From: Bradyrhizobium sp. AZCC 2176
Lineage (GTDB): Bacteria; Pseudomonadota; Alphaproteobacteria; Rhizobiales; Xanthobacteraceae
Assembly (NCBI RefSeq): GCF_036924645.1
Contig: NZ_JAZHRX010000001.1
Coordinates: forward strand, 6,599,501 to 6,663,500
DNA: 64,000 nucleotides
Reading direction: 5' to 3'
The translations under genes and the position numbers were made by a program. The notes below the pieces were generated by a model. It was not told the origin of the DNA. It searched no databases and saw nothing but the letters and a program-made list of their open reading frames with translations. Below, in pieces: positions 1 to 64,000 of this stretch (positions within the stretch are counted from its first letter, which is position 1; every line of letters starts with the position of its first letter).

Positions 1-770
1 CCGATATTCCGACCATCGTCATGGCCTATGTGGCGGTCGATGAATCCTACGGGCTCAAGCGGCTGAGTGCCGCGATCGACGCACTTGACACCCGCATCGA
101 CGGGCAATTGCAACTTGGCCTCTACGCGGCGCTTCAGGATCTCCTGCTCTCCCGCATGGTCTGGTATGTGCGCAATGTTGACTTCAATGCCGGTCTGGAT
201 GCTGTGATCGCGCGCTTCGCCCCCGGAATCCGTCAGATCGCCGCTGGGCTCGACCAGGCCCTGCCGGGGGACTTGCAGGCTGGCCGCACCAAGCGGCGGC
301 AGAGCCTGATCGATGCTGGCGTACCGGCAGAGCTTGCTGCCGAGCTTGCTGATCTCGATGCATTGATGTCGGCACCGGACATCGTGATCGTCGCCGAGCG
401 CACCAACCGCGCCATCGGTGACGCCGCCACGACCTTCTTCGCCGCCGAGGCCGATTTCAGCCTCGATCGCATCATCGCCGCCGCGCGCAGTGTGCCGGCA
501 ACCGATAATTTCGAACGTCTCGCCATCGATCGCGCCGTCGACCAGATCGCGGCCGCAGAAAGAGGGCTGGTCGCCAACATGCTGGCAAACGGCGAGTCCG
601 GACGGGTGGCCGCCGGCAACTGGCTGGCGGCTCATCCGGAGGCGATCCGCATCCGCCGCTCGGTCGAGGAGATCGCGGCCAGCGGCCTGACGCTCGCCAA
701 GCTGACGGTGGCGGCCAATTTGCTGGGGGACTTGGCTAACGGACACGCACGGCAGAGAGCGCCCCAATGA
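1..770 (+). CDS. NAD-specific glutamate dehydrogenase, C-terminal end (partial)
   Basis: The reading frame is open from the left edge, so this is the 3' end of a longer gene. The protein ends with an alpha-helical segment (motifs such as VPATDNFERLAID and LTLAKLTVAANLLGDL) that I recognise as the C-terminus of the very large (about 1,600 residue) bacterial NAD-dependent glutamate dehydrogenase, which oxidatively deaminates glutamate to 2-oxoglutarate in the cytoplasm. The catalytic domain lies outside the window and cannot be checked. The stop overlaps the start of the next gene by 4 bases (ATGA), suggesting translational coupling. The family call comes from remembered C-terminal sequence, not from an active-site motif. 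Confidence 0.8.
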   Translation, partial: DIPTIVMAYVAVDESYGLKRLSAAIDALDTRIDGQLQLGLYAALQDLLLSRMVWYVRNVDFNAGLDAVIARFAPGIRQIAAGLDQALPGDLQAGRTKRRQSLIDAGVPAELAAELADLDALMSAPDIVIVAERTNRAIGDAATTFFAAEADFSLDRIIAAARSVPATDNFERLAIDRAVDQIAAAERGLVANMLANGESGRVAAGNWLAAHPEAIRIRRSVEEIAASGLTLAKLTVAANLLGDLANGHARQRAPQ

Positions 771-1102
771 TCCGCGCTACCTGCCACACCGCGGATAATG
801 TCCTGTGTCTCGAGTTCGATGCCACGCCATGGTTCAGCGAGGCTAATGCTCCGAGCATTATCGATCTGGCCCAGAAGGGGTGGACCAGCGCGGCAATTGC
901 GGAAGCTCTCGAACGCCGACCGGGATACGCACACTTGCATGACCTCGTTGAGTATGCGGCGAAGCGACTGCAAGCAGAATCTCTGGAGGACCCGACCTGG
1001 AGTACTTTCGAATGTATCGTTGACGGCTCAGAGGCTGTGGCCTGGCTTGAGAAGAATCGGCCGGATGTCGTAGCAGGAATCCCGAGCTGGAGCCCGCCGT
1101 GA
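767..1102 (+). CDS. Hypothetical protein, coupled to glutamate dehydrogenase
   Basis: This 111-residue acidic protein starts inside the ATGA overlap with the dehydrogenase stop, so it is probably co-translated with it. It has no signal peptide, membrane segment or motif I recognise. It is Trp-rich for its length, with residues near 22, 40, 88, 94 and 108, and a central helical stretch around residues 50-75. The overlap and codon use like that of its neighbour support a real gene. Function is unknown; a role in glutamate metabolism would be guesswork from position only. Confidence 0.55.
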   Translation: MIRATCHTADNVLCLEFDATPWFSEANAPSIIDLAQKGWTSAAIAEALERRPGYAHLHDLVEYAAKRLQAESLEDPTWSTFECIVDGSEAVAWLEKNRPDVVAGIPSWSPP

Positions 1103-1438
1103 AGAAGCCCGCTTTCGCCGGAGCGCCGAGAATCTGACAGGGCAGGCCGCGTCTCCTGCCAAGGCGGAAAGCAACGGCAAGCGATACTTGGCGATCGTTA
1201 CCGTACCATGTCGTCCATAACGAATGGCGCGCCATTCAGAATAAAATACGAACTTTTATGTCATTGAAATTTGCTACGAATTCTTATGGAAATCAACCGT
1301 CTCGGACAGCGTCCAATACATAGTGTCCGGACTTCCGCGCGCGGAATCATGTAGAAGCCATTCGACAGATCAAACAGCCAACTAAACTCCTGACAACACT
1401 CGACGAGGCCACAGGTCGATCGAGAGGCCGGTGCCGCA
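1103..1438. other. Intergenic stretch with a 16-bp perfect palindrome
   Basis: I see no gene here. The stretch separates the converging glutamate dehydrogenase operon and the autotransporter gene. The only clear structure is a 16-bp perfect palindrome at 1222-1237 (GAATGGCG then CGCCATTC), followed by an A/T-rich run. It could form a 6-bp hairpin with a CGCG loop and help end transcription from either side, or be a protein site. There is no T-run of the classic terminator type. Confidence 0.4.
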
Positions 1439-3931
1439 TCAGAACCGCACCGTCACACGTCCCCTGACGGCATGATCCTGGACCGTATCGGCTAGCTGGC
1501 CGACATAGGAGAGGCCGACCGTGGTGTTGCGGGCGATGGCGGCATCGAACCCGGCGTCGATCAGCGCCGCGTCGCGAGCGAGCGGCACGCCGGCGACGGT
1601 GAAGCCGGCGCCGGTGGCGAGGAACGCGAGAGCGGTCTGCGGCGTCACGTCGCCGAGCGCGTGCTGCCAGGCCAGCGTCAGATGCGGCATCACGGTGCTG
1701 CCGGCGATCGCCATTGTCGTCGCGGTGCGCATGCCAAGGCTGGTGTAGCCGACCTGATAATGCGTGCTGCGGGCGGTGAGCGCCGCGGCGCCGCCGAGCT
1801 CGTTGAATCCGCCGGTCTCGACCCGGACGTAGGCGAGACCCGCAAAAGGCTCGACCGCAAATTGCCGGAAGCTCATGCCGTAGCCGACCTCGCCGAACGC
1901 CTGCACGGTGTTGCCGTGATAGCTGTTCTGAAGCATGTCGAAAAAGCCGGGGAACGCGGCGGTGCGGTTGACGCCGATCTCGTGCCAGGCCGCGGCCGCG
2001 CCGGAGCGCAGGTTGAACGCCCCAAACGCATGGCCGAGATAGCCGGCAAGGTGCGCGCTGTCGATATTCGCCGCGCTTGCGCGCGCATCGACATTGACAC
2101 GCGAAGAGGTATAGCCGGCCGCAAGCCCGGCGCGCGTGCCGTCCAACCAGCGCCGGTCGGCACCGGCGATGAAGGCGCCAAGCGAGCGCTTGGTCTCGGC
2201 GGCGTTTCCGTCGGAGTTGAACTGGCCCCACGCACCAACGCCCTGTGCCCAGAATGTCCAGTCCGGGGTGGCCGCGCGAGCGGGTGGCGGCGCCTTGGCC
2301 GGTAAATCCGCCGCATGGGCGTTCAGCCATTGCGGCGCATAGGCAGGCGCCGTTACGACCGCCTGGTCGACACTCGCCAGCAGCGGCCCACCCAGAGCGA
2401 GCGAGCCCATCGCGCTGCCGTCGCCGAGATAGGCCGCCTGCCGCAGCCGTCCAAGCACCGCAGAGCGCATCACGCCGCTGTCGTTTGCCAGCGTAGTCAG
2501 AGTGCTGGCGTGGACCTCGCCGGACAGCGCATCGAGCGCTGCCGGAAACTGACCCGGCGTCAAGCCGCCGAAGCCCGGGAATACGCCGTTGCCGGCGTTG
2601 AACGCGGCGTCGAGCGCAGATGCAACAGCCCGCTCGTTGGGCGTCAGGCCCGTCACCGAACCGAGGTTCGAAACCAGCGTCAGCAAAGCTTCGTTCGGTG
2701 CGTAGGCGAGGCTGGCGGTCAGGAATGCCGGCAGGTTGGTGGTGGTGAGCGCGTCGAAAGTTCCGACACGTGTCCCGGACGAGAGAATGGTGTAGGTGGT
2801 GGCATTGTACGAACCTGGCTGGAACACCGCGTTGACGGTGCCGCCGAGCGTCGCGGTGCCGGTGACGGTGGCGCTCGAGGCGGTCGCGGGATTGACTTGC
2901 ACAAGGTAGACCGCACCCGATTGGAACGCGAGGTCGCCGGCGACCGTCGTCGACGTGCCGGGTGTGCCCGACCCGGGCGCGAAAATGCCGCCGCTGTTGA
3001 TCTGGGTGTTGCCGGCGGTGCCGGTGCCGGAAAGCATCGCGCCCGCATTCACACTCGTCAGGCTCGACGCCGCGATCGAGCCGTTCACCACCAGCGTGCC
3101 GGCATCCACGGTGGTCGCTCCCGTATAGGCATTGGCGCCCGCAAGCGTCAGTGTGCCGGTGCCGACCTTGACGAGCGAAGCGCCCACTCCACCGAACGAG
3201 CCACCGTCCTGGATCACCCCGCTGACGGTAGTCGACAGATTGTTGCTGCCCGCCGTGAACTGCTTGGAGCCGAGGAAGTAGGTCCCCGCGCCCTCGATCG
3301 AGCCCGCGGTGGTGCCGGCCAAGCCAAGGTCTGAAATATCGAAGGAGCCGCCGGCCTGGGTAATGAAGCGCGCATTGCCGCCGCTGCTATTGCCGGTAAG
3401 CTGGGTCGTTCCGCCATTGGCGGTGATGATGGTGGCGCTGCCGGTCGTGCTGTTGCCGGTGAAATCCAGGACCAAGTTGTTGACGATGGTGGCGCTGCCG
3501 GCTGTGCTGGAACCGGCGAAAGTCACGAGGAAGTTGTTGGTGATCGCCGCGCTGCCGCCGTTGATAACGATGCCGGCGCCGTTGAAATTAAGGATCTGAT
3601 TGTTGGTGAAAGTGTAGGCCGCGGCGCCGGGGTTGAATGTCCAACCGCCGACCGTGGTGGCGGCCGAAAACGACAGCCCCGTGGTGCTCGACGTGCCGAA
3701 CAAGGCGGTGCCGGTCGGCACCGTGGCTGGATTCCAGTTGGCGCCGGTGTTGAAGTCGCCCGAACCGGGATTGGCGAGCCAGGTCGCATCCTGCGCGGCG
3801 GCCGGCAGCGTTGCCGCGGCTAGTGCAGTGCTGGCAACGAGCCGGGCCAGCAGCTTTTGTGTGAGCGTGTGCGCGCTTTTCCGATGATGGCAGGTGACCA
3901 CTGTCAGTGCGTGTGCGCGCAGAATACCCAT
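1439..3931 (-). CDS. Autotransporter with passenger repeats and outer-membrane beta-barrel
   Basis: The 830-residue protein is a type V secreted autotransporter. Residues 1-46 form an extended signal peptide ending AAATLPAAAQ. Residues about 47-410 are a Gly/Thr/Asn-rich beta-helix passenger with a typical autotransporter-associated repeat (GTLTLAGANAYTGATTV near 255). About 430-550 is a linker, and about 560-830 is a beta-barrel domain ending in the terminal Phe (GRVTVRF) used by the outer-membrane insertion machinery. The start is supported by GGGAGG six bases upstream. No protease or lipase catalytic motif is visible in the passenger, so adhesion or surface display is the likely role. It is the last gene of the minus-strand sulfatase locus, 224 bases after the formylglycine-generating enzyme gene, so it may have its own promoter. 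Confidence 0.85.
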   Translation of the reverse strand: MGILRAHALTVVTCHHRKSAHTLTQKLLARLVASTALAAATLPAAAQDATWLANPGSGDFNTGANWNPATVPTGTALFGTSSTTGLSFSAATTVGGWTFNPGAAAYTFTNNQILNFNGAGIVINGGSAAITNNFLVTFAGSSTAGSATIVNNLVLDFTGNSTTGSATIITANGGTTQLTGNSSGGNARFITQAGGSFDISDLGLAGTTAGSIEGAGTYFLGSKQFTAGSNNLSTTVSGVIQDGGSFGGVGASLVKVGTGTLTLAGANAYTGATTVDAGTLVVNGSIAASSLTSVNAGAMLSGTGTAGNTQINSGGIFAPGSGTPGTSTTVAGDLAFQSGAVYLVQVNPATASSATVTGTATLGGTVNAVFQPGSYNATTYTILSSGTRVGTFDALTTTNLPAFLTASLAYAPNEALLTLVSNLGSVTGLTPNERAVASALDAAFNAGNGVFPGFGGLTPGQFPAALDALSGEVHASTLTTLANDSGVMRSAVLGRLRQAAYLGDGSAMGSLALGGPLLASVDQAVVTAPAYAPQWLNAHAADLPAKAPPPARAATPDWTFWAQGVGAWGQFNSDGNAAETKRSLGAFIAGADRRWLDGTRAGLAAGYTSSRVNVDARASAANIDSAHLAGYLGHAFGAFNLRSGAAAAWHEIGVNRTAAFPGFFDMLQNSYHGNTVQAFGEVGYGMSFRQFAVEPFAGLAYVRVETGGFNELGGAAALTARSTHYQVGYTSLGMRTATTMAIAGSTVMPHLTLAWQHALGDVTPQTALAFLATGAGFTVAGVPLARDAALIDAGFDAAIARNTTVGLSYVGQLADTVQDHAVRGRVTVRF

Positions 3932-4155
3932 CTGCCACCTCCCATTTCAGATGATGGCGACGTTCTATGTTTGTCAGATTCTCCCTGTTGTTGAGTTCCG
4001 TCAATTCCCGAAACCACAGCATGAACATTTTGCGGGTGTACTGATGCAGTCATGCAACCAAATGGAACTTTCGTTTCATTGTAGATCACGCGCTTAGGTT
4101 GATCGGGTCGCGCATAGTGGCACCTCGATCAGCACAGCGACAACGGAGACGACGA

Positions 4156-5133
4156 TTAAGCTCTCGGCTGAGGTTCCGGTTTCCGCACCACGCATCTAAA
4201 GCCGACATGGCTGGTCGAGGTGTCGACCGCTTCGGCATGGCGCGCGGCGGGGCGATAGCGCTGGCAGTAATTTGGCGCACAGAGATGGGAGCCGCCCTTC
4301 AGGACTTTTCGTGGAATTTTGATCTGAGGCTGGCAAGGATCGTAGCTCTGCTCCTCACGCCCACCGCGCGGATTTTCGGGAATGCAGCAGGCCTTCGGCG
4401 CATCGGCCTCGTGCTTTGCTGAGAACCAGTCCGAGGTCCATTCCCAGACATTGCCGATCATGTCGTAGATGCCGTAGCCGTTCGGCGGAAACGCCTTGAC
4501 CGGCGAGGTTCGCGCGAAGCCGTCGCGGTTCAGGTTCTCGCGCGGAAAATCGCCTTGCCAGGTATTTGCGCGATGCTCGCCATCAGGCGTGAACTCGTCG
4601 CCCCAGGCATATTCGGCGCCGTCGAGCCCTCCCCGCGCCGCGAATTCCCACTCCGCTTCGGTCGGCAGGTCCTTGCCGGCCCAGCGTGCATAGGCGAGCG
4701 CGTCGGAGTAGGCGACATGCACCACCGGGTGGTGGTCAAGATTGTTGATGTTGCTCTTTGGACCATAAGGACGCCGCCAGTTCGCGCCTCTCAGGAATTG
4801 CCACCATTGGCTCCAGTCGTTCAGTTTCACCGGATGCGATGGCGGCATGAACACCAGCGAGCCCGCATACAGCATGTGCGGCAACGCACCGGGATAATCC
4901 TCGGCCCTGGGCGGGATTTCCGCGAGGGTCACGTGGCCCGTCGCCTTCACGAAGTCCTTGAACTGCCGGTTGGTGACGGGCGTCGCGTCGATCCAGAAGC
5001 TATCGACCGTCACGCGGTGCACCGGCCTCTCTTCCGGATAATGCTGGTCCGAACCCATGCGGAACGTGCCGCCGGCAATGACGATCATGCCGTCTCTTGA
5101 GGTGTCCAACGCGGATTCAAGCTGCCTGGTCAT
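4156..5133 (-). CDS. Formylglycine-generating enzyme (sulfatase-activating)
   Basis: This 325-residue protein has the FGE-sulfatase fold signature: GGTFRMGSD near 21-29, PTEAEWEFAARGG near 157-169, GNVWEWTSD near 227-235 and the C-terminal GFRCV. It carries both catalytic cysteines of the aerobic copper-dependent enzyme, C285 and C290, in GGSHLCAPNYCQRYRPAAR, which closely resembles the human SUMF1 site. The enzyme oxidises the Cys of the sulfatase CxPxR motif to formylglycine. Two sulfatase genes lie upstream on the same strand (6963-8591, 10377-12779), which are its obvious targets. No signal peptide is seen, so it probably acts in the cytoplasm before Tat export. A GGAGG sits about 14 bases before the chosen ATG, a longer gap than usual, so the start is less certain than the family. 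Confidence 0.93.
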   Translation of the reverse strand: MTRQLESALDTSRDGMIVIAGGTFRMGSDQHYPEERPVHRVTVDSFWIDATPVTNRQFKDFVKATGHVTLAEIPPRAEDYPGALPHMLYAGSLVFMPPSHPVKLNDWSQWWQFLRGANWRRPYGPKSNINNLDHHPVVHVAYSDALAYARWAGKDLPTEAEWEFAARGGLDGAEYAWGDEFTPDGEHRANTWQGDFPRENLNRDGFARTSPVKAFPPNGYGIYDMIGNVWEWTSDWFSAKHEADAPKACCIPENPRGGREEQSYDPCQPQIKIPRKVLKGGSHLCAPNYCQRYRPAARHAEAVDTSTSHVGFRCVVRKPEPQPRA

Positions 5134-5195
5134 GCCGGTGAAATTGCCTCCGTTGTCCGACGCTTGGGGCGCCCGCCAGTGACACGAGCATCAGC

Positions 5196-6179
5196 TCATT
5201 TTGCGGGCGCGTTCGCCTTTGCGACATACAGCGGGACGGCAAGCGTCAAAAAGCCGCCCGCGCCCTCCAACCGGTTCTCGACATGCACTTCCTTGTAGAC
5301 CTTGAGCCGCACCGACCAAGGTAGCTGCCCTACGTCAAAATTGAAGCCCATGGTGCCACCAAGCGCGACGACGTTGCCCTTGAACGGCCCGAGCGTCGCG
5401 CCTAGCCCGCTGTCGCCGGTGATCTGCTGGTAATAATAGCCAATCAAGCCCATCGAAAATTGCTTGCTGAAATGCTGCTCGGCTGCCCATTCCAGATGGA
5501 ACTCGTTGCCAGTGCGATATTGTGTGAAATCGTTGGTGCCATTGAAGGTCACGCCCGCTGCCAACGACAGGTCGAGGCCGATCTTGGGATCGAGCCAGGT
5601 GAAGGCGCCGTAGACGTCGCTGCCCCAGCGGTGGAATGCGATGTTGGCGAGAGCGCCTTCCCTGTAGTCGCCGATCGGCGTGTTGACCATCACGCCCGTC
5701 TGCCAATGGAAATTGCCGTGATGCCAGCCGACCATGGCCGCAAGAACAGGATCGCCAATGGTAAATACCGAGTCATGCAATCCGGTTGCGATCGTATTAC
5801 CGAGCGGACCGGTCAGCCGCGCGCCGACATCAATCGAAGGCCCCCCAATCGGCTGGGTGACGGAGAACGCGAGATTGCCGCCTAATATCTGCACCGGGGT
5901 CGACCACAGCAACGTCGGCATTTCCACCCAGATGCGGGCGTCGACGCCAGCGACAATCTGTCCGTTGAACGGCAGGCTGCGCGAAGCACTGGCGTTGCCG
6001 TTGTAGTAATAGGCGTCGTTCTGAAAATAGACGCCGGGAGGCGGAATGAATCCGGCCATCGGTCCGCGCGAACCAAGCAGATAGAAGCCGACGCCGTTCT
6101 CGGCGGCGCCGGCCGGAGCAACGCCCGCAGCCACCAGCGACATTGTGAGCGCGATAGCTGTCCATCTGATCTTTGTCAT
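5196..6179 (-). CDS. Outer-membrane MetA-pathway (SphA-like) channel protein
   Basis: The 327-residue protein has a clear signal peptide (residues 1-25, ending AGVAPAGA). The remainder is beta-rich with alternating aromatic residues and short Asp/Gly/Asn turns, as in the outer-membrane family annotated as MetA-pathway of phenol degradation or SphA-like transporter. These proteins are thought to be channels for hydrophobic or aromatic compounds. The start is well supported by GGGGAGG seven bases upstream. It sits between the Asn-Val repeat gene and the formylglycine-generating enzyme gene. Inference: it brings aryl sulfates into the periplasm, or removes products, for the sulfatases of this locus. 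Direct substrate evidence is absent. Confidence 0.75.
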   Translation of the reverse strand: MTKIRWTAIALTMSLVAAGVAPAGAAENGVGFYLLGSRGPMAGFIPPPGVYFQNDAYYYNGNASASRSLPFNGQIVAGVDARIWVEMPTLLWSTPVQILGGNLAFSVTQPIGGPSIDVGARLTGPLGNTIATGLHDSVFTIGDPVLAAMVGWHHGNFHWQTGVMVNTPIGDYREGALANIAFHRWGSDVYGAFTWLDPKIGLDLSLAAGVTFNGTNDFTQYRTGNEFHLEWAAEQHFSKQFSMGLIGYYYQQITGDSGLGATLGPFKGNVVALGGTMGFNFDVGQLPWSVRLKVYKEVHVENRLEGAGGFLTLAVPLYVAKANAPAK

Positions 6180-6298
6180 CTGTATGCCTCCCCAATCTGA
6201 TGCTCGTTGCTATCCCGAGCAAAATGCATTGCCAGAGCGGATATCTTCATCACCCAGCTCCATGGTTACGAAATCGGGCCGGCCGCACCTCGACGGCA

Positions 6299-6817
6299 TC
6301 AATAGGGCGGGGTGCAATAATCCCAGTACCCCTGGACTTGCGAGGAATCGACCCAGAACCAGCACATGTTCGGCGCCGGCGCGACCGGGGTCGTTCCCGC
6401 AACAGTCGCGGCGACAATGGTGCCGAGCGCGATGCCACCGACCACCGTGCCGAAATAAGGTCGCGGGACCCAGGGCCGCACCGGACGCACCACGACACGG
6501 CGGTTGACGTTGACGTTCACGTTGCGGCGCGCCGCACGGTTCACATTGACATTGCGATTGACATTACGGTTCATGTTGACATTGCGGCTGACGTTGCGAT
6601 TAACATTACGATTGACGTTGACGTTTCGGCCACCGCCCCCAACACGTGCACCTCCAACCCGCGCGCCGCCACCACCGCGCGCCCGGGCAGAGAAATCCGT
6701 GGCGTCCGAGATGACCTGCGCCGAGGCCGATACGGCCGTGGCAGGTGACGGCATCGCGTATCCCAGTGCGATGAACGCAGCCGTTATTGCGCCGAATTGT
6801 AGGCTGATCCCAGTCAT
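6299..6817 (-). CDS. Secreted Asn-Val-Asn-Arg repeat protein of unknown function
   Basis: The chosen start at 6817 has AAGGGAG six bases upstream; a longer frame to 6907 lacks such a site. The 172-residue protein begins with a hydrophobic signal-like segment (about 8-33). Next come a Gly/Arg-rich stretch (about 45-65) and roughly 40 residues of NVNR, NVN and NMNR units. It ends with a Pro-rich part, a hydrophobic Gly/Ala/Thr segment and an aromatic tail with two cysteines (MCWFW and WDYC). The repeat is strongly basic, one Arg per three to four residues, so it could bind polyanions, such as sulfated ligands, nucleic acid or envelope polymers. I do not recognise a characterised family. It is codirectional with the sulfatase genes and close to the hlyD remnant. 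Confidence 0.7.
   Translation of the reverse strand: MTGISLQFGAITAAFIALGYAMPSPATAVSASAQVISDATDFSARARGGGGARVGGARVGGGGRNVNVNRNVNRNVSRNVNMNRNVNRNVNVNRAARRNVNVNVNRRVVVRPVRPWVPRPYFGTVVGGIALGTIVAATVAGTTPVAPAPNMCWFWVDSSQVQGYWDYCTPPY
6501..6627 (-). repeat. Short tandem repeat DNA coding Asn-Val-Asn-Arg units
   Basis: On the plus strand this tract is a run of near-repeats of gttgacatt, gttcacatt and gttgacgtt, each coding (on the minus strand) Asn-Val-Asn with Arg between. Unit length is mostly 9 to 12 bases and third positions vary, so the amino-acid pattern is kept while the DNA has diverged. This suggests selection on the protein repeat rather than a very recent slippage expansion. Confidence 0.8.
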
Positions 6818-6876
6818 TGTTTTCTCCCTTGCAGATGTTGACCCCGATATTCCGTCGCTTTTCTCACCGCCCATTG

Positions 6877-6951
6877 CTAGGCACTGAAGAACAGATAATT
6901 GGTCCAAACGCCGGCGTTGCCCTGCGTGCCTGCCGGCAAGCGACGCGCCGC
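6877..6951 (-). pseudogene. Remnant of a hlyD-type gene (3' end only)
   Basis: Read on the minus strand, this tract codes RRLPAGTQGNAGVWTNYLFFSA in two parts: LPAGTQGNA, then WTNYLFFSA and a stop. The same two pieces end the HlyD-like protein at 8650-9789, where about 20 more residues lie between them. At the DNA level the last part matches over 23 bases (ctgaagaacagataattggt followed by cca). The piece has no start and sits directly downstream of the sulfatase gene. It is the scar of a second hlyD copy reduced by deletions, showing that the sulfatase-hlyD region was once duplicated. Confidence 0.85.
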
Positions 6952-6962
6952 GTTCACGTCGA

Positions 6963-8591
6963 CTAGTCGACCGGACCCTGTTCGTTGACGTGGCCGGAGA
7001 GAGCGGCCGCGCCGACGCCGGTGCCCTTCTGCCGCGGCGGAAAGTCCCTGAGGCTTGTGACGTACCGGTTCACATGCGGCGCCAGGATCGGCAGGATCCA
7101 GCTCTTCTCCTTCATCCAGCCGAAATGACCGGGCGCTTCCGGCGTGCGCTCGAACGGGTCGAGCTTGATATCGATGACGAGCCCGCCCGGCACCTTCTCG
7201 GCAGACTTCAGCCATTCGTTCTTGAGCGCGATGTGGACCTTCCACTGATCGACACGCGCCGCGTTTAATTCCGTCTCGCCGTAAAAGAAGAATTCATGAC
7301 GCTTGGTCGGCCCCTTGCCCGTCAGCATGTCAAGCTGGTTGTAGCCGTCGAGGTGCACCTTGAAAGTCTCGGAACCGATCTTCTTGCCCTTCAGAAGCTC
7401 GTCCTTGACATTGTCTGCGCCAGCCGCCGCCATCAGCGTCGGCAGCCAGTCTTCGGACGCCATCAATTCACCTGTCCACTGCCCGGACATGATTTTTCCC
7501 GGCCAGCGCACAAGCATCGGTACCCGGAAGCCGCCGTCCCACGTCGTGCCCTTCTCGCCCCGGAATGCCGCCGTGCCGGCGTTCGGCCAATGCGCGAGAT
7601 TGACCCCGTTGTCGGAGGTGAACAGGATGATGGTGTTGTCTCGAATTCCGAGACGGTCCACTTCGTCGAGGACTTGCCCGACGAGCCAGTCGAGGTGCAG
7701 CAGAGCGTCGGCATAAGCGCTGTGACCGCTCTTTCCTTCCCACTCTTTGCTGACATGAATCTGCTGATGCATCCGCGAAGGATTGAACCACAGGAAGAAC
7801 GGTGTCTTCGCCGACACGTTGGCCTTCACGAATGCGAGCGATCGATCCAGCACGACGTTGTCGAACGTCTTCTGGCGCTCGGCGCCGAGCGGGCCGTCAT
7901 CCGTGATGACCTGCCGGCCGACGCGGCCCCAGCGTGGATCGACGGTCGCGTCGTCCTTGTCGCTGGCCTTTGCGTAAATGACATTGCGAGGCCGGCCAGC
8001 AAAGTTCGGGTCTGTCGGGAATTCCGTTTGTTCGGGCATTTCCATCATATTGAGGTGATAGAGGAAGCCATAGAACTCATCGAAACCGTGCACCGTCGGC
8101 AGGAACTCGTTCCGGTCACCGACGTGGCTTTTGCCGAACTGGGCTGTTGCATAGCCTTCAGTCTTCAGCAGTTGCGCGAGCGTGACGTCTTCTTTCTGCA
8201 GGCCAACCGGTGAACCGGGCTGTCCAACCGACGTCAATCCGGTCCGGATCGGGTATTGGCCGGTGATGAATGCCGCCCGACCGGCCGTGCAGCTTGGTTG
8301 CGCGTAGTAGTCGCTGACCATCAAGCCTTCTCTGGCGATGCGATCGATATTCTTCGTCGTGACCGAGCCAAGCCCGCGATGGTAGGCCGAGATGTCAAAT
8401 GGAGGGGCATCGTCGGCCATAATCACGACGATGTTCGGCTTGGCTTGCTGTGCAACTGCGATCGGGCTGAAAGCAAGCGCGACCGAGAAAATGCCGGCCA
8501 AGGCAGCTCCCCGCATCCAACAAAGGCTTGACCCGGTTCGCTTGAACTCAGCGATTCGTGTCAGAGATTGGTTGACATCGTCGTCCGTCAT
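6963..8591 (-). CDS. Periplasmic arylsulfatase, CTAGR-type active site
   Basis: This 542-residue sulfatase of the alkaline-phosphatase superfamily hydrolyses sulfate esters. The metal-binding start PNIVVIMADD is at 52-61, and the active-site motif C101-T-A-G-R105 follows SYYAQPS-like context (SDYYAQPSCTAGRAAFITG). The Cys is the residue turned into formylglycine, but the usual Pro of CxPxR is replaced by Ala. Other family motifs are FGKSHVGD, LFTSDNGVNLAHWP and FRGEKGTTWDGGFRVPM. A hydrophobic segment at about 25-48 ending AVAQ suggests export. The start at 8591 has GGAGA six bases upstream and is preferred over the earlier ATGs at 8627 and 8603. It lies 58 bases after the hlyD-like gene and shares the locus with the activating enzyme. 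Confidence 0.92.
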   Translation of the reverse strand: MTDDDVNQSLTRIAEFKRTGSSLCWMRGAALAGIFSVALAFSPIAVAQQAKPNIVVIMADDAPPFDISAYHRGLGSVTTKNIDRIAREGLMVSDYYAQPSCTAGRAAFITGQYPIRTGLTSVGQPGSPVGLQKEDVTLAQLLKTEGYATAQFGKSHVGDRNEFLPTVHGFDEFYGFLYHLNMMEMPEQTEFPTDPNFAGRPRNVIYAKASDKDDATVDPRWGRVGRQVITDDGPLGAERQKTFDNVVLDRSLAFVKANVSAKTPFFLWFNPSRMHQQIHVSKEWEGKSGHSAYADALLHLDWLVGQVLDEVDRLGIRDNTIILFTSDNGVNLAHWPNAGTAAFRGEKGTTWDGGFRVPMLVRWPGKIMSGQWTGELMASEDWLPTLMAAAGADNVKDELLKGKKIGSETFKVHLDGYNQLDMLTGKGPTKRHEFFFYGETELNAARVDQWKVHIALKNEWLKSAEKVPGGLVIDIKLDPFERTPEAPGHFGWMKEKSWILPILAPHVNRYVTSLRDFPPRQKGTGVGAAALSGHVNEQGPVD

Positions 8592-8649
8592 CGGTCTCTC
8601 CATTTCAGGTCGTTTGATGCACTGCATTCGTAGGCATCGTTCAAGTTCT

Positions 8650-9789
8650 CTATGCGCTGAAGAACAGATAATTGGTCCAGCTCGTGATGCGCATCACCGC
8701 CATGCGAATGATGCCGGCAAGCTGGACGTTGCCGGTGTAAACGGCGGCGTTGCCCTGTGTGCCGGCCGGCAAGCGAAGCTTCTCAGCGTCATCGAGCTTG
8801 ATGCGGACGGCAAAGCGCGCGGTGCCGGGAGCGTTGGCGCCGGGAAACAAGCCGCTGGCGCTCAACTGCCCTTCGCTGGCGAGATCGATCGTCGTGAGCA
8901 CTTTTCCGGAAAACACCTGACCCGGATACATGGGGAATACGACTTCCGCGTAATCGCCGGGATTGATGCGCAGATAAGGCCCCTGCATGAACGAGGCGAC
9001 GACCACTCCGGCATTGTGTTCGTCGCGGTCGCAGACAAAAGGCAGCACCGACGCCGCCGCACTGACGACGGCGCCCGGGACCAATTGAATGTTTGTCGCA
9101 TAGCCGTCGCACGGCGCCCGGACGATCGATTCCTCGACGTTGTACTTCGCCTGCGCGAGTTGCTGCCGGGCCTGGGCGACCGCGGTATTCTCGCTGCCGA
9201 TATTGGACTGGTAGGCCAGCCGCGCGCGGTCTTCCGCGGCCTGCGCGCCCGCGACTGCCTGCTTGGCCGACTCAAGGTTACGTTCGGACCGGTCGAGGGT
9301 GGCCTGCGCGATGACCTTCTTCTCGAACAGCTCGTTCTGGCGCCCGAAATCGGCCAGCGCGAGGTTGAGTTGAACATTGGCCTTTTCGACCCCGGCGGCG
9401 GCCTGGTCGACGGATGATTTCAGTTGCGGCACGCTCTGCTCGGCCGCCGCCAATGCGGCTTCCAGGCGCTTGCCGTCGAACTGAAACTGCTGCGGATCGA
9501 TGGTGAAGACCACATCGCCCTTTTTCATGGGCGCGTTCGGCTGCGCCACCACCTCCTGAACGCGGCCCGGTGCAGTGATATGCGGCACCACCTGCACGAC
9601 GCGCTGAAACACCCGCGCGTCTGCCGACGACGGATGGAAGTTGTTCATCGAGACGATGATGTAGAAGGCAAAAATCGGCCCTACCGCCGCCAGGACAAGC
9701 GCGAGCGGAAGGTCCAAGCGGATCAGCCGCAGCTTGTCGAACAGAAGCCAGATGATGGCCGCATAGGTAATGAAGATGGCGGCCATCAT
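8650..9789 (-). CDS. HlyD-family membrane fusion protein (YiaV/YibH-like)
   Basis: The 379-residue protein has two N-terminal hydrophobic segments (about 3-17 and 26-46), then the membrane-fusion layout: a lipoyl half near 70-100 (ITAPGRVQEVVAQPNAPMKKGD), a long coiled-coil hairpin (about 105-215) with Ala/Gln/Glu heptads, the second lipoyl half (IVRAPCDGYATNI) and a beta-barrel region. These proteins bridge inner and outer membranes in export systems. Its start overlaps the stop of the small upstream gene by ATGA, and the DUF3302 gene lies just before, matching the E. coli yiaW-yiaV pair. No ABC or MFS pump and no TolC partner lies nearby. Its C-terminus is repeated in the remnant at 6877-6951. 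Confidence 0.87.
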   Translation of the reverse strand: MMAAIFITYAAIIWLLFDKLRLIRLDLPLALVLAAVGPIFAFYIIVSMNNFHPSSADARVFQRVVQVVPHITAPGRVQEVVAQPNAPMKKGDVVFTIDPQQFQFDGKRLEAALAAAEQSVPQLKSSVDQAAAGVEKANVQLNLALADFGRQNELFEKKVIAQATLDRSERNLESAKQAVAGAQAAEDRARLAYQSNIGSENTAVAQARQQLAQAKYNVEESIVRAPCDGYATNIQLVPGAVVSAAASVLPFVCDRDEHNAGVVVASFMQGPYLRINPGDYAEVVFPMYPGQVFSGKVLTTIDLASEGQLSASGLFPGANAPGTARFAVRIKLDDAEKLRLPAGTQGNAAVYTGNVQLAGIIRMAVMRITSWTNYLFFSA

Positions 9790-9983
9790 CGGGCCGTCTC
9801 CCGCCCTTTGATGCCGTCAAGCCGCGCTTCAATTGAATCGAGGCGCTGATTGAGCTTGTCCAGCTCGGCGCCGAGGCTGGTTGCTTCACTCCCGCCTGTT
9901 GCAGCGGGTTGCGGCTCCTGTTCTGCCTTGAGCTTGCGATAGAGGTAGATGACGTAGGCGGAACTCAGAAGTGCCCACAACAT
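9786..9983 (-). CDS. Small membrane-anchored coiled-coil protein
   Basis: This 65-residue protein has one N-terminal membrane segment (LWALLSSAYVIYLYRKL) and a C-terminal amphipathic helix (LGAELDKLNQRLDSIEARL) that should form a coiled coil. It overlaps the hlyD-like start by ATGA and follows the DUF3302 gene by two bases, so the three genes are translationally linked. The layout resembles small subunits that hold membrane complexes together. It may pair with the similar Gln/Glu-rich helix at the end of the DUF3302 protein. No family name recognised. Confidence 0.75.
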   Translation of the reverse strand: MLWALLSSAYVIYLYRKLKAEQEPQPAATGGSEATSLGAELDKLNQRLDSIEARLDGIKGRETAR

Positions 9984-9985
9984 GG

Positions 9986-10348
9986 CTATGCTCTCGTCCG
10001 CTGCGGCAGCTTGCTCTCGATGGCGGCGATCCGCCGTGATGCTTGTTGAAGCTTAGCCGTCAACGACGCCTGGTCTTTGATCGCGCCGGGCTCCGGCCCG
10101 ACCATCGGCTTGCCGGGAACGAGACACGCCCACACCATCGCAATCGGCCACAGCACGATCGTGATGATTCCCATCCAGCCGCAGATATTGATCGCGTCGG
10201 CCTGCGGATGCCCGCGCGATCTTGCGATCGATCCGGGAAGGCTGCCGAGCTTGTAGATCACATAGCCTGCAAGCACCGGAAAGACGCAGAGAACGCCCAG
10301 CGTCATCCAATGCAGGAACGGACCGAGGCCTTGTAGTGTAAAGCCCAT
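9986..10348 (-). CDS. DUF3302 inner-membrane protein (YiaW-like)
   Basis: The start at 10348 is marked by a strong GGAGGAGG about six bases upstream. The 120-residue protein has two membrane segments (about 12-31 and 53-76) separated by a loop with HPQADAINICGWM. This resembles the HPHADAIHVAGW part of E. coli YiaW, the DUF3302 family. A C-terminal helix (LTAKLQQASRRIAAIESKL) may form a coiled coil. YiaW homologues normally sit beside a HlyD-like YiaV, as here, although their molecular role is unknown. Its place directly after the second sulfatase gene (28 bases) suggests the pair serves the sulfatases or their substrates. Confidence 0.83.
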   Translation of the reverse strand: MGFTLQGLGPFLHWMTLGVLCVFPVLAGYVIYKLGSLPGSIARSRGHPQADAINICGWMGIITIVLWPIAMVWACLVPGKPMVGPEPGAIKDQASLTAKLQQASRRIAAIESKLPQRTRA

Positions 10349-10376
10349 CTGAGTCCTCCTCCCTGGGCCGCGTGCG

Positions 10377-12779
10377 CTACTTGCGGGCACCCCCGACGGT
10401 GGTCTCGGACTTCAGCTCGACTGTCACGCGGCTGATCTTGCCGGTAAAGGCGAAGGGCGCCTCCGCGCGGTAGGTCTCCGACACCGGCGCACCGAGGTCC
10501 ATGCCGATGTCGAGGGTTTCGGTGGCCGAAAAGCGGAACGGGACGACGTGTTCGATGCGTCCCTCGCCGGCGGGCTGCCCGTTGACGAAGAGCTTGCCGA
10601 CGCCGCCGCTGGTGGGCTCCGTCCCCTGGCCCTGCTCGTAGTCGAAGGCGACCTGGAGCTTGCCGGCCGGGAGCGGCCTGTCGGAGGTGACCCTGTAGCG
10701 GCCCTTGCCGAAGAAGTTGTACTCATAGACGAGCCGCCGGCCCTTGACGTATAGCGTGTAGCCTGCCGCGCTTCCTCCAGTCGCGATGATCACGCCCTCG
10801 GAACTCTCCTGCGGCAACTCGATCTCGGCTGTAATGCGGTGTGAGCGCCGATAGATCGCCGGCGCGCTGCCTTCAGGTATTCGCGTCGTGCCCGCGGCGT
10901 AGGTGAAGATGGTTCGGCCGCGGGTTACGGACGGACGGTTCGGATCGGCTGCGCGCTCGGCGAAGCGATCGTCGAGCGGATACACGTTGTACTTCCGCGC
11001 CTCCGCGTCGAAGGCCGCCTGCAGCTCCTTCAGCTTTTGCGGATTCGCCTCCGCGAGATCGTTCGCCTGAGAGAAGTCCTTGGTCAGATCGTAAAGCTCC
11101 CATCTGTCCTTGTCGAAGGGAGCTGTGCCCGTCACAGTCCAGGGCACGCCATGTCGCGCGCATGCCACCCATCCGTCGTGATAGATGGCCCGGTGGCCGC
11201 CATTCTCAAAGTACTGCGTGGTTCGGCTCGAAGATGCATTCGGCTGGTCGAAGGTGTAAACCATGCTGACGCCTGCGATCGGCACCTGCTTCACGCCGTT
11301 GATCAGTTCGGGGAACTTGACGCCGACGGCCTCGTAGATCGTCGGGGCGATGTCGATGCAGTGGTGGAATTGCGTGCGCAGGCCGCCTTTGTCGGCGATG
11401 CGCTTGGGCCAGGAAATGATCGTGCCATTGCGCGTCCCGCCAAGGTGGGAGGGCACACGCTTCATCCAGGCGAAGGGCGCGTCGCCCGCCCAGGCCCAGC
11501 CGACGGCGAAGTGGTTCTCGTGCTTGGGACCGCCGAGCTCGTCGATCTCGCGAAGTTGTGAAGCCACGTCATCGGGCACACCGTTCTGGGTCATGATGTT
11601 GTTGGTGGTGCCCGTGAGGCTTCCCTCGGCACTCGCGCCGTTGTCGCCGACAATGTAGACGACGAGCGTGTTGTCGGCGTCGGGCAGTGAACGGACGGTG
11701 TCGAGCAGCCGGCCGACATGATGATCGGCGTGCGCGAGGAAGCCCGCGAACACCTCCATCTGGCGCGCATAGAGACGCTTGGCATCCGGCGACAGACTGT
11801 CCCAGCTTTCGATCTCAGCCGGGCGCGGGGTCAATTTGGTGTCCGCTGGCACGACTCCGAGCTTCTTCTGCCGTGCCAGTGTCTCCTCCCGCATCCTGTC
11901 CCAGCCGATATCGAATTGGCCCTTGAAACGATCAATCCAGTCCGTGGGCACGTGGTGCGGCGCGTGCGCCGCGCCGGGCGCGAAGTACAGGAAGTAGGCC
12001 TTGTCCGGTGCGATCGACTTGACGCGCGTGACCCATGCGATGGCATCGTCGGTGATGTCCTCGGTGAAGTGATAGCCCTGCTCGGGCTTACGCGGCGGCT
12101 CGACCGGGATGGTGTTGCGGAAGAGCTGCGGCTCCCACTGGCTGGTCTCGCCGCCCTGGAAACCGTAGAAGTATTCGAAGCCCTGGCCGGTCGGCCAGCG
12201 ATCGAAGGGACCGATCGGGCTCGTCTCCCAGTCCGGCGTATTGTGCCACTTGCCCAAGGCGGCGGTCGCATACCCGTTCTGGCGCAGCACTTCGGCGACG
12301 GAGGCGACGTCCTTGCCCCAGACACTGTTGTACCCCGGAAAGCCGGTCGACAGCTCGGCGATCGTGCCGTTGCCGGACTGGTGGTGGTTGCGACCTGTGA
12401 GCAGTGCAGCGCGGGTCGGCGAGCAGATCGATGTGGTGTGGAATTGGTTGTAGCGGAGGCCCTGGCCGGCAAGCTTGTCGATGTTCGGCGTCGGGATCGG
12501 GCCGCCAAACGTGCCGGCCTGTCCGAACCCGACGTCGTCGAGCATGATCACTACGACATTGGGTGCGCCCTGCGGCGCGCGCACCGGCTGCGGGAAATCC
12601 TCGCGCGCATCGCGGTAGTCGGGAGCGATGACGCCGCCGAATGGCCGTTCCGGAAGCGGAAGCTGATCGCTGGCCGCCGTCTGCTGCGCTTGCGCGGTCT
12701 GCTTTCCGCCCAAGGCTGCGGCTGCAAGGCCGGCGACGCCGCCCATGAGCACATCGCGTCTTGATTGACCCTTCTTCAT
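10377..12779 (-). CDS. Tat-exported arylsulfatase, CSPTR-type active site
   Basis: This 800-residue sulfatase starts with a twin-arginine signal (KKGQSRRDVLMGGVAGLAAA), so it is exported folded to the periplasm. The start at 12779 has GGGAG about eight bases upstream. Metal ligands lie in PNVVVIMLDDVG (73-84), and the canonical formylglycine motif is C119-S-P-T-R123, followed by AALLTGRNHH. A C-terminal domain of about 200 residues (LPQESSEGVIIATGGSAAG, LFVNGQPAGEGRIEH) resembles the beta-sandwich seen in long bacterial arylsulfatases. It heads the minus-strand locus; the DUF3302 and hlyD-like genes follow within 30 bases. The activating enzyme at 4156-5133 should convert C119. Substrate is unknown. 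Confidence 0.94.
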   Translation of the reverse strand: MKKGQSRRDVLMGGVAGLAAAALGGKQTAQAQQTAASDQLPLPERPFGGVIAPDYRDAREDFPQPVRAPQGAPNVVVIMLDDVGFGQAGTFGGPIPTPNIDKLAGQGLRYNQFHTTSICSPTRAALLTGRNHHQSGNGTIAELSTGFPGYNSVWGKDVASVAEVLRQNGYATAALGKWHNTPDWETSPIGPFDRWPTGQGFEYFYGFQGGETSQWEPQLFRNTIPVEPPRKPEQGYHFTEDITDDAIAWVTRVKSIAPDKAYFLYFAPGAAHAPHHVPTDWIDRFKGQFDIGWDRMREETLARQKKLGVVPADTKLTPRPAEIESWDSLSPDAKRLYARQMEVFAGFLAHADHHVGRLLDTVRSLPDADNTLVVYIVGDNGASAEGSLTGTTNNIMTQNGVPDDVASQLREIDELGGPKHENHFAVGWAWAGDAPFAWMKRVPSHLGGTRNGTIISWPKRIADKGGLRTQFHHCIDIAPTIYEAVGVKFPELINGVKQVPIAGVSMVYTFDQPNASSSRTTQYFENGGHRAIYHDGWVACARHGVPWTVTGTAPFDKDRWELYDLTKDFSQANDLAEANPQKLKELQAAFDAEARKYNVYPLDDRFAERAADPNRPSVTRGRTIFTYAAGTTRIPEGSAPAIYRRSHRITAEIELPQESSEGVIIATGGSAAGYTLYVKGRRLVYEYNFFGKGRYRVTSDRPLPAGKLQVAFDYEQGQGTEPTSGGVGKLFVNGQPAGEGRIEHVVPFRFSATETLDIGMDLGAPVSETYRAEAPFAFTGKISRVTVELKSETTVGGARK

Positions 12780-13111
12780 AGCTGCATCTCCCTTGAACCA
12801 GTGAGCGCTATTCATTTTTTTCTGTTTGGAGGATCGCGATCGAAGGGCCGCAGAAAGGAATGCTGAAGCCTTCGGCACATATCCGACAATGACTGCCGCA
12901 GGCGCCACCAGCGCGGCTCAACGACGCATCAAGCGCGTTTAAGGCCATGGCAAATCACGCGGAAATCCGGCCAAGCGTTGCGGAACCCTCCATCACGCGC
13001 GCCCCATTGCTCGCTCTAGCCTTGAAGTCTAGGCCATCAGCAACTTCAGGATTGCGTCAAATGTACCAATCGGCGAGATTTGATCGCGCTGGCGGGACAT
13101 CGGAGCTTTTT
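12780..13111. other. Divergent promoter region, sulfatase locus and Crp-type regulator
   Basis: This 332-base gap separates the sulfatase locus (minus) from the Crp/Fnr gene (plus) and must hold both promoters. Frames continue upstream of both chosen starts (to 12908 and 12947) but without ribosome binding sites. I see no convincing Crp- or FNR-type dyad. The divergent layout makes the regulator a natural candidate controller of the sulfatase genes. Confidence 0.45.
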
Positions 13112-13846
13112 ATGAAAAAGAGCGAGGCGTTCGAGATAGTGTCCAGCCTTGGCTGGCTTTCCAAGCAGCCGATAGCCTTTCGCACGCGTCTGGCCAGCGA
13201 CGCGCGTGTGCGGAGCTTCGAACCCGCACAGGTCTTGTTCGAGGCAGGCGATCCGGCCCACTCGCTAATTGGCCTAGCCTCCGGAACGTTGGAAGTCTCA
13301 CTCGATCATCCCCAGTTTCATTTGCAGCTCGTCCACATCGCAAGGCCCGGCACGTGGTTGGGCCAGGCAACGGCCTATGGAAGCCAGCGGACACGGTCCG
13401 TATCGGTCCGGGCGAAGACAAAATCTTCCGCGATTGTGATATCCCGGCAGAAAATTGAGGCGATGATCGAGGAAGACCCGCTCTGCCTGAGATATTTCGC
13501 GCTTCTCAGCGAACTTCATTTGCACGAATGCTTGAGGGCTATCGCCGAATTGTCGCAACGCGATTCCTTCTGCAAGGTGTGCGCGCGACTTATTTCCCTC
13601 GGCGTATCCTATGTGCGGGGCAGCAATGCCCGAATAATCGAAATTCCTGTCAGTCACGACGAATTTGCCAGCCTCTGCGGCATATCGCGGAAGACCCTGG
13701 AGCGGGTGCTGGGTGAGCTCAAGCAGAATAGCGTTATCGATGTCCACTATCGCTCGATCACGATACTTGACCTGAAAAAGTTGAGCGCGATTGCTGCAGG
13801 CGACAATTGGCCGAGATCGGAAGGCTCACGGGCCGCGGCGAGCTGA
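13112..13846 (+). CDS. Crp/Fnr-family transcription regulator
   Basis: The protein is 244 residues from the ATG at 13112, which has CGGAG about 8-9 bases upstream. A start at 12947 would add 55 low-complexity residues. Residues about 20-115 are a cyclic-nucleotide-binding-type beta-roll (FEPAQVLFEAGDPAHSLIGLASG), then a long dimer helix. A C-terminal winged helix-turn-helix follows, with SHDEFASLCGISRKTLERVL as the recognition region. The FNR-type cysteine cluster is absent, so it is not an oxygen-sensing Fnr. The canonical Arg-Ser phosphate-binding pair of cAMP-binding Crp is not evident, so its ligand is uncertain. It is divergent from the sulfatase locus and followed by a nucleotide cyclase gene. 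Confidence 0.86.
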   Translation: MKKSEAFEIVSSLGWLSKQPIAFRTRLASDARVRSFEPAQVLFEAGDPAHSLIGLASGTLEVSLDHPQFHLQLVHIARPGTWLGQATAYGSQRTRSVSVRAKTKSSAIVISRQKIEAMIEEDPLCLRYFALLSELHLHECLRAIAELSQRDSFCKVCARLISLGVSYVRGSNARIIEIPVSHDEFASLCGISRKTLERVLGELKQNSVIDVHYRSITILDLKKLSAIAAGDNWPRSEGSRAAAS

Positions 13847-14060
13847 GAGCTGAACGGTACCAATTGAGTAAAATGTCGCAATTGCAATCGGATGATTTGT
13901 CCGCCGCCATTCCATTCGGTTCTGGTGCAATGTAGAGTTGCCCTCGAAGTTCGGAATTCGATGTGCACCCGACAGTCGCCGTGACTCGCGGAATAGGCTT
14001 CGGTCAAGCGCCCCTTTTCGCGATCATTGCGCAAATGTTCGCAATTTTGCGCGGCCAAAC

Positions 14061-16013
14061 ATGACATTCCGCCTCACCCTTACCGCTTGGGTCATGCTGA
14101 TGATCGGCGCCTTGGCCGCGCTCCTGATCCTTGTCCAGGATCGCACTCTCAAGCTTGCAACCGAAGAGGCCGCGACATCGACCATGGATGCCGTCAGCGC
14201 GCGGACGGTAACGTTGCTGCGGGAACAGATCGCAAATCTCTCGCGCGCGACACGCACGCTGTCGATCAGCCCATCGTTGACCGATCCATCCGAACTCGAC
14301 GCGGGCAGTCCGGCCACCAGCCTCGTGAAGGGCGCCTTGATCCAGTGGCCGGCGCTTGACAGCATCTACGTCGGTTATGACGACGGCCGCTGGCTGCAGG
14401 TGCAACGTGTGGAAGGACTGAAGGGCGAGCAGCGGGAACGCCTCGATGTGCCGCTAAATGCTTCATTCGCCATTGCGCTGATTCATCCGACGAGCGACGG
14501 CGAACTGCCAACGACGCGCATTTTCCAGGACGAGGACGGCAAACAGCTCGAACGGCGGGAAATCCTCCGCCGCGGCTACGACCCCCGCGAGCGCGTCTGG
14601 TATCAATCCGCGCTGCAGGCCGGCCAGCTCGTGGTCTCGGCCCCCTATTTGTCATTCAGTCTCGGCGTGCCCATGATCACCTTCAGCGCGCCGTTGCAAG
14701 GCAAGGTCGGCGGCGTCGTCGGCGCCGACCTGAAGCTGGACGCCTATAGCACATCCGCGGATGTCCTTAAATTCGGACAGAACGGCTACGTCGTCGTATT
14801 CGATTCCAAAGGCACGGTTATCGCACACCGGGACTACGCCGCGATGTTCGCGCGCTCGAGCGCAGACCCGGCAAGCCCCAGGCTCCCCAGTACATTTGAG
14901 CTTGCAGGCAGCATTGAAGGAAAGGTGATCGGCGATTGGGACAAGTCGAACCGCACCCGAGGAACGCTTCGTTGGACCGATGACAACAGCTACTTCTACC
15001 GGCTCGAAAGCATTCAGTTGGGGCCGACCCTCACCGCCAACGTCCTGCTGATCGCCGCCGAGAAGGAATTCGCCGGCAGCATCCGCGACCTGACTTTCCG
15101 GTCCCGGATATTTGCTCTGGCATCCTTTCTCTTGTTCATTCCTCTCGCCTGGATCTTCGGCACCAGAATGTCGAAGAAAATCAACGCGATCACGGAGCAG
15201 GCGGCACGCCTCCAATTGATGGGACAACCGTCACCGGGCCCGATTGGCTCTTTCATTCGCGAACTGCATACGCTGGGAGGAACGATCCACAAGGCGCAGC
15301 GCGCGATCTGGTCATTCTCGCGGCTGGCGCCGCGGGAAATCGTTCGCGGCGTCCTCGATAACTCGATCTCCACGGAGCTGGGAGGCACGCGGCAGGAAAT
15401 CACGGTGCTCTTCACCGACGTTCGGGGCTTCACCAGCCTGTCGGAAACTGCCAATCCGGACGTGCTGATGCAGCAGACATCGCGATATTTCACCGCGCTG
15501 ACGGACGTCATCATGGCGCAGCGCGGCACCGTCGATAAATTCATCGGCGACGGCATCATGGCGTTCTGGAACGCGCCGAACCCGCAGGAAGATCATTGCG
15601 AGCGCGCCTGCCGCGCCGCGCTTCTGGCGAAGGAAGCCAATGAAATGATTAACCAGCAATTCGAGGCCGAAGGCTTGCCGCCGTTCCATACGCGTTACGG
15701 CATACATGCGGGCGAAGCGGTGGTGGGCAATCTCGGGTCGGCCGAACGCATGAACTATACGGTGCTCGGCAATATCGTGAATCTGGCGGCTCGGCTCGAA
15801 GGGCTCAACAAGCAGTACGGCACTGATATCCTCATCAGCGAGGACATATTCGCGCGAGTTGGAGACCGCTTTCGTTGCCGATACGTCGACAGTGTCGTCG
15901 CCAAGGGGATGGTGGCGCAAACACGCGTCTACGAGCTGTTGAAGGAAATCCAACCGGGAGTGACCGATCATGACAGCAACACACAGCCATCCACTGATAT
16001 CCTCGATCGTTGA
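14061..16013 (+). CDS. Membrane class III adenylate/guanylate cyclase with Cache-type sensor
   Basis: This 650-residue protein has a membrane helix at about 7-27, a periplasmic dCache-like sensor (about 35-340; RERVWYQSALQAGQLVVSAPY and GVVGADLKLD are typical), a second helix at about 350-368, a HAMP-like linker and a class III cyclase domain (about 445-620). Metal-binding aspartates are D453 in FTDVRGFT and D497 in FIGDGIMAFW, and the transition-state Asn/Arg lie in NLAARLEGL. It should turn ATP (or GTP) into a cyclic nucleotide in response to a small extracellular ligand. The ATG at 14061 starts just before the first membrane helix but has no obvious ribosome binding site; an upstream frame reaches 13938. 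The neighbouring Crp-type gene suggests a local signalling pair. Confidence 0.9.
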   Translation: MTFRLTLTAWVMLMIGALAALLILVQDRTLKLATEEAATSTMDAVSARTVTLLREQIANLSRATRTLSISPSLTDPSELDAGSPATSLVKGALIQWPALDSIYVGYDDGRWLQVQRVEGLKGEQRERLDVPLNASFAIALIHPTSDGELPTTRIFQDEDGKQLERREILRRGYDPRERVWYQSALQAGQLVVSAPYLSFSLGVPMITFSAPLQGKVGGVVGADLKLDAYSTSADVLKFGQNGYVVVFDSKGTVIAHRDYAAMFARSSADPASPRLPSTFELAGSIEGKVIGDWDKSNRTRGTLRWTDDNSYFYRLESIQLGPTLTANVLLIAAEKEFAGSIRDLTFRSRIFALASFLLFIPLAWIFGTRMSKKINAITEQAARLQLMGQPSPGPIGSFIRELHTLGGTIHKAQRAIWSFSRLAPREIVRGVLDNSISTELGGTRQEITVLFTDVRGFTSLSETANPDVLMQQTSRYFTALTDVIMAQRGTVDKFIGDGIMAFWNAPNPQEDHCERACRAALLAKEANEMINQQFEAEGLPPFHTRYGIHAGEAVVGNLGSAERMNYTVLGNIVNLAARLEGLNKQYGTDILISEDIFARVGDRFRCRYVDSVVAKGMVAQTRVYELLKEIQPGVTDHDSNTQPSTDILDR

Positions 16014-16052
16014 CCAAGCCGCCGAGCGGCAGGTCGTCGGCACCTGAAAAAC

Positions 16053-16128
16053 GCCGCCCGTAGCTCGGCTGGATAGCGCTAGACTACCAATCTAGGGGGC
16101 AGGTGCTCGAATCTCTTCGAGCGCGCCA
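16053..16128 (+). pseudogene. Decayed tRNA-Arg copy (anticodon loop now ACC)
   Basis: The tract keeps the full tRNA outline: TAGCTCGGCTGGATAGCGC as D arm, an anticodon arm with stem CTAGA/TCTAG and loop CTACCAA, a T arm CTCGAAT loop and a terminal GCCA. It closely matches alphaproteobacterial tRNA-Arg(ACG), but the anticodon is ACC. There are mismatches in the acceptor stem (first pair and fifth pair), the D stem and the T stem, and the first T-loop base is C instead of T. A working tRNA would not tolerate this set, so it is a relic. It lies 39 bases after the cyclase stop, on the same strand. Confidence 0.75.
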
Positions 16129-16495
16129 CTTCAATCAAGCAAGCCATATTCCTGCCGCTCGCGAGTAACGCGCCAGCCGGCGCATGTCGTAGCCGCGATT
16201 TTTGCGAGGAAGCCATGGCGCCGCTGTGGCAGGCTTAGCCAATCCACGGAACGGCCGAAGTCAGAGCGTGGATACGGTATTCTGCCTTCCGGGCGAAGGT
16301 TTCCTCGCTGCGATTGACGCGTTTGCCGCCGCCCTCGCTCGCTGCGCTTGGGCGGATGAGGCGAGCGATGGCGGCACTGAGGGGATGGTTCGGCCGAACC
16401 CCATGGTCGAATTTGCAGAACTTGACGCACTTAACTGAGGGTTCTCATCTGTCGGGCCGTTTCACACGACCCGACGGTACAGCTGATCGGATCGC
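16129..16495. other. Intergenic stretch after tRNA relic, with weak hairpin
   Basis: I see no gene. An inverted repeat GTCGGG (16451-16456) and CCCGAC (16470-16475) lies 20 bases downstream of the RTX stop on the minus strand. It could weakly terminate that transcript, but there is no T-run. The rest may be remains of material inserted next to the tRNA relic, but nothing is recognisable. Confidence 0.35.
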
Positions 16496-16880
16496 TCACA
16501 CGATGTGGAAGTCCGTCTCGTGCAGATTGACAAGTGATACATTCTTCAGAAGCACAGTGTTGTTTGCGTCAATGGTGATCAAAGTATCGCTGCCCGACGC
16601 TGTCGCAGCGGCAAGCGCAGCCGCCGCGTCCGCGAAATTACCATCCCGGAATTCAAGCAGGTCGCTGCCCACCGTGAAATCGGTAACGACATCCTGGCCA
16701 AGATTGGTTCGGAATACGAAAGTATCGTTACCCACGCCTCCGGACATCGTGTCATTGCCCGCTGCACCGGCGATGGTGTCGTTCCAGGCAGTCCCGGTGA
16801 TCGTATCGTTTCCGCTGGTGCCGCGTATCGCTGCATTGGCATTGATCGTTGCGAGATCCCAAGTCTGACCATTGGCGAAT

Positions 16881-17642
16881 TCGATCTTTTCAAGGCCCCA
16901 GTTTGCCGTCTGAGAGTAGAACTGCTCATCGAACGTGATGGTCTGCCCGTTCGAATTGACGGTGGCGACCAGATGTACGCCTACGCGGCTGAATGTCAGA
17001 TCGCTGGCATTCAAATCGGTGAAGCGAAGGGTGTCGACGTCCGTTGTGGAGCCGGATTCGTCATTGATGTAATCGTTGCCGTCACCAAGCGCATAGACGT
17101 AGGTGTCACTGCCGGCCCCGCTGTTGAACTGGTCGTTACCCAGGCCGCCCCTGAAAACATCATTCCAACTGCTTCCGGAAATCGTGTCGTTTCCACTGGT
17201 GCCTCGAATCCAGGCATTGGCGTTGATCGTCGCAAGATCCCAGCTGGTACCGTTCGCGAATTCGATCTTTTCAAGGCCCCAGTTTGCTGTCTGAGAATAG
17301 AACTGCTCATCGAACGTGACGGTCTGTCCGTTCGAATTGACGGTGGCGACCAGATGCACGCCCACCCGGCTGAATGTCAGATCGCTGGCATTCAAATCGG
17401 CAAAGCGAAGGGTGTCGACGTCCGTGGTGGAGCCGGATTCGTCGTTGATGTAATCGTTGCCGTCACCCAGCGCATAGACGTAGGTGTCACTGCCGGCCCC
17501 GCTGTTGAACTGGTCGTTACCCAGGCCGCCAAGGAAGACGTCGTTGGCAGAGGTCCCATTCAACGTGTCGTTGCCGGCCGTTCCCCGTATCCAGGCGGCG
17601 CTGAGAATTTGACCGCGATCCCACGCGGTGTTGTCTGCGAAT
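16881..17642 (-). repeat. Two tandem 381-bp repeats in the RTX gene
   Basis: The string tcgatcttttcaaggcccca occurs at 16881 and again at 17262, exactly 381 bases (127 codons) apart. The sequence between is nearly the same in both copies over most of the unit. Identity at the DNA level, including silent sites, points to recent duplication or gene conversion within the gene. Confidence 0.8.
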
Positions 17643-18000
17643 ACTACCTGCTCGATTCCGCTCGTGCCGCTGAACTGATCCTGAACCGTGAGTGTCTCTC
17701 CGGTCGAAATGATCCGGATCTGGAGATGATTGTTGTTGCAGCCGAAGGTGACGTCCGAGGAATTCAGACCCACCAGCTTGACGACGTCGGCACTTCCGTC
17801 GGTTGCGCCCTCGGCGACCGTGTCGTTGCCATAGCCGGTGGCGTAGATGTAAGTGTCGCCGCCGCCCCTCCCTTCCAGATAGTCGTTCCCGCCCTTGCTA
17901 TCGATCGTGTCTGCGCTTCCACTGCCGTAGATGTTCTCGCCCGAGGCAGTGCCGCGATACCACGCCGCAGTCTGAATCTGGCTTCGATCCCAGGTGGAGC

Positions 18001-19499
18001 CATCGGCGAACAAGACCTGTTCGATACCGTTGGTGCCGTTGAACTGGTCCTGGACGTAAAGGGTCTCTCCTGTCGAATTAATCTGAATCACTAAGTGATT
18101 GCGGCTGTTGACATGGATGAAGGTAACGTCCGATGGATTGAGACCGACCAGCTTGACGACGTCGGTACTTCCATCGGTTGCCCCCTCGCCGATGCTGTCG
18201 TTGCCGGATCCGGCAGCGTAGATATAGGTGTCGCCTCCGCCGCGACCTTCCAGATAGTCATTGCCGCCCTTGCCGTCGATCGTGTCGGCGCTCCCGCTGG
18301 CGTAGATGTTCTCGCCGGAAGCCGTGCCGCGATACCACGCCGCGGTCTGAATCTGGCTTCGATCCCAGGTGGAACCATCGGCGAACAAGACCTGTTCGAT
18401 ACCGTTGGTGCCGTTGAAGTGGTCTTGGACGTAAAGGGTCTCTCCTGTCGAATTAATCTGAATCACTAGGTGATTGCTGTTGTTGACATGGATGAAGGTA
18501 ACGTCCGATGGATTGAGACCGACCAGCTTGACGACATCGGTACTTCCGTCGGTTGCCCCCTCTCCGATGCTGTCGTTGCCGGATCCGGCAGGTAGATATA
18601 GGTGTCGCCTCCGCCGCGACCTTCCAGATAGTCGTTGCCGCCCTTGCCGTCGATCGTGTCGGCACTCGTGCTGCCATAGATGTTCTCGCCGGCGGCCGTG
18701 CCGCGATACCACGCCGCGGTTTGAATCTGGCTTCGATCCCAGCTCGAGCCGTCGGCGAACAAGACCTGTTCGATGCCGTTGGCGCCGTTGAACTGGTCCT
18801 GAACAGTGAGGATCTCCCCTGTCGAATTGATCTGAATCTGGAGATGATTGCTGTTGTTGGCGTGGATGAAGGTAACGTCCGACGGATTGAGAGCCAGCAA
18901 TCTGACAACGTCCATGCCGGTATCGCTGCTGCTCTCGGCAATCGTATCGCTCCCCGAACCTACTCCGTATAGATACGTATCGCCGCCACCTCCGCCGGTG
19001 ATGTAATCGTTGCCGCCCCCACCATCGATCGTGTCTGCACCAGACGTTCCGGAAATGCTTTCGTTAGCGGACGTACCGAAGATTGCAGCCATTGCCTGAA
19101 TCTGAGCGCGAGTAAGACTCGATCCATCGGCGAAAATGAAGGTTTCAACGCCATTGTCACCGCTGAACTGGTTCTGAACCCGCAACGACTCATTGCTGGA
19201 CAATATCTTGAGAACGAGATCGTTTCCGGAACGGCCGATCTGGATGTCGGCCTGATTGAGGCCGACGAGCTTCACGACATCGCCATTGCCATCGCTCGCG
19301 GCGACACCCTCAACGACTGTGTCGTTACCCGACCCGACGCCGAACAGATAAGTGTCGTTGCCGCCGTGACCGATGAGGGTATCGTTGCCGCCCCGGCCAT
19401 CGATGGTATCGCCGGAGGAACTACCGTCGATGGTTTCGCCTGCGCTGGTACCGACGAACCATGCGGCCGTCGCGATCTGCGCGCGGTCCCAAACGGTGT
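18001..19499 (-). repeat. Tandem 375-bp repeats in the RTX gene
   Basis: The phase marker catcggcgaa recurs at 18001, 18376, about 18750 and 19125, with a related site near 19500: spacings of 375, 374, 375 and 375 bases (125 codons). The first copies are nearly identical in DNA; later ones have diverged. The single 374 spacing contains the one-base loss near 18590 that breaks the frame. Confidence 0.85.
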
Positions 19500-20455
19500 T
19501 GTCCGCGAACTTGATCTGCTCGATGCCGGCAGTGGTAGCATTGAAATGGCCCTGCACCTTCAGGACCTCGCCGGTTGCGGTGAGCGTGATGTAAAGATCG
19601 TTACCGAGACGGCCAAGCGACACCTCGGCCGGATTGATGCCCATGAGACGAACGGTATCGGTATCTGATCCGCCGCCGTTCTCGAGGATGGTATCGTTGC
19701 CGGAGCCGGCGCCCCAGCGATAGAAATCGGAGCCGGCCTCGCCGCGCAGGGTATCGTTGGCCGCCCCGCCGTCGATCACGTCGATGTCGCTGGTGCCGAT
19801 AATGGTATCCGCGCCGCTGGTTCCGGCGTGAGTCAGGACCGAGCCGTCGTTGGCGACCGCGAGCGCCAGGACCATCTGAGCGGTCCAGACCGTGCTGTCG
19901 TCGAACCGGATGCTCGACATCGGACCCGACCCGTTGAACTGCCCGCGGATGGTGATGCGGCCATCGGCGCCGTTGCTGCCAATCAGAACGATGGCATCGT
20001 TGCCATTGCGGATGATTGTCAGCTCATTTGGCGCGATTCCCTGTAGGACCAGCGTGTTCGATCCCGAAGAGCTTTGGTCATCGATAACGTCGTTGCCGTC
20101 GCCGCGCGCAAAAACATATGTGTCGTTGCCCGAGTCGCCGACCAGCCGATCGTCGCCCATACCCCCGGTCAGGGTGTCGTCACCGCCACGACCACTCAGC
20201 GTGTCGTCGCCCGCGCCGGAGAGCGGGCACCAGGTCGGCCGCCGTAATGCCGGGGCCAAACTGGATCGTGTCGTTGCCGCCCCAGCCGCTCAAATACTCC
20301 TTGATGGTGTCCTGACCATCGCCCCGGTTGAAGACGTAGGTGTCATCTCCGCCATCGCCGCTCAGCGTGTCGTTGCCAGTCCCGCCAATCAGAACGTCAT
20401 TTGCCGCCACGGCCGCTCAACGTGTCGTCGCCCGCCCCGCCCGAGATCCTTTGCG

Positions 20456-20896
20456 CGCGCCACTGCGGTCGCAACGGCTGGAGGAGAAGCGCTCAGAAGC
20501 GTGCGTGCCTTTCGCGATTTTCTCGCCGCAGGCACCTTCGATATTCTTCAACCCGACCTTTCGATATGCGGAGGCTACAGCGGCTTTCGCCAAATTTGGG
20601 CGCTCGCGCAAGCCTACGACCTGCCCATCATGCCCCATGTGTTTGGCACGACTGTGAACTTCCACGCCTCGCTTCAAATGTCGGCGGTGCTTGAACCGCG
20701 CCGCGGCGGAGCTTGCGCCGCGTATCCATTTGTAGAGTGCGACATGATGGACAACCCGCTCCTGCGCCTTGCCGGCACACCGTCCGTCAGCCGGCATGGC
20801 ATGCTCGCGATACCGGAAGCCTCTGGGACGGGACTGGACTTGCAGCCCGAACGGCTCGAGCCATGGATCACTGACTCCTGGTCGGAGCATCTTTAG
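20456..20896 (+). pseudogene. Mandelate racemase/muconate lactonizing enzyme fragment (C-terminal)
   Basis: This plus-strand frame codes about 145 residues of the enolase-superfamily barrel end: AGGEALRSVRAFRDFL, FDILQPDLSICGGYSGFRQI (with the Gln-Pro-Asp metal-site region), LPIMPHVFGT and a C-terminal lid-like tail, with a stop at 20896. The N-terminal capping domain and the first half of the barrel are missing. The fragment abuts the RTX remnant at about 20447-20456 in the opposite orientation. It cannot be a working enzyme; it marks a deletion or recombination end point. The parent gene probably acted on an acid sugar or similar hydroxy-acid. Confidence 0.85.
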
Positions 20897-21232
20897 GAAA
20901 GATGCACGGCCTCTGGAACGCTTATTCCGAACGCAATATGCTCTCCGCAGTCGCGTCACAACGATCTGCCCGGCCGCCTCAACAGGCTGAAACAAGGATG
21001 CGGAAGCGACGGCAATGACCCTCCGCTCGCCCGCACATCGGGCCCGAACAATCGATCAGGTCAAACAGCGCCCCTGAAAACGACTTTGACCGGCGGCAGT
21101 GTGGGAGCCCGAATTCGGGCCTGAGACCTCCCAACCGCCGAAGCCCTCGCATCCAATTGCGCGTGGACATGCCCTGCTCGCCACTTTTGGCCGAGAACAT
21201 CGACATCGGCCAGGTAGGTGAACTTGCGTCGT
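20897..21232. other. Intergenic stretch, no recognisable gene
   Basis: Nothing I can support is coded here. It lies between the ends of two converging genes, the enolase-family fragment and the TctC-type gene. Short frames on both strands have no ribosome binding site and no family resemblance. It may be debris of the same rearrangement that truncated both neighbours on the left. Confidence 0.4.
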
Positions 21233-22204
21233 CTACTCTATGATTGCCGCGCCAGAGCTCTTGATAACGTCTCCCCACTTTTCATTTTCATGCTTAATGA
21301 ATAGTCCGAAATCCGGACCGAACACTGTACCTACTTCCGCGCCTGTCACTTCGAAGCTCTTTCGTACGCTCGGGCTCGACAGAGCCCGCTCAATGTCAGC
21401 AGTCACTTTGGATAAGATATCGGTTGGCGTTTTCGCCGGAGCTAACACCCCGAACCAAGAAGACGCCTCAAAACCAACCAATCCCGCCTCATCAAATGTC
21501 GGCACATCGGGAAGTGAGCTCAATCGCTTGGGGCTTGCAACGGCCAAGGCGCGCACGGTGCCGGCCTGAACCTGTGGGATGACGGTTGGCAAGTTGTCGA
21601 AAAGAATGGGGACGTGGCCTGCGATAACATCATTCATCGCCGGCGCAGCACCCCGATACGGCACATGCCTTAGTTTGGCGCCCGACATCTTCTTGAATAA
21701 TTCGGCCGACAGATGGTGCGTCGATCCAATTCCAGACGAAGCGTAATTGAGCTCTTCGGTTCCGTGTTTCGCCAGATCCAAAAGCTCCCTGAGCGTTGAG
21801 GCAGGCAATTTCGGGTTGACTATCAAGACGATTGGAACGGTTGCCAACAGGGCAACAGGCACGAAGTCCCTCGCCGGATCAAACGGCAATTTCCTGTAGA
21901 GCGATGGATTTATGGTAATTGGACCGGGTGAACTGACGAGATAGGTGTACCCATCTGCCGGCGCGTCAGCTGCCACCTGGGTACCGATATTTCCGCCCCC
22001 GCCAGGTTTGTTCTCGATGACGACCGGTTGTTGCCATATCTCACTAAGCGCCTGCGCCAGCATACGCGCCGCCGCGTCGTTTGACCCGCCCGCAGGATTC
22101 GGAACAATGAGTCGGACAGTCCGCGTCGGAAATATCTCGGCTCGGGCGGCGCTTACCTGAAGTATGAAGGAAGCGGCAAGCAAATACAGAACTAGTCGTC
22201 TCAC
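21233..22204 (-). CDS. Periplasmic TctC/Bug-family solute-binding protein
   Basis: The start is a GTG at 22204 with GGGAGGAG about five bases upstream, giving 323 residues, the usual family length. Residues 1-24 are a signal peptide (RRLVLYLLAASFILQVSAARA). The mature part has family marks: VRLIVPNPAGGSNDAAAR near 33-50, VIENKPGGGGNIGT near 68-81, ADGYTYLVSS and the C-terminal hinge FDEAGLVGFEASSWFG. These proteins bind carboxylated or aromatic compounds for tripartite tricarboxylate transporters. No membrane subunits (TctA, TctB) are in the window, which is common for orphan Bug proteins. It lies about 200 bases downstream of the dioxygenase genes on the same strand and may supply their substrate. 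Confidence 0.9.
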   Translation of the reverse strand: MRRLVLYLLAASFILQVSAARAEIFPTRTVRLIVPNPAGGSNDAAARMLAQALSEIWQQPVVIENKPGGGGNIGTQVAADAPADGYTYLVSSPGPITINPSLYRKLPFDPARDFVPVALLATVPIVLIVNPKLPASTLRELLDLAKHGTEELNYASSGIGSTHHLSAELFKKMSGAKLRHVPYRGAAPAMNDVIAGHVPILFDNLPTVIPQVQAGTVRALAVASPKRLSSLPDVPTFDEAGLVGFEASSWFGVLAPAKTPTDILSKVTADIERALSSPSVRKSFEVTGAEVGTVFGPDFGLFIKHENEKWGDVIKSSGAAIIE

Positions 22205-22412
22205 GGCTACTCCTCCCGTGGCTGGTCGATCTACTGTGCGAGTTGAATCCACCGGGCTTTTTCCGTAGACGAGCTTGCCGAAATTTTCCTTCATGCCGGC
22301 ACCCTTGGCCTCTTTAGCCGCCAGACTGCGACCGTCCCTCCGGCACAAAAACGACAAGGGCGGATCGTCAGGGCAAACGACGCCACGGAGTTGACCGAGC
22401 GCAAGTGGTCAT

Positions 22413-22919
22413 TTAGAGCGGGACAACGAGCAGGATATCGACATTTCGCGAATCCAGGACGACGACACGCTCCTTGAACTTGAGGGAACCGCCCTCCTCT
22501 TGAATCACATCGAGATACTTTCCGGTGGCATACAGATCCATCCGGCCGGTCTCCATGATGCGAATGACCTGAAAGTTGGAACGCGAAATCACGCAACCGG
22601 TCGCCTTGTCATACGACATGGTGGGATAGCCGATGATATGGTTGTAGGTATGCGGTTCGAAGATATTGGCGGTATGGAAAGCCCTGACCCGATCAATCAT
22701 CATTCCGCGACCGACACACCGCATGATTCCGATAGGCAGGCCAGCCTCGTGATTTTCCTTGGTCGTGATGAGATAGATGCCGTTCGGCACGAAGAACTGC
22801 GGCCAAAGATCGATCTCCCCATCGTCCATCGCATGACCGTATGAGGCAATCAGGTCCGCAGCTTCGCGGTATTGGTCACCGCTGACTTGCGCGACCGGCT
22901 TTTCGATTACGCTGGGCAT
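22413..22919 (-). CDS. Aromatic ring-hydroxylating dioxygenase, beta subunit
   Basis: At 168 residues with a cone-shaped NTF2-like fold pattern (HAMDDGEIDLWPQFFVPNGIY near 28-48), this matches the small structural subunit of Rieske non-haem iron dioxygenases. The start at 22919 has GGAG seven bases upstream and follows the alpha-subunit stop by 10 bases, the classic alpha-beta order. The beta subunit lacks metal ligands and stabilises the alpha3beta3 hexamer. Substrate preference sits in the alpha subunit. Confidence 0.9.
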   Translation of the reverse strand: MPSVIEKPVAQVSGDQYREAADLIASYGHAMDDGEIDLWPQFFVPNGIYLITTKENHEAGLPIGIMRCVGRGMMIDRVRAFHTANIFEPHTYNHIIGYPTMSYDKATGCVISRSNFQVIRIMETGRMDLYATGKYLDVIQEEGGSLKFKERVVVLDSRNVDILLVVPL

Positions 22920-22929
22920 GGCTTGCTCC

Positions 22930-24195
22930 TCAGAATCCCATGATGCCGCGGTAGCCCTGCCAGAAACCGCGGACGGCAGTCTCCGTCGCACGAGAGTTCT
23001 TCTCGGATTCGGCGACCCGCCCCCCCATTTCCATGAAAGATGAGCATTCCGGATCGTTGCGGGCGCCGCGCTGGACGAATTCGTTGATACAACCATCCTC
23101 CAGCGAGACCAGACCTGCCGCACCCGTCAGATTGCTCTGCATGATGCGCATTTGCGATTGTTCCTCGGTGTCGCGATCATAGCCGAGGTAAACCCAGAAC
23201 AGCTCGGTCTTGTCGACTCCCTTCGGCGCAAAGAAGCGGATGGCGAGCGAATTCAGTGTGAACTGAATGCACATGTTGGGAAAAACGGTCTGGATGCTGT
23301 GGGTGATGCCGTCGTCGAATTCCTCCCAGGCCTCCAGTAACCCCGGCCCCTCGAGAGCGGATTCATAGTTGGCCGAATGGACCTTGGCCTCGGAATACTC
23401 GGCGGCTTCTTGCAGCTTGGCGCGGCGCGCGAAGCTCAAATGGTGCCACTTCTCATCGGACAGGATGATCCCGCCGTCCATATCCAGGCGATTTACCTTG
23501 AAGGTCGTATAGAAGGTGTGGAGCAGGGTTGCGTGATATGAGTCGCGCAGATTTTCGGCATATAGCTTCCAGTTATTGTGAATAGTCTGGCTGTGCGTGC
23601 CGAGGACACGAAGCGGGCGATCAAGATTTCTCTTGATGAACTGCGCCATGTCGGGACCCAGATAGGTTTCGACGTCCTCGACCTCGTTGGAAAATGTTCC
23701 GAAGATAATTCCGCAGAACTTTTCGATGCGGATCGGTTGAAGGCGATGCTTGGCGACGTCGAAATCGCTTGGCATCCCACCCTGTCCGCGTATCCCGTTA
23801 CGAAACGCGACGCCCTTTAATTGTCCGTCGAGGCCGTAATTCCAGGCATGATAGACGCAGGTAAGGCTCGCGACATTGTCCTGCTTCTTGAGGCACACCA
23901 GCGCGCCCTTGTGAGCGCAGCGGTTGACCATCGCATGGACCTCGCCCTCATGGTCCCTGGTCACGATGATTGGCGTTTCGCCGATCACCGTTGTGCGATA
24001 GTCGCCCGCCTTCGGGATTTCGACGTCCAGACAAAGATAATTCCAGCAACGCCCCCTGAAAATCCGCTCCTGCTCCAGCTTGTAGATTTCCGGATCGGTA
24101 AAGAGACGATAGGGCGCACGCGCGACGCCTTCGGCGGGCCATTTGAAATCCAGTGCCCCGGCAGAGGCAGAACTCGGAAGCGGTGTCGTAAGCAT
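22930..24195 (-). CDS. Rieske aromatic ring-hydroxylating dioxygenase, alpha subunit
   Basis: This 421-residue catalytic subunit has a Rieske [2Fe-2S] site with C93, H95, C113 and H116 (NRCAHKGALVC and LTCVYHAWNYG). The mononuclear iron site is H221 and H226 in ENLRDSYHATLLHTFY, with D218 as the electron bridge. The general pattern resembles salicylate 5-hydroxylase or anthranilate dioxygenase alpha subunits (memory-based, not a search). It would insert oxygen into an aromatic carboxylate in the cytoplasm. The start at 24195 has GGGAG nine bases upstream. No ferredoxin or reductase gene is adjacent, so electrons must come from elsewhere. A damaged LysR gene lies upstream in the same orientation. 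Confidence 0.93.
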   Translation of the reverse strand: MLTTPLPSSASAGALDFKWPAEGVARAPYRLFTDPEIYKLEQERIFRGRCWNYLCLDVEIPKAGDYRTTVIGETPIIVTRDHEGEVHAMVNRCAHKGALVCLKKQDNVASLTCVYHAWNYGLDGQLKGVAFRNGIRGQGGMPSDFDVAKHRLQPIRIEKFCGIIFGTFSNEVEDVETYLGPDMAQFIKRNLDRPLRVLGTHSQTIHNNWKLYAENLRDSYHATLLHTFYTTFKVNRLDMDGGIILSDEKWHHLSFARRAKLQEAAEYSEAKVHSANYESALEGPGLLEAWEEFDDGITHSIQTVFPNMCIQFTLNSLAIRFFAPKGVDKTELFWVYLGYDRDTEEQSQMRIMQSNLTGAAGLVSLEDGCINEFVQRGARNDPECSSFMEMGGRVAESEKNSRATETAVRGFWQGYRGIMGF

Positions 24196-24305
24196 CTCGT
24201 CATTCTCCCTTGTCTCGCCGAATTTAGAGGCGTTCAAAAGAGACTACCGAACCGAGCGACGTAATTGCCAATAATCATTTGAGCGAAATAAATAAGTAAA
24301 TCGTA

Positions 24306-25210
24306 TCAGGGGCGGTTCACGGTCGCTGGACGCGCCGATCTCCTCAACTGATCAACAATAGCGATGACCGCTGGCGCCCGCTCCAACTTGCGATAGACCA
24401 TCGCCAGATCGGAGTGCTGATTGATCTTTGCCAACGGCCTATACACCACATCGGCAATTTGCAGATGACGAAGCGAGTCCGGCACGAACGCCACGCCGAG
24501 ACCGCCAGCAACCAGACCTGCCAGAGCCGTGAATTGTCCCGCGCGTTGAGTTATTTGCGGCGACAATCCGCCCTTGGCGCATATCTGGGCAACTTGCGCG
24601 TTGAAACCACTTCCCTCCTGGATCTGGACGGCAACGAACGGCTCGGACCTCAACGCTTCTAGCGTCACGCTCTTTTGCCGCGCGAGCCGGTGCCCGCGCG
24701 GTATCGCCAATATGATTGGCTCGCGGTGCAGCGATACGATCGCTAGGCCGGGCGGCAGTGATTTCACCGGAAGACGCAGGATACCAAGATCAAGCCGACT
24801 ACTGCTGACGTCGTCCAATTGCTGAACAATCCCGATCTCGTTTAGGCGAAACTCCACGAGAGGATTGGCTTCGCGAAAGCGGGAAATTGCTTTCGACAGA
24901 ACGCCGGTGAAGATGGCTGAACCCACATATCCAATTTCGATATGTCCCAGTTCGCCCCGGCCCGCCTGACGCGCCACCAGCACAGTCTTCTCGGCTTGCT
25001 GGAGGGTCCTGATCGCCTCGTTCAACGTGACTCGGCCGGCGACGGTGAGCTTGACCGACCTTTTCGTCCGATAGAAGAGTTCGACGCCGAGTTCGCGCTC
25101 GAGTGCCTGAATCTGCTGCGTGAGCGCCGGCTGCGCGACGCCGAGACGCACGGCGGCCTTTCCAAAATGCAAGCCAGAACTGACATGTATTTCAGGCGAC
25201 GCAGTTCCAT
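24306..25210 (-). pseudogene. LysR-family regulator with frameshift in the DNA-binding helix
   Basis: An ATG at 25210 opens the standard LysR start MELRRLKY, but after eight residues the frame runs on as MSVLACILERP. The rest of the normal protein continues in another frame from LHFGKAAVRLGVAQPALTQQ. Compared with the usual MELRRLKYFVAVAEELHFGKAA, the DNA is about 7 bases short, which removes most of the first helix and breaks the frame. The effector-binding domain (about 90-290) is intact. A longer frame starting at 25310 exists but would replace the N-terminus with unrelated residues. It probably once controlled the adjacent dioxygenase genes; it is likely inactive now. Confidence 0.8.
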
Positions 25211-25356
25211 TATCGGCCTCCATGGCAGCCCTGGCGAACCAATGCCGCATTGGCAGACCACCCCTTCTCGGATCTGTAGCACCGCCGCAGCGCTTCGCAG
25301 TCGCTAACATGGCCTACAGGAACAACCGGGGATCTCGATGTTGCGGCAGCGTGCGC

Positions 25357-25683
25357 TCAGGACTGCTCTGCTTGCGGCTGCTTCAGGAGAAGGGCCTGCA
25401 ATTCCCCAGATCGGAACATCTCCGTCACGATGTCACAGCCGCCTACGAATTCGCCGCGGACGTACAGTTGTGGAATCGTCGGCCAATCCGAGTAATCCTT
25501 GATACCTTGGCGCAGCTCTTCGGACTGGTAGATATCGTGCGATCTGAATGGAACGCCGAGATGGTCGAGTATCCGGACGACTTGCGCAGAGAATCCACAA
25601 GCCGGCGCCGTCGGCGTGCCCTTCATGAACAGAAGAATCTCGTTTGCGTTCACTTCGCTGCGAATGAAGTCTGCAACGCTCAT
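25357..25683 (-). CDS. grxD: Monothiol glutaredoxin, CGFS type
   Basis: This 108-residue protein has the single-cysteine active site C29-G-F-S in TAPACGFSAQV, the cis-Pro region WPTIPQLYV and the glutathione-binding GGCDIVTEM. Together these define the Grx4/GrxD group that carries and delivers [2Fe-2S] clusters in the cytoplasm. The start has GGGGAG about four bases upstream. It may help mature the nearby iron-sulfur enzymes (Rieske dioxygenase, molybdenum hydroxylase). GrxD is also a housekeeping protein, and most genomes have one copy beside bolA or purL-region genes, which are not seen here. Confidence 0.93.
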   Translation of the reverse strand: MSVADFIRSEVNANEILLFMKGTPTAPACGFSAQVVRILDHLGVPFRSHDIYQSEELRQGIKDYSDWPTIPQLYVRGEFVGGCDIVTEMFRSGELQALLLKQPQAEQS

Positions 25684-26043
25684 GTTTCTCCCCTCGGTTG
25701 GTCGGCAAGAGCGATAATAATTACCGCCCGAGCGAGAAATCTATAAGTTCGATTTTAGCACTTACTTAACCGCCGGCTGGAATTCCAGAGGGAGGTTTGC
25801 ACAATTTCCTGTCAGTCGACGGCTATGCTGATTCGCAAAAAGGGCTAGCTGCAATGCAGCCGACCCAAGGGTCAAGTCAGCGGAAGCCGATACCGCTTGC
25901 CTGGGGAGTTTCAATCGCAATAAACGACCCATTCTCAGGAAAGTCAATTCTAAAATAGAATTGACTTAAGTACCTATCCTGAAGACTGTAGCCGGGGAGA
26001 GGCACCCCTCATATCTCGTCGCGCTTTTCCCCATGCACCGAAA
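25684..26043. other. Intergenic stretch between grxD and hxlR
   Basis: I see no gene. The region holds the grxD promoter and, at 25941-25967, a strong perfect palindrome described separately. A 61-codon minus-strand frame (25762-25947) lacks a ribosome binding site and recognisable features, so I do not call it. Confidence 0.45.
25941..25967. promoter_or_regulatory. 27-bp perfect palindrome, TTCTA-AAA-TAGAA operator class
   Basis: Two 12-base arms, AAGTCAATTCTA and TAGAATTGACTT, are exact reverse complements around AAA. The core matches palindromes at 43043-43057 and 62230-62244. It lies 258 bases before grxD, the nearest gene reading away from it (minus strand). The binding protein is unknown. 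Confidence 0.75.
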
Positions 26044-26538
26044 TCATCGTTGATCGAACTTGGTCAGCCGCCACCTCACCAGGTCGTCGGCGCCTGGACC
26101 GGCCTGAGGCCGAACATCCCTCATGCGGACCACCTCGCCTGACTTCTCATCCACGAGCGCCAGCTTCACCTGGCGTCCGCTGTTCCTGTTGATGAATTTG
26201 AGAGGGGGGCCGGCGTCCCCGGTAATTCCCCATTTGTCCCCGACCTGGGCAAGCGCCTGAACGACGAGGATGACGTCCCTGCCCTTTCGGGTCAGGAGGT
26301 ACTCGTAACGATCGGGACCCGACTGATACTGCCGCCGCTCGATCAGTTCATTTTCTTCAAGATGCTTGAGGCGGTCGGACAAGGTGGCATGGGTAACATC
26401 AGTCGACTTCCTCAAATCCTCGTATTTGCTCAAACCCAGCGACAGGTCGCGCAAGATCAGGACTGCCCAGCGATCGCCGACGGCATCCAGCACCCCGGCG
26501 ATCGAACAAGCCATTCCCTCAAAACTCTTCGAGCGCAT
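26044..26538 (-). CDS. HxlR-family winged-helix regulator
   Basis: The 164-residue protein from the ATG at 26538 (GGAGG nine bases upstream) has the HxlR pattern: CSIAGVLDAVGDRWAVLILR near 10-29, then a winged helix with HATLSDRLKHLEENELIERR and a wing in PDRYEYLLTRKGRD. The family responds to aldehydes, thiols or aromatic ligands. A frame continues to 26697 but reads through the palindromes that I take as operators. It is divergent from the enoyl-reductase-like gene. A copy of its promoter and first 19 codons lies at 28823-29004. Confidence 0.9.
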   Translation of the reverse strand: MRSKSFEGMACSIAGVLDAVGDRWAVLILRDLSLGLSKYEDLRKSTDVTHATLSDRLKHLEENELIERRQYQSGPDRYEYLLTRKGRDVILVVQALAQVGDKWGITGDAGPPLKFINRNSGRQVKLALVDEKSGEVVRMRDVRPQAGPGADDLVRWRLTKFDQR

Positions 26539-26557
26539 CTGCGTGGACCTCCGAATA

Positions 26558-26574
26558 ACTCTTATTGCCAGAGT
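26558..26574. promoter_or_regulatory. Palindromic operator 1, ACTCT-N7-AGAGT
   Basis: ACTCT and AGAGT arms surround a 7-base spacer, 20 bases before the hxlR start. A second site of the same form lies 87 bases away at 26645-26661, about eight helical turns. Position and pairing suggest autoregulation by the HxlR protein. Confidence 0.65.
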
Positions 26575-26644
26575 AAACTCGCCTGGCCCGCTATCCAAGG
26601 CCAGACCGGGAATTTTCATGCAAGAATTCACTTGCCTTCCAGTC

Positions 26645-26661
26645 ACTCTTATTATTAGAGT
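26645..26661. promoter_or_regulatory. Palindromic operator 2, ACTCT-N7-AGAGT
   Basis: ACTCTTATTATTAGAGT keeps 7 of 8 base pairs per arm in register except one position. It is identical to the site at 28987-29003 in the duplicated segment, while operator 1 has decayed there. The site lies between the divergent hxlR and enoyl-reductase-like genes and could control both. Confidence 0.68.
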
Positions 26662-26788
26662 TAAAGAACACAAGCCCAACCATTTCCGACAGTTCATTAT
26701 ACGAACTTAGCATGGTTTTGTGTCGAGCCGTCAGCAAACCCATGAGATTAGTTGGCGGAATGAGCCATACGGCTCTCGCGGAGGGACA

Positions 26789-27763
26789 ATGAAGTTTTTG
26801 CAAATGTCTAAGTTTGGCAATCCCACAGAGGTGGTTGAAGTTGTCGAAAGCGATCCACCCCCACCGCCGGCAGCAAATGAAGCCACGGTCGCAGTCGAAT
26901 ACTCAGCGATCGGTCCCGCTGAACTTCTGATGATCCGTGGCAGGTATGGGATCAGGCCACAGCCGCCGGCGCCGCTCGGGAACGAAGCTATTGGACGCGT
27001 TATCGCCGTTGGAGCCTTGGTTAAAAATGTAAAGACTGGCGATCGTGTCGCCATTCCGACCGGACTTCCAGTGTGGAGGCAGGCCATAACGGTCGCGGCC
27101 GCCGATCTCATCGTCTTGTCTGAGCAAGCCGATCCGCAACAGCTGTCAATGCTTCGGATCAATCCGCTGACAGCGGCATTGCTCTTGACCGAGTATGTCG
27201 AACTCGGCAAGGACGACTGGGTCATCCAGAACGCCGGCAATTCCGGTGTGGGACGCAGCGTCATTGCGTTTGCACAGGAGTTCGGACTTCGCTCGGTAAG
27301 CCTCGTGCGCAGACCCGAACTCGTGGATGAGCTGAAGTCAGCCGGAGCTGACGTCGTCCTTGTCGATGGACCCGACGTTGTGAAGCAGGTCGCAGCGGCG
27401 ACCGGCAATGCTAAAATCAAGCTGGGCATCGACGGCGTGGGTGGCGACTCCTCGCACTCGGTTGCGTCTTGCCTAACGTCGAACGCCAAGATGGTCGCCT
27501 ATGGCGGCGTCAGCGGAAAGCCCGCGGCCATGAGTCCCCTGAACATTATTTTCAAGCAGGTGACCCTGGAAGGGTTTTGGCTGGGATATCCGCGCTTTCG
27601 AGATGCACACGAAAAGCTTGCGGCTCACACGCGGACAGCCGAGCGACTGATCGCCGAAGGCAAACTGTACGTTCCGGTCGCCGGCGTTTATTCGCTCGAG
27701 CAGGCAACTCAGGCCATTGCGCATGCGCAAAAAGGCGGGAAAGTCCTTTTGAAACCCAACTAA
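26789..27763 (+). CDS. MDR-family dehydrogenase, 2-enoyl-thioester-reductase-like
   Basis: The ATG at 26789 has GAGGGA five bases upstream; 324 residues. It is a medium-chain dehydrogenase/reductase: an N-terminal GroES-like part (VEYSAIGPAELLMIRGRYG) and a nucleotide-binding domain starting NPLTAALLLTEYVELGKDDWV, with QNAGNSGVGRSVI. This last pattern is close to mitochondrial enoyl-ACP/CoA reductase (MECR/Etr1) rather than zinc alcohol dehydrogenases, and the catalytic zinc ligands are absent. The likely reaction is NADPH-dependent reduction of a 2-enoyl thioester; a quinone reductase is the alternative. It is divergent from hxlR across the two operators. Confidence 0.82.
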   Translation: MKFLQMSKFGNPTEVVEVVESDPPPPPAANEATVAVEYSAIGPAELLMIRGRYGIRPQPPAPLGNEAIGRVIAVGALVKNVKTGDRVAIPTGLPVWRQAITVAAADLIVLSEQADPQQLSMLRINPLTAALLLTEYVELGKDDWVIQNAGNSGVGRSVIAFAQEFGLRSVSLVRRPELVDELKSAGADVVLVDGPDVVKQVAAATGNAKIKLGIDGVGGDSSHSVASCLTSNAKMVAYGGVSGKPAAMSPLNIIFKQVTLEGFWLGYPRFRDAHEKLAAHTRTAERLIAEGKLYVPVAGVYSLEQATQAIAHAQKGGKVLLKPN

Positions 27764-27778
27764 TGGATAATCAACGGT

Positions 27779-27805
27779 CAGGCGCCCTGAACTCTAGGGC
27801 GCCTG
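27779..27805 (+). terminator. Strong hairpin after the enoyl-reductase-like gene
   Basis: Ten perfect base pairs (CAGGCGCCCT with AGGGCGCCTG) close a 7-base loop, starting 16 bases after the stop codon. No T-run follows, so it may stop transcription only partly or protect the mRNA 3' end. Confidence 0.7.
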
Positions 27806-27824
27806 AAACCGCAGCTAGTCCGAT

Positions 27825-28442
27825 ATGAAAAGCGATGGTCCTAATTCTAATAGGGCGAAGGCGCAAACGAAAGAACAGCGAACTTGCTATACGCACTTTA
27901 CCGAAGAAGGCGTGCAAAGCATCTACGAACCGGATCGTGTTCGGCTAGAGACAATCGACGGGAAGCTTATTGAGGAGCGTGTACATCCAAGAAAGGCGTT
28001 TGAAGGACACACCCTTCAGACTACGTGGGATAGGCAGCATCTGGCCTACTTTTCCGGGTATGCAATTTGGAATTATCTAAATACTCCATTTATGTTTGTC
28101 ACTGAGAGTGCCAAAGCGGAAGAAATAGATCCGGTGTCCGACCAAGGCACGGTACGCCGGCGGCTGAAGATCACTTTTCCCGAGAAGGTTGGAACTCACT
28201 GTCCGGACCAGATATTCCACGTCGATGAAAACGGGCTCATCGCTCGTTTGGATTATACCACACTCGTGGCAGGTGGCGCTCCAGCCGCGCACTACATGTC
28301 CGAGTACAAGAACATTCAAGGGATTATGATGCCAACCAAACGGCGCGCGTTCAGGAGAAACCTGGACGGAACTCTAAATGCTGAATCTGTCCTCGTCGGT
28401 ATTGATATCTCTGCAATAACCTTGACTTACGAAAAGCATTGA
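27825..28442 (+). CDS. Unknown-family protein, N-terminally shortened paralogue
   Basis: The 205-residue product aligns with the protein at 29034-29750 from QRTCYTHFT (against QRVYYQPFT) to the end. It shares [27 protein letters not shown] and the C-terminal GIDISAI pattern, but its first 65 or so residues are replaced by about 18 unrelated ones. No ribosome binding site precedes the ATG, and it follows directly after the hairpin. It is therefore probably a truncated, poorly expressed copy. I do not recognise the family. The beta-rich pattern hints at a lipocalin- or LolA-like ligand-binding fold, but that is a guess. Its codon use is more AT-rich than its paralogue, consistent with relaxed selection. 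Confidence 0.6.
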   Translation: MKSDGPNSNRAKAQTKEQRTCYTHFTEEGVQSIYEPDRVRLETIDGKLIEERVHPRKAFEGHTLQTTWDRQHLAYFSGYAIWNYLNTPFMFVTESAKAEEIDPVSDQGTVRRRLKITFPEKVGTHCPDQIFHVDENGLIARLDYTTLVAGGAPAAHYMSEYKNIQGIMMPTKRRAFRRNLDGTLNAESVLVGIDISAITLTYEKH

Positions 28443-28822
28443 GACGACAGGAAGCACGCAAACAAATGGGTATCTCCGTTGTTATGCAAGGGCAGCCTGC
28501 CTCAGCGAGGCAAGAGCCGAGCCTGATGACCGGGACCGTCAGTGCCGGCGCATAGAGACCGCCACCTCAGCGGCACAGCGGATCAGCACGGCACGCTGAT
28601 CGATGTCGGCTTTGTAGATGATCGTGACGTCGACATTGCTGAAGCTGCGGCATGCCGAGGGCCTTTCGAAAGAGGTTCTTTCCAACAGCGATACATTTTC
28701 CGGCGAAAGTATTATTTTTCCCTTCGGCTCTGGGGACACTAGCGGTCTGTCAGCAGCTATGAATCATGGCGTCGTGTGTCCCCGGCGATAGCAGAAGGAC
28801 AGTAGAGTTCATTGCAGACGGT
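28443..28822. other. Intergenic debris before the duplicated promoter
   Basis: I see no supported gene. A 66-codon minus-strand frame (28539-28739, with VTIIYKADID and LIRCAAEVAVS) and its plus-strand shadow have no ribosome binding site and no family I know; they may be a fragment of a lost gene. The region ends where the duplicated 182-bp segment begins. Confidence 0.4.
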
Positions 28823-29004
28823 CGGCATCGAGCACCCCGGCGATCGAACAAGCCATTCCCTCAAAACTCTTCGAGCGCATCTGCGTGGACCTCCGAATAA
28901 CTCCTATTACCAGCGTAAACTCGCCTGGCCCGCTATCCAATGGCCCGACCAGGAATTTCATGCAAGAATTCACTTGCCTTCCAGTCACTCTTATTATTAG
29001 AGTT
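28823..29004. repeat. 182-bp direct repeat, second copy (captured hxlR promoter)
   Basis: This copy of 26481-26662 contains the first 19 codons of hxlR on the minus strand, which then run into unrelated DNA. The first operator is altered (ACTCC and AGCGT arms), but the second, at 28987-29003, is unchanged. It ends 29 bases before the start of the unknown-family gene, so it now acts as that gene's upstream control region. Confidence 0.92.
28987..29003. promoter_or_regulatory. Conserved HxlR-type operator in front of the molybdenum-hydroxylase operon
   Basis: This is an exact copy of the 26645-26661 palindrome. It ends 30 bases before the ATG at 29034, a typical position for a repressor site. 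Perfect retention of this site beside decay of its partner suggests it is still used. Confidence 0.68.
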
Positions 29005-29033
29005 GGTCAATGCACAACGGGAGGGCAATGGAT

Positions 29034-29750
29034 ATGAGCGAACTGCGCGACCTTGTCCTCAACGCTCACGGTGTCACACGCTGGAAATCGGCCAGGACGA
29101 TCGAGGGCAATATGTCGATCACCGGCCTGCTATGGGCAAGAAAAGGCTGGCCCGATGCGCTGAAGCAGGTCCGCGTTACGGCCGATACCGAAAGCCAGCG
29201 GGTTTACTATCAGCCGTTTACGAATCCGGACTGGCGCAGCGTCTATGGGCCCGAGGCGGTCGCAATCGAGACATCGGACGGTAAGCCAATCAAGAGCCGG
29301 GTAAATCCGCGCGCTTCCTTTCAAGGGCACGCAGTTGAGACGGCCTGGGACGATCTGCATCTCGCCTATTTCAGCGGCTACGCGATCTGGAATTATCTCA
29401 ACACCCCGTTTCTCTTCGTGCTGCCGGGCTTCAAGACGGAAGAGATCGAGCCATGGGACGAACACGGCGAGAGCCGACGCCGGCTGAAGGTGACATTTCC
29501 GGATTCGGTCGCGACGCATTGTCCCGAACAGGTGTTTCATATCGACGGTGAAGGCCTGATCTCGAGAGTTGACTATAGCGCAATCGTAACCGGCGGAATC
29601 CCGACCGCGCATTGCACTTCCCAATACCGGGATTTTGATGGCGTCAGGATCGCGACCAGGCGGCGCGCCTATCGTCGAAGAGCCGATGGCACCGCGATCA
29701 CCGAAGGCGTCGCGGTCGCGATCGATATTGCCGACATCCGGCTCTCATAA
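29034..29750 (+). CDS. Unknown-family protein, full-length paralogue
   Basis: From the ATG at 29034 (GGGAGG eight bases upstream; other in-frame ATGs at 29010 and 29028 fit less well) the protein has 238 residues. It has no signal peptide or membrane segment. Distinct stretches are [20 protein letters not shown] near 28-47, [18 protein letters not shown] near 110-127 and [20 protein letters not shown] near 158-177. I cannot name the family. It is the longer relative of the product at 27825-28442. It precedes the molybdenum hydroxylase genes by 40 bases, so it is likely made with them and may handle their substrate. Confidence 0.8.
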
Positions 29751-29790
29751 AGAAGTACGGCAGACAACGTGCCGTAATCAGGAGCAATGC

Positions 29791-30282
29791 ATGCCCGAAC
29801 CCGACGATCGTCATGTGGTAACCTTGGAGATCAACGGCACGCGCAAGACCGTCGCAGTGGAAGCGCGAAAATTGCTGGTCCACCTGATCAGGGAGGACCT
29901 TGGCCTCACTGGAACGCATGTCGGCTGCGATACTTCGCAGTGCGGCGCCTGCACCGTGGAGATCGACGGACTGGCGATCAAGTCCTGCACTGTGCTGGCC
30001 GTGATGGCTGACGGTGCGTCGATCACGACGATCGAGGGCCTGACCGACACAGGGGCCGAACTCAGCCCGGTTCAGGCTGCGTTCCATGAACATCACGCGC
30101 TGCAATGCGGCTTCTGCACGCCGGGCATGGTGATGAGCGTGCGTCAGCTGTTGAAGGATCAGCCCAATCCGAGCGAGCACGACATCCGCCACGGCCTTGC
30201 CGGCAACATCTGCCGCTGCACCGGCTATCACAACATCGTCCGCGCCATCGAAAGCCTGGCATCGAAAGGCGACCAGCCATGA
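29791..30282 (+). CDS. Molybdenum hydroxylase, [2Fe-2S] small subunit (CoxS-like)
   Basis: This 163-residue protein has a plant-type [2Fe-2S] site (C46, C51, C54, C66 in [12 protein letters not shown]) and a second cluster in a four-helix domain (C106, C109, C141, C143 in CGFCTPGM and NICRCTGY). It passes electrons from the molybdenum centre to FAD in the cytoplasmic complex. The start at 29791 has GGAG six bases upstream. Its stop overlaps the large-subunit start by four bases. The order small-large-medium and the subunit sizes define the CO-dehydrogenase/xanthine-dehydrogenase family. Confidence 0.94.
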
Positions 30283-32651
30283 ACGATACAACTGCGATCC
30301 GCCTTATCGGCCAGCCGCTCAGACGACAGGAGGATTTCAAATTTCTCGCCGGCAAGGGCCGGTACGTCGATGATGTCAGGTTGCCGGGCATGCTGCATAT
30401 GGCAGTACTGCGATCGCCGCACGCCCACGCCAAGATCCGAAACGTCGATCTGTCGGCAGCCAAAGTCGCACCGGGTGTTCGCCTTGTATTGTCCGGCAAG
30501 GCGCTCGCCGGCAAGATCGGTCCGATCGTGCCGAACTGGGTCATTCCCGGCAGCAAGGTACCGTTCCGTCCGGTTGTCGCGACCGATTGCGTTCGCTTTG
30601 TCGGCGAGTGCGTGGCGCTGGTCGTCGCGGAAACGCTGGCTGAAGCCTATGACGCCGTCGGCAGGATCGAAGTCGAGTACGACGTGCTGCCCGCCGTGAT
30701 CGATGAGGAAGTCGCGATCCGGGAGGGCGCACCGCAGCTCCATGACAACGTTCCGGGCAATATCACCACGATCTACAAAGTACGCGGCGGCGACTACCAG
30801 AACGCCGCCCGCGAGGCCGATCATGTCATCGGCCTGCGCGTCGTCAACAACCGCCTGATCCCCACCTGCATGGAAACGCGCGCGATCGTTGCCTCGCCGG
30901 AACCGGACGGCACCTTGACGGTTTATATCGGCAGTCAGGTTCCCCACATGCACCGACGCTGGATCGCCGAGACGGTCGGTATTCCCGAGCATCAATTGCG
31001 GGTGGTCGCACCTGATATCGGAGGCGGCTTTGGCGCCAAGATGCATCTGTATCCGGAAGACCTGCTCTGCCCCTATCTCGCGCGCGAACTTGACGCACCG
31101 GTCAAGTGGTGGGAGAGCCGCTCCGAGAGCCATCAATCGACCAGCCATGGTCGCGCCCATACGGAAAATATCGAGGTAGCGTTCAGGAACGACGGCAAGA
31201 TCCTCGGCCTGAAGGTCGACACCCTCGGCAACGTCGGCGCCTACCTGTCGAACATGGCGAGTGGCGGTCCGACTGTGAATACCATCAACTTTGGAACCGG
31301 CACTTACAAGATAGACAACTATGAGGCTATTTCCCGCGTCGTCGTGACCAATACCGTGCCGGTTGATGCCTATCGCGGCTATGGGCGGCCCGAAGGCGCT
31401 TATATTGCCGAGCGCGCGATTGATGCGGTGGCACGCCACCTCAAGCTCGACCAGGTCGAAGTGCGGCGGAAGAATTTCGTTCAATCGGCGGAATTTCCCT
31501 ATCGGCCCTACGGCAGCACGGGCGTCATGTACGACAGCGGCAATTACCAGGGACTGCTCGACAAGGCGCTCGCGGCTTTCGACTATGAAGGCCGCCGCAG
31601 CGAATGCCAAGCCTTGCGCGGAAGCGGCATCTATCGCGGCATTGGCGTTGCCGCCTATACGCATATGTGCGGGATGGCACCATCACGCCGGTTGGCTGTG
31701 AGCGGATTCGACCGGGGCGGCTGGGAAAGCGCGCGGGTCAGCATCGACTCCAGCGGACGAGCCACGATCTATTCGGGCTCGATGAGCCAGGGACAAGGCC
31801 ATATCACGTCGTTGTCGCAGATCGCTGCCGACGTGTTGCAGATTCCGATTGAAGACATCGACATCGTACAGGGCGACACGCGCCAGGTACAGGCCGGCCA
31901 CGGCACCTTCAATTCCCGTTCGATGGCGGTCGGTGGATCCAGCGTGCACGTGTCCTCCCAACGCATTGTCGCAAAGGCGAAGAAGATCGCGGCGGGCATG
32001 CTGGAAGTGGACGAGAAGGACGTTTCCTATTCGGCCGGCGCGTTCAGCGTGCCCGGTACCGATATCGCGCCGCTAACCTTCCCGAAGGTGGCCCGCATGG
32101 CCTATGTCGGGCATAAACTGCCGGATGGCGTCGCGCCGGGCCTTGATGAGACGGTGTACTACGACCCGACCGGCATGGGTTCGCCGTCGGGCGTCCACCT
32201 CGCTTATGTCGAGGTCGATCCGGAAACCGGGATCGTCGATATCCTCGACTATGTCGCGGTTGACGACGTCGGCACGCTGATCAATCCCCGTCTCGCGGCC
32301 GGCCAGATCCATGGCGGCGTCGTGCAGGGCATCGCACAAGCGCTCTATGAAGAGGTCAGCTACGATCCTGACAATGGGCAGCTGCTGACCGGTTCGCTGC
32401 TCGATTATGCCGTTCCGCGCGCCGAGCATGTGCCGAACATCCGATCGCTATTCCAGCAAACTCCCTCGCCGACCAATCCGATCGGCGTCAAGGGCATCGG
32501 CGAGAGCGGTTCGATTGCCGCCCCGCCTTGTATGGTTCATGCGGTGCTTGATGCTTTGTCACCATTCGGTATCAAACATCTGGACATGCCGCTGACGCCG
32601 CCACGGGTCTGGGCGGCGGTGCAACAAGCACGCATGGGAGCGGCCCGATGA
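30279..32651 (+). CDS. Molybdenum hydroxylase, molybdopterin-binding large subunit
   Basis: The 790-residue catalytic subunit holds the molybdenum cytosine-dinucleotide cofactor. The active-site loop is A364-Y-R-G-Y-G-R370-P-E, the form-II/xanthine-dehydrogenase type, not the AYRCSFR loop with catalytic Cys of true form-I CO dehydrogenase. The base-acting Glu is E742 in GIGESG. Other cofactor motifs are IGGGFGAKM near 246-254 and [10 protein letters not shown] oxidation is therefore unlikely; hydroxylation of an aldehyde, heteroaromatic or aromatic-CoA is more likely. ATGA overlaps link it with the genes before and after. No maturation genes (coxDEF type) are present. Confidence 0.92.
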
Positions 32652-33502
32652 TCCCCGCAGCCTTCGATTATGTCCGCGCGTCATCGCTCGCCCAGGCGAT
32701 CGATCTGTTGCGCGACGATCCCGACGGAACAAAGCTCCTGGCTGGCGGCCATACCCTCCTGCCGGCGCTGAAGCTGCGGTTGGCGTCCCCCGAACTGCTG
32801 GTCGATATCAGCGGCATCGCCGAGCTCAAGGGAATCGAGATCAGCGAAACCGGCATCAGGATCGGCGCACTGGCCACCCATGCCGAACTGTTTGCTTCCG
32901 AGCCCCTGTACAGGGAATTGCCGGTCTTTCGCAGGGCAGCCAGCCTGATTGCCGATCCCCAGGTGCGTAACCGCGGCACGATCGGCGGCTCGCTCGCGAA
33001 CGCCGATCCCGCGGCTGACTGGCCGGCGGTAGCGGTGGCGCTGCAGGCAGAGATCGAGATCGTGGGCCCGAATGGCCTCCGAAGGGTGGCGGCGCGGGAC
33101 TTCTTTATCGATATCTTTTCGACTGTGCTGGAACCGGACGAAATTCTCGCAAGCGTCCATATCCCTCGGCCGAGGACTGACATGCACTTCATCTATCGAA
33201 AGATCCGGCATCCCGCGAGCGGCTTTGCCGTCGTGGGAATCGCGGTCGGCGTGCGGTTGCAAGAGGGGGCGGTTGACGAGATTTCCATCGGCGTCACCGG
33301 TGCAGCGAACCACGCCTTCGCCGGCCAACGCGCTTCCGATTTCCTGATCGGCAAGACGCTTTCGCAGGACAACATCGAACAGACGGCACAATTGCTAAGT
33401 GAGACCACCGAGTGCCTCTCCGACCGCTACGCTTCGGCGGAATACCGCGCGAATCTGATCCGGATCGAGACCAGGCGCGCGTTATTTGCGCTTGCGTCGT
33501 GA
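32648..33502 (+). CDS. Molybdenum hydroxylase, FAD-binding medium subunit (CoxM-like)
   Basis: The 284-residue protein has the two FAD pyrophosphate motifs of the family, AGGHTLLPALKLRL near 32-45 and TIGGSLANADPAADWP near 114-129, and the C-terminal domain ending with conserved Arg-rich helices. It receives electrons from the iron-sulfur subunit and passes them to an acceptor. It starts in the ATGA overlap with the large subunit. Its 3' end overlaps the converging HxlR gene by 21 bases. Confidence 0.93.
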   Translation: MIPAAFDYVRASSLAQAIDLLRDDPDGTKLLAGGHTLLPALKLRLASPELLVDISGIAELKGIEISETGIRIGALATHAELFASEPLYRELPVFRRAASLIADPQVRNRGTIGGSLANADPAADWPAVAVALQAEIEIVGPNGLRRVAARDFFIDIFSTVLEPDEILASVHIPRPRTDMHFIYRKIRHPASGFAVVGIAVGVRLQEGAVDEISIGVTGAANHAFAGQRASDFLIGKTLSQDNIEQTAQLLSETTECLSDRYASAEYRANLIRIETRRALFALAS

Positions 33503-34030
33503 AACGGGAGCGTTCGAGTCGACAACCCCGCGATCGGCAGCATTGCCGCCAAATCGCTTACGATTGAACGGAACAGCACCTGCGCCGGCAACGATCTCGA
33601 CGTCCTCAAGCCGCAACGGCTTGCCGCCGCTCGTCCGCAACGCCGGATATTCGATCGGTCGTCCGGCGGCGCGTTCGCGGAACACGACCTGCGGCCCTGC
33701 GGGCTCCGCCAGCCAGTCGTCACCCCATTTCTTAAGCGCGAGATAGGCCGGAAAGAAATCGCGTCCTTTCTCGGTCAGAACGTACTCATATCGGCCGGCG
33801 TGTTCGGGTAGCGGCACCCGTGTCATGACGCCGGCATCAACGAATTTCTTCAGCCGGGTGCTCAAGATATTGGAAGCGATCCCGATATAGTATTCGAACT
33901 CATCGAAGCGTTTCACGCCGTAATAGGCCTCGCGCAGGATCAGGATGGACCAGCGGTCGCCGACAACCTCCATGGCGCGCGCCATGGAACATTCCTTGTT
34001 TGCAAGACGGCTTCGCTTCACACTGGACAT
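33482..34030 (-). CDS. Second HxlR-family regulator
   Basis: The 182-residue protein has CSMARAMEVVGDRWSILILR near 15-34, a winged helix with SNILSTRLKKFVDAGVMTR and a wing in AGRYEYVLTEKGRD, followed by an extended basic tail. It is related to, but clearly distinct from, the HxlR at 26044-26538. It converges on the molybdenum hydroxylase operon and overlaps its last 21 bases. Upstream, CTCAA and TTGAG arms near 34050-34071 may form an operator. It may control the following CoA-transferase and hydratase genes or the hydroxylase. Confidence 0.88.
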   Translation of the reverse strand: MSSVKRSRLANKECSMARAMEVVGDRWSILILREAYYGVKRFDEFEYYIGIASNILSTRLKKFVDAGVMTRVPLPEHAGRYEYVLTEKGRDFFPAYLALKKWGDDWLAEPAGPQVVFRERAAGRPIEYPALRTSGGKPLRLEDVEIVAGAGAVPFNRKRFGGNAADRGVVDSNAPVSRRKRK

Positions 34031-34110
34031 AGCTCTTTCAACCCCGAACTCAACTCATACCATATTGAGCGGGATTCGCGTATGTCCAGTGCGCCCTTCG
34101 GCGTTTCTGA

Positions 34111-35376
34111 TCAGGCCGCCTGCCCCGGCTCGGCTTCCGGCTTGGCGACGATGTCTGGCTCTAGCGCACGCCGATGCGAAACGAGCGCGCCCGCTTCGCT
34201 TAAGCGTTTCAATTCCGCCTCGCTGAGGCCGAGTTCGCTGAAGACCGCGAAGTTATGCTCGCCCTGAAAGGCAGGTGTGCCAATTGGTGCCAGCTCCTCT
34301 GCCGAAAAATGCCACGGCCGGCCCGGCAACCGATATTCGCCGCCGCTGCGGTCAGGGACGCGTTGGACAGCGCCCCAGTAATCGCTCCATTCCGATGCCG
34401 TGAGCTCCTTGATAGAACGGATCTCGCCCATGGCGATTTTGGCCTCGTCGAACTGGGCGTCGAGGGTCGCCATATCCGGAAAGGTCAGGATCCACGACTG
34501 GATGATCTGATGCAGCACGCCGAAATTCAAGCGGCGCGCGGCAGCGCTGGAGAACCGCGGATCATCCATCAGATCGACCCGGCGCATGGCGCGCAGCCAC
34601 GACGGAAAGGTCCGGCTGCCAATAATGCTGGTCGCGACCGTGAAATTTTCGCCTTGCGGTCCTGTAAAGAAGGAACAATCAGTGGCGCCGAGCACCGCCG
34701 GCTCCGCCCCGATGTCATCATCGGAAAGATCGACGTGCGCGCGTTCGTTGACCGCAAGCAACGTCGCCGCCATTGCGACGTCGATATACTGGCCCCGACC
34801 GGTCCTCTGACGGCTATTGAGAGCCGCAAGTATCGCGATCACGGCCTGCAATCCAGCGTAGACGTCGGCATGCGACAGGCTGTCGGTACGCGGCTCCGTC
34901 AGAGCGCTGCCATAGTGGCGGACGCTGTTTTCGGTAAAGCCAGCCTCGGCCTGCACGGTTGGCGCATAAGCCATCCTGCTCCGCCACGGACCACCCTGCC
35001 CATAACCTGTGATCGACGCGTATATCAGCCGTGGATTGCGTTTCGACAGCGTTGCGTAATCCAGCCCGAAGAAACCCAGTGTGCCTGCCCGGAAGTTTTC
35101 GACCAGGATATCGGCGGTGTCGCAGAGTTCAAGCGCCAACTCGTAAGCGCCCGGGATGTTGAGATTGATACTGACGTTGCGTTTGCCGGCATTTTGCTGA
35201 GCGTAATAGCCTGACATCCCGTCGGTCGATGGAAAAGCAAAGCGAGAAACGTCGGGGCTTGGTGGTTCGATCTTGATCACCTCAGCGCCGAGGTCCTGCA
35301 AGGTCCGGGCACACAGAGGACCAGCCAACACACGGGAAAAATCGACGACACGGATTCCACTCAAGGGGCCACTCAT
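34111..35376 (-). CDS. CaiB/BaiF-family CoA-transferase
   Basis: The start at 35376 follows the hydratase stop by one base, so the two are coupled. The 421-residue protein has type III CoA-transferase marks: RVVDFSRVLAGPLCARTLQDL near 8-28, DLGAEVIKIEPP, NAGKRNVSIN, NFRAGTLGFFGLDY and SITGYGQGGPW. The catalytic Asp that forms the acyl anhydride should lie near residue 170 in the DSLSHADVYAG region. These enzymes move CoA from one carboxylic acid to another without ATP. Together with the hydratase it should process an activated acid. Confidence 0.92.
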   Translation of the reverse strand: MSGPLSGIRVVDFSRVLAGPLCARTLQDLGAEVIKIEPPSPDVSRFAFPSTDGMSGYYAQQNAGKRNVSINLNIPGAYELALELCDTADILVENFRAGTLGFFGLDYATLSKRNPRLIYASITGYGQGGPWRSRMAYAPTVQAEAGFTENSVRHYGSALTEPRTDSLSHADVYAGLQAVIAILAALNSRQRTGRGQYIDVAMAATLLAVNERAHVDLSDDDIGAEPAVLGATDCSFFTGPQGENFTVATSIIGSRTFPSWLRAMRRVDLMDDPRFSSAAARRLNFGVLHQIIQSWILTFPDMATLDAQFDEAKIAMGEIRSIKELTASEWSDYWGAVQRVPDRSGGEYRLPGRPWHFSAEELAPIGTPAFQGEHNFAVFSELGLSEAELKRLSEAGALVSHRRALEPDIVAKPEAEPGQAA

Positions 35377-35377
35377 G

Positions 35378-36175
35378 TCAGCGCCCCGCAAACTTTGCGA
35401 GACCCGGGCCGTTCTTGCGGAATGATGCAAGACCGGTCTTGAGGTCTTCCGACGCCCAGATCGGCGCCTGTACGCGTGACATCGCCTCGTCCGCAGCCAC
35501 CACGCCCTGATTGACGGCGATATGCGCGAGTTCCTTGGTTGCGGCATGCGCCACCGTTGGGCCTTGCGCGAACTCCTCCGCGATGGCCATGGTCGCCGTC
35601 TCCAACGATTCCTCCGGGACAGTGAGATTGATTAATCCCCACTTCTCCAGCGTTGGCGCATCGTAGCGCCGCGCCAGCATCGACATCTCCTTGGCGCGCT
35701 GCGCGCCGATACGTTGCACCTGCCGCTGGATTCCTCCCAGCAAGGGATGCAGCCCAAGCGTCGCCTCGACTGAGCCGATCTTCGCCGAAGAGGCTGCGAT
35801 GATGTAATCGCACGATAGCGCAAGCTCGAGACCGCCACCCAGGCAAACGCCGTGAACGCTGGCGATTAACGGGATTGGCAGAAGCTCCATGAAGCGCAAG
35901 AATTCGACGCCGTTCAGCCGCCGATTTTCACCGCCCTGATCTGCGCTGCCTGCCTCCACCCGCTTATCGAAGATATCCAGATCTGCGCCGGCGGAGAAAT
36001 GCCGCAGTCCGCTACGGATGACGATAGCGCGGCTGCCTGCCTTTTGCGCTGCCTCCACCTGCTCCACGATCGCGTTGAGAAGCTTGGGACCGAGCAGGTT
36101 GTACGGCCGATAAACCATTGTCAAAACGGAAATATTGCCGCGCTGTTCGCGCGTCACCAACGCATCCTCGGACAA
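35378..36175 (-). CDS. Enoyl-CoA hydratase/isomerase (crotonase) family protein
   Basis: The start is TTG at 36175, supported by AGGAGG about six bases upstream. The 265 residues show oxyanion-hole segments (RHFSAGADLDIF near 58-69 and HGVCLGGGLELALSCDYIIAA near 109-129). Both catalytic glutamate positions are filled, in GGGLELAL and SVEATLGLHPLLGG. It likely adds water to, or isomerises, an enoyl-CoA. It is the first gene of a two-gene unit with the CoA-transferase. Confidence 0.9.
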   Translation of the reverse strand: MSEDALVTREQRGNISVLTMVYRPYNLLGPKLLNAIVEQVEAAQKAGSRAIVIRSGLRHFSAGADLDIFDKRVEAGSADQGGENRRLNGVEFLRFMELLPIPLIASVHGVCLGGGLELALSCDYIIAASSAKIGSVEATLGLHPLLGGIQRQVQRIGAQRAKEMSMLARRYDAPTLEKWGLINLTVPEESLETATMAIAEEFAQGPTVAHAATKELAHIAVNQGVVAADEAMSRVQAPIWASEDLKTGLASFRKNGPGLAKFAGR

Positions 36176-36344
36176 AGCTGCCTCCTGTTCGCCGGCGGCT
36201 CTCGCGACCGCATCATTTGATTTGCGAAATGCAGGCTACATCACGGCTTGCATTTTGCAAGTCATAATTTGCATCAAATGGTTTGACGATCGATATGCCG
36301 GAGCTGCCCTGGAGGCTGATGGACTCGGAAAGAGGCATTCAGAT

Positions 36345-36953
36345 TCAGTCCGCTGGAGAGGCTTCCGCAGTGGCGCTTCCGGTCTGATCGCGCACGGCCT
36401 GCCGACCGGCTTCCAAAAGGGCGTCAGACAGCCGCTTGTCACCCGCCGCACGCGCGAGCACGATCGAACCGACCATAGTCGCAATTGCGCCGGCGGCGGC
36501 ATGTCGCGCATCTGATGGCGATTTCTTCGGGATCAACCCGGCGATGATATCGATCATTTTCTCCAGCCTGCCTGCAAAGGTACGTCGCGCCTCCGGGCCA
36601 GAACGTCCGATATCCGCGGCTAACGCCGGAAGCGCACAACCGCGGGCCGGGTTGTTGCGATGGCGAGGGCTCAGATAGGCCTCGACGACGGCATCAAATC
36701 CTTTCTCGGCAGGCAATCCCTGCGTGAGATCCAGCCAATGGGCGACGGTTCGGTCCATGGCCAAAGCGAGCGCTTCAACGACCAAACCGTCACGTGACTT
36801 AAAGTAGGCGTAGAAGCTGCCATGCGTCAGATCGGCGAGCTTCATCAGGTCGACTACGCTCAAGCCGTCGGCATCGTTCTGGCGCAGGCCATAGGAAGCA
36901 TTCTCGACGATCCGCCTGCGGGTCTGCCGCCCGTGATCTTTCGGGTAACGCAT
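36345..36953 (-). CDS. TetR/AcrR-family repressor (paralogue 1)
   Basis: The start has GGAG about six to ten bases upstream; 202 residues. The N-terminal HTH region includes RRRIVENASYGLRQNDADGL and LADLTHGSFYAYFKSRDGLV, and the rest is an all-helical ligand-binding domain. It closely resembles the TetR at 51147-51770, which shares RIVENASYGLRQ, LSVV-LMKLA, PRHR-NP-GCALP and TMVGSIVL-RA, and is more distant from that at 46545-47144. A palindrome at 36993-37005 lies 40 bases before the start. Confidence 0.9.
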   Translation of the reverse strand: MRYPKDHGRQTRRRIVENASYGLRQNDADGLSVVDLMKLADLTHGSFYAYFKSRDGLVVEALALAMDRTVAHWLDLTQGLPAEKGFDAVVEAYLSPRHRNNPARGCALPALAADIGRSGPEARRTFAGRLEKMIDIIAGLIPKKSPSDARHAAAGAIATMVGSIVLARAAGDKRLSDALLEAGRQAVRDQTGSATAEASPAD

Positions 36954-36992
36954 TGCCTGCTCCGAGCTAACCTAGGAAACGGAGACATATTA

Positions 36993-37005
36993 GATGATAA
37001 TCATC
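36993..37005. promoter_or_regulatory. TetR-type operator GATGAT-A-ATCATC
   Basis: A perfect inverted repeat with 6-base arms and a one-base centre, 40 bases upstream of the tetR start. Related palindromes lie before the other two tetR genes (46402-46417, 46429-46442, 51894-51915), which supports autoregulation. Confidence 0.7.
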
Positions 37006-37073
37006 ATATATAACAACCGAATTCCGCAGAAGTGCCTTTTGCCACCAAACCGAAAGCGGCTCGACTGAGAAGT

Positions 37074-37865
37074 TCAGGAAGACGACAGCACCGAGGTCAG
37101 GCCGCCATCGACGGCGAGGATCTGTCCGGTGATGTGCTTGCCGGCGTCGCTGGCGAAGAGAACGGCCGCGCCTTTCAGATCATCCTCGTCGCCGATGCGG
37201 CGCAGCGGCGCGCCGGCGGCGAGCTTTTCGACACCGACAGCCTCGATGGTGCCCTTCGTCATCCTCGACGGGAAAAAGCCGGGCGCCAGAGCATTGGCCG
37301 TAATTCCGTAGCGCCCCCAACTACCCGCCAGGGCCCGCGTGAAATTAACCACCGCGCCCTTGCTCGTATTGTAGGCGACCATCTGCATATCCCCGGAACT
37401 TCCGAACAGGCCCGCGATCGAAGCAAGGTTGATAATGCGGCCATATTTATTGGGGATCATCGAGTGCTTCGCAACCTGTTGGCTGAGCAGAAACAGCGCG
37501 CGGATGTTCAGATTCATCACCTTGTCCCACGCCTCGATCGGGTGATCCTCGGTCGGCGCGCCCCAGGTTGCGCCCGCGTTGTTCACCAGAATGTCCACCC
37601 GGCCGAGCTTCTTGATCGCTTCGTCAGTGAGCCGCTTGACGTCTTCGTCCCTGGAATTATCCGCAGCGATCCAGTCCGACTTAATGCCGAGACCGGCAAG
37701 GTGCGCTTGGGCTTTTTCCAGGTCTTGCGCCTTGCGAGACGAAATCAAGACCCGAGCCCCTTGCTCGCCTAGCGCCTCGGCGATCTGCAGCCCAAGGCCA
37801 CGGGAGCCGCCTGTAACAAGGGCATTCTTGCCGGTGAGATCGAATGCCTTCTTGATGCTTCCCAT
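37074..37865 (-). CDS. Classical short-chain dehydrogenase/reductase
   Basis: This 263-residue SDR keeps the full set of classical motifs: cofactor loop TGGSRGLG near 18-25, NNAGA near 95-99, catalytic Ser in NLASIAG, and YNTSK with Tyr and Lys. The C-terminal ITGQILAVDGG is standard. An Arg in SSRKA after the second strand suggests NADPH. It differs from the four Tyr-less SDRs of this window and probably oxidises a 3-hydroxyacyl-CoA or alcohol. The start has AGAGGA about eight bases upstream. It is 59 bases after the next hydratase gene. Confidence 0.92.
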   Translation of the reverse strand: MGSIKKAFDLTGKNALVTGGSRGLGLQIAEALGEQGARVLISSRKAQDLEKAQAHLAGLGIKSDWIAADNSRDEDVKRLTDEAIKKLGRVDILVNNAGATWGAPTEDHPIEAWDKVMNLNIRALFLLSQQVAKHSMIPNKYGRIINLASIAGLFGSSGDMQMVAYNTSKGAVVNFTRALAGSWGRYGITANALAPGFFPSRMTKGTIEAVGVEKLAAGAPLRRIGDEDDLKGAAVLFASDAGKHITGQILAVDGGLTSVLSSS

Positions 37866-37924
37866 AGTCAAATCCTCTTGTGGGCGAAGTTCTGCTGCAT
37901 GGTAATGTGGGTTCCGCGAGATCT

Positions 37925-38716
37925 TTATTTCCCGCGGAACATTGCCGAGCGACGTTCCACGAAAGACTGGATGCCTTCCTTCATGTCTTCGCTGCTGAAG
38001 ACGCGATCCTTGATCTTCGGGATGTAATCGATCGCAGCTTTTTCGCCGGCCTCGATGTATTTCAGCGCTGCTTCCTTGGTTACCTGAATGCCGATCGGCG
38101 CGTTCCTTGCGATCAGATCCGCAATCTCCATTGCGCGGGCAATCTGTTGGCCGGGAGCAACTATTTCCTGAACAAACCCGATTTTGTGCGCTCGGGCCGC
38201 ATTGAACTCGTCGCACAAAAACAAATGATACATCGCATCTCCCCATCCTGCCCGGGTCAGATAGCGAAAGTGGGCGCCTCCAAGCGGCGCGATCCCGCGC
38301 TTGGACTCCATCTGGCAGAACCGGGCATCATCGGCCGCCACGACGATGTCGCCAGCCAGCATCATTTCGATGCCAATCGTGAAACAGATCCCCTGCACTG
38401 CCGTCACAATCGGTTTGCGGCACCGGCTTTTCAGCGCGAAGGCATCGATGTTGCCGGGCTTGATCTCGGTATTCTCGGCCTTGGGTCCGAAGAATTTCGG
38501 CATATCCAGCCCGGCCGTGAAATCCGGGCCTTCGGCACAGAGCACCCCGACCCAGTAATCGTCCGTTCGGTCGAGAAGCGTCATCGCATCGGACATCTGG
38601 GCCATCATCTGCGGACTGAACGAGTTCTTCTTCGCCACGTTGTCGATGATGATCTTGAAGACATGCCCGTGCACCTCGGTGCGGATCTGGCCGACTTGGG
38701 TTCTAGTGTCGTTCAT
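37925..38716 (-). CDS. Enoyl-CoA hydratase/isomerase family protein
   Basis: The start at 38716 has GGAGG six bases upstream; 263 residues. Crotonase marks include PDFTAGLDMPKFF near 64-76 and VQGICFTIGIEMMLAGDIVVA near 105-125, followed by FCQMESKRGIAPLGGAHFRY. The second glutamate position is in MESKRGI, so at least one acid is kept. A short intergenic gap to the SDR suggests shared transcription. The substrate is unknown. Confidence 0.88.
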   Translation of the reverse strand: MNDTRTQVGQIRTEVHGHVFKIIIDNVAKKNSFSPQMMAQMSDAMTLLDRTDDYWVGVLCAEGPDFTAGLDMPKFFGPKAENTEIKPGNIDAFALKSRCRKPIVTAVQGICFTIGIEMMLAGDIVVAADDARFCQMESKRGIAPLGGAHFRYLTRAGWGDAMYHLFLCDEFNAARAHKIGFVQEIVAPGQQIARAMEIADLIARNAPIGIQVTKEAALKYIEAGEKAAIDYIPKIKDRVFSSEDMKEGIQSFVERRSAMFRGK

Positions 38717-38902
38717 TTGTTGCCTCCGAATTGTTTCCAGGGGACTGCGCAACGACACGCAGGCTCCGGTCGACTGGCGTGCAGCTAATTATTCCCTGCC
38801 AGCCAGCTTGGAACCGTCGCCGAACTCTGGCTACAGAAAATTTGGATAGCCCTTATTCGGGTGGCGGTGCGCCCTGCACCTCGACACCTTTTATCGCTCA
38901 AC

Positions 38903-40003
38903 TCAGCTCAGCGCCGCGAACGCGGTCCGTTCGAAAGCCATCAGTTCTTCCGTCCGGCCGTCACGCACCTTCAGTAGCCACTGCGGATCCTGAAGCAGCG
39001 CCCGGCCCACCGCGACGAGATCGAACTCCTCGCGATCGAGGCGGCGGATCAACTCGTCGAGGGACGCCGGACGGGAACTCTCGCCGCCGTATGCGGCGAT
39101 GAATTCGCCGGTCAGACCAACCGACCCGACCGAAATCGTCGGCACTCCCGTTACTTTCTTCGCCCATCCGGCGAAATTCAAATCGGAGCCATCGAACTCC
39201 GGCTCCCAGAAGCGCCGTTGAGAGCAATGCAAAATGTCGATTCCCGCGTCGACCAAAGGTTTGAGCCAGGCTTCCAATGCGCGAGGCGTATCGGCCAGCT
39301 TTACCTCAAAGTCCTGCTGCTTCCACTGGCTGATCCGGAGCAATATCGGAAAGTCCGTTCCGACCGACTTGCGCACCGCGTGGACGATATCAGCAGCAAA
39401 CCGGGCCCGGCCGGGCAAGTCCTTGCCTCCGTAGGTATCCTCTCGGCGATTGGTACCCTCCCAGAAGAACTGATCGATCAGATAGCCGTGCGCGCCGTGC
39501 AATTCGACGGCATCGAACCCCAGGCGCTTCGCCGCAAGCGCCGCGTCGGCGAAAGCGCGAATGGCGTCTGCAATGTCCTCTTCGCTCATCGGCTTGCCGA
39601 ACTTCTTCTCCGGTCGCGACAGGCCGGACGGACTGTCGTAGGCGCCGGGAGGAGACCAATTCTGGGCACGCGTGCGAACGGCTCCGACATGCCATAGTTG
39701 CGGCGCCATCAGGCCGCCGGCGGCGTGCACCTCGTCGACCACACGCCGCCACCCTGCCAGCTCCTTCTCGCCATGAAAGCGGGGAACATTCGGATCGTTC
39801 AGGGATGCCGGACGATCCACGCCCGTACCCTCCGATATGATGAACCCGACCGCTCCTTCGGCACGGCGGCGGTAATATCGCGCGACGTCTTCGGTCGGAA
39901 TTCCGCCCGGAGAGAATGAGCGCGTCATCGGCGCCATCACGACCCGGTTCGGCAAGTTCAGCCCTTTCAGCTTGAAAGGCCGGAAAAGTACGTCGCTGGG
40001 CAT
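38903..40003 (-). CDS. Old Yellow Enzyme-type NADH:flavin oxidoreductase
   Basis: This 366-residue FMN barrel has RVVMAPMTRS near 20-29, PQLWHVGAV near 101-109, the substrate His pair in ELHGAHGYLIDQFFWEGTN and NRREDTYGG. The C-terminal FMN-phosphate loop is VAVGRALLQDPQWL. Such enzymes reduce activated C=C bonds of enones or enoate esters using NAD(P)H. The start has GGAG nearby (GGAGCATGA). It lies between the hydratase and a binding-protein gene on the same strand, and no 2,4-dienoyl-CoA reductase iron-sulfur domain is present. Confidence 0.92.
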   Translation of the reverse strand: MPSDVLFRPFKLKGLNLPNRVVMAPMTRSFSPGGIPTEDVARYYRRRAEGAVGFIISEGTGVDRPASLNDPNVPRFHGEKELAGWRRVVDEVHAAGGLMAPQLWHVGAVRTRAQNWSPPGAYDSPSGLSRPEKKFGKPMSEEDIADAIRAFADAALAAKRLGFDAVELHGAHGYLIDQFFWEGTNRREDTYGGKDLPGRARFAADIVHAVRKSVGTDFPILLRISQWKQQDFEVKLADTPRALEAWLKPLVDAGIDILHCSQRRFWEPEFDGSDLNFAGWAKKVTGVPTISVGSVGLTGEFIAAYGGESSRPASLDELIRRLDREEFDLVAVGRALLQDPQWLLKVRDGRTEELMAFERTAFAALS

Positions 40004-40072
40004 TCATGCTCCATGATTCAGTCGGAGGTTATGCGGGCTCAGATCATCCGCCGCATTTTCACAAGGTACAAT

Positions 40073-41272
40073 TCACTTTCGGTCGGCGCTGAGTACGTCA
40101 CCGAATTGCTCCCACGTGGTACCATTCCAGCGCTGCAGCTGTAGCTGCGTGTACGCCATGCTGCTATCCGGGCCCGTGTTGATCGCGACACCCGGTATGA
40201 GAGTGGGAAGGGTCAGCCCGCGTATGCTCCGCGATTGCTTGACGATGTTCTCGCGAGAGAGATCGTTACCGCATTGCTTGAGCACCTGCTCCAGGATCTG
40301 TCCCTGCTGGGTACCGAACAGATAATTGTTATCGCCGATATCAGCGCCCGGCAGGTACTTCGCAAAAAAGTCGCGGTACCATTTAATGCCCGGATCGTCG
40401 GCCCACTTCTTGTCGTTCGGATCCTTGGTGATTGTCGCGGCGACTATGCCCACTGCCTTTTCCGGTCCTGCCGGGACGATGGTCGAAGAGACCGAGCTCG
40501 AAACGAAATTGATCAGGAACAGCGGCTTCCAACCGATTTCATCGACTTTCTTGATGGCCTGCGCTGCGAATTTCGGCGTGCCGGCCACCAAAAAGGCTTC
40601 TGCGCCAGATGATTTCAGTGAAACGACGTGGGAATCAATGGTCGGCTCGCTCACTTCGTAGGAGGACACGACGACTTTCTTGTCGAAATCGTCCTTCAGG
40701 TAACCCTTGAATGCATTGACGAAGTCCTTACCGAGATCGTCGTTCTGATAGAGTATCGCGATCTTCGCGTTCGGACGGGTCTGGGTAATGTATTTCGCAT
40801 AGATTCGTCCCTCGGTGTCGTAGCTCGGCAATCCCGTCGTGGTCATGGGAAATTCAGCGAAGTTCGTGAACTTGGTGACTCCGCTCACGACAAACAGATG
40901 CGGCACCTTCTTCGCATTGACGTATTTGATGGTGGCCCCGATGCCGGGCGTCCCCAACGGACCGAACAGGAATGCCACCTCGTCGCTTTCGATAAGCTTC
41001 CTGGTCTGCTCCACCGTCTTGGGAGGACTGTAAGCATCGTCGTAGGTGATGAGGTTTATCTTTCGGCCGTTGATACCACCGCGATCGTTGACCGAATTGA
41101 CGTAGGCGATGAGGCCCTTCCCGGTATTGCTGAGCGGAGACGCAGGGCCGCTAAACGGGAACGTCGCCCCTATCTTCACCTCGGATTCGCTCACTCCGGG
41201 CGTCTCCGCACGCGCCGGCGCGCCGGCGATCGATGTCGCGAGCGCGGCTACAATCATGGTCTCTCTGAACAT
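40073..41272 (-). CDS. ABC transporter substrate-binding protein, branched-chain amino acid type
   Basis: The 399-residue protein begins with a signal peptide (MFRETMIVAALATSIAGAPARA) and belongs to the LivK/AmiC-like periplasmic binding family (GATFPFSGPASPLSNTGKG near 36-54, FGPLGTPG near 103-110). In catabolic loci these often bind aromatic or small carboxylic acids rather than leucine. The start at 41272 is preferred to the ATG at 41278 because GGGAG then lies six bases upstream. No permease or ATPase subunit gene is in the window. Confidence 0.9.
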   Translation of the reverse strand: MFRETMIVAALATSIAGAPARAETPGVSESEVKIGATFPFSGPASPLSNTGKGLIAYVNSVNDRGGINGRKINLITYDDAYSPPKTVEQTRKLIESDEVAFLFGPLGTPGIGATIKYVNAKKVPHLFVVSGVTKFTNFAEFPMTTTGLPSYDTEGRIYAKYITQTRPNAKIAILYQNDDLGKDFVNAFKGYLKDDFDKKVVVSSYEVSEPTIDSHVVSLKSSGAEAFLVAGTPKFAAQAIKKVDEIGWKPLFLINFVSSSVSSTIVPAGPEKAVGIVAATITKDPNDKKWADDPGIKWYRDFFAKYLPGADIGDNNYLFGTQQGQILEQVLKQCGNDLSRENIVKQSRSIRGLTLPTLIPGVAINTGPDSSMAYTQLQLQRWNGTTWEQFGDVLSADRK

Positions 41273-41365
41273 TGCCATCTCCCTTCGGCGACAATTCGGT
41301 CGCTCAACATTCTTCCTTGAACGGGCGCGATTAGATTTCGGACGCTTCGTGGTTCCCGGCGGCCG

Positions 41366-42958
41366 TCAGCCCGCGGCCGCCGCGTTGGACTTTGCGCTCA
41401 CTCGCGCGTTCGCCATCTCCCGCAACTTGTGCTTAAGTATCTTGCCGGTAGAGGCCGAGGGCAGAGCGTCAAGCACGATCAATTCGGTCGGACGCTTGTA
41501 CGAAGTGAGCTGGTGGGCAGCGTACGATTTCAGTTCTTCCGCGCTGACGCTGGCGCCAGGAAGTAGCTGCACGAATGCGACGACCTCCTCGTTGCCGTCA
41601 ACCGATCGCCCCACCACGGCTGATTGCACGACCTGGTCATGCGCGTTCAGCACCGCCTCCACCTCGGCGGGATAAACGTTGAAGCCAGAGCGGATGATCA
41701 GTTCCTTGGTGCGGCCAGCGATGTAGAGATGGCCCTCGCCGTTCACGCGGGCGAGATCGCCGGTGTTGAACCAACCTTCGCGATCGATCGCCGCGGCCGT
41801 CAGGTCGGGCGCGCGATAGTAACCAAGCATGATGTTCGGACCTCGGACGTGCAATTCACCCACTTCGCCGGTCGCAACGTGCTTGCACCGCACGTCCACG
41901 ATCCGGTGCTCGATGCCGGGAAGAAACGGGCCGACCGTCTCGTCCGAGACGGGATGTTCCGACCGGACACCCGATAGTCCCGGCGAACATTCCGTGATGC
42001 CGTAATTGTTCAACAGCGGGATTCCAAACTCGTCCTCGATCCGCCTCTTGAGATCGAGATCGAGGGGCGCGCCAGCGACCGCCAAGGCCCGCAACCTGCC
42101 CCGCTCGAGCCGTTGGAGGCCCTTGACCGCCTTATGTTCGAGCAGGCGCTGATAGGTGGCGGGCACCCCGAACAGGCTCGTAATCCCCTCCTCGGCAATG
42201 GCGTGGGCCAGCGCAGCGGGATCGGCCTTGGCCACGACAAACAATGTGCCGCCGTGCATCAGCGTAGCAATCAGCAGGATCGAATAACCGACGATGTGCG
42301 ACATCGGCAGCACGCCGTAGATGCGATCCGCCGGGCCGCTTTGGCGAAGGATGCCCGACGTCCTTGCGGTGAAAAGGAGGTTGCGGTGGCTCAGCATGAC
42401 GCCCTTCGGTGCACCGGTCGTGCCTGAGGTGTACAAGAGACCCGCGACCTGGCGGGCGCCATCCTTTTCGACGGGCTCCGCTTGCGCTTCCGCATTGAGC
42501 GGACCGACACCGATTCCACCGAACGGCCCCACAGCGCCGATTTTCGCACCGAGGCGGGTGGCATGATCGGCCGCTTCCTTTGATAGCGCCGAGTTGAACA
42601 GCACGCGTCTCGCGCCACTGTGCGTTCCGATCAGGTCGATCTCTCGGAGCGAAAGACGGGGATTGACCGGAATACCCCAGGCATCGAGCTTGCTCGCCGC
42701 GAAGAGCATCGCCCCCAGAGCCACACTGTTCTCGCTGGCGATCATAACGCGATCGCCGGCCGTAATGCCCAAACCGGCCAGGTCCTTTGCCGCGGCATCG
42801 ACTGCATCCGAGAACTGCCGGTAGCTCCAGGACCGCCCGCCTTCCACGAAGGCCGGATGATCCGGGATGTCCCGCACGAAAGGCGCATAGACCTCGTGCA
42901 CTCTGGACGGCAGGCCGTCCAACAATTCGGCTGCGGTGAGCTCGTCGAGGCTCCTCAT
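41366..42958 (-). CDS. AMP-forming acyl-CoA ligase
   Basis: This 530-residue ANL-superfamily ligase has the P-loop LLYTSGTTGAPKGVMLSHRN near 165-184, NNYGITECSPG, GWFNTGDLARV near 400-410 and the C-terminal catalytic Lys region PSASTGKILKHKLRE. It should activate a carboxylic acid to its CoA thioester at ATP cost, the entry step for the acyl-CoA pathway of this island. The start at 42958 has GGGAGGA four bases upstream. A GTTCTA-AAA-TAGAAC palindrome lies 85 bases before the start. Its C-terminal half resembles the internally deleted ligase at 61366-62169. Confidence 0.93.
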   Translation of the reverse strand: MRSLDELTAAELLDGLPSRVHEVYAPFVRDIPDHPAFVEGGRSWSYRQFSDAVDAAAKDLAGLGITAGDRVMIASENSVALGAMLFAASKLDAWGIPVNPRLSLREIDLIGTHSGARRVLFNSALSKEAADHATRLGAKIGAVGPFGGIGVGPLNAEAQAEPVEKDGARQVAGLLYTSGTTGAPKGVMLSHRNLLFTARTSGILRQSGPADRIYGVLPMSHIVGYSILLIATLMHGGTLFVVAKADPAALAHAIAEEGITSLFGVPATYQRLLEHKAVKGLQRLERGRLRALAVAGAPLDLDLKRRIEDEFGIPLLNNYGITECSPGLSGVRSEHPVSDETVGPFLPGIEHRIVDVRCKHVATGEVGELHVRGPNIMLGYYRAPDLTAAAIDREGWFNTGDLARVNGEGHLYIAGRTKELIIRSGFNVYPAEVEAVLNAHDQVVQSAVVGRSVDGNEEVVAFVQLLPGASVSAEELKSYAAHQLTSYKRPTELIVLDALPSASTGKILKHKLREMANARVSAKSNAAAAG

Positions 42959-43323
42959 GCCATCCTCCCTCGTGCCTTTTTTCGGCAGCGTAGCGGCCCC
43001 GTTCAACCGGGCAGGTCCGCACTCTCAGTCCTAAAGTAAAACGTTCTAAAATAGAACTGTCAAGTTGCGAAAATATCTGTTGATCTGAAAATGAGCAAGT
43101 CTCTGCATAGACATACGCATTCCAATTTGGAATTGGCTTCCTCTACGCAAATCGTTCGGAGAAATCACGAGGAAAAGACTGGCTTGAGGAAGCGCAGCGC
43201 TCGCAACAACCGCGGCGCGCTATACCGCTGCGACATTAGCGGTCGCGCGGACTCTGGCTGAAGGCTGGCAACCGGAAAGCGAGAGCAGGCATTACGCGGC
43301 GTCTGCACCGAAATAATCGCCAG
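42959..43323. other. Control region of the acyl-CoA ligase gene, two palindromes
   Basis: No gene is seen. The stretch lies between the ligase start and the 3' end of the next SDR gene. It holds the 43043-43057 operator-like palindrome and, at 43119-43133, a second perfect inverted repeat of ATTCCAA and TTGGAAT around one T. The A/T content around both is higher than in flanking genes, as expected for a promoter. Confidence 0.55.
43043..43057. promoter_or_regulatory. GTTCTA-AAA-TAGAAC operator
   Basis: Perfect 6-base arms around AAA, 85 bases before the acyl-CoA ligase start. The core equals that of the 27-bp palindrome at 25941-25967 and has the same 15-base size as the site at 62230-62244, which also lies just before a ligase-type gene. 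Confidence 0.72.
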
Positions 43324-44103
43324 CTACCATTTCTCGACCCACGGCCGGAGCACGACTTCGAATGCCCAAGTCGACCGATGCTGACGATGAAGCTGCAGAT
43401 AGGTTTTCGCGATATGGACGGGGTCGGCCATGTTGTCGTCGACGGTCGCTCCCGCCAGCCGGTGCGCGCGGGTCCCGTCCGCTTGAGTCCAGCCGATCGC
43501 GGCGTCGATCGGCACATTCGCAACGTGGATCCCCTGCGGCATCAGTTCTCTTGCCATGCTTTGCGCGAGTCCGGACTTGGCATGACATGCCATTGCAAAG
43601 GCGCCACTTGATGGGAAGCCCTTGAGTGCCGCGCTCGCGTTCGTGAAGATGATCGTTCCTCTCGCGCCATTGGCATCGGGTTCGTTTCCGAGCATAAGCC
43701 GGGCGGCCTGTTGACCAATCAGAAATGCAGAGAACGCCGAGTTTCGAAGTGTCTCGAGCGCCATGATCGGATCGGCTTCGATGACGTTCTTGCGGAAAAT
43801 GCCGGGTACCCGGCCATCAATGTTATGCACCACAAGTCTCGGCGTCCCGATGTCTTGAACGACATTTCCGAACAACTGCGCCACGGCCGCCGGTTCGCTG
43901 GCATCGCAGGCGTATCGACGTACGCCGTGCGTCTTTTCGAGGGTCTCAAGGACCGCTTTTTCGGGATTCCGGGCTGCGACGCAGACACGCATGCCGCTTT
44001 CTGCGAACAGCCGGGCGCAACTCGAGCTAATGCCCGGACCGCCACCGACAATGAGTGCAACGTCCTGTAAGGAAGTTTGAGTGTCGCGGTTGGATTGAGT
44101 CAT
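43324..44103 (-). CDS. Atypical SDR lacking the catalytic Tyr (paralogue 1)
   Basis: From the ATG at 44103 (GAGGAA five to six bases upstream) the protein has 259 residues. It has a Rossmann loop (GGGPGISSSCA near 20-30), but the YxxxK motif is replaced: K176 is kept while the Tyr position is A172. The C-terminus is the motif LRPWVEKW, shared with three other SDRs in this window. It resembles the SDR subgroup (CDD SDR_c10, from memory) known for an incomplete glycine motif and a missing Tyr. Reductase activity is doubtful without Tyr, so a binding or altered catalytic role is possible. Confidence 0.85.
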   Translation of the reverse strand: MTQSNRDTQTSLQDVALIVGGGPGISSSCARLFAESGMRVCVAARNPEKAVLETLEKTHGVRRYACDASEPAAVAQLFGNVVQDIGTPRLVVHNIDGRVPGIFRKNVIEADPIMALETLRNSAFSAFLIGQQAARLMLGNEPDANGARGTIIFTNASAALKGFPSSGAFAMACHAKSGLAQSMARELMPQGIHVANVPIDAAIGWTQADGTRAHRLAGATVDDNMADPVHIAKTYLQLHRQHRSTWAFEVVLRPWVEKW

Positions 44104-44176
44104 GTTGTTTCCTCGGATGCGTTTGGTGGCCGGCCAGCGTCGTGGCATCGCAACACAGGTAGCGTCATCACGGGGC

Positions 44177-45181
44177 CTATTGTTTCACTGCAATGACGAC
44201 TTTGCCTCTTGCGCGTCCTGTCTCGACATAGGTCAGCGCATCTCCAGTCTTCTCAAACGGAAAGACTTTATCCACGACCGGACGGATCACGCCGGATTCG
44301 ATCAGCGACGTGATTTCGCTCAGCTGCTGGCCCTCCGCACGCATGAACAGGAATGAATAGCGCACACCAAGGCTTTTGGCTTTCTTCCGCGCACCACGGC
44401 TCAGCAGCCGCATCACCAGCTTCAGGAACAGGTTCAAACCGAACTCCTTGGCGAAATCGGGATCCGGCGGCCCCGAAATCGAAACGAGGAAGCCACCCGG
44501 CTTCAGCACTCGCAGAGATTTTTCAAGCGCCTTGGCGTCCTGGCTGTGCAAGACCACATCGTAGCCCGACAAAACCTTCTCGAAATCCTGCGTCTTGTAG
44601 TCGATGACCACATCCGCACCGAGGCTTTTGACCAGCTCGACATTTTTCGTGCTCGTCGTCGTCGCAACTGTCGCGCCGAGATGTTTGGCGAGCTGGATGG
44701 CAAAAGTCCCCACACCACCGGAGCCGGCCTGGATGAAGACCTTCTGACCGGGCATCAGCTTGCCTACCTCTACCAGCGCCTGCCAGGCGGTCAGCCCCAC
44801 CAGCGGGATGGAGGCGGCTTCTTCCATGCTGATGTTTTTGGGCTTTAGCGCCACGTCGGTTTCATTCACGGCAATGAATTCCGCGAATGTTCCTATCCGA
44901 TGATCGCGCGGCCGTGCATAGACCTCGTCGCCCGCCTTGAACCGCCTGACCTTCGGGCCAACCCGGGTGACGATCCCGGCAACGTCGTGGCCCAGAACGA
45001 AGGGCGGACGATACGGCAGGAAGAGTTTGAACTCTCCGTTCCGCACCTTGGAGTCCAGAAGGTTCACACCGGTTGCGTGAACTCGAACCATGACATCATC
45101 GTCTCGCACCTCCGGCTCCGGTACTTTGGTCAAGCGCAGAGCGCCCTTCTTTTTGTATTTGTCGACAACGAATGCCTTCAT
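44177..45181 (-). CDS. MDR-family NADP-dependent quinone oxidoreductase/reductase
   Basis: This 334-residue medium-chain dehydrogenase lacks catalytic zinc ligands. It has HATGVNLLDSKVRNGEFK near 35-52, the quinone-reductase signature SIPLVGLTAWQAL and the cofactor loop QAGSGGVGTFAIQLAKHLG near 155-173. It likely reduces an enone, quinone or enoyl thioester with NADPH. The start at 45181 sits 34 bases after the stop of the alpha/beta hydrolase gene, and the two read the same way, so they are probably cotranscribed from the TetR-operator region at 46402-46442. Confidence 0.9.
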   Translation of the reverse strand: MKAFVVDKYKKKGALRLTKVPEPEVRDDDVMVRVHATGVNLLDSKVRNGEFKLFLPYRPPFVLGHDVAGIVTRVGPKVRRFKAGDEVYARPRDHRIGTFAEFIAVNETDVALKPKNISMEEAASIPLVGLTAWQALVEVGKLMPGQKVFIQAGSGGVGTFAIQLAKHLGATVATTTSTKNVELVKSLGADVVIDYKTQDFEKVLSGYDVVLHSQDAKALEKSLRVLKPGGFLVSISGPPDPDFAKEFGLNLFLKLVMRLLSRGARKKAKSLGVRYSFLFMRAEGQQLSEITSLIESGVIRPVVDKVFPFEKTGDALTYVETGRARGKVVIAVKQ

Positions 45182-45215
45182 GGTGTCTTCTCCAATCTGA
45201 AATATTGTCGCGGCG

Positions 45216-46079
45216 TCAGGCGCCGAGAAAGGACAAGGCCTTCGGCACGAAATGGGCGTGGTTCTGAAAAATCCCGCCATGACCGGCATCTTCGTAGATA
45301 ATCAGTTCTGCGCCCGGGATACGGCGCGCCATATCGATGCTGTTTGAGGTCGGCACCATGATATCGCTGTCGAGATTCGCGATCAGCACCGGGATGCGGA
45401 TGCTGCCGAGATCTTGAGGCGCCTGTCGGCCCCAAGCAGTGATCGCCTTGACTTGCCGCAAGAAAGCGCTGGGCGTAGGCCCCTTGTCCCGGCCTGCTTT
45501 GCGCTCTTTCAGCCGTTTCAGGAAGGCTGCCGCCGCTTGTCGGCCATTGGCCGTGGACGTGAAAAACAGGTAGAATTTTGGGTCCCGCAGCGTCAGAAAG
45601 CCCTTGATCATCAAAGGCCAGGATACCGGCCACACCTTGTCGATACCTTCGCCACCCGCCGGCCCCGTGCCAGTCAAAATGAGCTTTCGCACCAGGTCCG
45701 GTGCTTTCAATGTGACGTCCTGCGCCACAAATCCCCCGAGGGAAAAGCCGAGCAGATCGACCTTCTCGAAGCCCAGCGCGCGGATCAGGGCAATCGCATC
45801 CCGCGCCATTTCATCGATGGTCACGGGCGCTGTTCCGCCCGATGCACCGATACCCCTGTAATTGGTCGCGATCACGCGATGCTTGCTGGCGAGACCATCG
45901 ACAATCCGCGGATCAAAATTGTCGAGAACCGCGCCCCAATGGTTGAGAAGAATTAGCGGCACGCCGGTGCGGGGACCGATGTCGCGGCAGACGAAACTGG
46001 TCCCCCCGACATTTATCGAGAGCGTGGGTGCATCTATGTAGCGCACCCCTCGCCCGAGGTTAGTAACAGTATTTGACAT
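45216..46079 (-). CDS. Alpha/beta-fold hydrolase
   Basis: The start at 46079 has GGAGAAG about three to four bases upstream; 287 residues. It has the nucleophile elbow GFSLGG near 113-118 (Ser catalytic), an oxyanion-side HWGAVLDNFDP near 46-56, the acid in ANLDSDIMVPT and the catalytic His in EDAGHGGIFQNH. This is the pattern of C-C bond hydrolases, haloperoxidase-like esterases and lactonases. It heads a two-gene unit with the quinone-reductase-like gene, divergent from a tetR gene across two operators. Confidence 0.9.
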   Translation of the reverse strand: MSNTVTNLGRGVRYIDAPTLSINVGGTSFVCRDIGPRTGVPLILLNHWGAVLDNFDPRIVDGLASKHRVIATNYRGIGASGGTAPVTIDEMARDAIALIRALGFEKVDLLGFSLGGFVAQDVTLKAPDLVRKLILTGTGPAGGEGIDKVWPVSWPLMIKGFLTLRDPKFYLFFTSTANGRQAAAAFLKRLKERKAGRDKGPTPSAFLRQVKAITAWGRQAPQDLGSIRIPVLIANLDSDIMVPTSNSIDMARRIPGAELIIYEDAGHGGIFQNHAHFVPKALSFLGA

Positions 46080-46401
46080 GGTCTTCTCCATAGTCCGGCT
46101 CGGACCGAAAACTCCAAGATGGGACGGATAATCGGCCGGACGGCACGGCTCTCCATTTGCGCGGCAGTACACGTGCTGATTACGCCAGCCCGATTTGCGA
46201 TCGCAGAATCTTGTCGAACAGCGCCCGAGGACGCCGGGCGAATGCGACCTGCCGCGCGGCCTAGCCGATGCCACTCGGCGCGCCGGCGAGGAATGCTGTC
46301 TTCTTGCACTCCGGCGCTTTCAAGCCCGGCATTATTTTACCTTTCAATTATGAAACGGTCCGCTTCGTCGGCTGGCGGCGGTCATTTCGCTTCACTTTTT
46401 T

Positions 46402-46417
46402 GATGACGACCGTCATC
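46402..46417. promoter_or_regulatory. TetR-type operator GATGACG-AC-CGTCATC
   Basis: Perfect 7-base arms with a two-base centre, 128 bases before the tetR ATG at 46545. A second related site begins 12 bases later. The core GATGA-TCATC fits the palindromes at 36993 and 51894. Confidence 0.72.
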
Positions 46418-46428
46418 TTATCGGATAG

Positions 46429-46442
46429 ATGATGGTCATCAT
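46429..46442. promoter_or_regulatory. TetR-type operator ATGATG-GT-CATCAT
   Basis: Perfect 6-base arms with a two-base centre. Its centre is 26 bases from that of the preceding palindrome, two to three helical turns. Paired sites suggest cooperative binding by two TetR dimers. Confidence 0.72.
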
Positions 46443-46544
46443 GCAACATGTCAAGCGGAGTTTTTGCGAATCTAAGGATGCTCGGCCCGTGGCGAGGACC
46501 ATCGTACGAAGGTCCGGTCCTGCGACAAGCGGAGTGAGCAAACC

Positions 46545-47144
46545 ATGAGGGTGTCGCGCGTAAAGGCGCTGGAGAACCGCGAGCAGATCCTCGAGACTGC
46601 GGCGCGCCTGCTGCGCAAGCATGGATTCGAAGGGATCGGCGTTGCCGACATCATGAAAGCAGCCGGGCTGACTCATGGCGGCTTCTATCGCAACTTCGCT
46701 TCAAAGGATGATCTGGCGGTCAAGGCCAGCGAACGTGCGATCGCCAATACGACAGCGTTGCTGAAGAATGGACTGGCCCAAAAGCCCAAAGATCCGCTTC
46801 GCGCGCTTATCGAAGGCTATGTGTCATCGGCTCACCGTGACGATCCGGGGTCCGGGTGCATTCTGCCAGCATTGGCCGTAGACGCCGCGCGGAGCGACGA
46901 TCCCGCTCTCCGCACCGTCTTCATCACGGCGATTCAAGGCTATCTCGACGAGATTGCGAAGCTGTCGTCCGCTAACCCAGGGGCCGCTGGCAGCAGACAT
47001 CCCGCGGCTATCCTCTCGGAGATGGTTGGCGCTGTCATATTGTCTCGGCTGATTGCGGATACCCCGCTGGCGGAATCGCTGATTGCGGCCGTGGTGGCGG
47101 ATATTGCCGGACCATCCGCGGCAAACAAATCGGCTGAGGAGTGA
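46545..47144 (+). CDS. TetR/AcrR-family repressor (paralogue 2)
   Basis: This 199-residue protein has an HTH region with ENREQILETAARLLRKHGF and AAGLTHGGFYRNFASKDDLA, then a helical ligand domain with GCILPALAVDAARSD and LSEMVGAVILSRL. The family pattern (THGGFY and G-C-LPALA-D) matches the other two TetR proteins of the window, although the HTH differs more. It is divergent from the hydrolase gene across two palindromes and reads toward the converging hydratase gene, 46 bases away. Confidence 0.9.
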   Translation: MRVSRVKALENREQILETAARLLRKHGFEGIGVADIMKAAGLTHGGFYRNFASKDDLAVKASERAIANTTALLKNGLAQKPKDPLRALIEGYVSSAHRDDPGSGCILPALAVDAARSDDPALRTVFITAIQGYLDEIAKLSSANPGAAGSRHPAAILSEMVGAVILSRLIADTPLAESLIAAVVADIAGPSAANKSAEE

Positions 47145-47190
47145 CGCAACGCGGCAGCAGAAATGCTTTGGCACCTACAGCCAAATCCTC

Positions 47191-48012
47191 TCACCGGTAA
47201 CTGGGAGCGCGCTTCTCGATGAAGGCCCGCACGGCTTCGGTATGCTGCGCGGTGCTCGCTGCGAGGACCATCTTCTCGGCCTCATGATCCAATGATGTCA
47301 GGAAGTCAGCCGACAGCGCAAGATCGAGATTATCCTTGATGGAGGCAAACGCACTCCCCGGACCGTTCGCTAACGTCTTCGCCAATGCAAACGCTTCATC
47401 CTGCAGGTCAACATCAGGCACCACGCGATTTACCAGCCCCAGTGCTTCGCAACGGCGTGCATCGATCCGTTCGGACAGGAACATCAGTTCGCGGGCACGC
47501 GCCGTCCCGGCCAGCCGGGTCAATAGCCACGAAATGCCGTAATCGCCCGTGAGCGCAATCCTAGCGTAACCAGTCGTCATGATGGTGGACTCGGCCGCGA
47601 TACGAACGTCGCAGGCGAGCGCGATCGCAAGCCCAGCGCCAGCAGCCGGTCCCGGCAAGGCCGCGATGGTTGGTTTACGCACCGAGACGAGTACGCCGGT
47701 CAGGGTTCGTTGACGTTCCTGCAATCGCGCAACCTTGTCACTGAATGACATGGCCGGTGCGGCAGAGTTGCCGCCCATCCCCTTGACGTCGCCGCCCGAA
47801 CAGAAAGCGCTGCCTGCACCGGTAATCAGCAGTGCACCGACGTCCGGATCATCACCGCTCTGCTTGATCATCCGGCGCAGCGCTGGCGTGAGATGGTCGG
47901 AAAGCGAATTTCGTGCTTCCGGTCGGTTCAAGGTGATCAATGCGACGCGATCCCGGATTGCACACAGTAGTTCGTCCGTCCCTGTATCAATCGAGATTGA
48001 CCCATCAGTCAT
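47191..48012 (-). CDS. Enoyl-CoA hydratase/isomerase family protein
   Basis: The 273-residue crotonase-fold protein has GSAFCSGGDVKGM near 67-79 and the oxyanion segment GPAAGAGLAIALACDVRIAA. Where active hydratases carry the first glutamate (GGGxE), this protein has AGLAIAL, and the second position falls in TGYARIALTGD. The classical catalytic glutamates therefore appear to be missing; the Asp in TGDYGISW resembles isomerase- or dehalogenase-type members. The ATG has AAAGG about nine bases upstream. The gene follows the atypical SDR gene (48088-48792) by 75 bases on the same strand. Confidence 0.87.
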   Translation of the reverse strand: MTDGSISIDTGTDELLCAIRDRVALITLNRPEARNSLSDHLTPALRRMIKQSGDDPDVGALLITGAGSAFCSGGDVKGMGGNSAAPAMSFSDKVARLQERQRTLTGVLVSVRKPTIAALPGPAAGAGLAIALACDVRIAAESTIMTTGYARIALTGDYGISWLLTRLAGTARARELMFLSERIDARRCEALGLVNRVVPDVDLQDEAFALAKTLANGPGSAFASIKDNLDLALSADFLTSLDHEAEKMVLAASTAQHTEAVRAFIEKRAPSYR

Positions 48013-48087
48013 GGTTTTGACCTTTCAAGTCTTGCGTCTGGAGAGCTCTTCGCCACGCGTAGGCGCATTAACTTTTGCTGGCCAGGG

Positions 48088-48792
48088 TCACCAATTTTCG
48101 CGGAATGGCCGCAGTTCTGTGAGGAATGACCATGCCGATCGGTCCTGACCGTAGAGATGGTACAGTTCGTCGGCGATGGCGGCAGGTTTGATGAAGAATT
48201 CGTCCGGTCTGTCGGTCATCCGCGCACGCATCCGGGGCGTATCGATCACGGCGTCAATGAGAACATAGGAGACGTGGACGCCGAGAGGTCCTATTTCACG
48301 CGCGATGGACTCAGCCAGAATACGCTGCGCTGCCTTTGTCGGAGCGAAGCCGGCGAAATTGGCTTTGCCTCGGATCGAAGACGTGTTTCCGGTTACCAGG
48401 ATTGCGCCGCTCCCTCGATCGATCATGTCAGGAGCCACTTCGCGCGCCAGGTACAACAAGCCCATCACGTTGACCTCGAAATTGCCTTTGAGCATCTTCG
48501 GATCGATCTCGCGAAAGCTTCCCCAGCCTCCTCCGACCGCGTTGTGGATGAGAACCTCGGCCGCGCCAAAACGGCGCTTTACGTCAGTGACCACGGTCCG
48601 CACCTGGCTCTCGTCCGAGACGTCGCAGGTCACCGCGTGCACGTCGGGAAGCTCTTGCGCAAGGCGATTGATGAGCTCCGCTGAGCGGGCAAGCGCAATG
48701 ATACGGAACCCGCCGGCAGAGAAGCGCTTGACGATGGCAGCACCCGTGCCCGGCCCTACCCCGGTCACGATCGCGATTGGTTTCTCGGTCAT
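48088..48792 (-). CDS. Atypical SDR lacking the catalytic Tyr (paralogue 2)
   Basis: This 234-residue SDR has the loop TGVGPGTGAAI near 10-20 and HNAVGGG in place of NNAG. It has F149-A-P-T-K153 where classical enzymes have YxxxK. The C-terminus reads LRPFRENW, the shared terminal-Trp motif of the four atypical SDRs. The start has AAGGGAG five bases upstream. It is placed between the hydratase gene and the frameshifted molybdopterin oxidoreductase gene, 17 bases from the latter. Confidence 0.86.
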   Translation of the reverse strand: MTEKPIAIVTGVGPGTGAAIVKRFSAGGFRIIALARSAELINRLAQELPDVHAVTCDVSDESQVRTVVTDVKRRFGAAEVLIHNAVGGGWGSFREIDPKMLKGNFEVNVMGLLYLAREVAPDMIDRGSGAILVTGNTSSIRGKANFAGFAPTKAAQRILAESIAREIGPLGVHVSYVLIDAVIDTPRMRARMTDRPDEFFIKPAAIADELYHLYGQDRSAWSFLTELRPFRENW

Positions 48793-48809
48793 TTAACGCT
48801 CCCTTCGAA

Positions 48810-51132
48810 CTATTGTCCGGCCGCCCTCATATGAATTCGCTCGGACTGCGACTGATAGGCAGCAGCCTCGTGCGCGGACACGAGGGTCAGACGAACGGCG
48901 ACGTTCTTGTGGTAAGGCGTGCCCGCAATGGGATCGCGGTTGCCGCTCTCGGTGAGCAGATTGATACGCGGTCCGTTGACCAGGCGCTCTCCGTCCGACG
49001 TCGGGTATGCCTGACCGTAACCGTGCGGCAGCGCCAGCTGGCCGTTCCGCATGGCATCGTCGACCTTGCAGCGGACGACGAGCCGTCCGATCACCGACTC
49101 GACGGCGATCCAGTCACCATCCTCTGCGCCCAACTCGCTCAGATCGCTCGAATTGATCAACATGGCGCCGTCCGGATCCTCGCGTCGCCACGCGGGATCG
49201 CGAAAGATCTGGTTGGCGTTGAACATGCGGCGGCCACCCGCCGCCAGCATGAACGGAAACTCTTTTGGCGCGCCCGCTGCTTGCGGATCGAGCCGTGCCA
49301 GCCATTCCAGCATCTGCGGGACCACCAGCCGAACCTTGCGGTCCGAATGGCTGATCAATGACCAGACCTCATCATAGTCGTGCCGGGTAACGGCAGTGCC
49401 TTGCCGGGTGGCTACGATAGTGTCGAACAGGAGATCGCCGAGCTGGTGATCCGCCACCTCGTCCGATGCGCCGATCGCCCGCCGCACCGCTTGCGGCGAT
49501 CGCTTCGGCGCAAGCCAGTGCCGCCCCCCACAAGGGTGCCGCAGCCGCCGTGCCGTCCGGAAGCGTCTGCCCTAGCGTGTGATAGAGCACGAGCGCAGCG
49601 ACCGCGCCGGGGTTTTCAGCGATGACAGCACGAAAGGCGATGGCGAACTCGGCTCGCGAACGCCGCGCCGCCTCCCGCAGGGGCGCGAGCACATTGTCAC
49701 CTGGCAGAAGCCCCAGGGCGATGGCAAGCCGCGTGTAGATCTCGGGTTCCTGCAAGGTGCCGGCGAGCGGCGGCAACACACCGGCACGAACATGAAAATA
49801 GTTCGTCGGAAATTCGAAGTTGAACAGGGTGAATTCAGTTTTCTCGAACTGTGAGGACGCCGGGAGAACGTAATGCGCGAGCTGTGCGGTTTCGGTCATC
49901 GCAACGTCGACCACAACGCATAGGTCGAGCGAGCGCAGCGCGCGTTCCACGGCCTCGGTGTTTGCGGCCGTGTTGGCGGGATTGGAACTGTCGATCCAGG
50001 CGCAGCGCAACCGGTCGGGATGGTCCTTGAGCACCGCCTCGGGGAAGATGTTCGGCGGCAACAAGCCCCCGATAATGGCATCGCCGGTCGGCGCAAATGT
50101 CTGGTTCGGAGAATTTCCCCATAGCGGTTGAAGCCAGCTATGCAACTGGTTGGTGCCTTCGCGGCCAAAATTGCCGGAAAGCATGATCAGAAGCTTTTCG
50201 AGATAGGAGTTCAGCGTCGAGTTGACGCCTTGCTGGATGCCGAGTTCGACCCGCACCACCATGGCCCTCGCCGCTATAATCATCGCGGCACACCGCTCCA
50301 GATCGGCAATCGAGATATCGGCGGTGGCGGCCCATTCCTCAATGGGGATATTCAACAGCACCTGCCTCACTTCCGCGAAGCCGATCGTGTGCTCCTGGAT
50401 GAAAGCATGGTCGATCCGGTCGGAACGGACGAGCGTGGCCAGCAGCGCGCCAAGAAAAAACGCGTCGGTGCCGGGACGAACGGCGAGATGCAGATCCGCC
50501 ATTTCGGCGGTTTCGGTCCGCCGTGGATCGACGACGATCAGCTTGCGCGCGGGGTCCTTGCGGATTTGATTGAGATGGTCGCGCGCGTTGGGGAAGCCGT
50601 GCGCGATCCAGGGATTTGCACCGATGACAAGCAAGAGGTCGCAATGATGGACGTCTTCGGCGGTGTGGCACGTCTGGCTGCCGAACATGTGGCCATTGAC
50701 CCAGAAGTCGCCGGTTTTCTCCTGCGAAAGGGCGTTGAAGACGCTGCGCGAACCCAGCGCACGCAATAATCCACTGGCGTAGGCGCCGCCGGCGTGGTTG
50801 CCCTGCCCGCCGCCGCCATAAAGGGCAATGCTCTTGCCGCCGTGCGCGTCGACGATGTCTCGCAGCCGCTCCGCGATTTCTGCGATCGCCACGTCCCACT
50901 CGATCTCATCAAAGCCGCCGTCCGCACGACGACGCAATGGGGTCGTGAGCCGATCCCTGTGATGCGCATAATATGGAATCCGGGTCGCCTTGTTGCACAG
51001 ATAGCCCTGTGATTTCGGGCTCGAACGATCGCCCCGCACTTTCTCAAGTCGCCCGTCATTCACCCAGACTTCGATGCCGCAATTTATGTAACACAGGTTG
51101 CAGGCTGTCTTGAGCCATTTGCCGGCCGTCAT
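48810..51132 (-). pseudogene. Molybdopterin-dependent oxidoreductase with one frameshift
   Basis: The first part (51132 to about 49480) codes a DMSO-reductase-family catalytic protein with a [4Fe-4S] site (C11, C14, C18, C46 in TACNLCYINCG and GYLCNKA). The molybdopterin core continues through LLVIGANPWIAHGFPNA and VDPRRTETAEMADLH to VLPASSQFEKTEFT. After EAIAASG the frame turns to unrelated Arg/Pro-rich residues. The expected C-terminal cofactor domain (FPFMLAAGGRRMFNANQ to GTPYHKNVAVRL) continues in the next frame from a GTG near 49487. The join lies at about 49480-49495, in a GC-rich run prone to slippage or sequencing error. If real, the enzyme is inactive. An intact gene would make about 770 residues. 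Confidence 0.85.
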
Positions 51133-51146
51133 GGAGAACTCCCTTG

Positions 51147-51770
51147 TTATGATTTTTCGCAGCGCGTCGCCTTTGTTGTTCTTCGTTTCGGCTTCCGAAT
51201 CCGGCCGCCGGCGGTCCTGCGGCCGGATTCGAGAATGCGGTCGGAAAGTTTCCCCGCACCGACGGCACGCGACAGCACGATCGATCCCACCATGGTTGCG
51301 ATAGCGCCTGTCGCAATTTGGCGGGCCTGTCCAAGTCGCTCATCGGGAAGCAACTCGACAAGGGCATCGATCATCTTCTCCAGTTTGGAAGCCAGGGCCT
51401 GCTGCTCGCTCGGACTCGATCGCGCGACATCGACGGCCAGGGTTGGAAGCGCGCAGCCGTGTTTAGGATTGTCGCGATGCCGGGGACTGAGATAATCAGC
51501 GACCAACGCCTCGAAGCGTTCCCCGTCGGCCTTCCCGTTCGCCAGTTTTTTCCATCGCCCAGTCGTTTGGTCCATCGCAAAGGCGATCGCCTCGCTGACA
51601 AGCGCGGCACGCGACTCGAAATGGTTATAGAAGCCACCGTGGGTCAGACCCGCGAGCTTCATTAACTCGACAACACTGAGCCCTTCCGCGCCCTTTTGGC
51701 GCAAACCGTAGGAGGCATTTTCAACGATCCGATCGTGGGTTTGACGCCTGTGGTCTTCTACGTATCGCAT
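51147..51770 (-). CDS. TetR/AcrR-family repressor (paralogue 3)
   Basis: The ATG at 51770 has GGAGGGG three to four bases upstream; 207 residues. The HTH region (RIVENASYGLRQKGAEGLSV, then LAGLTHGGFYNHFESRAALV) is nearly that of paralogue 1. The C-terminus is basic (RRTAGGRIRKPKRRTTK). Downstream by 14 bases on the same strand is the molybdopterin oxidoreductase gene; divergently lies the thiolase gene. The palindrome at 51894-51915 sits between, so both directions are likely under its control. Confidence 0.92.
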   Translation of the reverse strand: MRYVEDHRRQTHDRIVENASYGLRQKGAEGLSVVELMKLAGLTHGGFYNHFESRAALVSEAIAFAMDQTTGRWKKLANGKADGERFEALVADYLSPRHRDNPKHGCALPTLAVDVARSSPSEQQALASKLEKMIDALVELLPDERLGQARQIATGAIATMVGSIVLSRAVGAGKLSDRILESGRRTAGGRIRKPKRRTTKATRCEKS

Positions 51771-51893
51771 CGCCCCTCCGTGCAAGGTCCTAAGGTGATC
51801 GGCTGCACAACCCGTCCCCATCCCCTCGAAGCAATTCTGGAACCGCGCTTCCTTGAAAGTTCACGGCAACATTTCATTGCAATGCTGGCTATC

Positions 51894-51915
51894 TTATATG
51901 ACTATCGTCATATAA
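51894..51915. promoter_or_regulatory. TetR-type operator, TTATATGAC-TATC-GTCATATAA
   Basis: Nine-base perfect arms surround a four-base centre, 28 bases before the thiolase ATG and 124 bases before the tetR start. The core TATGAC-GTCATA is of the same type as the other TetR palindromes of this window. It overlaps the place where the thiolase promoter -10 region or transcription start should be. Confidence 0.75.
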
Positions 51916-51942
51916 CAACATCTATCAACAGGAGAGTTCGCT

Positions 51943-53139
51943 ATGGCCACCGCTTCCGACCCCGTCGTCATCCTTTCCGCCGCCCGCACGCCGCTCGGCC
52001 GCTTCATGGGCGAGTTGTCGCCTCTCAGCGCCCACAAGCTCGGCTCCCACGTGATCGGCGCGGCGCTGGAACGGGCCAAGCTGGCGCCCGAGCGGATCGA
52101 TGAGGTTTTCATGGGCAACGTGCTGCCGGCCGGACAAGGGCAGGCACCCGCCCGTCAGGCGGCTCGCGGCGCCAAATTGCCGGATGCCACCGGCGCCACC
52201 ACCATCAACAAGGTCTGCGGTTCCGGCATGAAGGCCACTATGCTGGCCCACGACATCATCCATGCGGGCTCGGCCGAGATCGTGTTGTCCGGGGGTATGG
52301 AGAGCATGAGCAACGCGCCCTATCTGCTGGCAAAAGCGCGTGGCGGCTATCGCGCCGGCCACGACCGCATCATCGATCACATGATGATGGATGGGCTGGA
52401 AGACGCCTACGAGACCGGCCGCTCGATGGGCGATTTCGGCGAGGCCACCGCGGAAGCTTATCAGTTCACCCGCAAGGACCAGGACGCTTACGCCATGGAG
52501 ACGCTGACGCGCGCCCGCAAGGCGGTTGAAGGCGGCGCGTTCAAGGCCGAGATCGCGCCGATTACCCTGGCGGAGAAGGCTGGACCGCGGATCGTCGCCA
52601 ATGACGAGCATCCACTCAAGGTCGATCCCGCCAAGATCCCCGGGCTGAAAGCGGCGTTCCGCGCCAACGGCACCATCACGCCCGCCGCCTCCTCTGCCAA
52701 TGCTGACGGCGCTGCGGCACTCATTCTGGCGAAACGCTCGCTGGCCGATCGGGACGGCCTCCCGGTGCTCGCCGAGATCAAGGGCCATGCCACCCATAGC
52801 CAGGAGCCACAATGGTTCACTACCGCCCCGATCCCGGCCATTCGCAAGCTGTTGGACAAGATCGGCTGGAGCGCCAGCGATGTCGATCTGTTCGAGATCA
52901 ATGAAGCTTTTGCCGTCGTAGCGATGGCGGCGCAAAAGGATCTCGGCATCCCCAGAGAGAAGCTGAACGTCAACGGCGGCGCCTGCGCGCTCGGCCATCC
53001 CATTGGCGCCACCGGCGCGCGGCTGATCGTGACGCTGCTTCACGCGCTCGAAGCGCAGAACCTCAAGCGCGGCGTCGCAGCGCTCTGCATCGGCGGCGGC
53101 GAAGCCACCGCGATCGCAATCGAGCGCGTCGTCCGCTGA
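51943..53139 (+). CDS. Acetyl-CoA acetyltransferase (thiolase)
   Basis: This 398-residue thiolase has the acyl-accepting C92 in NKVCGSGMKA, the FEINEAFA motif, the active-site His in GGACALGHPIGATGAR and the second Cys in ALCIGGGEATA. It cleaves or condenses a 3-ketoacyl-CoA in the cytoplasm. The start has AGGAGAG about seven bases upstream. It stands alone on the plus strand with its own TetR-type operator, and a GC-rich hairpin follows. Length and motifs are entirely normal, so this gene is active. Confidence 0.95.
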   Translation: MATASDPVVILSAARTPLGRFMGELSPLSAHKLGSHVIGAALERAKLAPERIDEVFMGNVLPAGQGQAPARQAARGAKLPDATGATTINKVCGSGMKATMLAHDIIHAGSAEIVLSGGMESMSNAPYLLAKARGGYRAGHDRIIDHMMMDGLEDAYETGRSMGDFGEATAEAYQFTRKDQDAYAMETLTRARKAVEGGAFKAEIAPITLAEKAGPRIVANDEHPLKVDPAKIPGLKAAFRANGTITPAASSANADGAAALILAKRSLADRDGLPVLAEIKGHATHSQEPQWFTTAPIPAIRKLLDKIGWSASDVDLFEINEAFAVVAMAAQKDLGIPREKLNVNGGACALGHPIGATGARLIVTLLHALEAQNLKRGVAALCIGGGEATAIAIERVVR

Positions 53140-53168
53140 TAACACGGCTGGCCGGACAAGAAAGAGCT

Positions 53169-53199
53169 CGGCGAGCGGCGCGGACCGCGTCACTCGCCG
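53169..53199 (+). terminator. Nested GC-rich hairpin after the thiolase gene
   Basis: Outer arms CGGCGAG and CTCGCCG enclose an inner palindrome CGCGG-A-CCGCG, starting 30 bases after the stop. It is followed by a short CCTTAACG tail without a T-run. It is a likely transcription end or mRNA 3' barrier before the MFS gene. Confidence 0.6.
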
Positions 53200-53235
53200 C
53201 CTTAACGTACCTATCCCTGATACCCGAAAGTTCTC

Positions 53236-54438
53236 ATGGCTGACCTGATCAATCCCGTGCCGCGGGACATTCCCACCTCCAACACCCTGCCGATCGCGGT
53301 CCTTTCCGTCCTGGCCGCGATGGGAACGCTCGCGACCAACATCTTGCTGCCGTCGCTGCCGCAAATTGCGATCTCCTTGAATGTCACCAGCGCGGCGGTC
53401 ACATCCGCCATCACCGTCTTTCTTGCGATGTTCGGGATAGGCCAGCTCCTGGTCGGACCGCTTTCGGATCGCTACGGCAGACGCTGGCCAGTCCTGATTG
53501 GATTTGCCGTGTTCTTTGGCGGCAGCGTCTGGTGCGGTCTGGCAACAGATCTATCTAATCTCTTGGTCGGCCGCGTCGTGCAGGCTGCAGGCGCTTGTGC
53601 GACGTCAGTGTTGTCTCGCGCCATCGCCCGCGACATGTTCAGTGGGCCGGCGCTGGCACGCGCAATGGCGCTGATCATGATCGTAATGTCCGCAGCCCCC
53701 GGATTCTCGCCGCTGCTTGGCGGCGCACTCGATCGCAGTTTTGGCTGGCGCTCCGAATTCGCTCTTGTCGCGGCCTTTGCCGCAATTGGCGCCGTTGCTT
53801 ACAGCATCATCCTCGGCGAAACCCACAATTCGATCCGCACTCCGCTCAATCTGGTCGCCATCGCCAGGACCTATGTTGGTCTGATTGGCGATCGGCGTTT
53901 CGCCATCCCGGCTGCAACCGCGAGCCTGATCATAGGCGGCTTGTTCTCTATGTTTTCGGCTGCACCGCGACTATTCATTGAAGCGCTGCACTTCACGCCG
54001 ATCCAGCTCGGCCTCTTCTTCGCCGGCACCGTCTTTATCGTATTCGCCGCGGGCATGCTGGCGACGAAATTGGCACCACGCTACGGGCTCGATCGCCCGA
54101 TCCGGGCAGGACTGTGGGCAACGGCCGCCAGCAGCGTTGCGATCCTGCTCATCTCGATGATCAGCCCGACCTTCTTGCCGTTTCTGGGCGCGATGTGCGT
54201 ATTTCTCCTCGGCATGGGCGTTGTCAGTCCACTGGCTACCGCCCGCGCGCTCTCTCCATTCGGGGAGAAAGCTGGCGCGGCCTCGGCGCTGCTGGGCTTC
54301 TGGCAGATGATGAACGCCGCAATCGGCGTATGGCTTGCTGCCACGGTGTCGCATGAAGCAATGCTGGCGCTGGGCGTCGTGCTGAGCGCGTTTTCACTGC
54401 TGGCGCTTGGTCTGTACGCGCGGCTCCCGAGGTCTTGA
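53236..54438 (+). CDS. MFS drug/metabolite efflux transporter, Bcr/CflA type
   Basis: This 400-residue protein has 12 predicted membrane segments. It has the MFS signature GQLLVGPLSDRYGRRWPV between helices 2 and 3, and the antiporter-like helix 5 motif with ALARAMALIMIVMSAAPGFSPLLGG, typical of the Bcr/CflA group. That group exports antibiotics, sulfonamides or amino-acid derivatives by proton antiport in the inner membrane. It follows the thiolase by 96 bases across a hairpin and may export a pathway intermediate or protect from the substrate. The ribosome binding site is weak. Confidence 0.9.
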   Translation: MADLINPVPRDIPTSNTLPIAVLSVLAAMGTLATNILLPSLPQIAISLNVTSAAVTSAITVFLAMFGIGQLLVGPLSDRYGRRWPVLIGFAVFFGGSVWCGLATDLSNLLVGRVVQAAGACATSVLSRAIARDMFSGPALARAMALIMIVMSAAPGFSPLLGGALDRSFGWRSEFALVAAFAAIGAVAYSIILGETHNSIRTPLNLVAIARTYVGLIGDRRFAIPAATASLIIGGLFSMFSAAPRLFIEALHFTPIQLGLFFAGTVFIVFAAGMLATKLAPRYGLDRPIRAGLWATAASSVAILLISMISPTFLPFLGAMCVFLLGMGVVSPLATARALSPFGEKAGAASALLGFWQMMNAAIGVWLAATVSHEAMLALGVVLSAFSLLALGLYARLPRS

Positions 54439-54466
54439 TCGGCTTTGACACCACATGGGCCACTTG

Positions 54467-55243
54467 TCAGTCGTTCGTCAGGCTTGTGAAGTCCGGCTTA
54501 CGCCGCTCGGCAAACGCCGCGAACGCTTCGCGGGCTTCGCCGGTCTGCAACCGCTCGGCAAATAGCGCGCTCTCCCGGTTTATTTGGGCAGCGATCTTGT
54601 CCATTTCGCGCATGAGCGCTTTGGTGTGACTGAGAGAGCCCGCGGGCCGTTTGGTCAGGGCTTCGGCGGCCTGCCAAGCCCTGGCGCGCAAGTCAGCGGC
54701 CGGCACCACGGCGTTAGCCAGACCGCAGGCCAATGCGGCGGCTGCATCGAGCGGCTCCCCCAACGCAAACATGGCGTATGCTAGGACATGCCCGATGCGG
54801 GCGGGCAGCAACCAACTCGAAGCCGCCTCAGGAACCAGCGCCAGATTTACGAATGGCGTCATCAGCTTCGCAGTGTCGGCAAGAAATACGAGGTCGCAAT
54901 GCAGCAACATCGTGGTACCAACGCCTACCGCGTTGCCCTGCACTGCGGCGACGAGTGGACGGGTGGCCTTACCGAGATTGCGGATGAACCGGAACGCCTG
55001 GCTTTCCCCTATATTGCTACCGTTGGCCTGGGCACTGAAATCGGCGATGTCGTTTCCGGACGTAAAACTGTCGCCATCTCCCTGAAATAGAACGACCCGC
55101 ACGGCAGGATCTTTCTCCGCGCGCTCCAGCCCATCCGACATGGCGCTGTACATTTCATTGCTGAGCGCGTTCTTCTTTTCAGGACGGGCCAGCGTCATCG
55201 TCATGATGCCTGCGGCCATTTCAGTTTTCACATGCTGGGGCAT
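54467..55243 (-). CDS. Enoyl-CoA hydratase/isomerase family protein
   Basis: This 258-residue crotonase-fold protein has GDSFTSGNDIADF near 55-67 and VQGNAVGVGTTMLLHCDLVFLA near 102-123, followed by TPFVNLALVPEAASSWLLP. The usual first glutamate (GGGxE) is replaced (GVGTTML), while E in LVPEAAS is the second-site acid, as in 2-enoyl isomerases. An isomerase role is therefore more likely than hydration. The start has AAAGGAA about seven bases upstream. It forms a pair with the flavin reductase gene, 15 bases upstream. Confidence 0.88.
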   Translation of the reverse strand: MPQHVKTEMAAGIMTMTLARPEKKNALSNEMYSAMSDGLERAEKDPAVRVVLFQGDGDSFTSGNDIADFSAQANGSNIGESQAFRFIRNLGKATRPLVAAVQGNAVGVGTTMLLHCDLVFLADTAKLMTPFVNLALVPEAASSWLLPARIGHVLAYAMFALGEPLDAAAALACGLANAVVPAADLRARAWQAAEALTKRPAGSLSHTKALMREMDKIAAQINRESALFAERLQTGEAREAFAAFAERRKPDFTSLTND

Positions 55244-55258
55244 CGATCGTTCCTTTAA

Positions 55259-55912
55259 TCAGGTGCCGTGGAATTCCGGTTTGCTGCTGCCAGGCGGACG
55301 CTTCATCTCGAACATGTTCTCCGTCTTGACCTCAAGGTAATCTCCACCACGGCCGGCGCGCAGTATGGGGCGCGCAAGTGCAGTGTTGTATACACCGTCC
55401 TCAATCAAAGACTTGTCGATATATACTGCGACGACTTCGCCGAGCACGAACCATCCCTCGACTTTCTCGCCACACGCATTCGTCAACTGAGAGACCTCGG
55501 TGACCTTGCATTCCATAGCGGCCCTGCTCTCGCCTACCCGCGGCACCGCTACGTGGCGCCCCGGGATCGGCGTCAGCCCTGCCGTTTCGAACTCGCTCAC
55601 ACCGTGATCAAGGGGCGCGGCCGTCTTGTTCATGCGCTCGCCCAGATCCATCGTAACCAGATTCCAAACAAATTCGCGGGTCTCGCTGACGTTCTTGACG
55701 GTGTCCTTCCACGAAATTGAGGAAAATCCGATTATCGGAGGGTCGTAGAGGAAAGCGTTGAAGAAGCTGTATGGAGCGAGGTTCAGTTGACCAGCCGCAT
55801 TGCGTGACGAAATCCAACCAATCGGACGCGGCGCGACAATCGCGTTGAATGGATTATGTCGGAGCCCGTGGCCCTTCGAAGGCTCGTAGTAGTGGAAGTC
55901 GGCCAGATCCAT
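55259..55912 (-). CDS. Flavin reductase-family (FMN-binding split-barrel) protein
   Basis: From the ATG at 55912 (AAGGGGA five bases upstream) the protein has 217 residues. It has the split-barrel pattern NAIVAPRPIGWISSRNAAGQ near 22-41, NLAPYSFFNAF and PPIIGFSS. Related proteins supply reduced FMN to two-component monooxygenases or act as flavoprotein oxygenases themselves. Here a nitronate-monooxygenase-like gene lies 115 bases upstream on the same strand, which would be consistent with flavin use in the same pathway. Confidence 0.88.
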   Translation of the reverse strand: MDLADFHYYEPSKGHGLRHNPFNAIVAPRPIGWISSRNAAGQLNLAPYSFFNAFLYDPPIIGFSSISWKDTVKNVSETREFVWNLVTMDLGERMNKTAAPLDHGVSEFETAGLTPIPGRHVAVPRVGESRAAMECKVTEVSQLTNACGEKVEGWFVLGEVVAVYIDKSLIEDGVYNTALARPILRAGRGGDYLEVKTENMFEMKRPPGSSKPEFHGT

Positions 55913-56027
55913 AAAATCCCCTTCCCCGAGACTGCCGAAGGCCATCCATCGCCGGTCAATCGAGCTTCGCCATAACAATCACCTCACGCACAACCGCGCA
56001 TGGGTATCGCCTCGCTATAACATCCAG

Positions 56028-57041
56028 CTACGCGATCGCCCGGGCGGCAGCCGGCCTTTGCTCGGTGCCATCGAGGAAACCTGTCAGGCGTTGACGGATG
56101 ATTCGCTCGGCATCGGCCATGATGCGTTCGATCAACTCCTTCACCGTCGGAATGTCGTTGATGAGTCCAACGACCATGCCGCAGCTCCAGGCGCCCGCGT
56201 CCATGTCGCCGTCGATCATCACTTTGGGATACACGCCAGCGACCTGCTCATGGATGTCGCCAATCTTCAGGCTTGCGCCCTTCTCGCGCTCGATCTCGAG
56301 CAACTCGTCGACGCCCTTGTTCTTCAAGACGCGCTCGGTATTGCGCAGCGCGCGCATGACCAGCACGGTGTCGAGTTCGGTTGCCTTGACCAAGGCCTGC
56401 TTTACATTGTCGTGCACTGGCGCTTCCTTCGTGGCGATGAAGCGGGTCCCCATGTTCATGCCGGCGGCGCCCATGGACAGAGCGGCGACGAGGCTCCGCG
56501 CGTCGGCCATGCCGCCCGACGCCACAAACGGAATCTTCAGCTCGTCCGCCGCACGGGGCAGCAGGATCATGTTCGGGATGTCGTCCTCGCCGGGATGTCC
56601 GCCGCATTCAAAGCCATCGACGCTGACGGCGTCGCAGCCGATCTTCTCGGCTTTGAGTGAGTGCCGCACCGAGGTGCACTTGTGGATCACTTTGATGCCG
56701 GCCGCCTTCAACGCCGGCATGTACTGCTCGGGGCTGCGGCCAGCGGTTTCCACTGCCTTGACGCCGCCTTCCTTGATCGCGGCGATGTATTCCGGGTAAG
56801 GCGGTGCGGTAAAGCTCGGAAGGAAAGTCAGGTTCACGCCGAACGGCTTGTCGGTCATGTCGCGGCAGCGTGCGATTTCCTTGGCCAACAGTTCCGGCGT
56901 CCTTTGCGTCAGGCCGGTGATGATCCCGAGTCCCCCGGCGTTGGACACCGCGGCGGCGAGCTCGGCGAAGCCCACATAATGCATGCCGCCCTGGATGACC
57001 GGATGCTTGATGCCGAACAGTTCAGTAATCGCTGTCTTCAC
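56028..57041 (-). CDS. Nitronate monooxygenase-like (2-nitropropane dioxygenase family) flavoprotein
   Basis: The start is GTG at 57041 with AGGAG seven bases upstream; 337 residues. FMN-barrel marks are ELFGIKHPVIQGGMHYVGFA near 7-26, the FMN-phosphate region VASGGMADARSLVAALSMGA near 181-200 and GTRFIATKEA. An EC-GGHPGEDD segment fits the active site of class I nitronate monooxygenases, although many members of this family in beta-oxidation operons have been suggested to be enoyl reductases or propionate-3-nitronate detoxifiers. It ends the six-gene minus-strand operon starting at 62169. Confidence 0.9.
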   Translation of the reverse strand: MKTAITELFGIKHPVIQGGMHYVGFAELAAAVSNAGGLGIITGLTQRTPELLAKEIARCRDMTDKPFGVNLTFLPSFTAPPYPEYIAAIKEGGVKAVETAGRSPEQYMPALKAAGIKVIHKCTSVRHSLKAEKIGCDAVSVDGFECGGHPGEDDIPNMILLPRAADELKIPFVASGGMADARSLVAALSMGAAGMNMGTRFIATKEAPVHDNVKQALVKATELDTVLVMRALRNTERVLKNKGVDELLEIEREKGASLKIGDIHEQVAGVYPKVMIDGDMDAGAWSCGMVVGLINDIPTVKELIERIMADAERIIRQRLTGFLDGTEQRPAAARAIA

Positions 57042-57062
57042 GAGAATCTCCTGCGTTTCCAA

Positions 57063-58250
57063 TCAATGGACGATTTCAAACAGACCCGCCGCGCCCATGC
57101 CGCCGCCGATGCACATTGTCACCACGCCGTATTTCGCTTTGCGCCGCCGGCCCTCGATCAGGAGGTGGCCCGTGAGCCGCGCCCCGGTCATGCCGTAGGG
57201 ATGACCGATCGCGATCGAACCGCCATTGACGTTGAGCTTGTTCGGATCAATGCCGAGCTTGTCGCGGCAATAGATCACCTGCACCGCGTAGGCTTCATTG
57301 AGCTCCCAGAGATCAATGTCGTCGATCTTCAGGTTATGGCGCTTGAGGAGCCGCGGGATCGCTGCGACCGGGCCCACGCCCATCTCGTCCGGCTCGACGC
57401 CGGCGGCAACGAAGCCGCGGAAGATGCCAAGCGGCTTGAGGCCCTTCTTTGCCGCGATCTTGTCGCTCATGATCACGCAGGCCGAGGCGCCGTCGGAGAG
57501 CTGGCTGGCATTGCCCGCACTGATGGTTTTGCCTTCGAACACGGGCTTGATCTTTGCAAGGCCGTCGGCGGTGGTGTCCGGCCTCGGACCCTCGTCCTTC
57601 GACAGCGTCACCTGCTGATAGCTGACCTGCTTGGTATCCTTGTCGACAACAGCCATTTTGGTCGTGATCGGCACGATCTCGTCATTGAAGCGACCGCCCT
57701 GCAGCGCTGCACCCACGCGGCGCTGACACTCGAGGCTGTATTCATCCTGCTTGTCGCGACCGATCTTGTAGCGTTCGGCAACGACCTCAGCGGTTTCCAG
57801 CATCGACATGTACATTTCGGGCTTCATCGCCATCAACTCTTCGTCGACGACATGAGACTTGTTCATGTGCTCGTTCTGCACGAGGCTGATCGATTCGATG
57901 CCGCCGCCGATCGCGATCTCGACGCCGTCTGATATCACCGAGCGTGCGGCAACCGCGATCGCCTGCAGGCCGGAGGCACATTGCCGGTCAATCGTGGTGC
58001 CGGCAACAGTCACCGGTAGGCCAGCGCGGATGGCGCCCTTGCGCGCCACGTTCATCACCATGGTGCCCTGCTGCATCGCGCAGCCCATCACCACGTCCTC
58101 GACCTCGCCGGGCCCGATGCCGGCCCGTTTCACTGCTTCGGCCATCACATGGCCAGCCAGGGTTGGGCCTTCAGTGTTGTTGAGCGCGCCGCGATAGGCT
58201 TTACCGACGCCGGTGCGGGCGGTGGAAACGATTACTGCTTCAGTCGTCAT
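57063..58250 (-). CDS. Acetyl-CoA C-acyltransferase (thiolase)
   Basis: This 395-residue thiolase has the nucleophile C91 in [21 protein letters not shown], the active-site His in [16 protein letters not shown] and the second Cys in [10 protein letters not shown]. The [10 protein letters not shown] form is typical of degradative FadA-like thiolases. The start has AGAGG five bases upstream. It lies 14 bases after the acyl-CoA dehydrogenase gene and 21 before the nitronate-monooxygenase-like gene, so it is part of a tight operon. The last beta-oxidation step is expected. Confidence 0.95.
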
Positions 58251-58264
58251 GTTTGCCTCTTTGC

Positions 58265-59395
58265 TTAGGCGGCCGCGTCGAGCTGCGCGTAACGCAGCAC
58301 GTGGAACGCGGGATCGCCGAATTGGATGTTGATGGAGGAAATTCGCTTGAAATAGTGCCCCACATTGAGCTCGTCTGTCATGCCCATGCCGCCATGAAGC
58401 TGCACGGCCTGATCGGCGACGAACCTTGCGGCGTAGCCGATCTTCGATTTTGCGCCGGACGCGAGCCTGGACAGGCCGGGCTCATTGGCTGCCAGGCTCA
58501 GGGTGAGATGCTGCATCAAAGAGAGGGCCTCCTGATGCGCAATGAACATGTCGACCATGCGGTGCTGCAGCACCTGGAAGCTGCCGAGCGTCGCGCCGAA
58601 CTGTTTTCGGGTCTTGCTGTACTCCAGTGTCGCTGCGTTCAGCTCCCCGATGGCGCCGACTGTTTCGGCGCACAACGCGGCAATGGCGCGATCACGGCAA
58701 GCCTCCAGCGCGGCGACACCCGCACCCTCCCCGCCGAGCAAGCGGCCCCTTACGCCGTCCAGGCTGATCTCGCCAGCGCGGCGGCCGTCAATAGTCTTGA
58801 AAGTTCGCAGATGCAGATTCGCCGCCTGGCGATCCACGATGAACATGCTGACGCCGTCGCGGTCGTGCTGGTCCCCCGCGGTGCGTGCGGAAACAATCAG
58901 ATAATCCGCCCACGGAGCGGCGATCGCCGCGGCCTTCTCGCCAACCAGTATGTAGTCATCGCCCTCGCGTCGCGCCGTCGTCGCGACATTGGCTGGATCG
59001 AAACGTGACGCTTTCTCGGTCCAGGCAAGCGCCCAGATCGACTTTCCTGCGATGATGTCGGGAATGAATTCGCTCTTCTGCGCGGGAGACCCCTCGCTTT
59101 CGAGCAAGCCCCCGGCGAGCACGATGGTCTCGACGAAGGGTTCGACCACGAGATGGCGGCCGAACTCGTGCATCACGATCATCGTCGAGAGCGGACCGCC
59201 GCCGAGGCCGCCGGCCTCTTCCGAGAATGGCGCGGCAAGCAAACCGAGCTCAGCAAAGGATGACCACTGTGTCCGGCTCCAGCCTTCGTCGGAGGCAACG
59301 ATCCCGCGGCGCGCATCGAAATCATACTGGTCGCGGAGCAGACGCTGCACGCTTGACCGCAACATTTCCTGCTCTTCAGTGAACTGGATATCCAT
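58265..59395 (-). CDS. Acyl-CoA dehydrogenase (probable partner subunit, no catalytic Glu seen)
   Basis: This 376-residue protein has the acyl-CoA dehydrogenase layout: helical N-domain ([18 protein letters not shown]), beta domain ([12 protein letters not shown]) and C-terminal helical domain with [20 protein letters not shown]. The usual YGG-NEIQR glutamate segment at the C-terminus is replaced by [14 protein letters not shown]. Lack of the Glu, plus a neighbouring complete dehydrogenase 21 bases upstream, suggests an alpha2beta2 heteromer like the FadE26-FadE27 pairs of actinobacterial sterol side-chain degradation (known family; assignment here is inference). Confidence 0.9.
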
Positions 59396-59416
59396 TCGAG
59401 GTCCCGCTTTGCTGGT

Positions 59417-60598
59417 TCAAAGGCCAAGTACCGCCTTGGCAATGATGTTGCGCTGGATTTCGTTTGATCCGCCGTAAATGCTGAGCTTGCGCGCGTTCAG
59501 GTATTTCTCCGACGCGGTATGGCCATAGTCCGGCCCGGGCATGAAGCGGTTGGCGCTCACCGGCTGCTCACGAAGCGCAAGCCCGTAATTGCCGATCGCA
59601 CGGTGGGTCAACTCCGTGATGCTCTGGAAGATTTCGGTGCCCCGTATCTTGAACAGGGATGCCGCGGGACCCGGATCGATACCCCGCGCCATCTGCGCCA
59701 CCACGCGCAGCTCGGTCGCCTCCAGCGCCAAGACGTCGAGCTCGATGCGGGCGATATCCCGCCGGAATTCGAGATGCGCCGGATCATCGACCGGAATCTC
59801 GGCCTTCACGATCTTCTTCAGCCGGTTCAGATAGCGCGTGGAGCGGCCGATTCCGGCCATGCTGGTGCGCTCGTTGCCGAGCAGGAATTTTGCGTAGGTC
59901 CAGCCCTTGTTCTCCTCACCGATCAGATTCTCGACGGGCACCCGCACGTCCTCGAGGAAGACGTCATTCACCTCATGCGATCCGTCGATGGTAATGATGG
60001 GTCGCACGGTGATGCCGGGCGATTTCATGTCGATCAACAGGAAGGAGATGCCGGCCTGGGGCTTTGCCGAAGGATCGGTCCGCACCAGGCAGAAGATCCA
60101 GTCGGCATGCTGGGCCAGCGTCGTCCAGGTCTTGTGGCCGTTGACGATGTAGTGGTCGCCGTCGCGCACCGCCTTGGTGCGAACCGAAGCGAGGTCGGAA
60201 CCGGAGCCCGGCTCCGAATAGCCCTGGCACCACCAGTCGTCCCCGGAGAGAATCCGCGGCAGATACTTCTTTTTCTGCGCGTCGTTGCCGAAGGTGTAGA
60301 TGACCGGCCCCACCATCGTGACGCTGAATGCCAGCGGTGGCAGCGTCCCGGCGCGCGAGGTCTCCTGTTCAAAGATGAAGCGCTGCGTGACCGACCAGCC
60401 GGGGCCGCCATACTCCTTGGGCCAGAGCGGAGCCACCCAACCCTTGTTGTGGAGGATGCGGTGCCAGAGCAGCGACTGCTCCTTGGTCAGATCGGTCTCG
60501 GGGTTTGGAACGCGCATTTCCTGCGGGTAGTTCTCCGCAATAAAAGCGCGCACCTCGTCACGAAAAGCTGCGTCCTCGCTGGAAAGATTGAGTTCCAT
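59417..60598 (-). CDS. Acyl-CoA dehydrogenase, catalytic type
   Basis: The 393-residue flavoprotein has the beta-domain motif WWCQGYSEPGSGSDLASVRT near 127-146, and TWTTLAQHAD. The C-terminal IYGGSNEIQRNIIAKAVLG has the catalytic Glu. It introduces a 2,3-double bond into an acyl-CoA and gives electrons to ETF. The longer N-domain and the paired neighbour suggest it works with the Glu-less dehydrogenase downstream. A GGAG lies nine bases before the ATG. Confidence 0.94.
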   Translation of the reverse strand: MELNLSSEDAAFRDEVRAFIAENYPQEMRVPNPETDLTKEQSLLWHRILHNKGWVAPLWPKEYGGPGWSVTQRFIFEQETSRAGTLPPLAFSVTMVGPVIYTFGNDAQKKKYLPRILSGDDWWCQGYSEPGSGSDLASVRTKAVRDGDHYIVNGHKTWTTLAQHADWIFCLVRTDPSAKPQAGISFLLIDMKSPGITVRPIITIDGSHEVNDVFLEDVRVPVENLIGEENKGWTYAKFLLGNERTSMAGIGRSTRYLNRLKKIVKAEIPVDDPAHLEFRRDIARIELDVLALEATELRVVAQMARGIDPGPAASLFKIRGTEIFQSITELTHRAIGNYGLALREQPVSANRFMPGPDYGHTASEKYLNARKLSIYGGSNEIQRNIIAKAVLGL

Positions 60599-60613
60599 CG
60601 TGAGAAGCTCCAG

Positions 60614-61351
60614 CTACCACTTCTCGCCGAAGGGACGAATCTCCAGTTCAAAGGTCCAGGCGCTTTTGGGCTGCTGATAAAGCAGCCAATAGGATTCTGC
60701 GACCGAGGACGGCGGCATCAAAGCATTGGGATCGTCGAGGGCATTCGGACCGAGCGCCTCGATCCGCCGCTGGCGCACCCATTCGGTATCGACGCCGGAA
60801 TCAATGATGAGATGCGCCACGTGAATATTCTTGGGCCCCAACTCGCGTGCGGTCGCTTGTGCCACGGCGCGCAGGCCAAACTTGGCGCTGGCGAACGCCG
60901 CATAACCAGCCCCACCGCGGAGACTCGCGGTCGCGCCGGTGAAGAAGATATTGCCCTTGCCGCGCGGCACCATCAGCCGCGCCGCTTCCCGGCCGGCGAG
61001 AAAGCCGGAGTAGCAAGCCATCTCCCATACCTTGCGGAACACCCGCTCGGTGGTATCCAGAATTGGAAAATTGACGTTAGCGCCGATGTTGAAGATGCAA
61101 ACCTCGAGCGGCGCGTGCTTGTCGGCATCACCGAGGAAGGAAATGATCTCCTCCTCTTTGCGTGCGTCGAGGGAGCGCGCGTGAATTTCGCCGCCGGCCT
61201 TCTCGATCTCCTTGACGAGCGGCTCGAGCTTGGCGCCGTTACGGCGCCCGGCAAACACCGTGAAGCCCTCTGAGGCGAACTTCTTTGCGATCTCGCCGCC
61301 GATAAAGTCCCCGGCGCCGATCACGGCCACGGTTGCGTTTCTCTTTTGCAA
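60614..61351 (-). CDS. Atypical SDR lacking the catalytic Tyr (paralogue 3)
   Basis: The start is TTG at 61351 with GGGAG seven bases upstream; 245 residues. The loop is IGAGDFIGGEIA near 11-22, and the catalytic site has F153-A-S-A-K157 instead of YxxxK. The C-terminus is IRPFGEKW. It is very similar to paralogue 4 (62393-63136), including FFTGATAS-RGG and AKFGLRAVAQA-ARELGPKN. Location between ligase and dehydrogenase genes in one operon suggests a role on the CoA thioester pathway. Confidence 0.9.
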   Translation of the reverse strand: MQKRNATVAVIGAGDFIGGEIAKKFASEGFTVFAGRRNGAKLEPLVKEIEKAGGEIHARSLDARKEEEIISFLGDADKHAPLEVCIFNIGANVNFPILDTTERVFRKVWEMACYSGFLAGREAARLMVPRGKGNIFFTGATASLRGGAGYAAFASAKFGLRAVAQATARELGPKNIHVAHLIIDSGVDTEWVRQRRIEALGPNALDDPNALMPPSSVAESYWLLYQQPKSAWTFELEIRPFGEKW

Positions 61352-61365
61352 AGGCGTTCTCCCGG

Positions 61366-62169
61366 TCAGGTTAAGTGAGTTCGTCGCTGGAATCTCGCCA
61401 CCTGCTTGGCAGCAGCTCGGTCGCGATGGAAACAGGCCGCGAGTTCATGCTCGCGCATCTTGCCGGTTGAGCTTCCCGGTAAGACATCGACGAAGACGAT
61501 TTTCGGCAGCGGCATATACGCAGTGAGCCAAGGCTCGATGGAATGTATCAGATGCGTCACCTTGACGCGCGATCCCGGCGACGGTTGCACGAATGCGAAA
61601 AGCTCCCCGTCGCCATTAAGGCCTCGTCCGATGACGGCGGATTGCACGTCCTTGCGTGAATTGAGAATTGCCTCGATCTTGGCCGAGAGGGCGCCAATCA
61701 TTTCCTTGGTACGGCCGAGAATGTACAGGCAATCGCCGTCAAAGCGAGCAACATAACCGGTATTGAACCAGCCTTCGCCGTCGATCACTTTGCCTGTAAG
61801 GTCAGGTGCACGGAGATAGCCGCGCACCACGTTGCGCCCGCGCACGTGGAGTTCTCCGACTTGTTCCTTTGAGAGTGGTATGCCGTCGATCGTTCTGAGG
61901 CGCCCTTCCACTCCCGGCAGCAACGTGCAAACCACGTGGTGAGAACGCAGCACATCGAAGTCGCCCGTTCTGATTCCAAGCGAGGAGAGGACGGTAGCGA
62001 TCTCTCTAACGCGCAGCTCCAGATCTCGGTAGCTGCTGGACGCCCCGTTCTCGACCAGCGCGATCCGGTCGGGGGCTTCGGCAACCTGCCTTGCCGTCAC
62101 GCCATGGACGCGGCGCGGCGAGCCGACAGCAATCTCGTCGAGATTGATCGCCTTTGAAAGCTCCGCCAC
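61366..62169 (-). pseudogene. Acyl-CoA ligase with large internal deletion
   Basis: The frame starts (GTG at 62169, GGGAGG six bases upstream) like a ligase N-terminus (AVGSPRRVHGVTARQVAEAP, then ENGASSSYRDLELRVREIA). After IRTGD it jumps to a C-terminal segment beginning FDVLRSHHVVCTLLPGVEGR. It goes on with GELHVRGRNVVRGYLRAPDL, EGWFNTGYVARFDGD and LPGSSTGKMREHE. About 250 residues, including the ATP-binding P-loop, are missing in frame, so it cannot adenylate. It is the first gene of the operon, so promoter and leader still serve the dehydrogenase and thiolase genes behind it. In GWFNTGYVARF the usual Asp is Tyr, an extra sign of decay. Confidence 0.88.
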
Positions 62170-62229
62170 GACCGACCTCCCGACCAAACCGTGCCGCTTT
62201 GCAGCGCGGCCGTCCGCCAACTATCTAAC

Positions 62230-62244
62230 GTTCTTTTTTAGAAC
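62230..62244. promoter_or_regulatory. GTTCT-TTTTT-AGAAC operator between divergent operons
   Basis: Perfect 5-base arms around a T5 spacer, 15 bases in total, same size and arm sequence as 43043-43057. It lies 61 bases before the ligase-remnant GTG and 149 bases before the SDR ATG at 62393 on the other strand. Confidence 0.68.
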
Positions 62245-62392
62245 TCGTCAATCCCTAATTCTGATCACGAGGTTCCTAAGGGACAACGTGGCTGCCAAAT
62301 TATTCGTTAGAACAGGCGAAAATCCTGATTTACAACGTATCTTGCCGCCGCTACGATTACAGTATCAAATACGAACTAATACAGGAAACCGA

Positions 62393-63136
62393 ATGGCAGA
62401 GAGCCGCGGCGTAGCGATACTTGTAGGTGCAGGCGATGCCATCGGAGCCGCCGTCGCCCGGCGTTTTGCGAAGGGCGGCTATACAGTTTGCATCTGCAGG
62501 CGCGATGCATCTAAGTCCCAGGGGCTCGTGGGCGAGCTGAGGGCTGAGGGACATAACATTCACGCCTTCAGCGTCGATGCCCGCCAGGAAGCAGAGGTCC
62601 AAGGCATATTCGCGCGGATCGAAAAAGAGTTCGGGCCCATCGAGGTTTGCCTCTTCAACGCAGGATCGAACGTCAACAAGCCACTGCTGGAGACAACCGA
62701 GAAGCTGTTCTTCAAGGCTTGGGAATTGGCCTGCTACGGCGGCTTCCTGGTCGGACGTGAGGCTGCCCGCTTCATGCTGCCGCGCGGACGCGGCACCATC
62801 TTCTTTACGGGTGCGACCGCCAGTGTACGTGGCGGCCAGGGGTTTGCGGCATTTTCTTCAGCGAAGTTCGGACTTCGAGCAGTAGCCCAGGCGATGGCGC
62901 GCGAGCTCGGACCGAAGAACATTCATGTCGTGCATCTCCTGATCGACGCCGGCGTCGACAGCGAGGCGATTCACCAGCGCATGAAAGCCGCAAAAGGGAT
63001 CGAGGCAAGCGAAATTCCCCCGAATAGCCTGACCAAGACCTCCTCCATTGCTGACGCCTATTGGTTCACCCACCAGCAAAGCAGGGATGGCTGGACCCAC
63101 GAGCTCGATCTGCGTCCGTCCGTGGAGAAGTGGTAA
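62393..63136 (+). CDS. Atypical SDR lacking the catalytic Tyr (paralogue 4)
   Basis: The ATG at 62393 starts MAESRGVAILVGAGDAIGAA; AGGAAAC precedes it by a few bases. An upstream frame to 62144 would cross the operator and is rejected. In the 247-residue protein the YxxxK site is F154-S-S-A-K158, and the C-terminus is LRPSVEKW. It is the closest relative of paralogue 3 across the divergent promoter, suggesting a local duplication. Its stop is one base before the glutathione-transferase start. Confidence 0.9.
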   Translation: MAESRGVAILVGAGDAIGAAVARRFAKGGYTVCICRRDASKSQGLVGELRAEGHNIHAFSVDARQEAEVQGIFARIEKEFGPIEVCLFNAGSNVNKPLLETTEKLFFKAWELACYGGFLVGREAARFMLPRGRGTIFFTGATASVRGGQGFAAFSSAKFGLRAVAQAMARELGPKNIHVVHLLIDAGVDSEAIHQRMKAAKGIEASEIPPNSLTKTSSIADAYWFTHQQSRDGWTHELDLRPSVEKW

Positions 63137-63137
63137 C

Positions 63138-63815
63138 ATGAACGTGACGCCAAACCTTACCCTGTGGGGCGTTGGCACAAGCCGCACCATTCGCCCGCAC
63201 TGGGCCATGCACGAACTTGGTTTGTCCTACAAATCCAAGCCAATCGGGCCGCGGACAGGCGAGACCAAAACCGCTGAATACACCAGGCTCAATCCGCGCC
63301 AGAAGATTCCCTTGCTGCAGGACGGCGATTTCTGCATCGGCGAAAGCGCCGCAATCGTCGCCTATCTGTCGCGAACCTATTCGACGCCCGACCGTTCACT
63401 GATTCCCGCGACCCAGCGCGAGTTCGCCGCTTGGCTGGAATGGTGCTTCTTCATCGTGGCCGAACTCGATTCCACCAGCCTCTACGTCATGCGCCGCCAT
63501 AGCGCAGACGCATTGGGCCACATCTATGGAGTTGCGCCCGAAGTCGTCGCACAAGCCGGCGAGTATTTTCGGCAACAGTTGCGACACGTTGAGGTGGCGC
63601 TGGCAGATGGGCGGACGTTCTTGATGGGTGACCAATTTACCAGCGCTGACATTCTGCTCACGACTTGCCTGGATTGGGCCATCGCTTACGGCGTCGGTAT
63701 TTGCGACAACGCGCAACCCTATCTCGAACGTATCCAGGGGCGGGAGGCTTATCGGCGGGCTGTGGCGGCGAATGTCCCGGTGTCACCGATTACCCCTGCC
63801 GCGGCGAAGGGCTGA
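63138..63815 (+). CDS. Glutathione S-transferase family protein
   Basis: The 225-residue protein has an N-terminal thioredoxin-like domain with active-site candidate Ser in GVGTSRTIRPHWAMHELGL near 11-29, cis-Pro in QKIPLLQDGD and the glutathione-binding GESAAIVAYLSRTY near 68-81. A C-terminal helical domain has the N-capping Ser-Asp in FTSADILLT. It may conjugate or reduce an electrophilic intermediate, or act as a maleylacetoacetate-type isomerase. It starts one base after the atypical SDR stop, so the two are coupled. Confidence 0.92.
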   Translation: MNVTPNLTLWGVGTSRTIRPHWAMHELGLSYKSKPIGPRTGETKTAEYTRLNPRQKIPLLQDGDFCIGESAAIVAYLSRTYSTPDRSLIPATQREFAAWLEWCFFIVAELDSTSLYVMRRHSADALGHIYGVAPEVVAQAGEYFRQQLRHVEVALADGRTFLMGDQFTSADILLTTCLDWAIAYGVGICDNAQPYLERIQGREAYRRAVAANVPVSPITPAAAKG

Positions 63816-63848
63816 CAGAGGTTCGCCGGTCGCGAAGGGGGCTTCGGT

Positions 63849-64000
63849 TCAGACGGCCACGCGAACGCTGCGCCCGGCGACCATTTTGTCGATGGCGCTA
63901 TCGTCGTAACCCAATTCCCGCAACACGTCGCGCGAGTGCTCGCCGATCCGGGGAGCAGGCCCGCCGATCGCGCCCTCATTGATCTCAAAGCGGGCCGCCG
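63849..64000 (-). CDS. CaiB/BaiF CoA-transferase, C-terminal end (partial)
   Basis: A minus-strand frame open to the right edge ends RIGEHSRDVLRELGYDDSAI, then DKMVAGRSVRVAV and a stop at 63849. The GEHSRDVLRELGYDD pattern is the usual C-terminus of type III CoA-transferases, where the product of the 34111-35376 gene has GEHNFAVFSELGLSE. The catalytic part lies outside the window. It converges with the glutathione-transferase gene, 33 bases away. Confidence 0.85.
   Translation of the reverse strand, partial: AARFEINEGAIGGPAPRIGEHSRDVLRELGYDDSAIDKMVAGRSVRVAV

What the first reader, a model, noticed from the sequence alone, without database searches (positions are those of the whole stretch)
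26481..29004. HxlR promoter, operators and first codons duplicated in front of an unknown gene and a molybdenum hydroxylase operon
182 bp at 26481-26662 recur at 28823-29004 in the same orientation. The copy carries a useless 19-codon stub of hxlR, yet ends 29 bases before a gene with a good ribosome binding site, with one ACTCT-N7-AGAGT palindrome kept exactly and the other decayed. This looks like promoter capture: an HxlR-controlled switch copied onto a new operon, joining an enoyl-reductase-like enzyme, an unknown protein family and a molybdenum hydroxylase into one regulon.
Basis: partly seen in the sequence, partly recalled or inferred. Interest (0 to 1): 0.78.

Follow-up and report, generated by a model that had tools for sequence, protein, structure and literature searches.

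The report
Cassette inserted inside a duplicated switch
In some Bradyrhizobium strains a small two-gene cassette sits between a regulator gene and the enzyme operon it normally faces, and the shared control region is now found on both sides of it, so both old neighbours keep a copy of the switch; the enzyme operon is the original owner of the switch, not a newcomer that borrowed it.

Summary
The repeat is real: 26481-26662 and 28823-29004, same strand, 96% by BLAST, only two copies in the 7.15 Mb genome. Of 33 single-copy places examined, 27 have hxlR divergent from the molybdenum hydroxylase operon; the other six carry a distant hxlR paralogue without that operon; none has the reductase gene next to hxlR. 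So 28823-29004 is the operon's own ancestral promoter. The newcomer lies between the repeats: an MDR/quinone-reductase-like gene plus a second member of the unknown family. In three genomes it stands elsewhere beside its own HxlR-type regulator; it arrived with its own operator (AGTTC-N7-GAACT), without that regulator. This matches 'insertion with long target duplication'. Six of 265 same-genus genomes have it, with the left junction at the same place. In one (G054) insert, repeats and adjoining gene ends form a block of high identity in a diverged flank, as if spread by homologous recombination. The operator next to the Mo operon is invariant in 6 of 6 filled genomes, while the spare hxlR-side operator decayed in 4 of 6. 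ACTCT-N7-AGAGT occurs three times in the genome, all here. Regulation itself is inferred, not shown.

The parts
26044..26538 (-). hxlR, HxlR-family regulator (164 aa from the conserved start ATG at 26538; the ORF as listed runs to 26697)
   Evidence: Pfam HxlR 73.9 bits, cut-off 20.8, for the longer ORF; start and GGAGG
26481..26662 (.). left copy of the 182-bp repeat: hxlR codons 1-19, 5' UTR, two operators; faces hxlR on one side and the inserted genes on the other
26558..26574 (.). operator O1 left (hxlR-proximal), ACTCT-N7-AGAGT, perfect
26645..26661 (.). operator O2 left, ACTCTTATTATTAGAGT, encloses the -10-like TATTAT
26663..28822 (.). insert absent from single-copy relatives (about 28 bp of unknown origin, operator, reductase-like gene, unknown-family gene A, 380-bp tail)
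   Evidence: comparison with G237 and G023 empty sites; six genomes
26691..26707 (.). operator-like palindrome brought by the insert, AGTTCATTATACGAACT, shared with the stand-alone module
26789..27763 (+). reductase-like gene 'ER': zinc-type MDR / quinone-oxidoreductase-like, 324 aa
   Evidence: Pfam ADH_N, ADH_zinc_N; NCBIfam PIG3 family best hit but below its cut-off
27825..28442 (+). unknown-family gene A ('DUFA'), start and first ~50 codons lost by an internal 160-bp deletion in this genome
28556..28623 (-). relic resembling the 3' end of a feruloyl-CoA-synthetase-like (AMP-binding) gene inside the 380-bp tail
   Evidence: gene name from recall, no family scan run
28823..29004 (.). right copy of the repeat = the promoter region of the Mo operon at its ancestral place, with a 19-codon hxlR stub
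28900..28916 (.). operator O1 right, decayed (ACTCCTATTACCAGCGT)
28987..29003 (.). operator O2 right, unchanged, with TTCACT-17-TATTAT promoter-like match 28969-28997
29034..29750 (+). unknown-family gene B ('DUFB'), 238 aa, LolA/LolB-like fold predicted
29791..30282 (+). Mo hydroxylase small [2Fe-2S] subunit (MoS)
30279..32651 (+). Mo hydroxylase large molybdopterin subunit (MoL)
32648..33502 (+). Mo hydroxylase FAD subunit (MoM)
33482..34030 (-). second HxlR-family gene (hxlR2), convergent at the end of the Mo operon

Best explanation
Ancestral state: hxlR and the [DUFB]-MoS-MoL-MoM operon are divergent and share one control region with two ACTCT-N7-AGAGT operators, O1 at hxlR and O2 at the operon. 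A cassette (reductase-like ER + DUFA, with its own AGTTC-N7-GAACT operator but without its own hxlR') was inserted, and the 182 bp from hxlR codon 19 to the end of O2 ended up on both sides of it. Thus hxlR keeps its promoter on the left and the Mo operon keeps its own on the right; the left O2 promoter now also points at ER. Inferred function: HxlR covers the -10 at O2 and releases the operon on a signal; the Cys at residue 11 suggests an electrophile or redox signal. The right-hand O1, which has no hxlR to control, decays; O2 is kept. ER may carry two inputs, HxlR through the left O2 and an HxlR3-type regulator through the AGTTC site. Shown by sequence: history, junctions, conservation, decay, patchy spread. 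Inferred: binding, repression, signal and which promoter drives ER.
For: 27 of 33 single-copy places have hxlR (64% or more identical) divergent from the Mo operon, 0 of 33 have ER beside hxlR. Perfect ACTCT-N7-AGAGT in the shared region in 21 of these 27 (18 of 21, 3 of 6). Empty sites G237 and G023 match the left flank of the left copy and the right flank of the right copy, with few differences. Six filled genomes share the position of the left junction; the right junction is the same in four, altered in G012 and G005. Stand-alone hxlR'-ER in G160, G151 and G269 (gene A follows in G160 and G269); G269 also has the single-copy hxlR-DUFB-Mo locus. O2 has 0 of 102 changed cells in six right copies versus O1 12 of 102 and spacer 47 of 420. 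ACTCT-N7-AGAGT occurs 3 times in the genome, all here; backward control 1. AGTTC-N7-GAACT lies 155-164 bp before hxlR3 in 15 of 15 loci of 13 genomes. hxlR' at 89% or more only in G160, G151 and G269 of 13 genomes searched. PMC7835342 (passages): Cys11 is conserved and senses electrophiles or oxidants in this family; our HxlR has Cys at residue 11 (by eye).
Against: The right O1 is intact in G005 and G306, so decay is not universal; the four decayed copies share some changes, so they are not four independent losses. The left O1 also has an arm change in G306. The inserted AGTTC operator is damaged in G054 and G005. The O2 invariance test (hypergeometric p 0.003) ignores shared descent. The promoter match is not above shuffles (2 found, mean 1.4). 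Four of the six paralogue loci without a Mo operon also have a perfect ACTCT-N7-AGAGT upstream, so the site marks this hxlR group rather than the Mo operon. ER of the stand-alone G269 locus groups with G054 and G273, so exchange after insertion has blurred the history. G023 and G237 could be later precise losses through the repeats; the deeper single-copy loci (G019, G288, G052 and others) are harder to explain so. The event that made the duplication was not observed.
Confidence: 0.78

Rival explanations
1. Promoter capture: the HxlR switch was copied from hxlR-ER onto a Mo operon that had other control.
For: The right copy has a useless 19-codon stub and one decayed operator, as a copy would.
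Against: 27 of 33 single-copy places have hxlR facing the Mo operon and none has it beside ER; ER elsewhere faces a different regulator in three of three stand-alone loci.
Confidence: 0.04
2. Integration of a circle: a circular molecule carrying ER-DUFA and one 182-bp unit entered a single-copy locus by homologous recombination, giving flanking repeats. Circles could be released by the reverse reaction from a filled strain.
For: Flanking direct repeats, and presence/absence scattered over the rpoB tree, fit repeated entry and exit.
Against: The very first circle would have needed the hxlR stub joined to the cassette; none of the three stand-alone loci has it. In the plasmid collection four records match, each over 4-5% of the query only, and none matches the tail.
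Confidence: 0.2
3. Tandem duplication of promoter plus unknown gene inside the locus (DUFA being the old DUFB copy), with ER inserted later.
For: DUFA and DUFB are homologues lying behind the two copies.
Against: The genes are 51-53% identical while the repeats in this genome are 92% ungapped and 96% by BLAST (77-95% between left and right copies in the other five, gaps counted); ER-DUFA exists as a unit with its own hxlR' in two genomes.
Confidence: 0.04
4. The repeats are kept by gene conversion or are neutral, and the operators have no role.
For: Left and right alleles look reassorted between copies and genomes.
Against: O2 is unchanged in all 12 copies of the six filled genomes and is exactly ACTCTTATTATTAGAGT in 14 of the 21 single-copy loci, while the spacer differs at 93 of 280 cells in the four single-copy loci compared.
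Confidence: 0.1

Closest known systems
Insertion with long target duplication (Nobusato et al. 2000, Helicobacter pylori; paper not read, known from passages in PMC1643837 and PMC3031569)
   Same: Insert flanked by long direct repeats where a relative has one copy; passages speak of 'long and variable target duplications'.
   Different: The cases in those passages concern restriction-modification genes; here the cargo is a reductase-like gene and an unknown gene, and the duplicated target is a two-operator divergent control region.
HxlR/DUF24 (MarR-like) regulator beside its divergent target operon
   Same: HxlR-family protein, divergent neighbour operon, palindromic sites between them, N-terminal Cys.
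   Different: One region now exists twice, and the middle gene carries a second operator type. Bacillus subtilis HxlR responds positively to formaldehyde (PMC7835342, passages); the sign of control here is unknown.
Xanthine-oxidase-family molybdenum hydroxylase (CO/aldehyde-dehydrogenase-like three-subunit enzyme)
   Same: All three subunits with the expected Pfam domains.
   Different: The best NCBIfam equivalogs are below their cut-offs, so the substrate is unknown.

Membership tests
Insertion with long target duplication | Relatives at the same place have one copy and no insert | tested here: met
   G237 (Grx next door and a LysR fragment match) and G023; 27 single-copy hxlR-Mo loci
Insertion with long target duplication | Long (here 182 bp) direct repeats flank the insert, both derived from the target | tested here: met
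   Outer flanks match the empty site on both sides
Insertion with long target duplication | Insert comes from elsewhere | tested here: met
   Stand-alone ER(-DUFA) in G160, G151, G269
Insertion with long target duplication | Duplication made in the same event as the insertion | not testable with these tools
   No intermediate genome seen among 265 (which scored only the two best candidates per genome)
IS element or transposon insertion | Short target duplication (a few to about 14 bp; recalled) | tested here: not met
   182 bp
IS element or transposon insertion | Transposase or integrase in the insert | tested here: inconclusive
   ER is an MDR enzyme and DUFA has no Pfam match; the other ORFs of the insert were not scanned
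HxlR family regulator | HxlR winged-helix domain above the gathering score | tested here: met
   73.9 bits, cut-off 20.8
HxlR family regulator | Binds the palindromes beside it | not testable with these tools
   Only conservation and genome-wide rarity shown
LolA/LolB-like proteins (for DUFB) | Fold | tested here: inconclusive
LolA/LolB-like proteins (for DUFB) | Exported lipoprotein carrier function | not tested
   No signal-peptide program was run

The most novel reading that the evidence does not exclude
A transposase-free cassette that moves between strains by homologous recombination at a duplicated regulatory region: the repeats are at once its homology arms and its promoter, so each arrival is wired to the local HxlR while it keeps its own HxlR3-type operator. 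In G054 the background is 81-91% identical to this genome, while the block from the start-proximal half of hxlR through both repeats, the insert and the first third of DUFB is 94-99%.
Probability: 0.2. Interest if true: 0.55.

Novelty: new member of a known kind. Interest (0 to 1): 0.42.

Why it matters
It suggests how a gene cassette can land inside a divergent control region without breaking either neighbour: duplication gives each neighbour its own promoter and leaves the newcomer with one too. The six filled and 27 single-copy loci make a natural series for testing how operators are partitioned after duplication. It also points to two HxlR operator types that are probably read by different paralogues in one gene cluster, which makes specificity directly testable.

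Tried and rejected
Assembly artefact: rejected, six genomes, five in one contig. Repeat as a genome-wide repetitive element: rejected, two copies. Plasmid source: no useful match in that collection. IS relic in the 28443-28822 tail: the only part with matches elsewhere outside the filled and stand-alone loci resembles the end of a feruloyl-CoA-synthetase-like gene. Clean single gain on the species tree: rpoB needs 5 changes for the two-copy label, and 286 of 500 shuffles are as low, so no clade is seen. A first rpoB tree used wrong reading frames and was discarded. In one search the ER query was one base out of frame; corrected and rerun on all single-copy loci. Repeat tree: poorly resolved, used only for identities. 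Beside hxlR2 (33990-34260 and 35500-35700) no perfect 5-N7-5 palindrome. Perfect 5-N7-5 palindromes of any kind are common (102 in the window), so only the named arm sequences count. Ku: three matches in the genome, so end joining is possible, not shown. Literature: none of the titles listed is about this locus (listings only, some capped: 20 of 23, 12 of 28, 12 of 98); passages read in PMC1643837, PMC3031569, PMC3120642 and PMC7835342.

Denominators: one search covers 33 single-copy places with an hxlR-like gene: 27 with the Mo operon (26 of this genus, one Afipia MAG); six without it in the fetched stretch (G128, G073, G020, second G037 place, G260, G172; hxlR 52-57%), one of which (G260) has a 27% MDR gene about 3 kb away. 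Weaker matches (short, E above about 1e-8) were not fetched. Left out as not informative for this count: G022 and G086 (distant unknown-family gene only), the three stand-alone ER loci and six loci fetched for the tail. One search scored only the two best candidates per genome, so 6 of 265 is a lower bound.
Full report
Observation. The stub, spacing and operators are as described.

What flanks what. hxlR (-), repeat, reductase-like gene ER, unknown-family gene A, 380-bp tail, repeat, unknown-family gene B, Mo hydroxylase small, large and FAD subunits, hxlR2 (-). Genes A and B are homologues, 53% identical over residues 45-237; gene A has lost its start and about 50 codons here through a 160-bp deletion, while in the other five filled genomes the match to the family runs full length. 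Genus: contig lengths equate G023, G012 and G069 with Bradyrhizobium sp. AUGA SZCCT0283, JYMT SZCCT0428 and RD5-C2, and G005 with a record named Bradyrhizobium ottawaense.

Which state is old. I searched 149 relatives with the repeat region and with gene B and 265 same-genus genomes with 26400-29100, then fetched neighbourhoods. Of 33 single-copy places with an hxlR-like gene, 27 have hxlR (64-99% identical) divergent from the Mo operon; gene B is present in some (for example G023, G019, G288, G031) and absent in others (for example G052, G087, G307, G305). The other six have an hxlR of 52-57% identity and no Mo operon in the stretch, and are probably paralogues. ER stands beside hxlR in 0 of 33. 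Six of 265 genomes have two copies with ER and gene A between (G000, G306, G054, G273, G005, G012). In G237, with Grx next door as here, and in G023, the sequence runs from hxlR through one repeat straight into gene B, matching the left flank of our left copy and the right flank of our right copy. The Mo operon is therefore the original partner and the stretch 26663-28822 is the newcomer.

Where the newcomer comes from. ER stands elsewhere in G160, G151 and G269, followed by gene A in G160 and G269, in all three divergent from a 157-aa gene similar to HxlR proteins (hxlR'). Between hxlR' and ER lies AGTTC-N7-GAACT; the match between stand-alone and inserted loci starts at or up to three bases before this palindrome. 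hxlR' at 89% or more was found only in those three of 13 genomes. G269 has both the single-copy hxlR-B-Mo locus and the stand-alone ER locus. The tail has a short relic similar to the end of an AMP-binding, feruloyl-CoA-synthetase-like gene (name from recall).

Operators. ACTCT-N7-AGAGT occurs three times in the genome, all at this locus, with one hit for the backward control. Of the 27 single-copy hxlR-Mo loci 21 have at least one perfect site (18 of 21, 3 of 6), and 14 of the 21 have the exact 17-mer ACTCTTATTATTAGAGT. Four of the six paralogue loci also have a perfect site, so the site goes with this hxlR group, not with the Mo operon as such. In six right-hand copies, against G023, O2 has 0 of 102 changed cells, O1 12 of 102, spacer 47 of 420, stub 29 of 348 (20 of these in G005 alone); in left-hand copies O2 0 of 102, O1 2 of 102, spacer 27 of 420, stub 5 of 348. 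Right O1 is damaged in G000, G054, G273 and G012 and intact in G005 and G306; left O1 has one arm change in G306. O2 holds a -10-like TATTAT, 17 bases after TTCACT, in both copies; as a promoter prediction this is no better than chance (2 found, mean 1.4 in shuffles). AGTTC-N7-GAACT occurs four times in the genome, backward control 1: before ER, before hxlR3 (46% identical to hxlR' over residues 20-120, about 2 kb outside the window), before a gene that looks like a transporter substrate-binding protein (by eye), and at one place not studied. It lies 155-164 bp before hxlR3 in 15 of 15 loci of 13 genomes. So the resident HxlR3 may read the operator the cassette brought. In G054 and G005 that operator is damaged, which speaks against strong need for it there.

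How it spread. rpoB does not group the six filled genomes; the Mo large-subunit tree nests unfilled G023 and G237 among filled ones and puts filled G054 with unfilled G288, G307 and the G269 locus. Against this genome, G054 is 81.0% in the distal half of hxlR, 94.8% in the proximal half, 97.8% and 97.3% in the repeats, 93.8-98.2% in the insert, 98.7% in the first third of gene B, then 92.0% and 91.2% in the rest of B and 87.8-91.4% in the Mo genes. That looks like a block brought in by homologous recombination through flanking shared sequence. The locus is a mosaic in other genomes too: G012 and G005 are 79-91% in gene B but 92-97% in MoS and MoL, and unfilled G023 is 81-87% in B and 96-99% in MoS and MoL. 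The repeats would also allow precise loss, so some single-copy close relatives could be losses.

The unknown family. Genes A and B have no Pfam or NCBIfam match at E 0.001 (at E up to 1 only scattered weak hits). 743 homologues at E 0.001 were found; among the 120 listed, the names given are 'hypothetical' or 'uncharacterized' protein. The model (pLDDT 92) resembles LolA/LolB-type half-barrels and DUF1329 at low identity. In 7 of the 8 named loci the gene is immediately divergent from an HxlR-like gene, including Rhizobium, Neorhizobium and Peristeroidobacter; the eighth, L108, is the filled genome G012, where the stub lies there. Most of the more distant relatives show no such neighbour with these queries, but many of those loci hold only about 1.5 kb each side.

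Judgement. Closest known pattern: insertion with long target duplication, known to me here only through passages in PMC1643837 and PMC3031569. It differs in cargo and in the target being a two-sided regulatory switch. Regulation by HxlR, the signal and the number of inputs at ER are inference.

Noticed in passing
window 27825-28442: Unknown-family gene A has lost its ribosome site, start codon and about 50 codons by a 160-bp deletion in this genome; the match runs full length in the other five filled genomes.
   Followed up: yes
L155:3342-3358 and L155:3506-4018 (genome 6665341 and following, outside the window): hxlR3 with an AGTTC-N7-GAACT palindrome 155-164 bp upstream in 15 of 15 loci of 13 genomes; a further copy at L155:7374 precedes a gene that looks like a transporter substrate-binding protein.
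   Followed up: partly
window 28556-28623: Relic similar to the 3' end of a feruloyl-CoA-synthetase-like gene inside the insert's tail.
   Followed up: partly
L109, L110, L111, L112 near 7400-8700: The LolA-fold unknown family is also immediately divergent from an HxlR-like gene in a Rhizobiales bacterium, Rhizobium, Peristeroidobacter and Neorhizobium, with no Mo operon match in those loci: a pair of unknown function.
   Followed up: partly
L119:11450-11746 and L113:8987-9684: Gene B looks damaged in two relatives: in G237 only residues 1-99 match, and in G306 the match is split in two overlapping pieces, as by a frameshift.
   Followed up: no
window 33482-34030: A second HxlR gene, convergent with the Mo operon's end and next to a CaiB-like gene, is present near the Mo operon in most of the relatives tabulated; no perfect 5-N7-5 palindrome was found beside it here.
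   Followed up: partly
L073, L074, L077, L078, L194, L195: hxlR paralogues (52-57% identical) without a Mo operon; four of these six have a perfect ACTCT-N7-AGAGT upstream.
   Followed up: no
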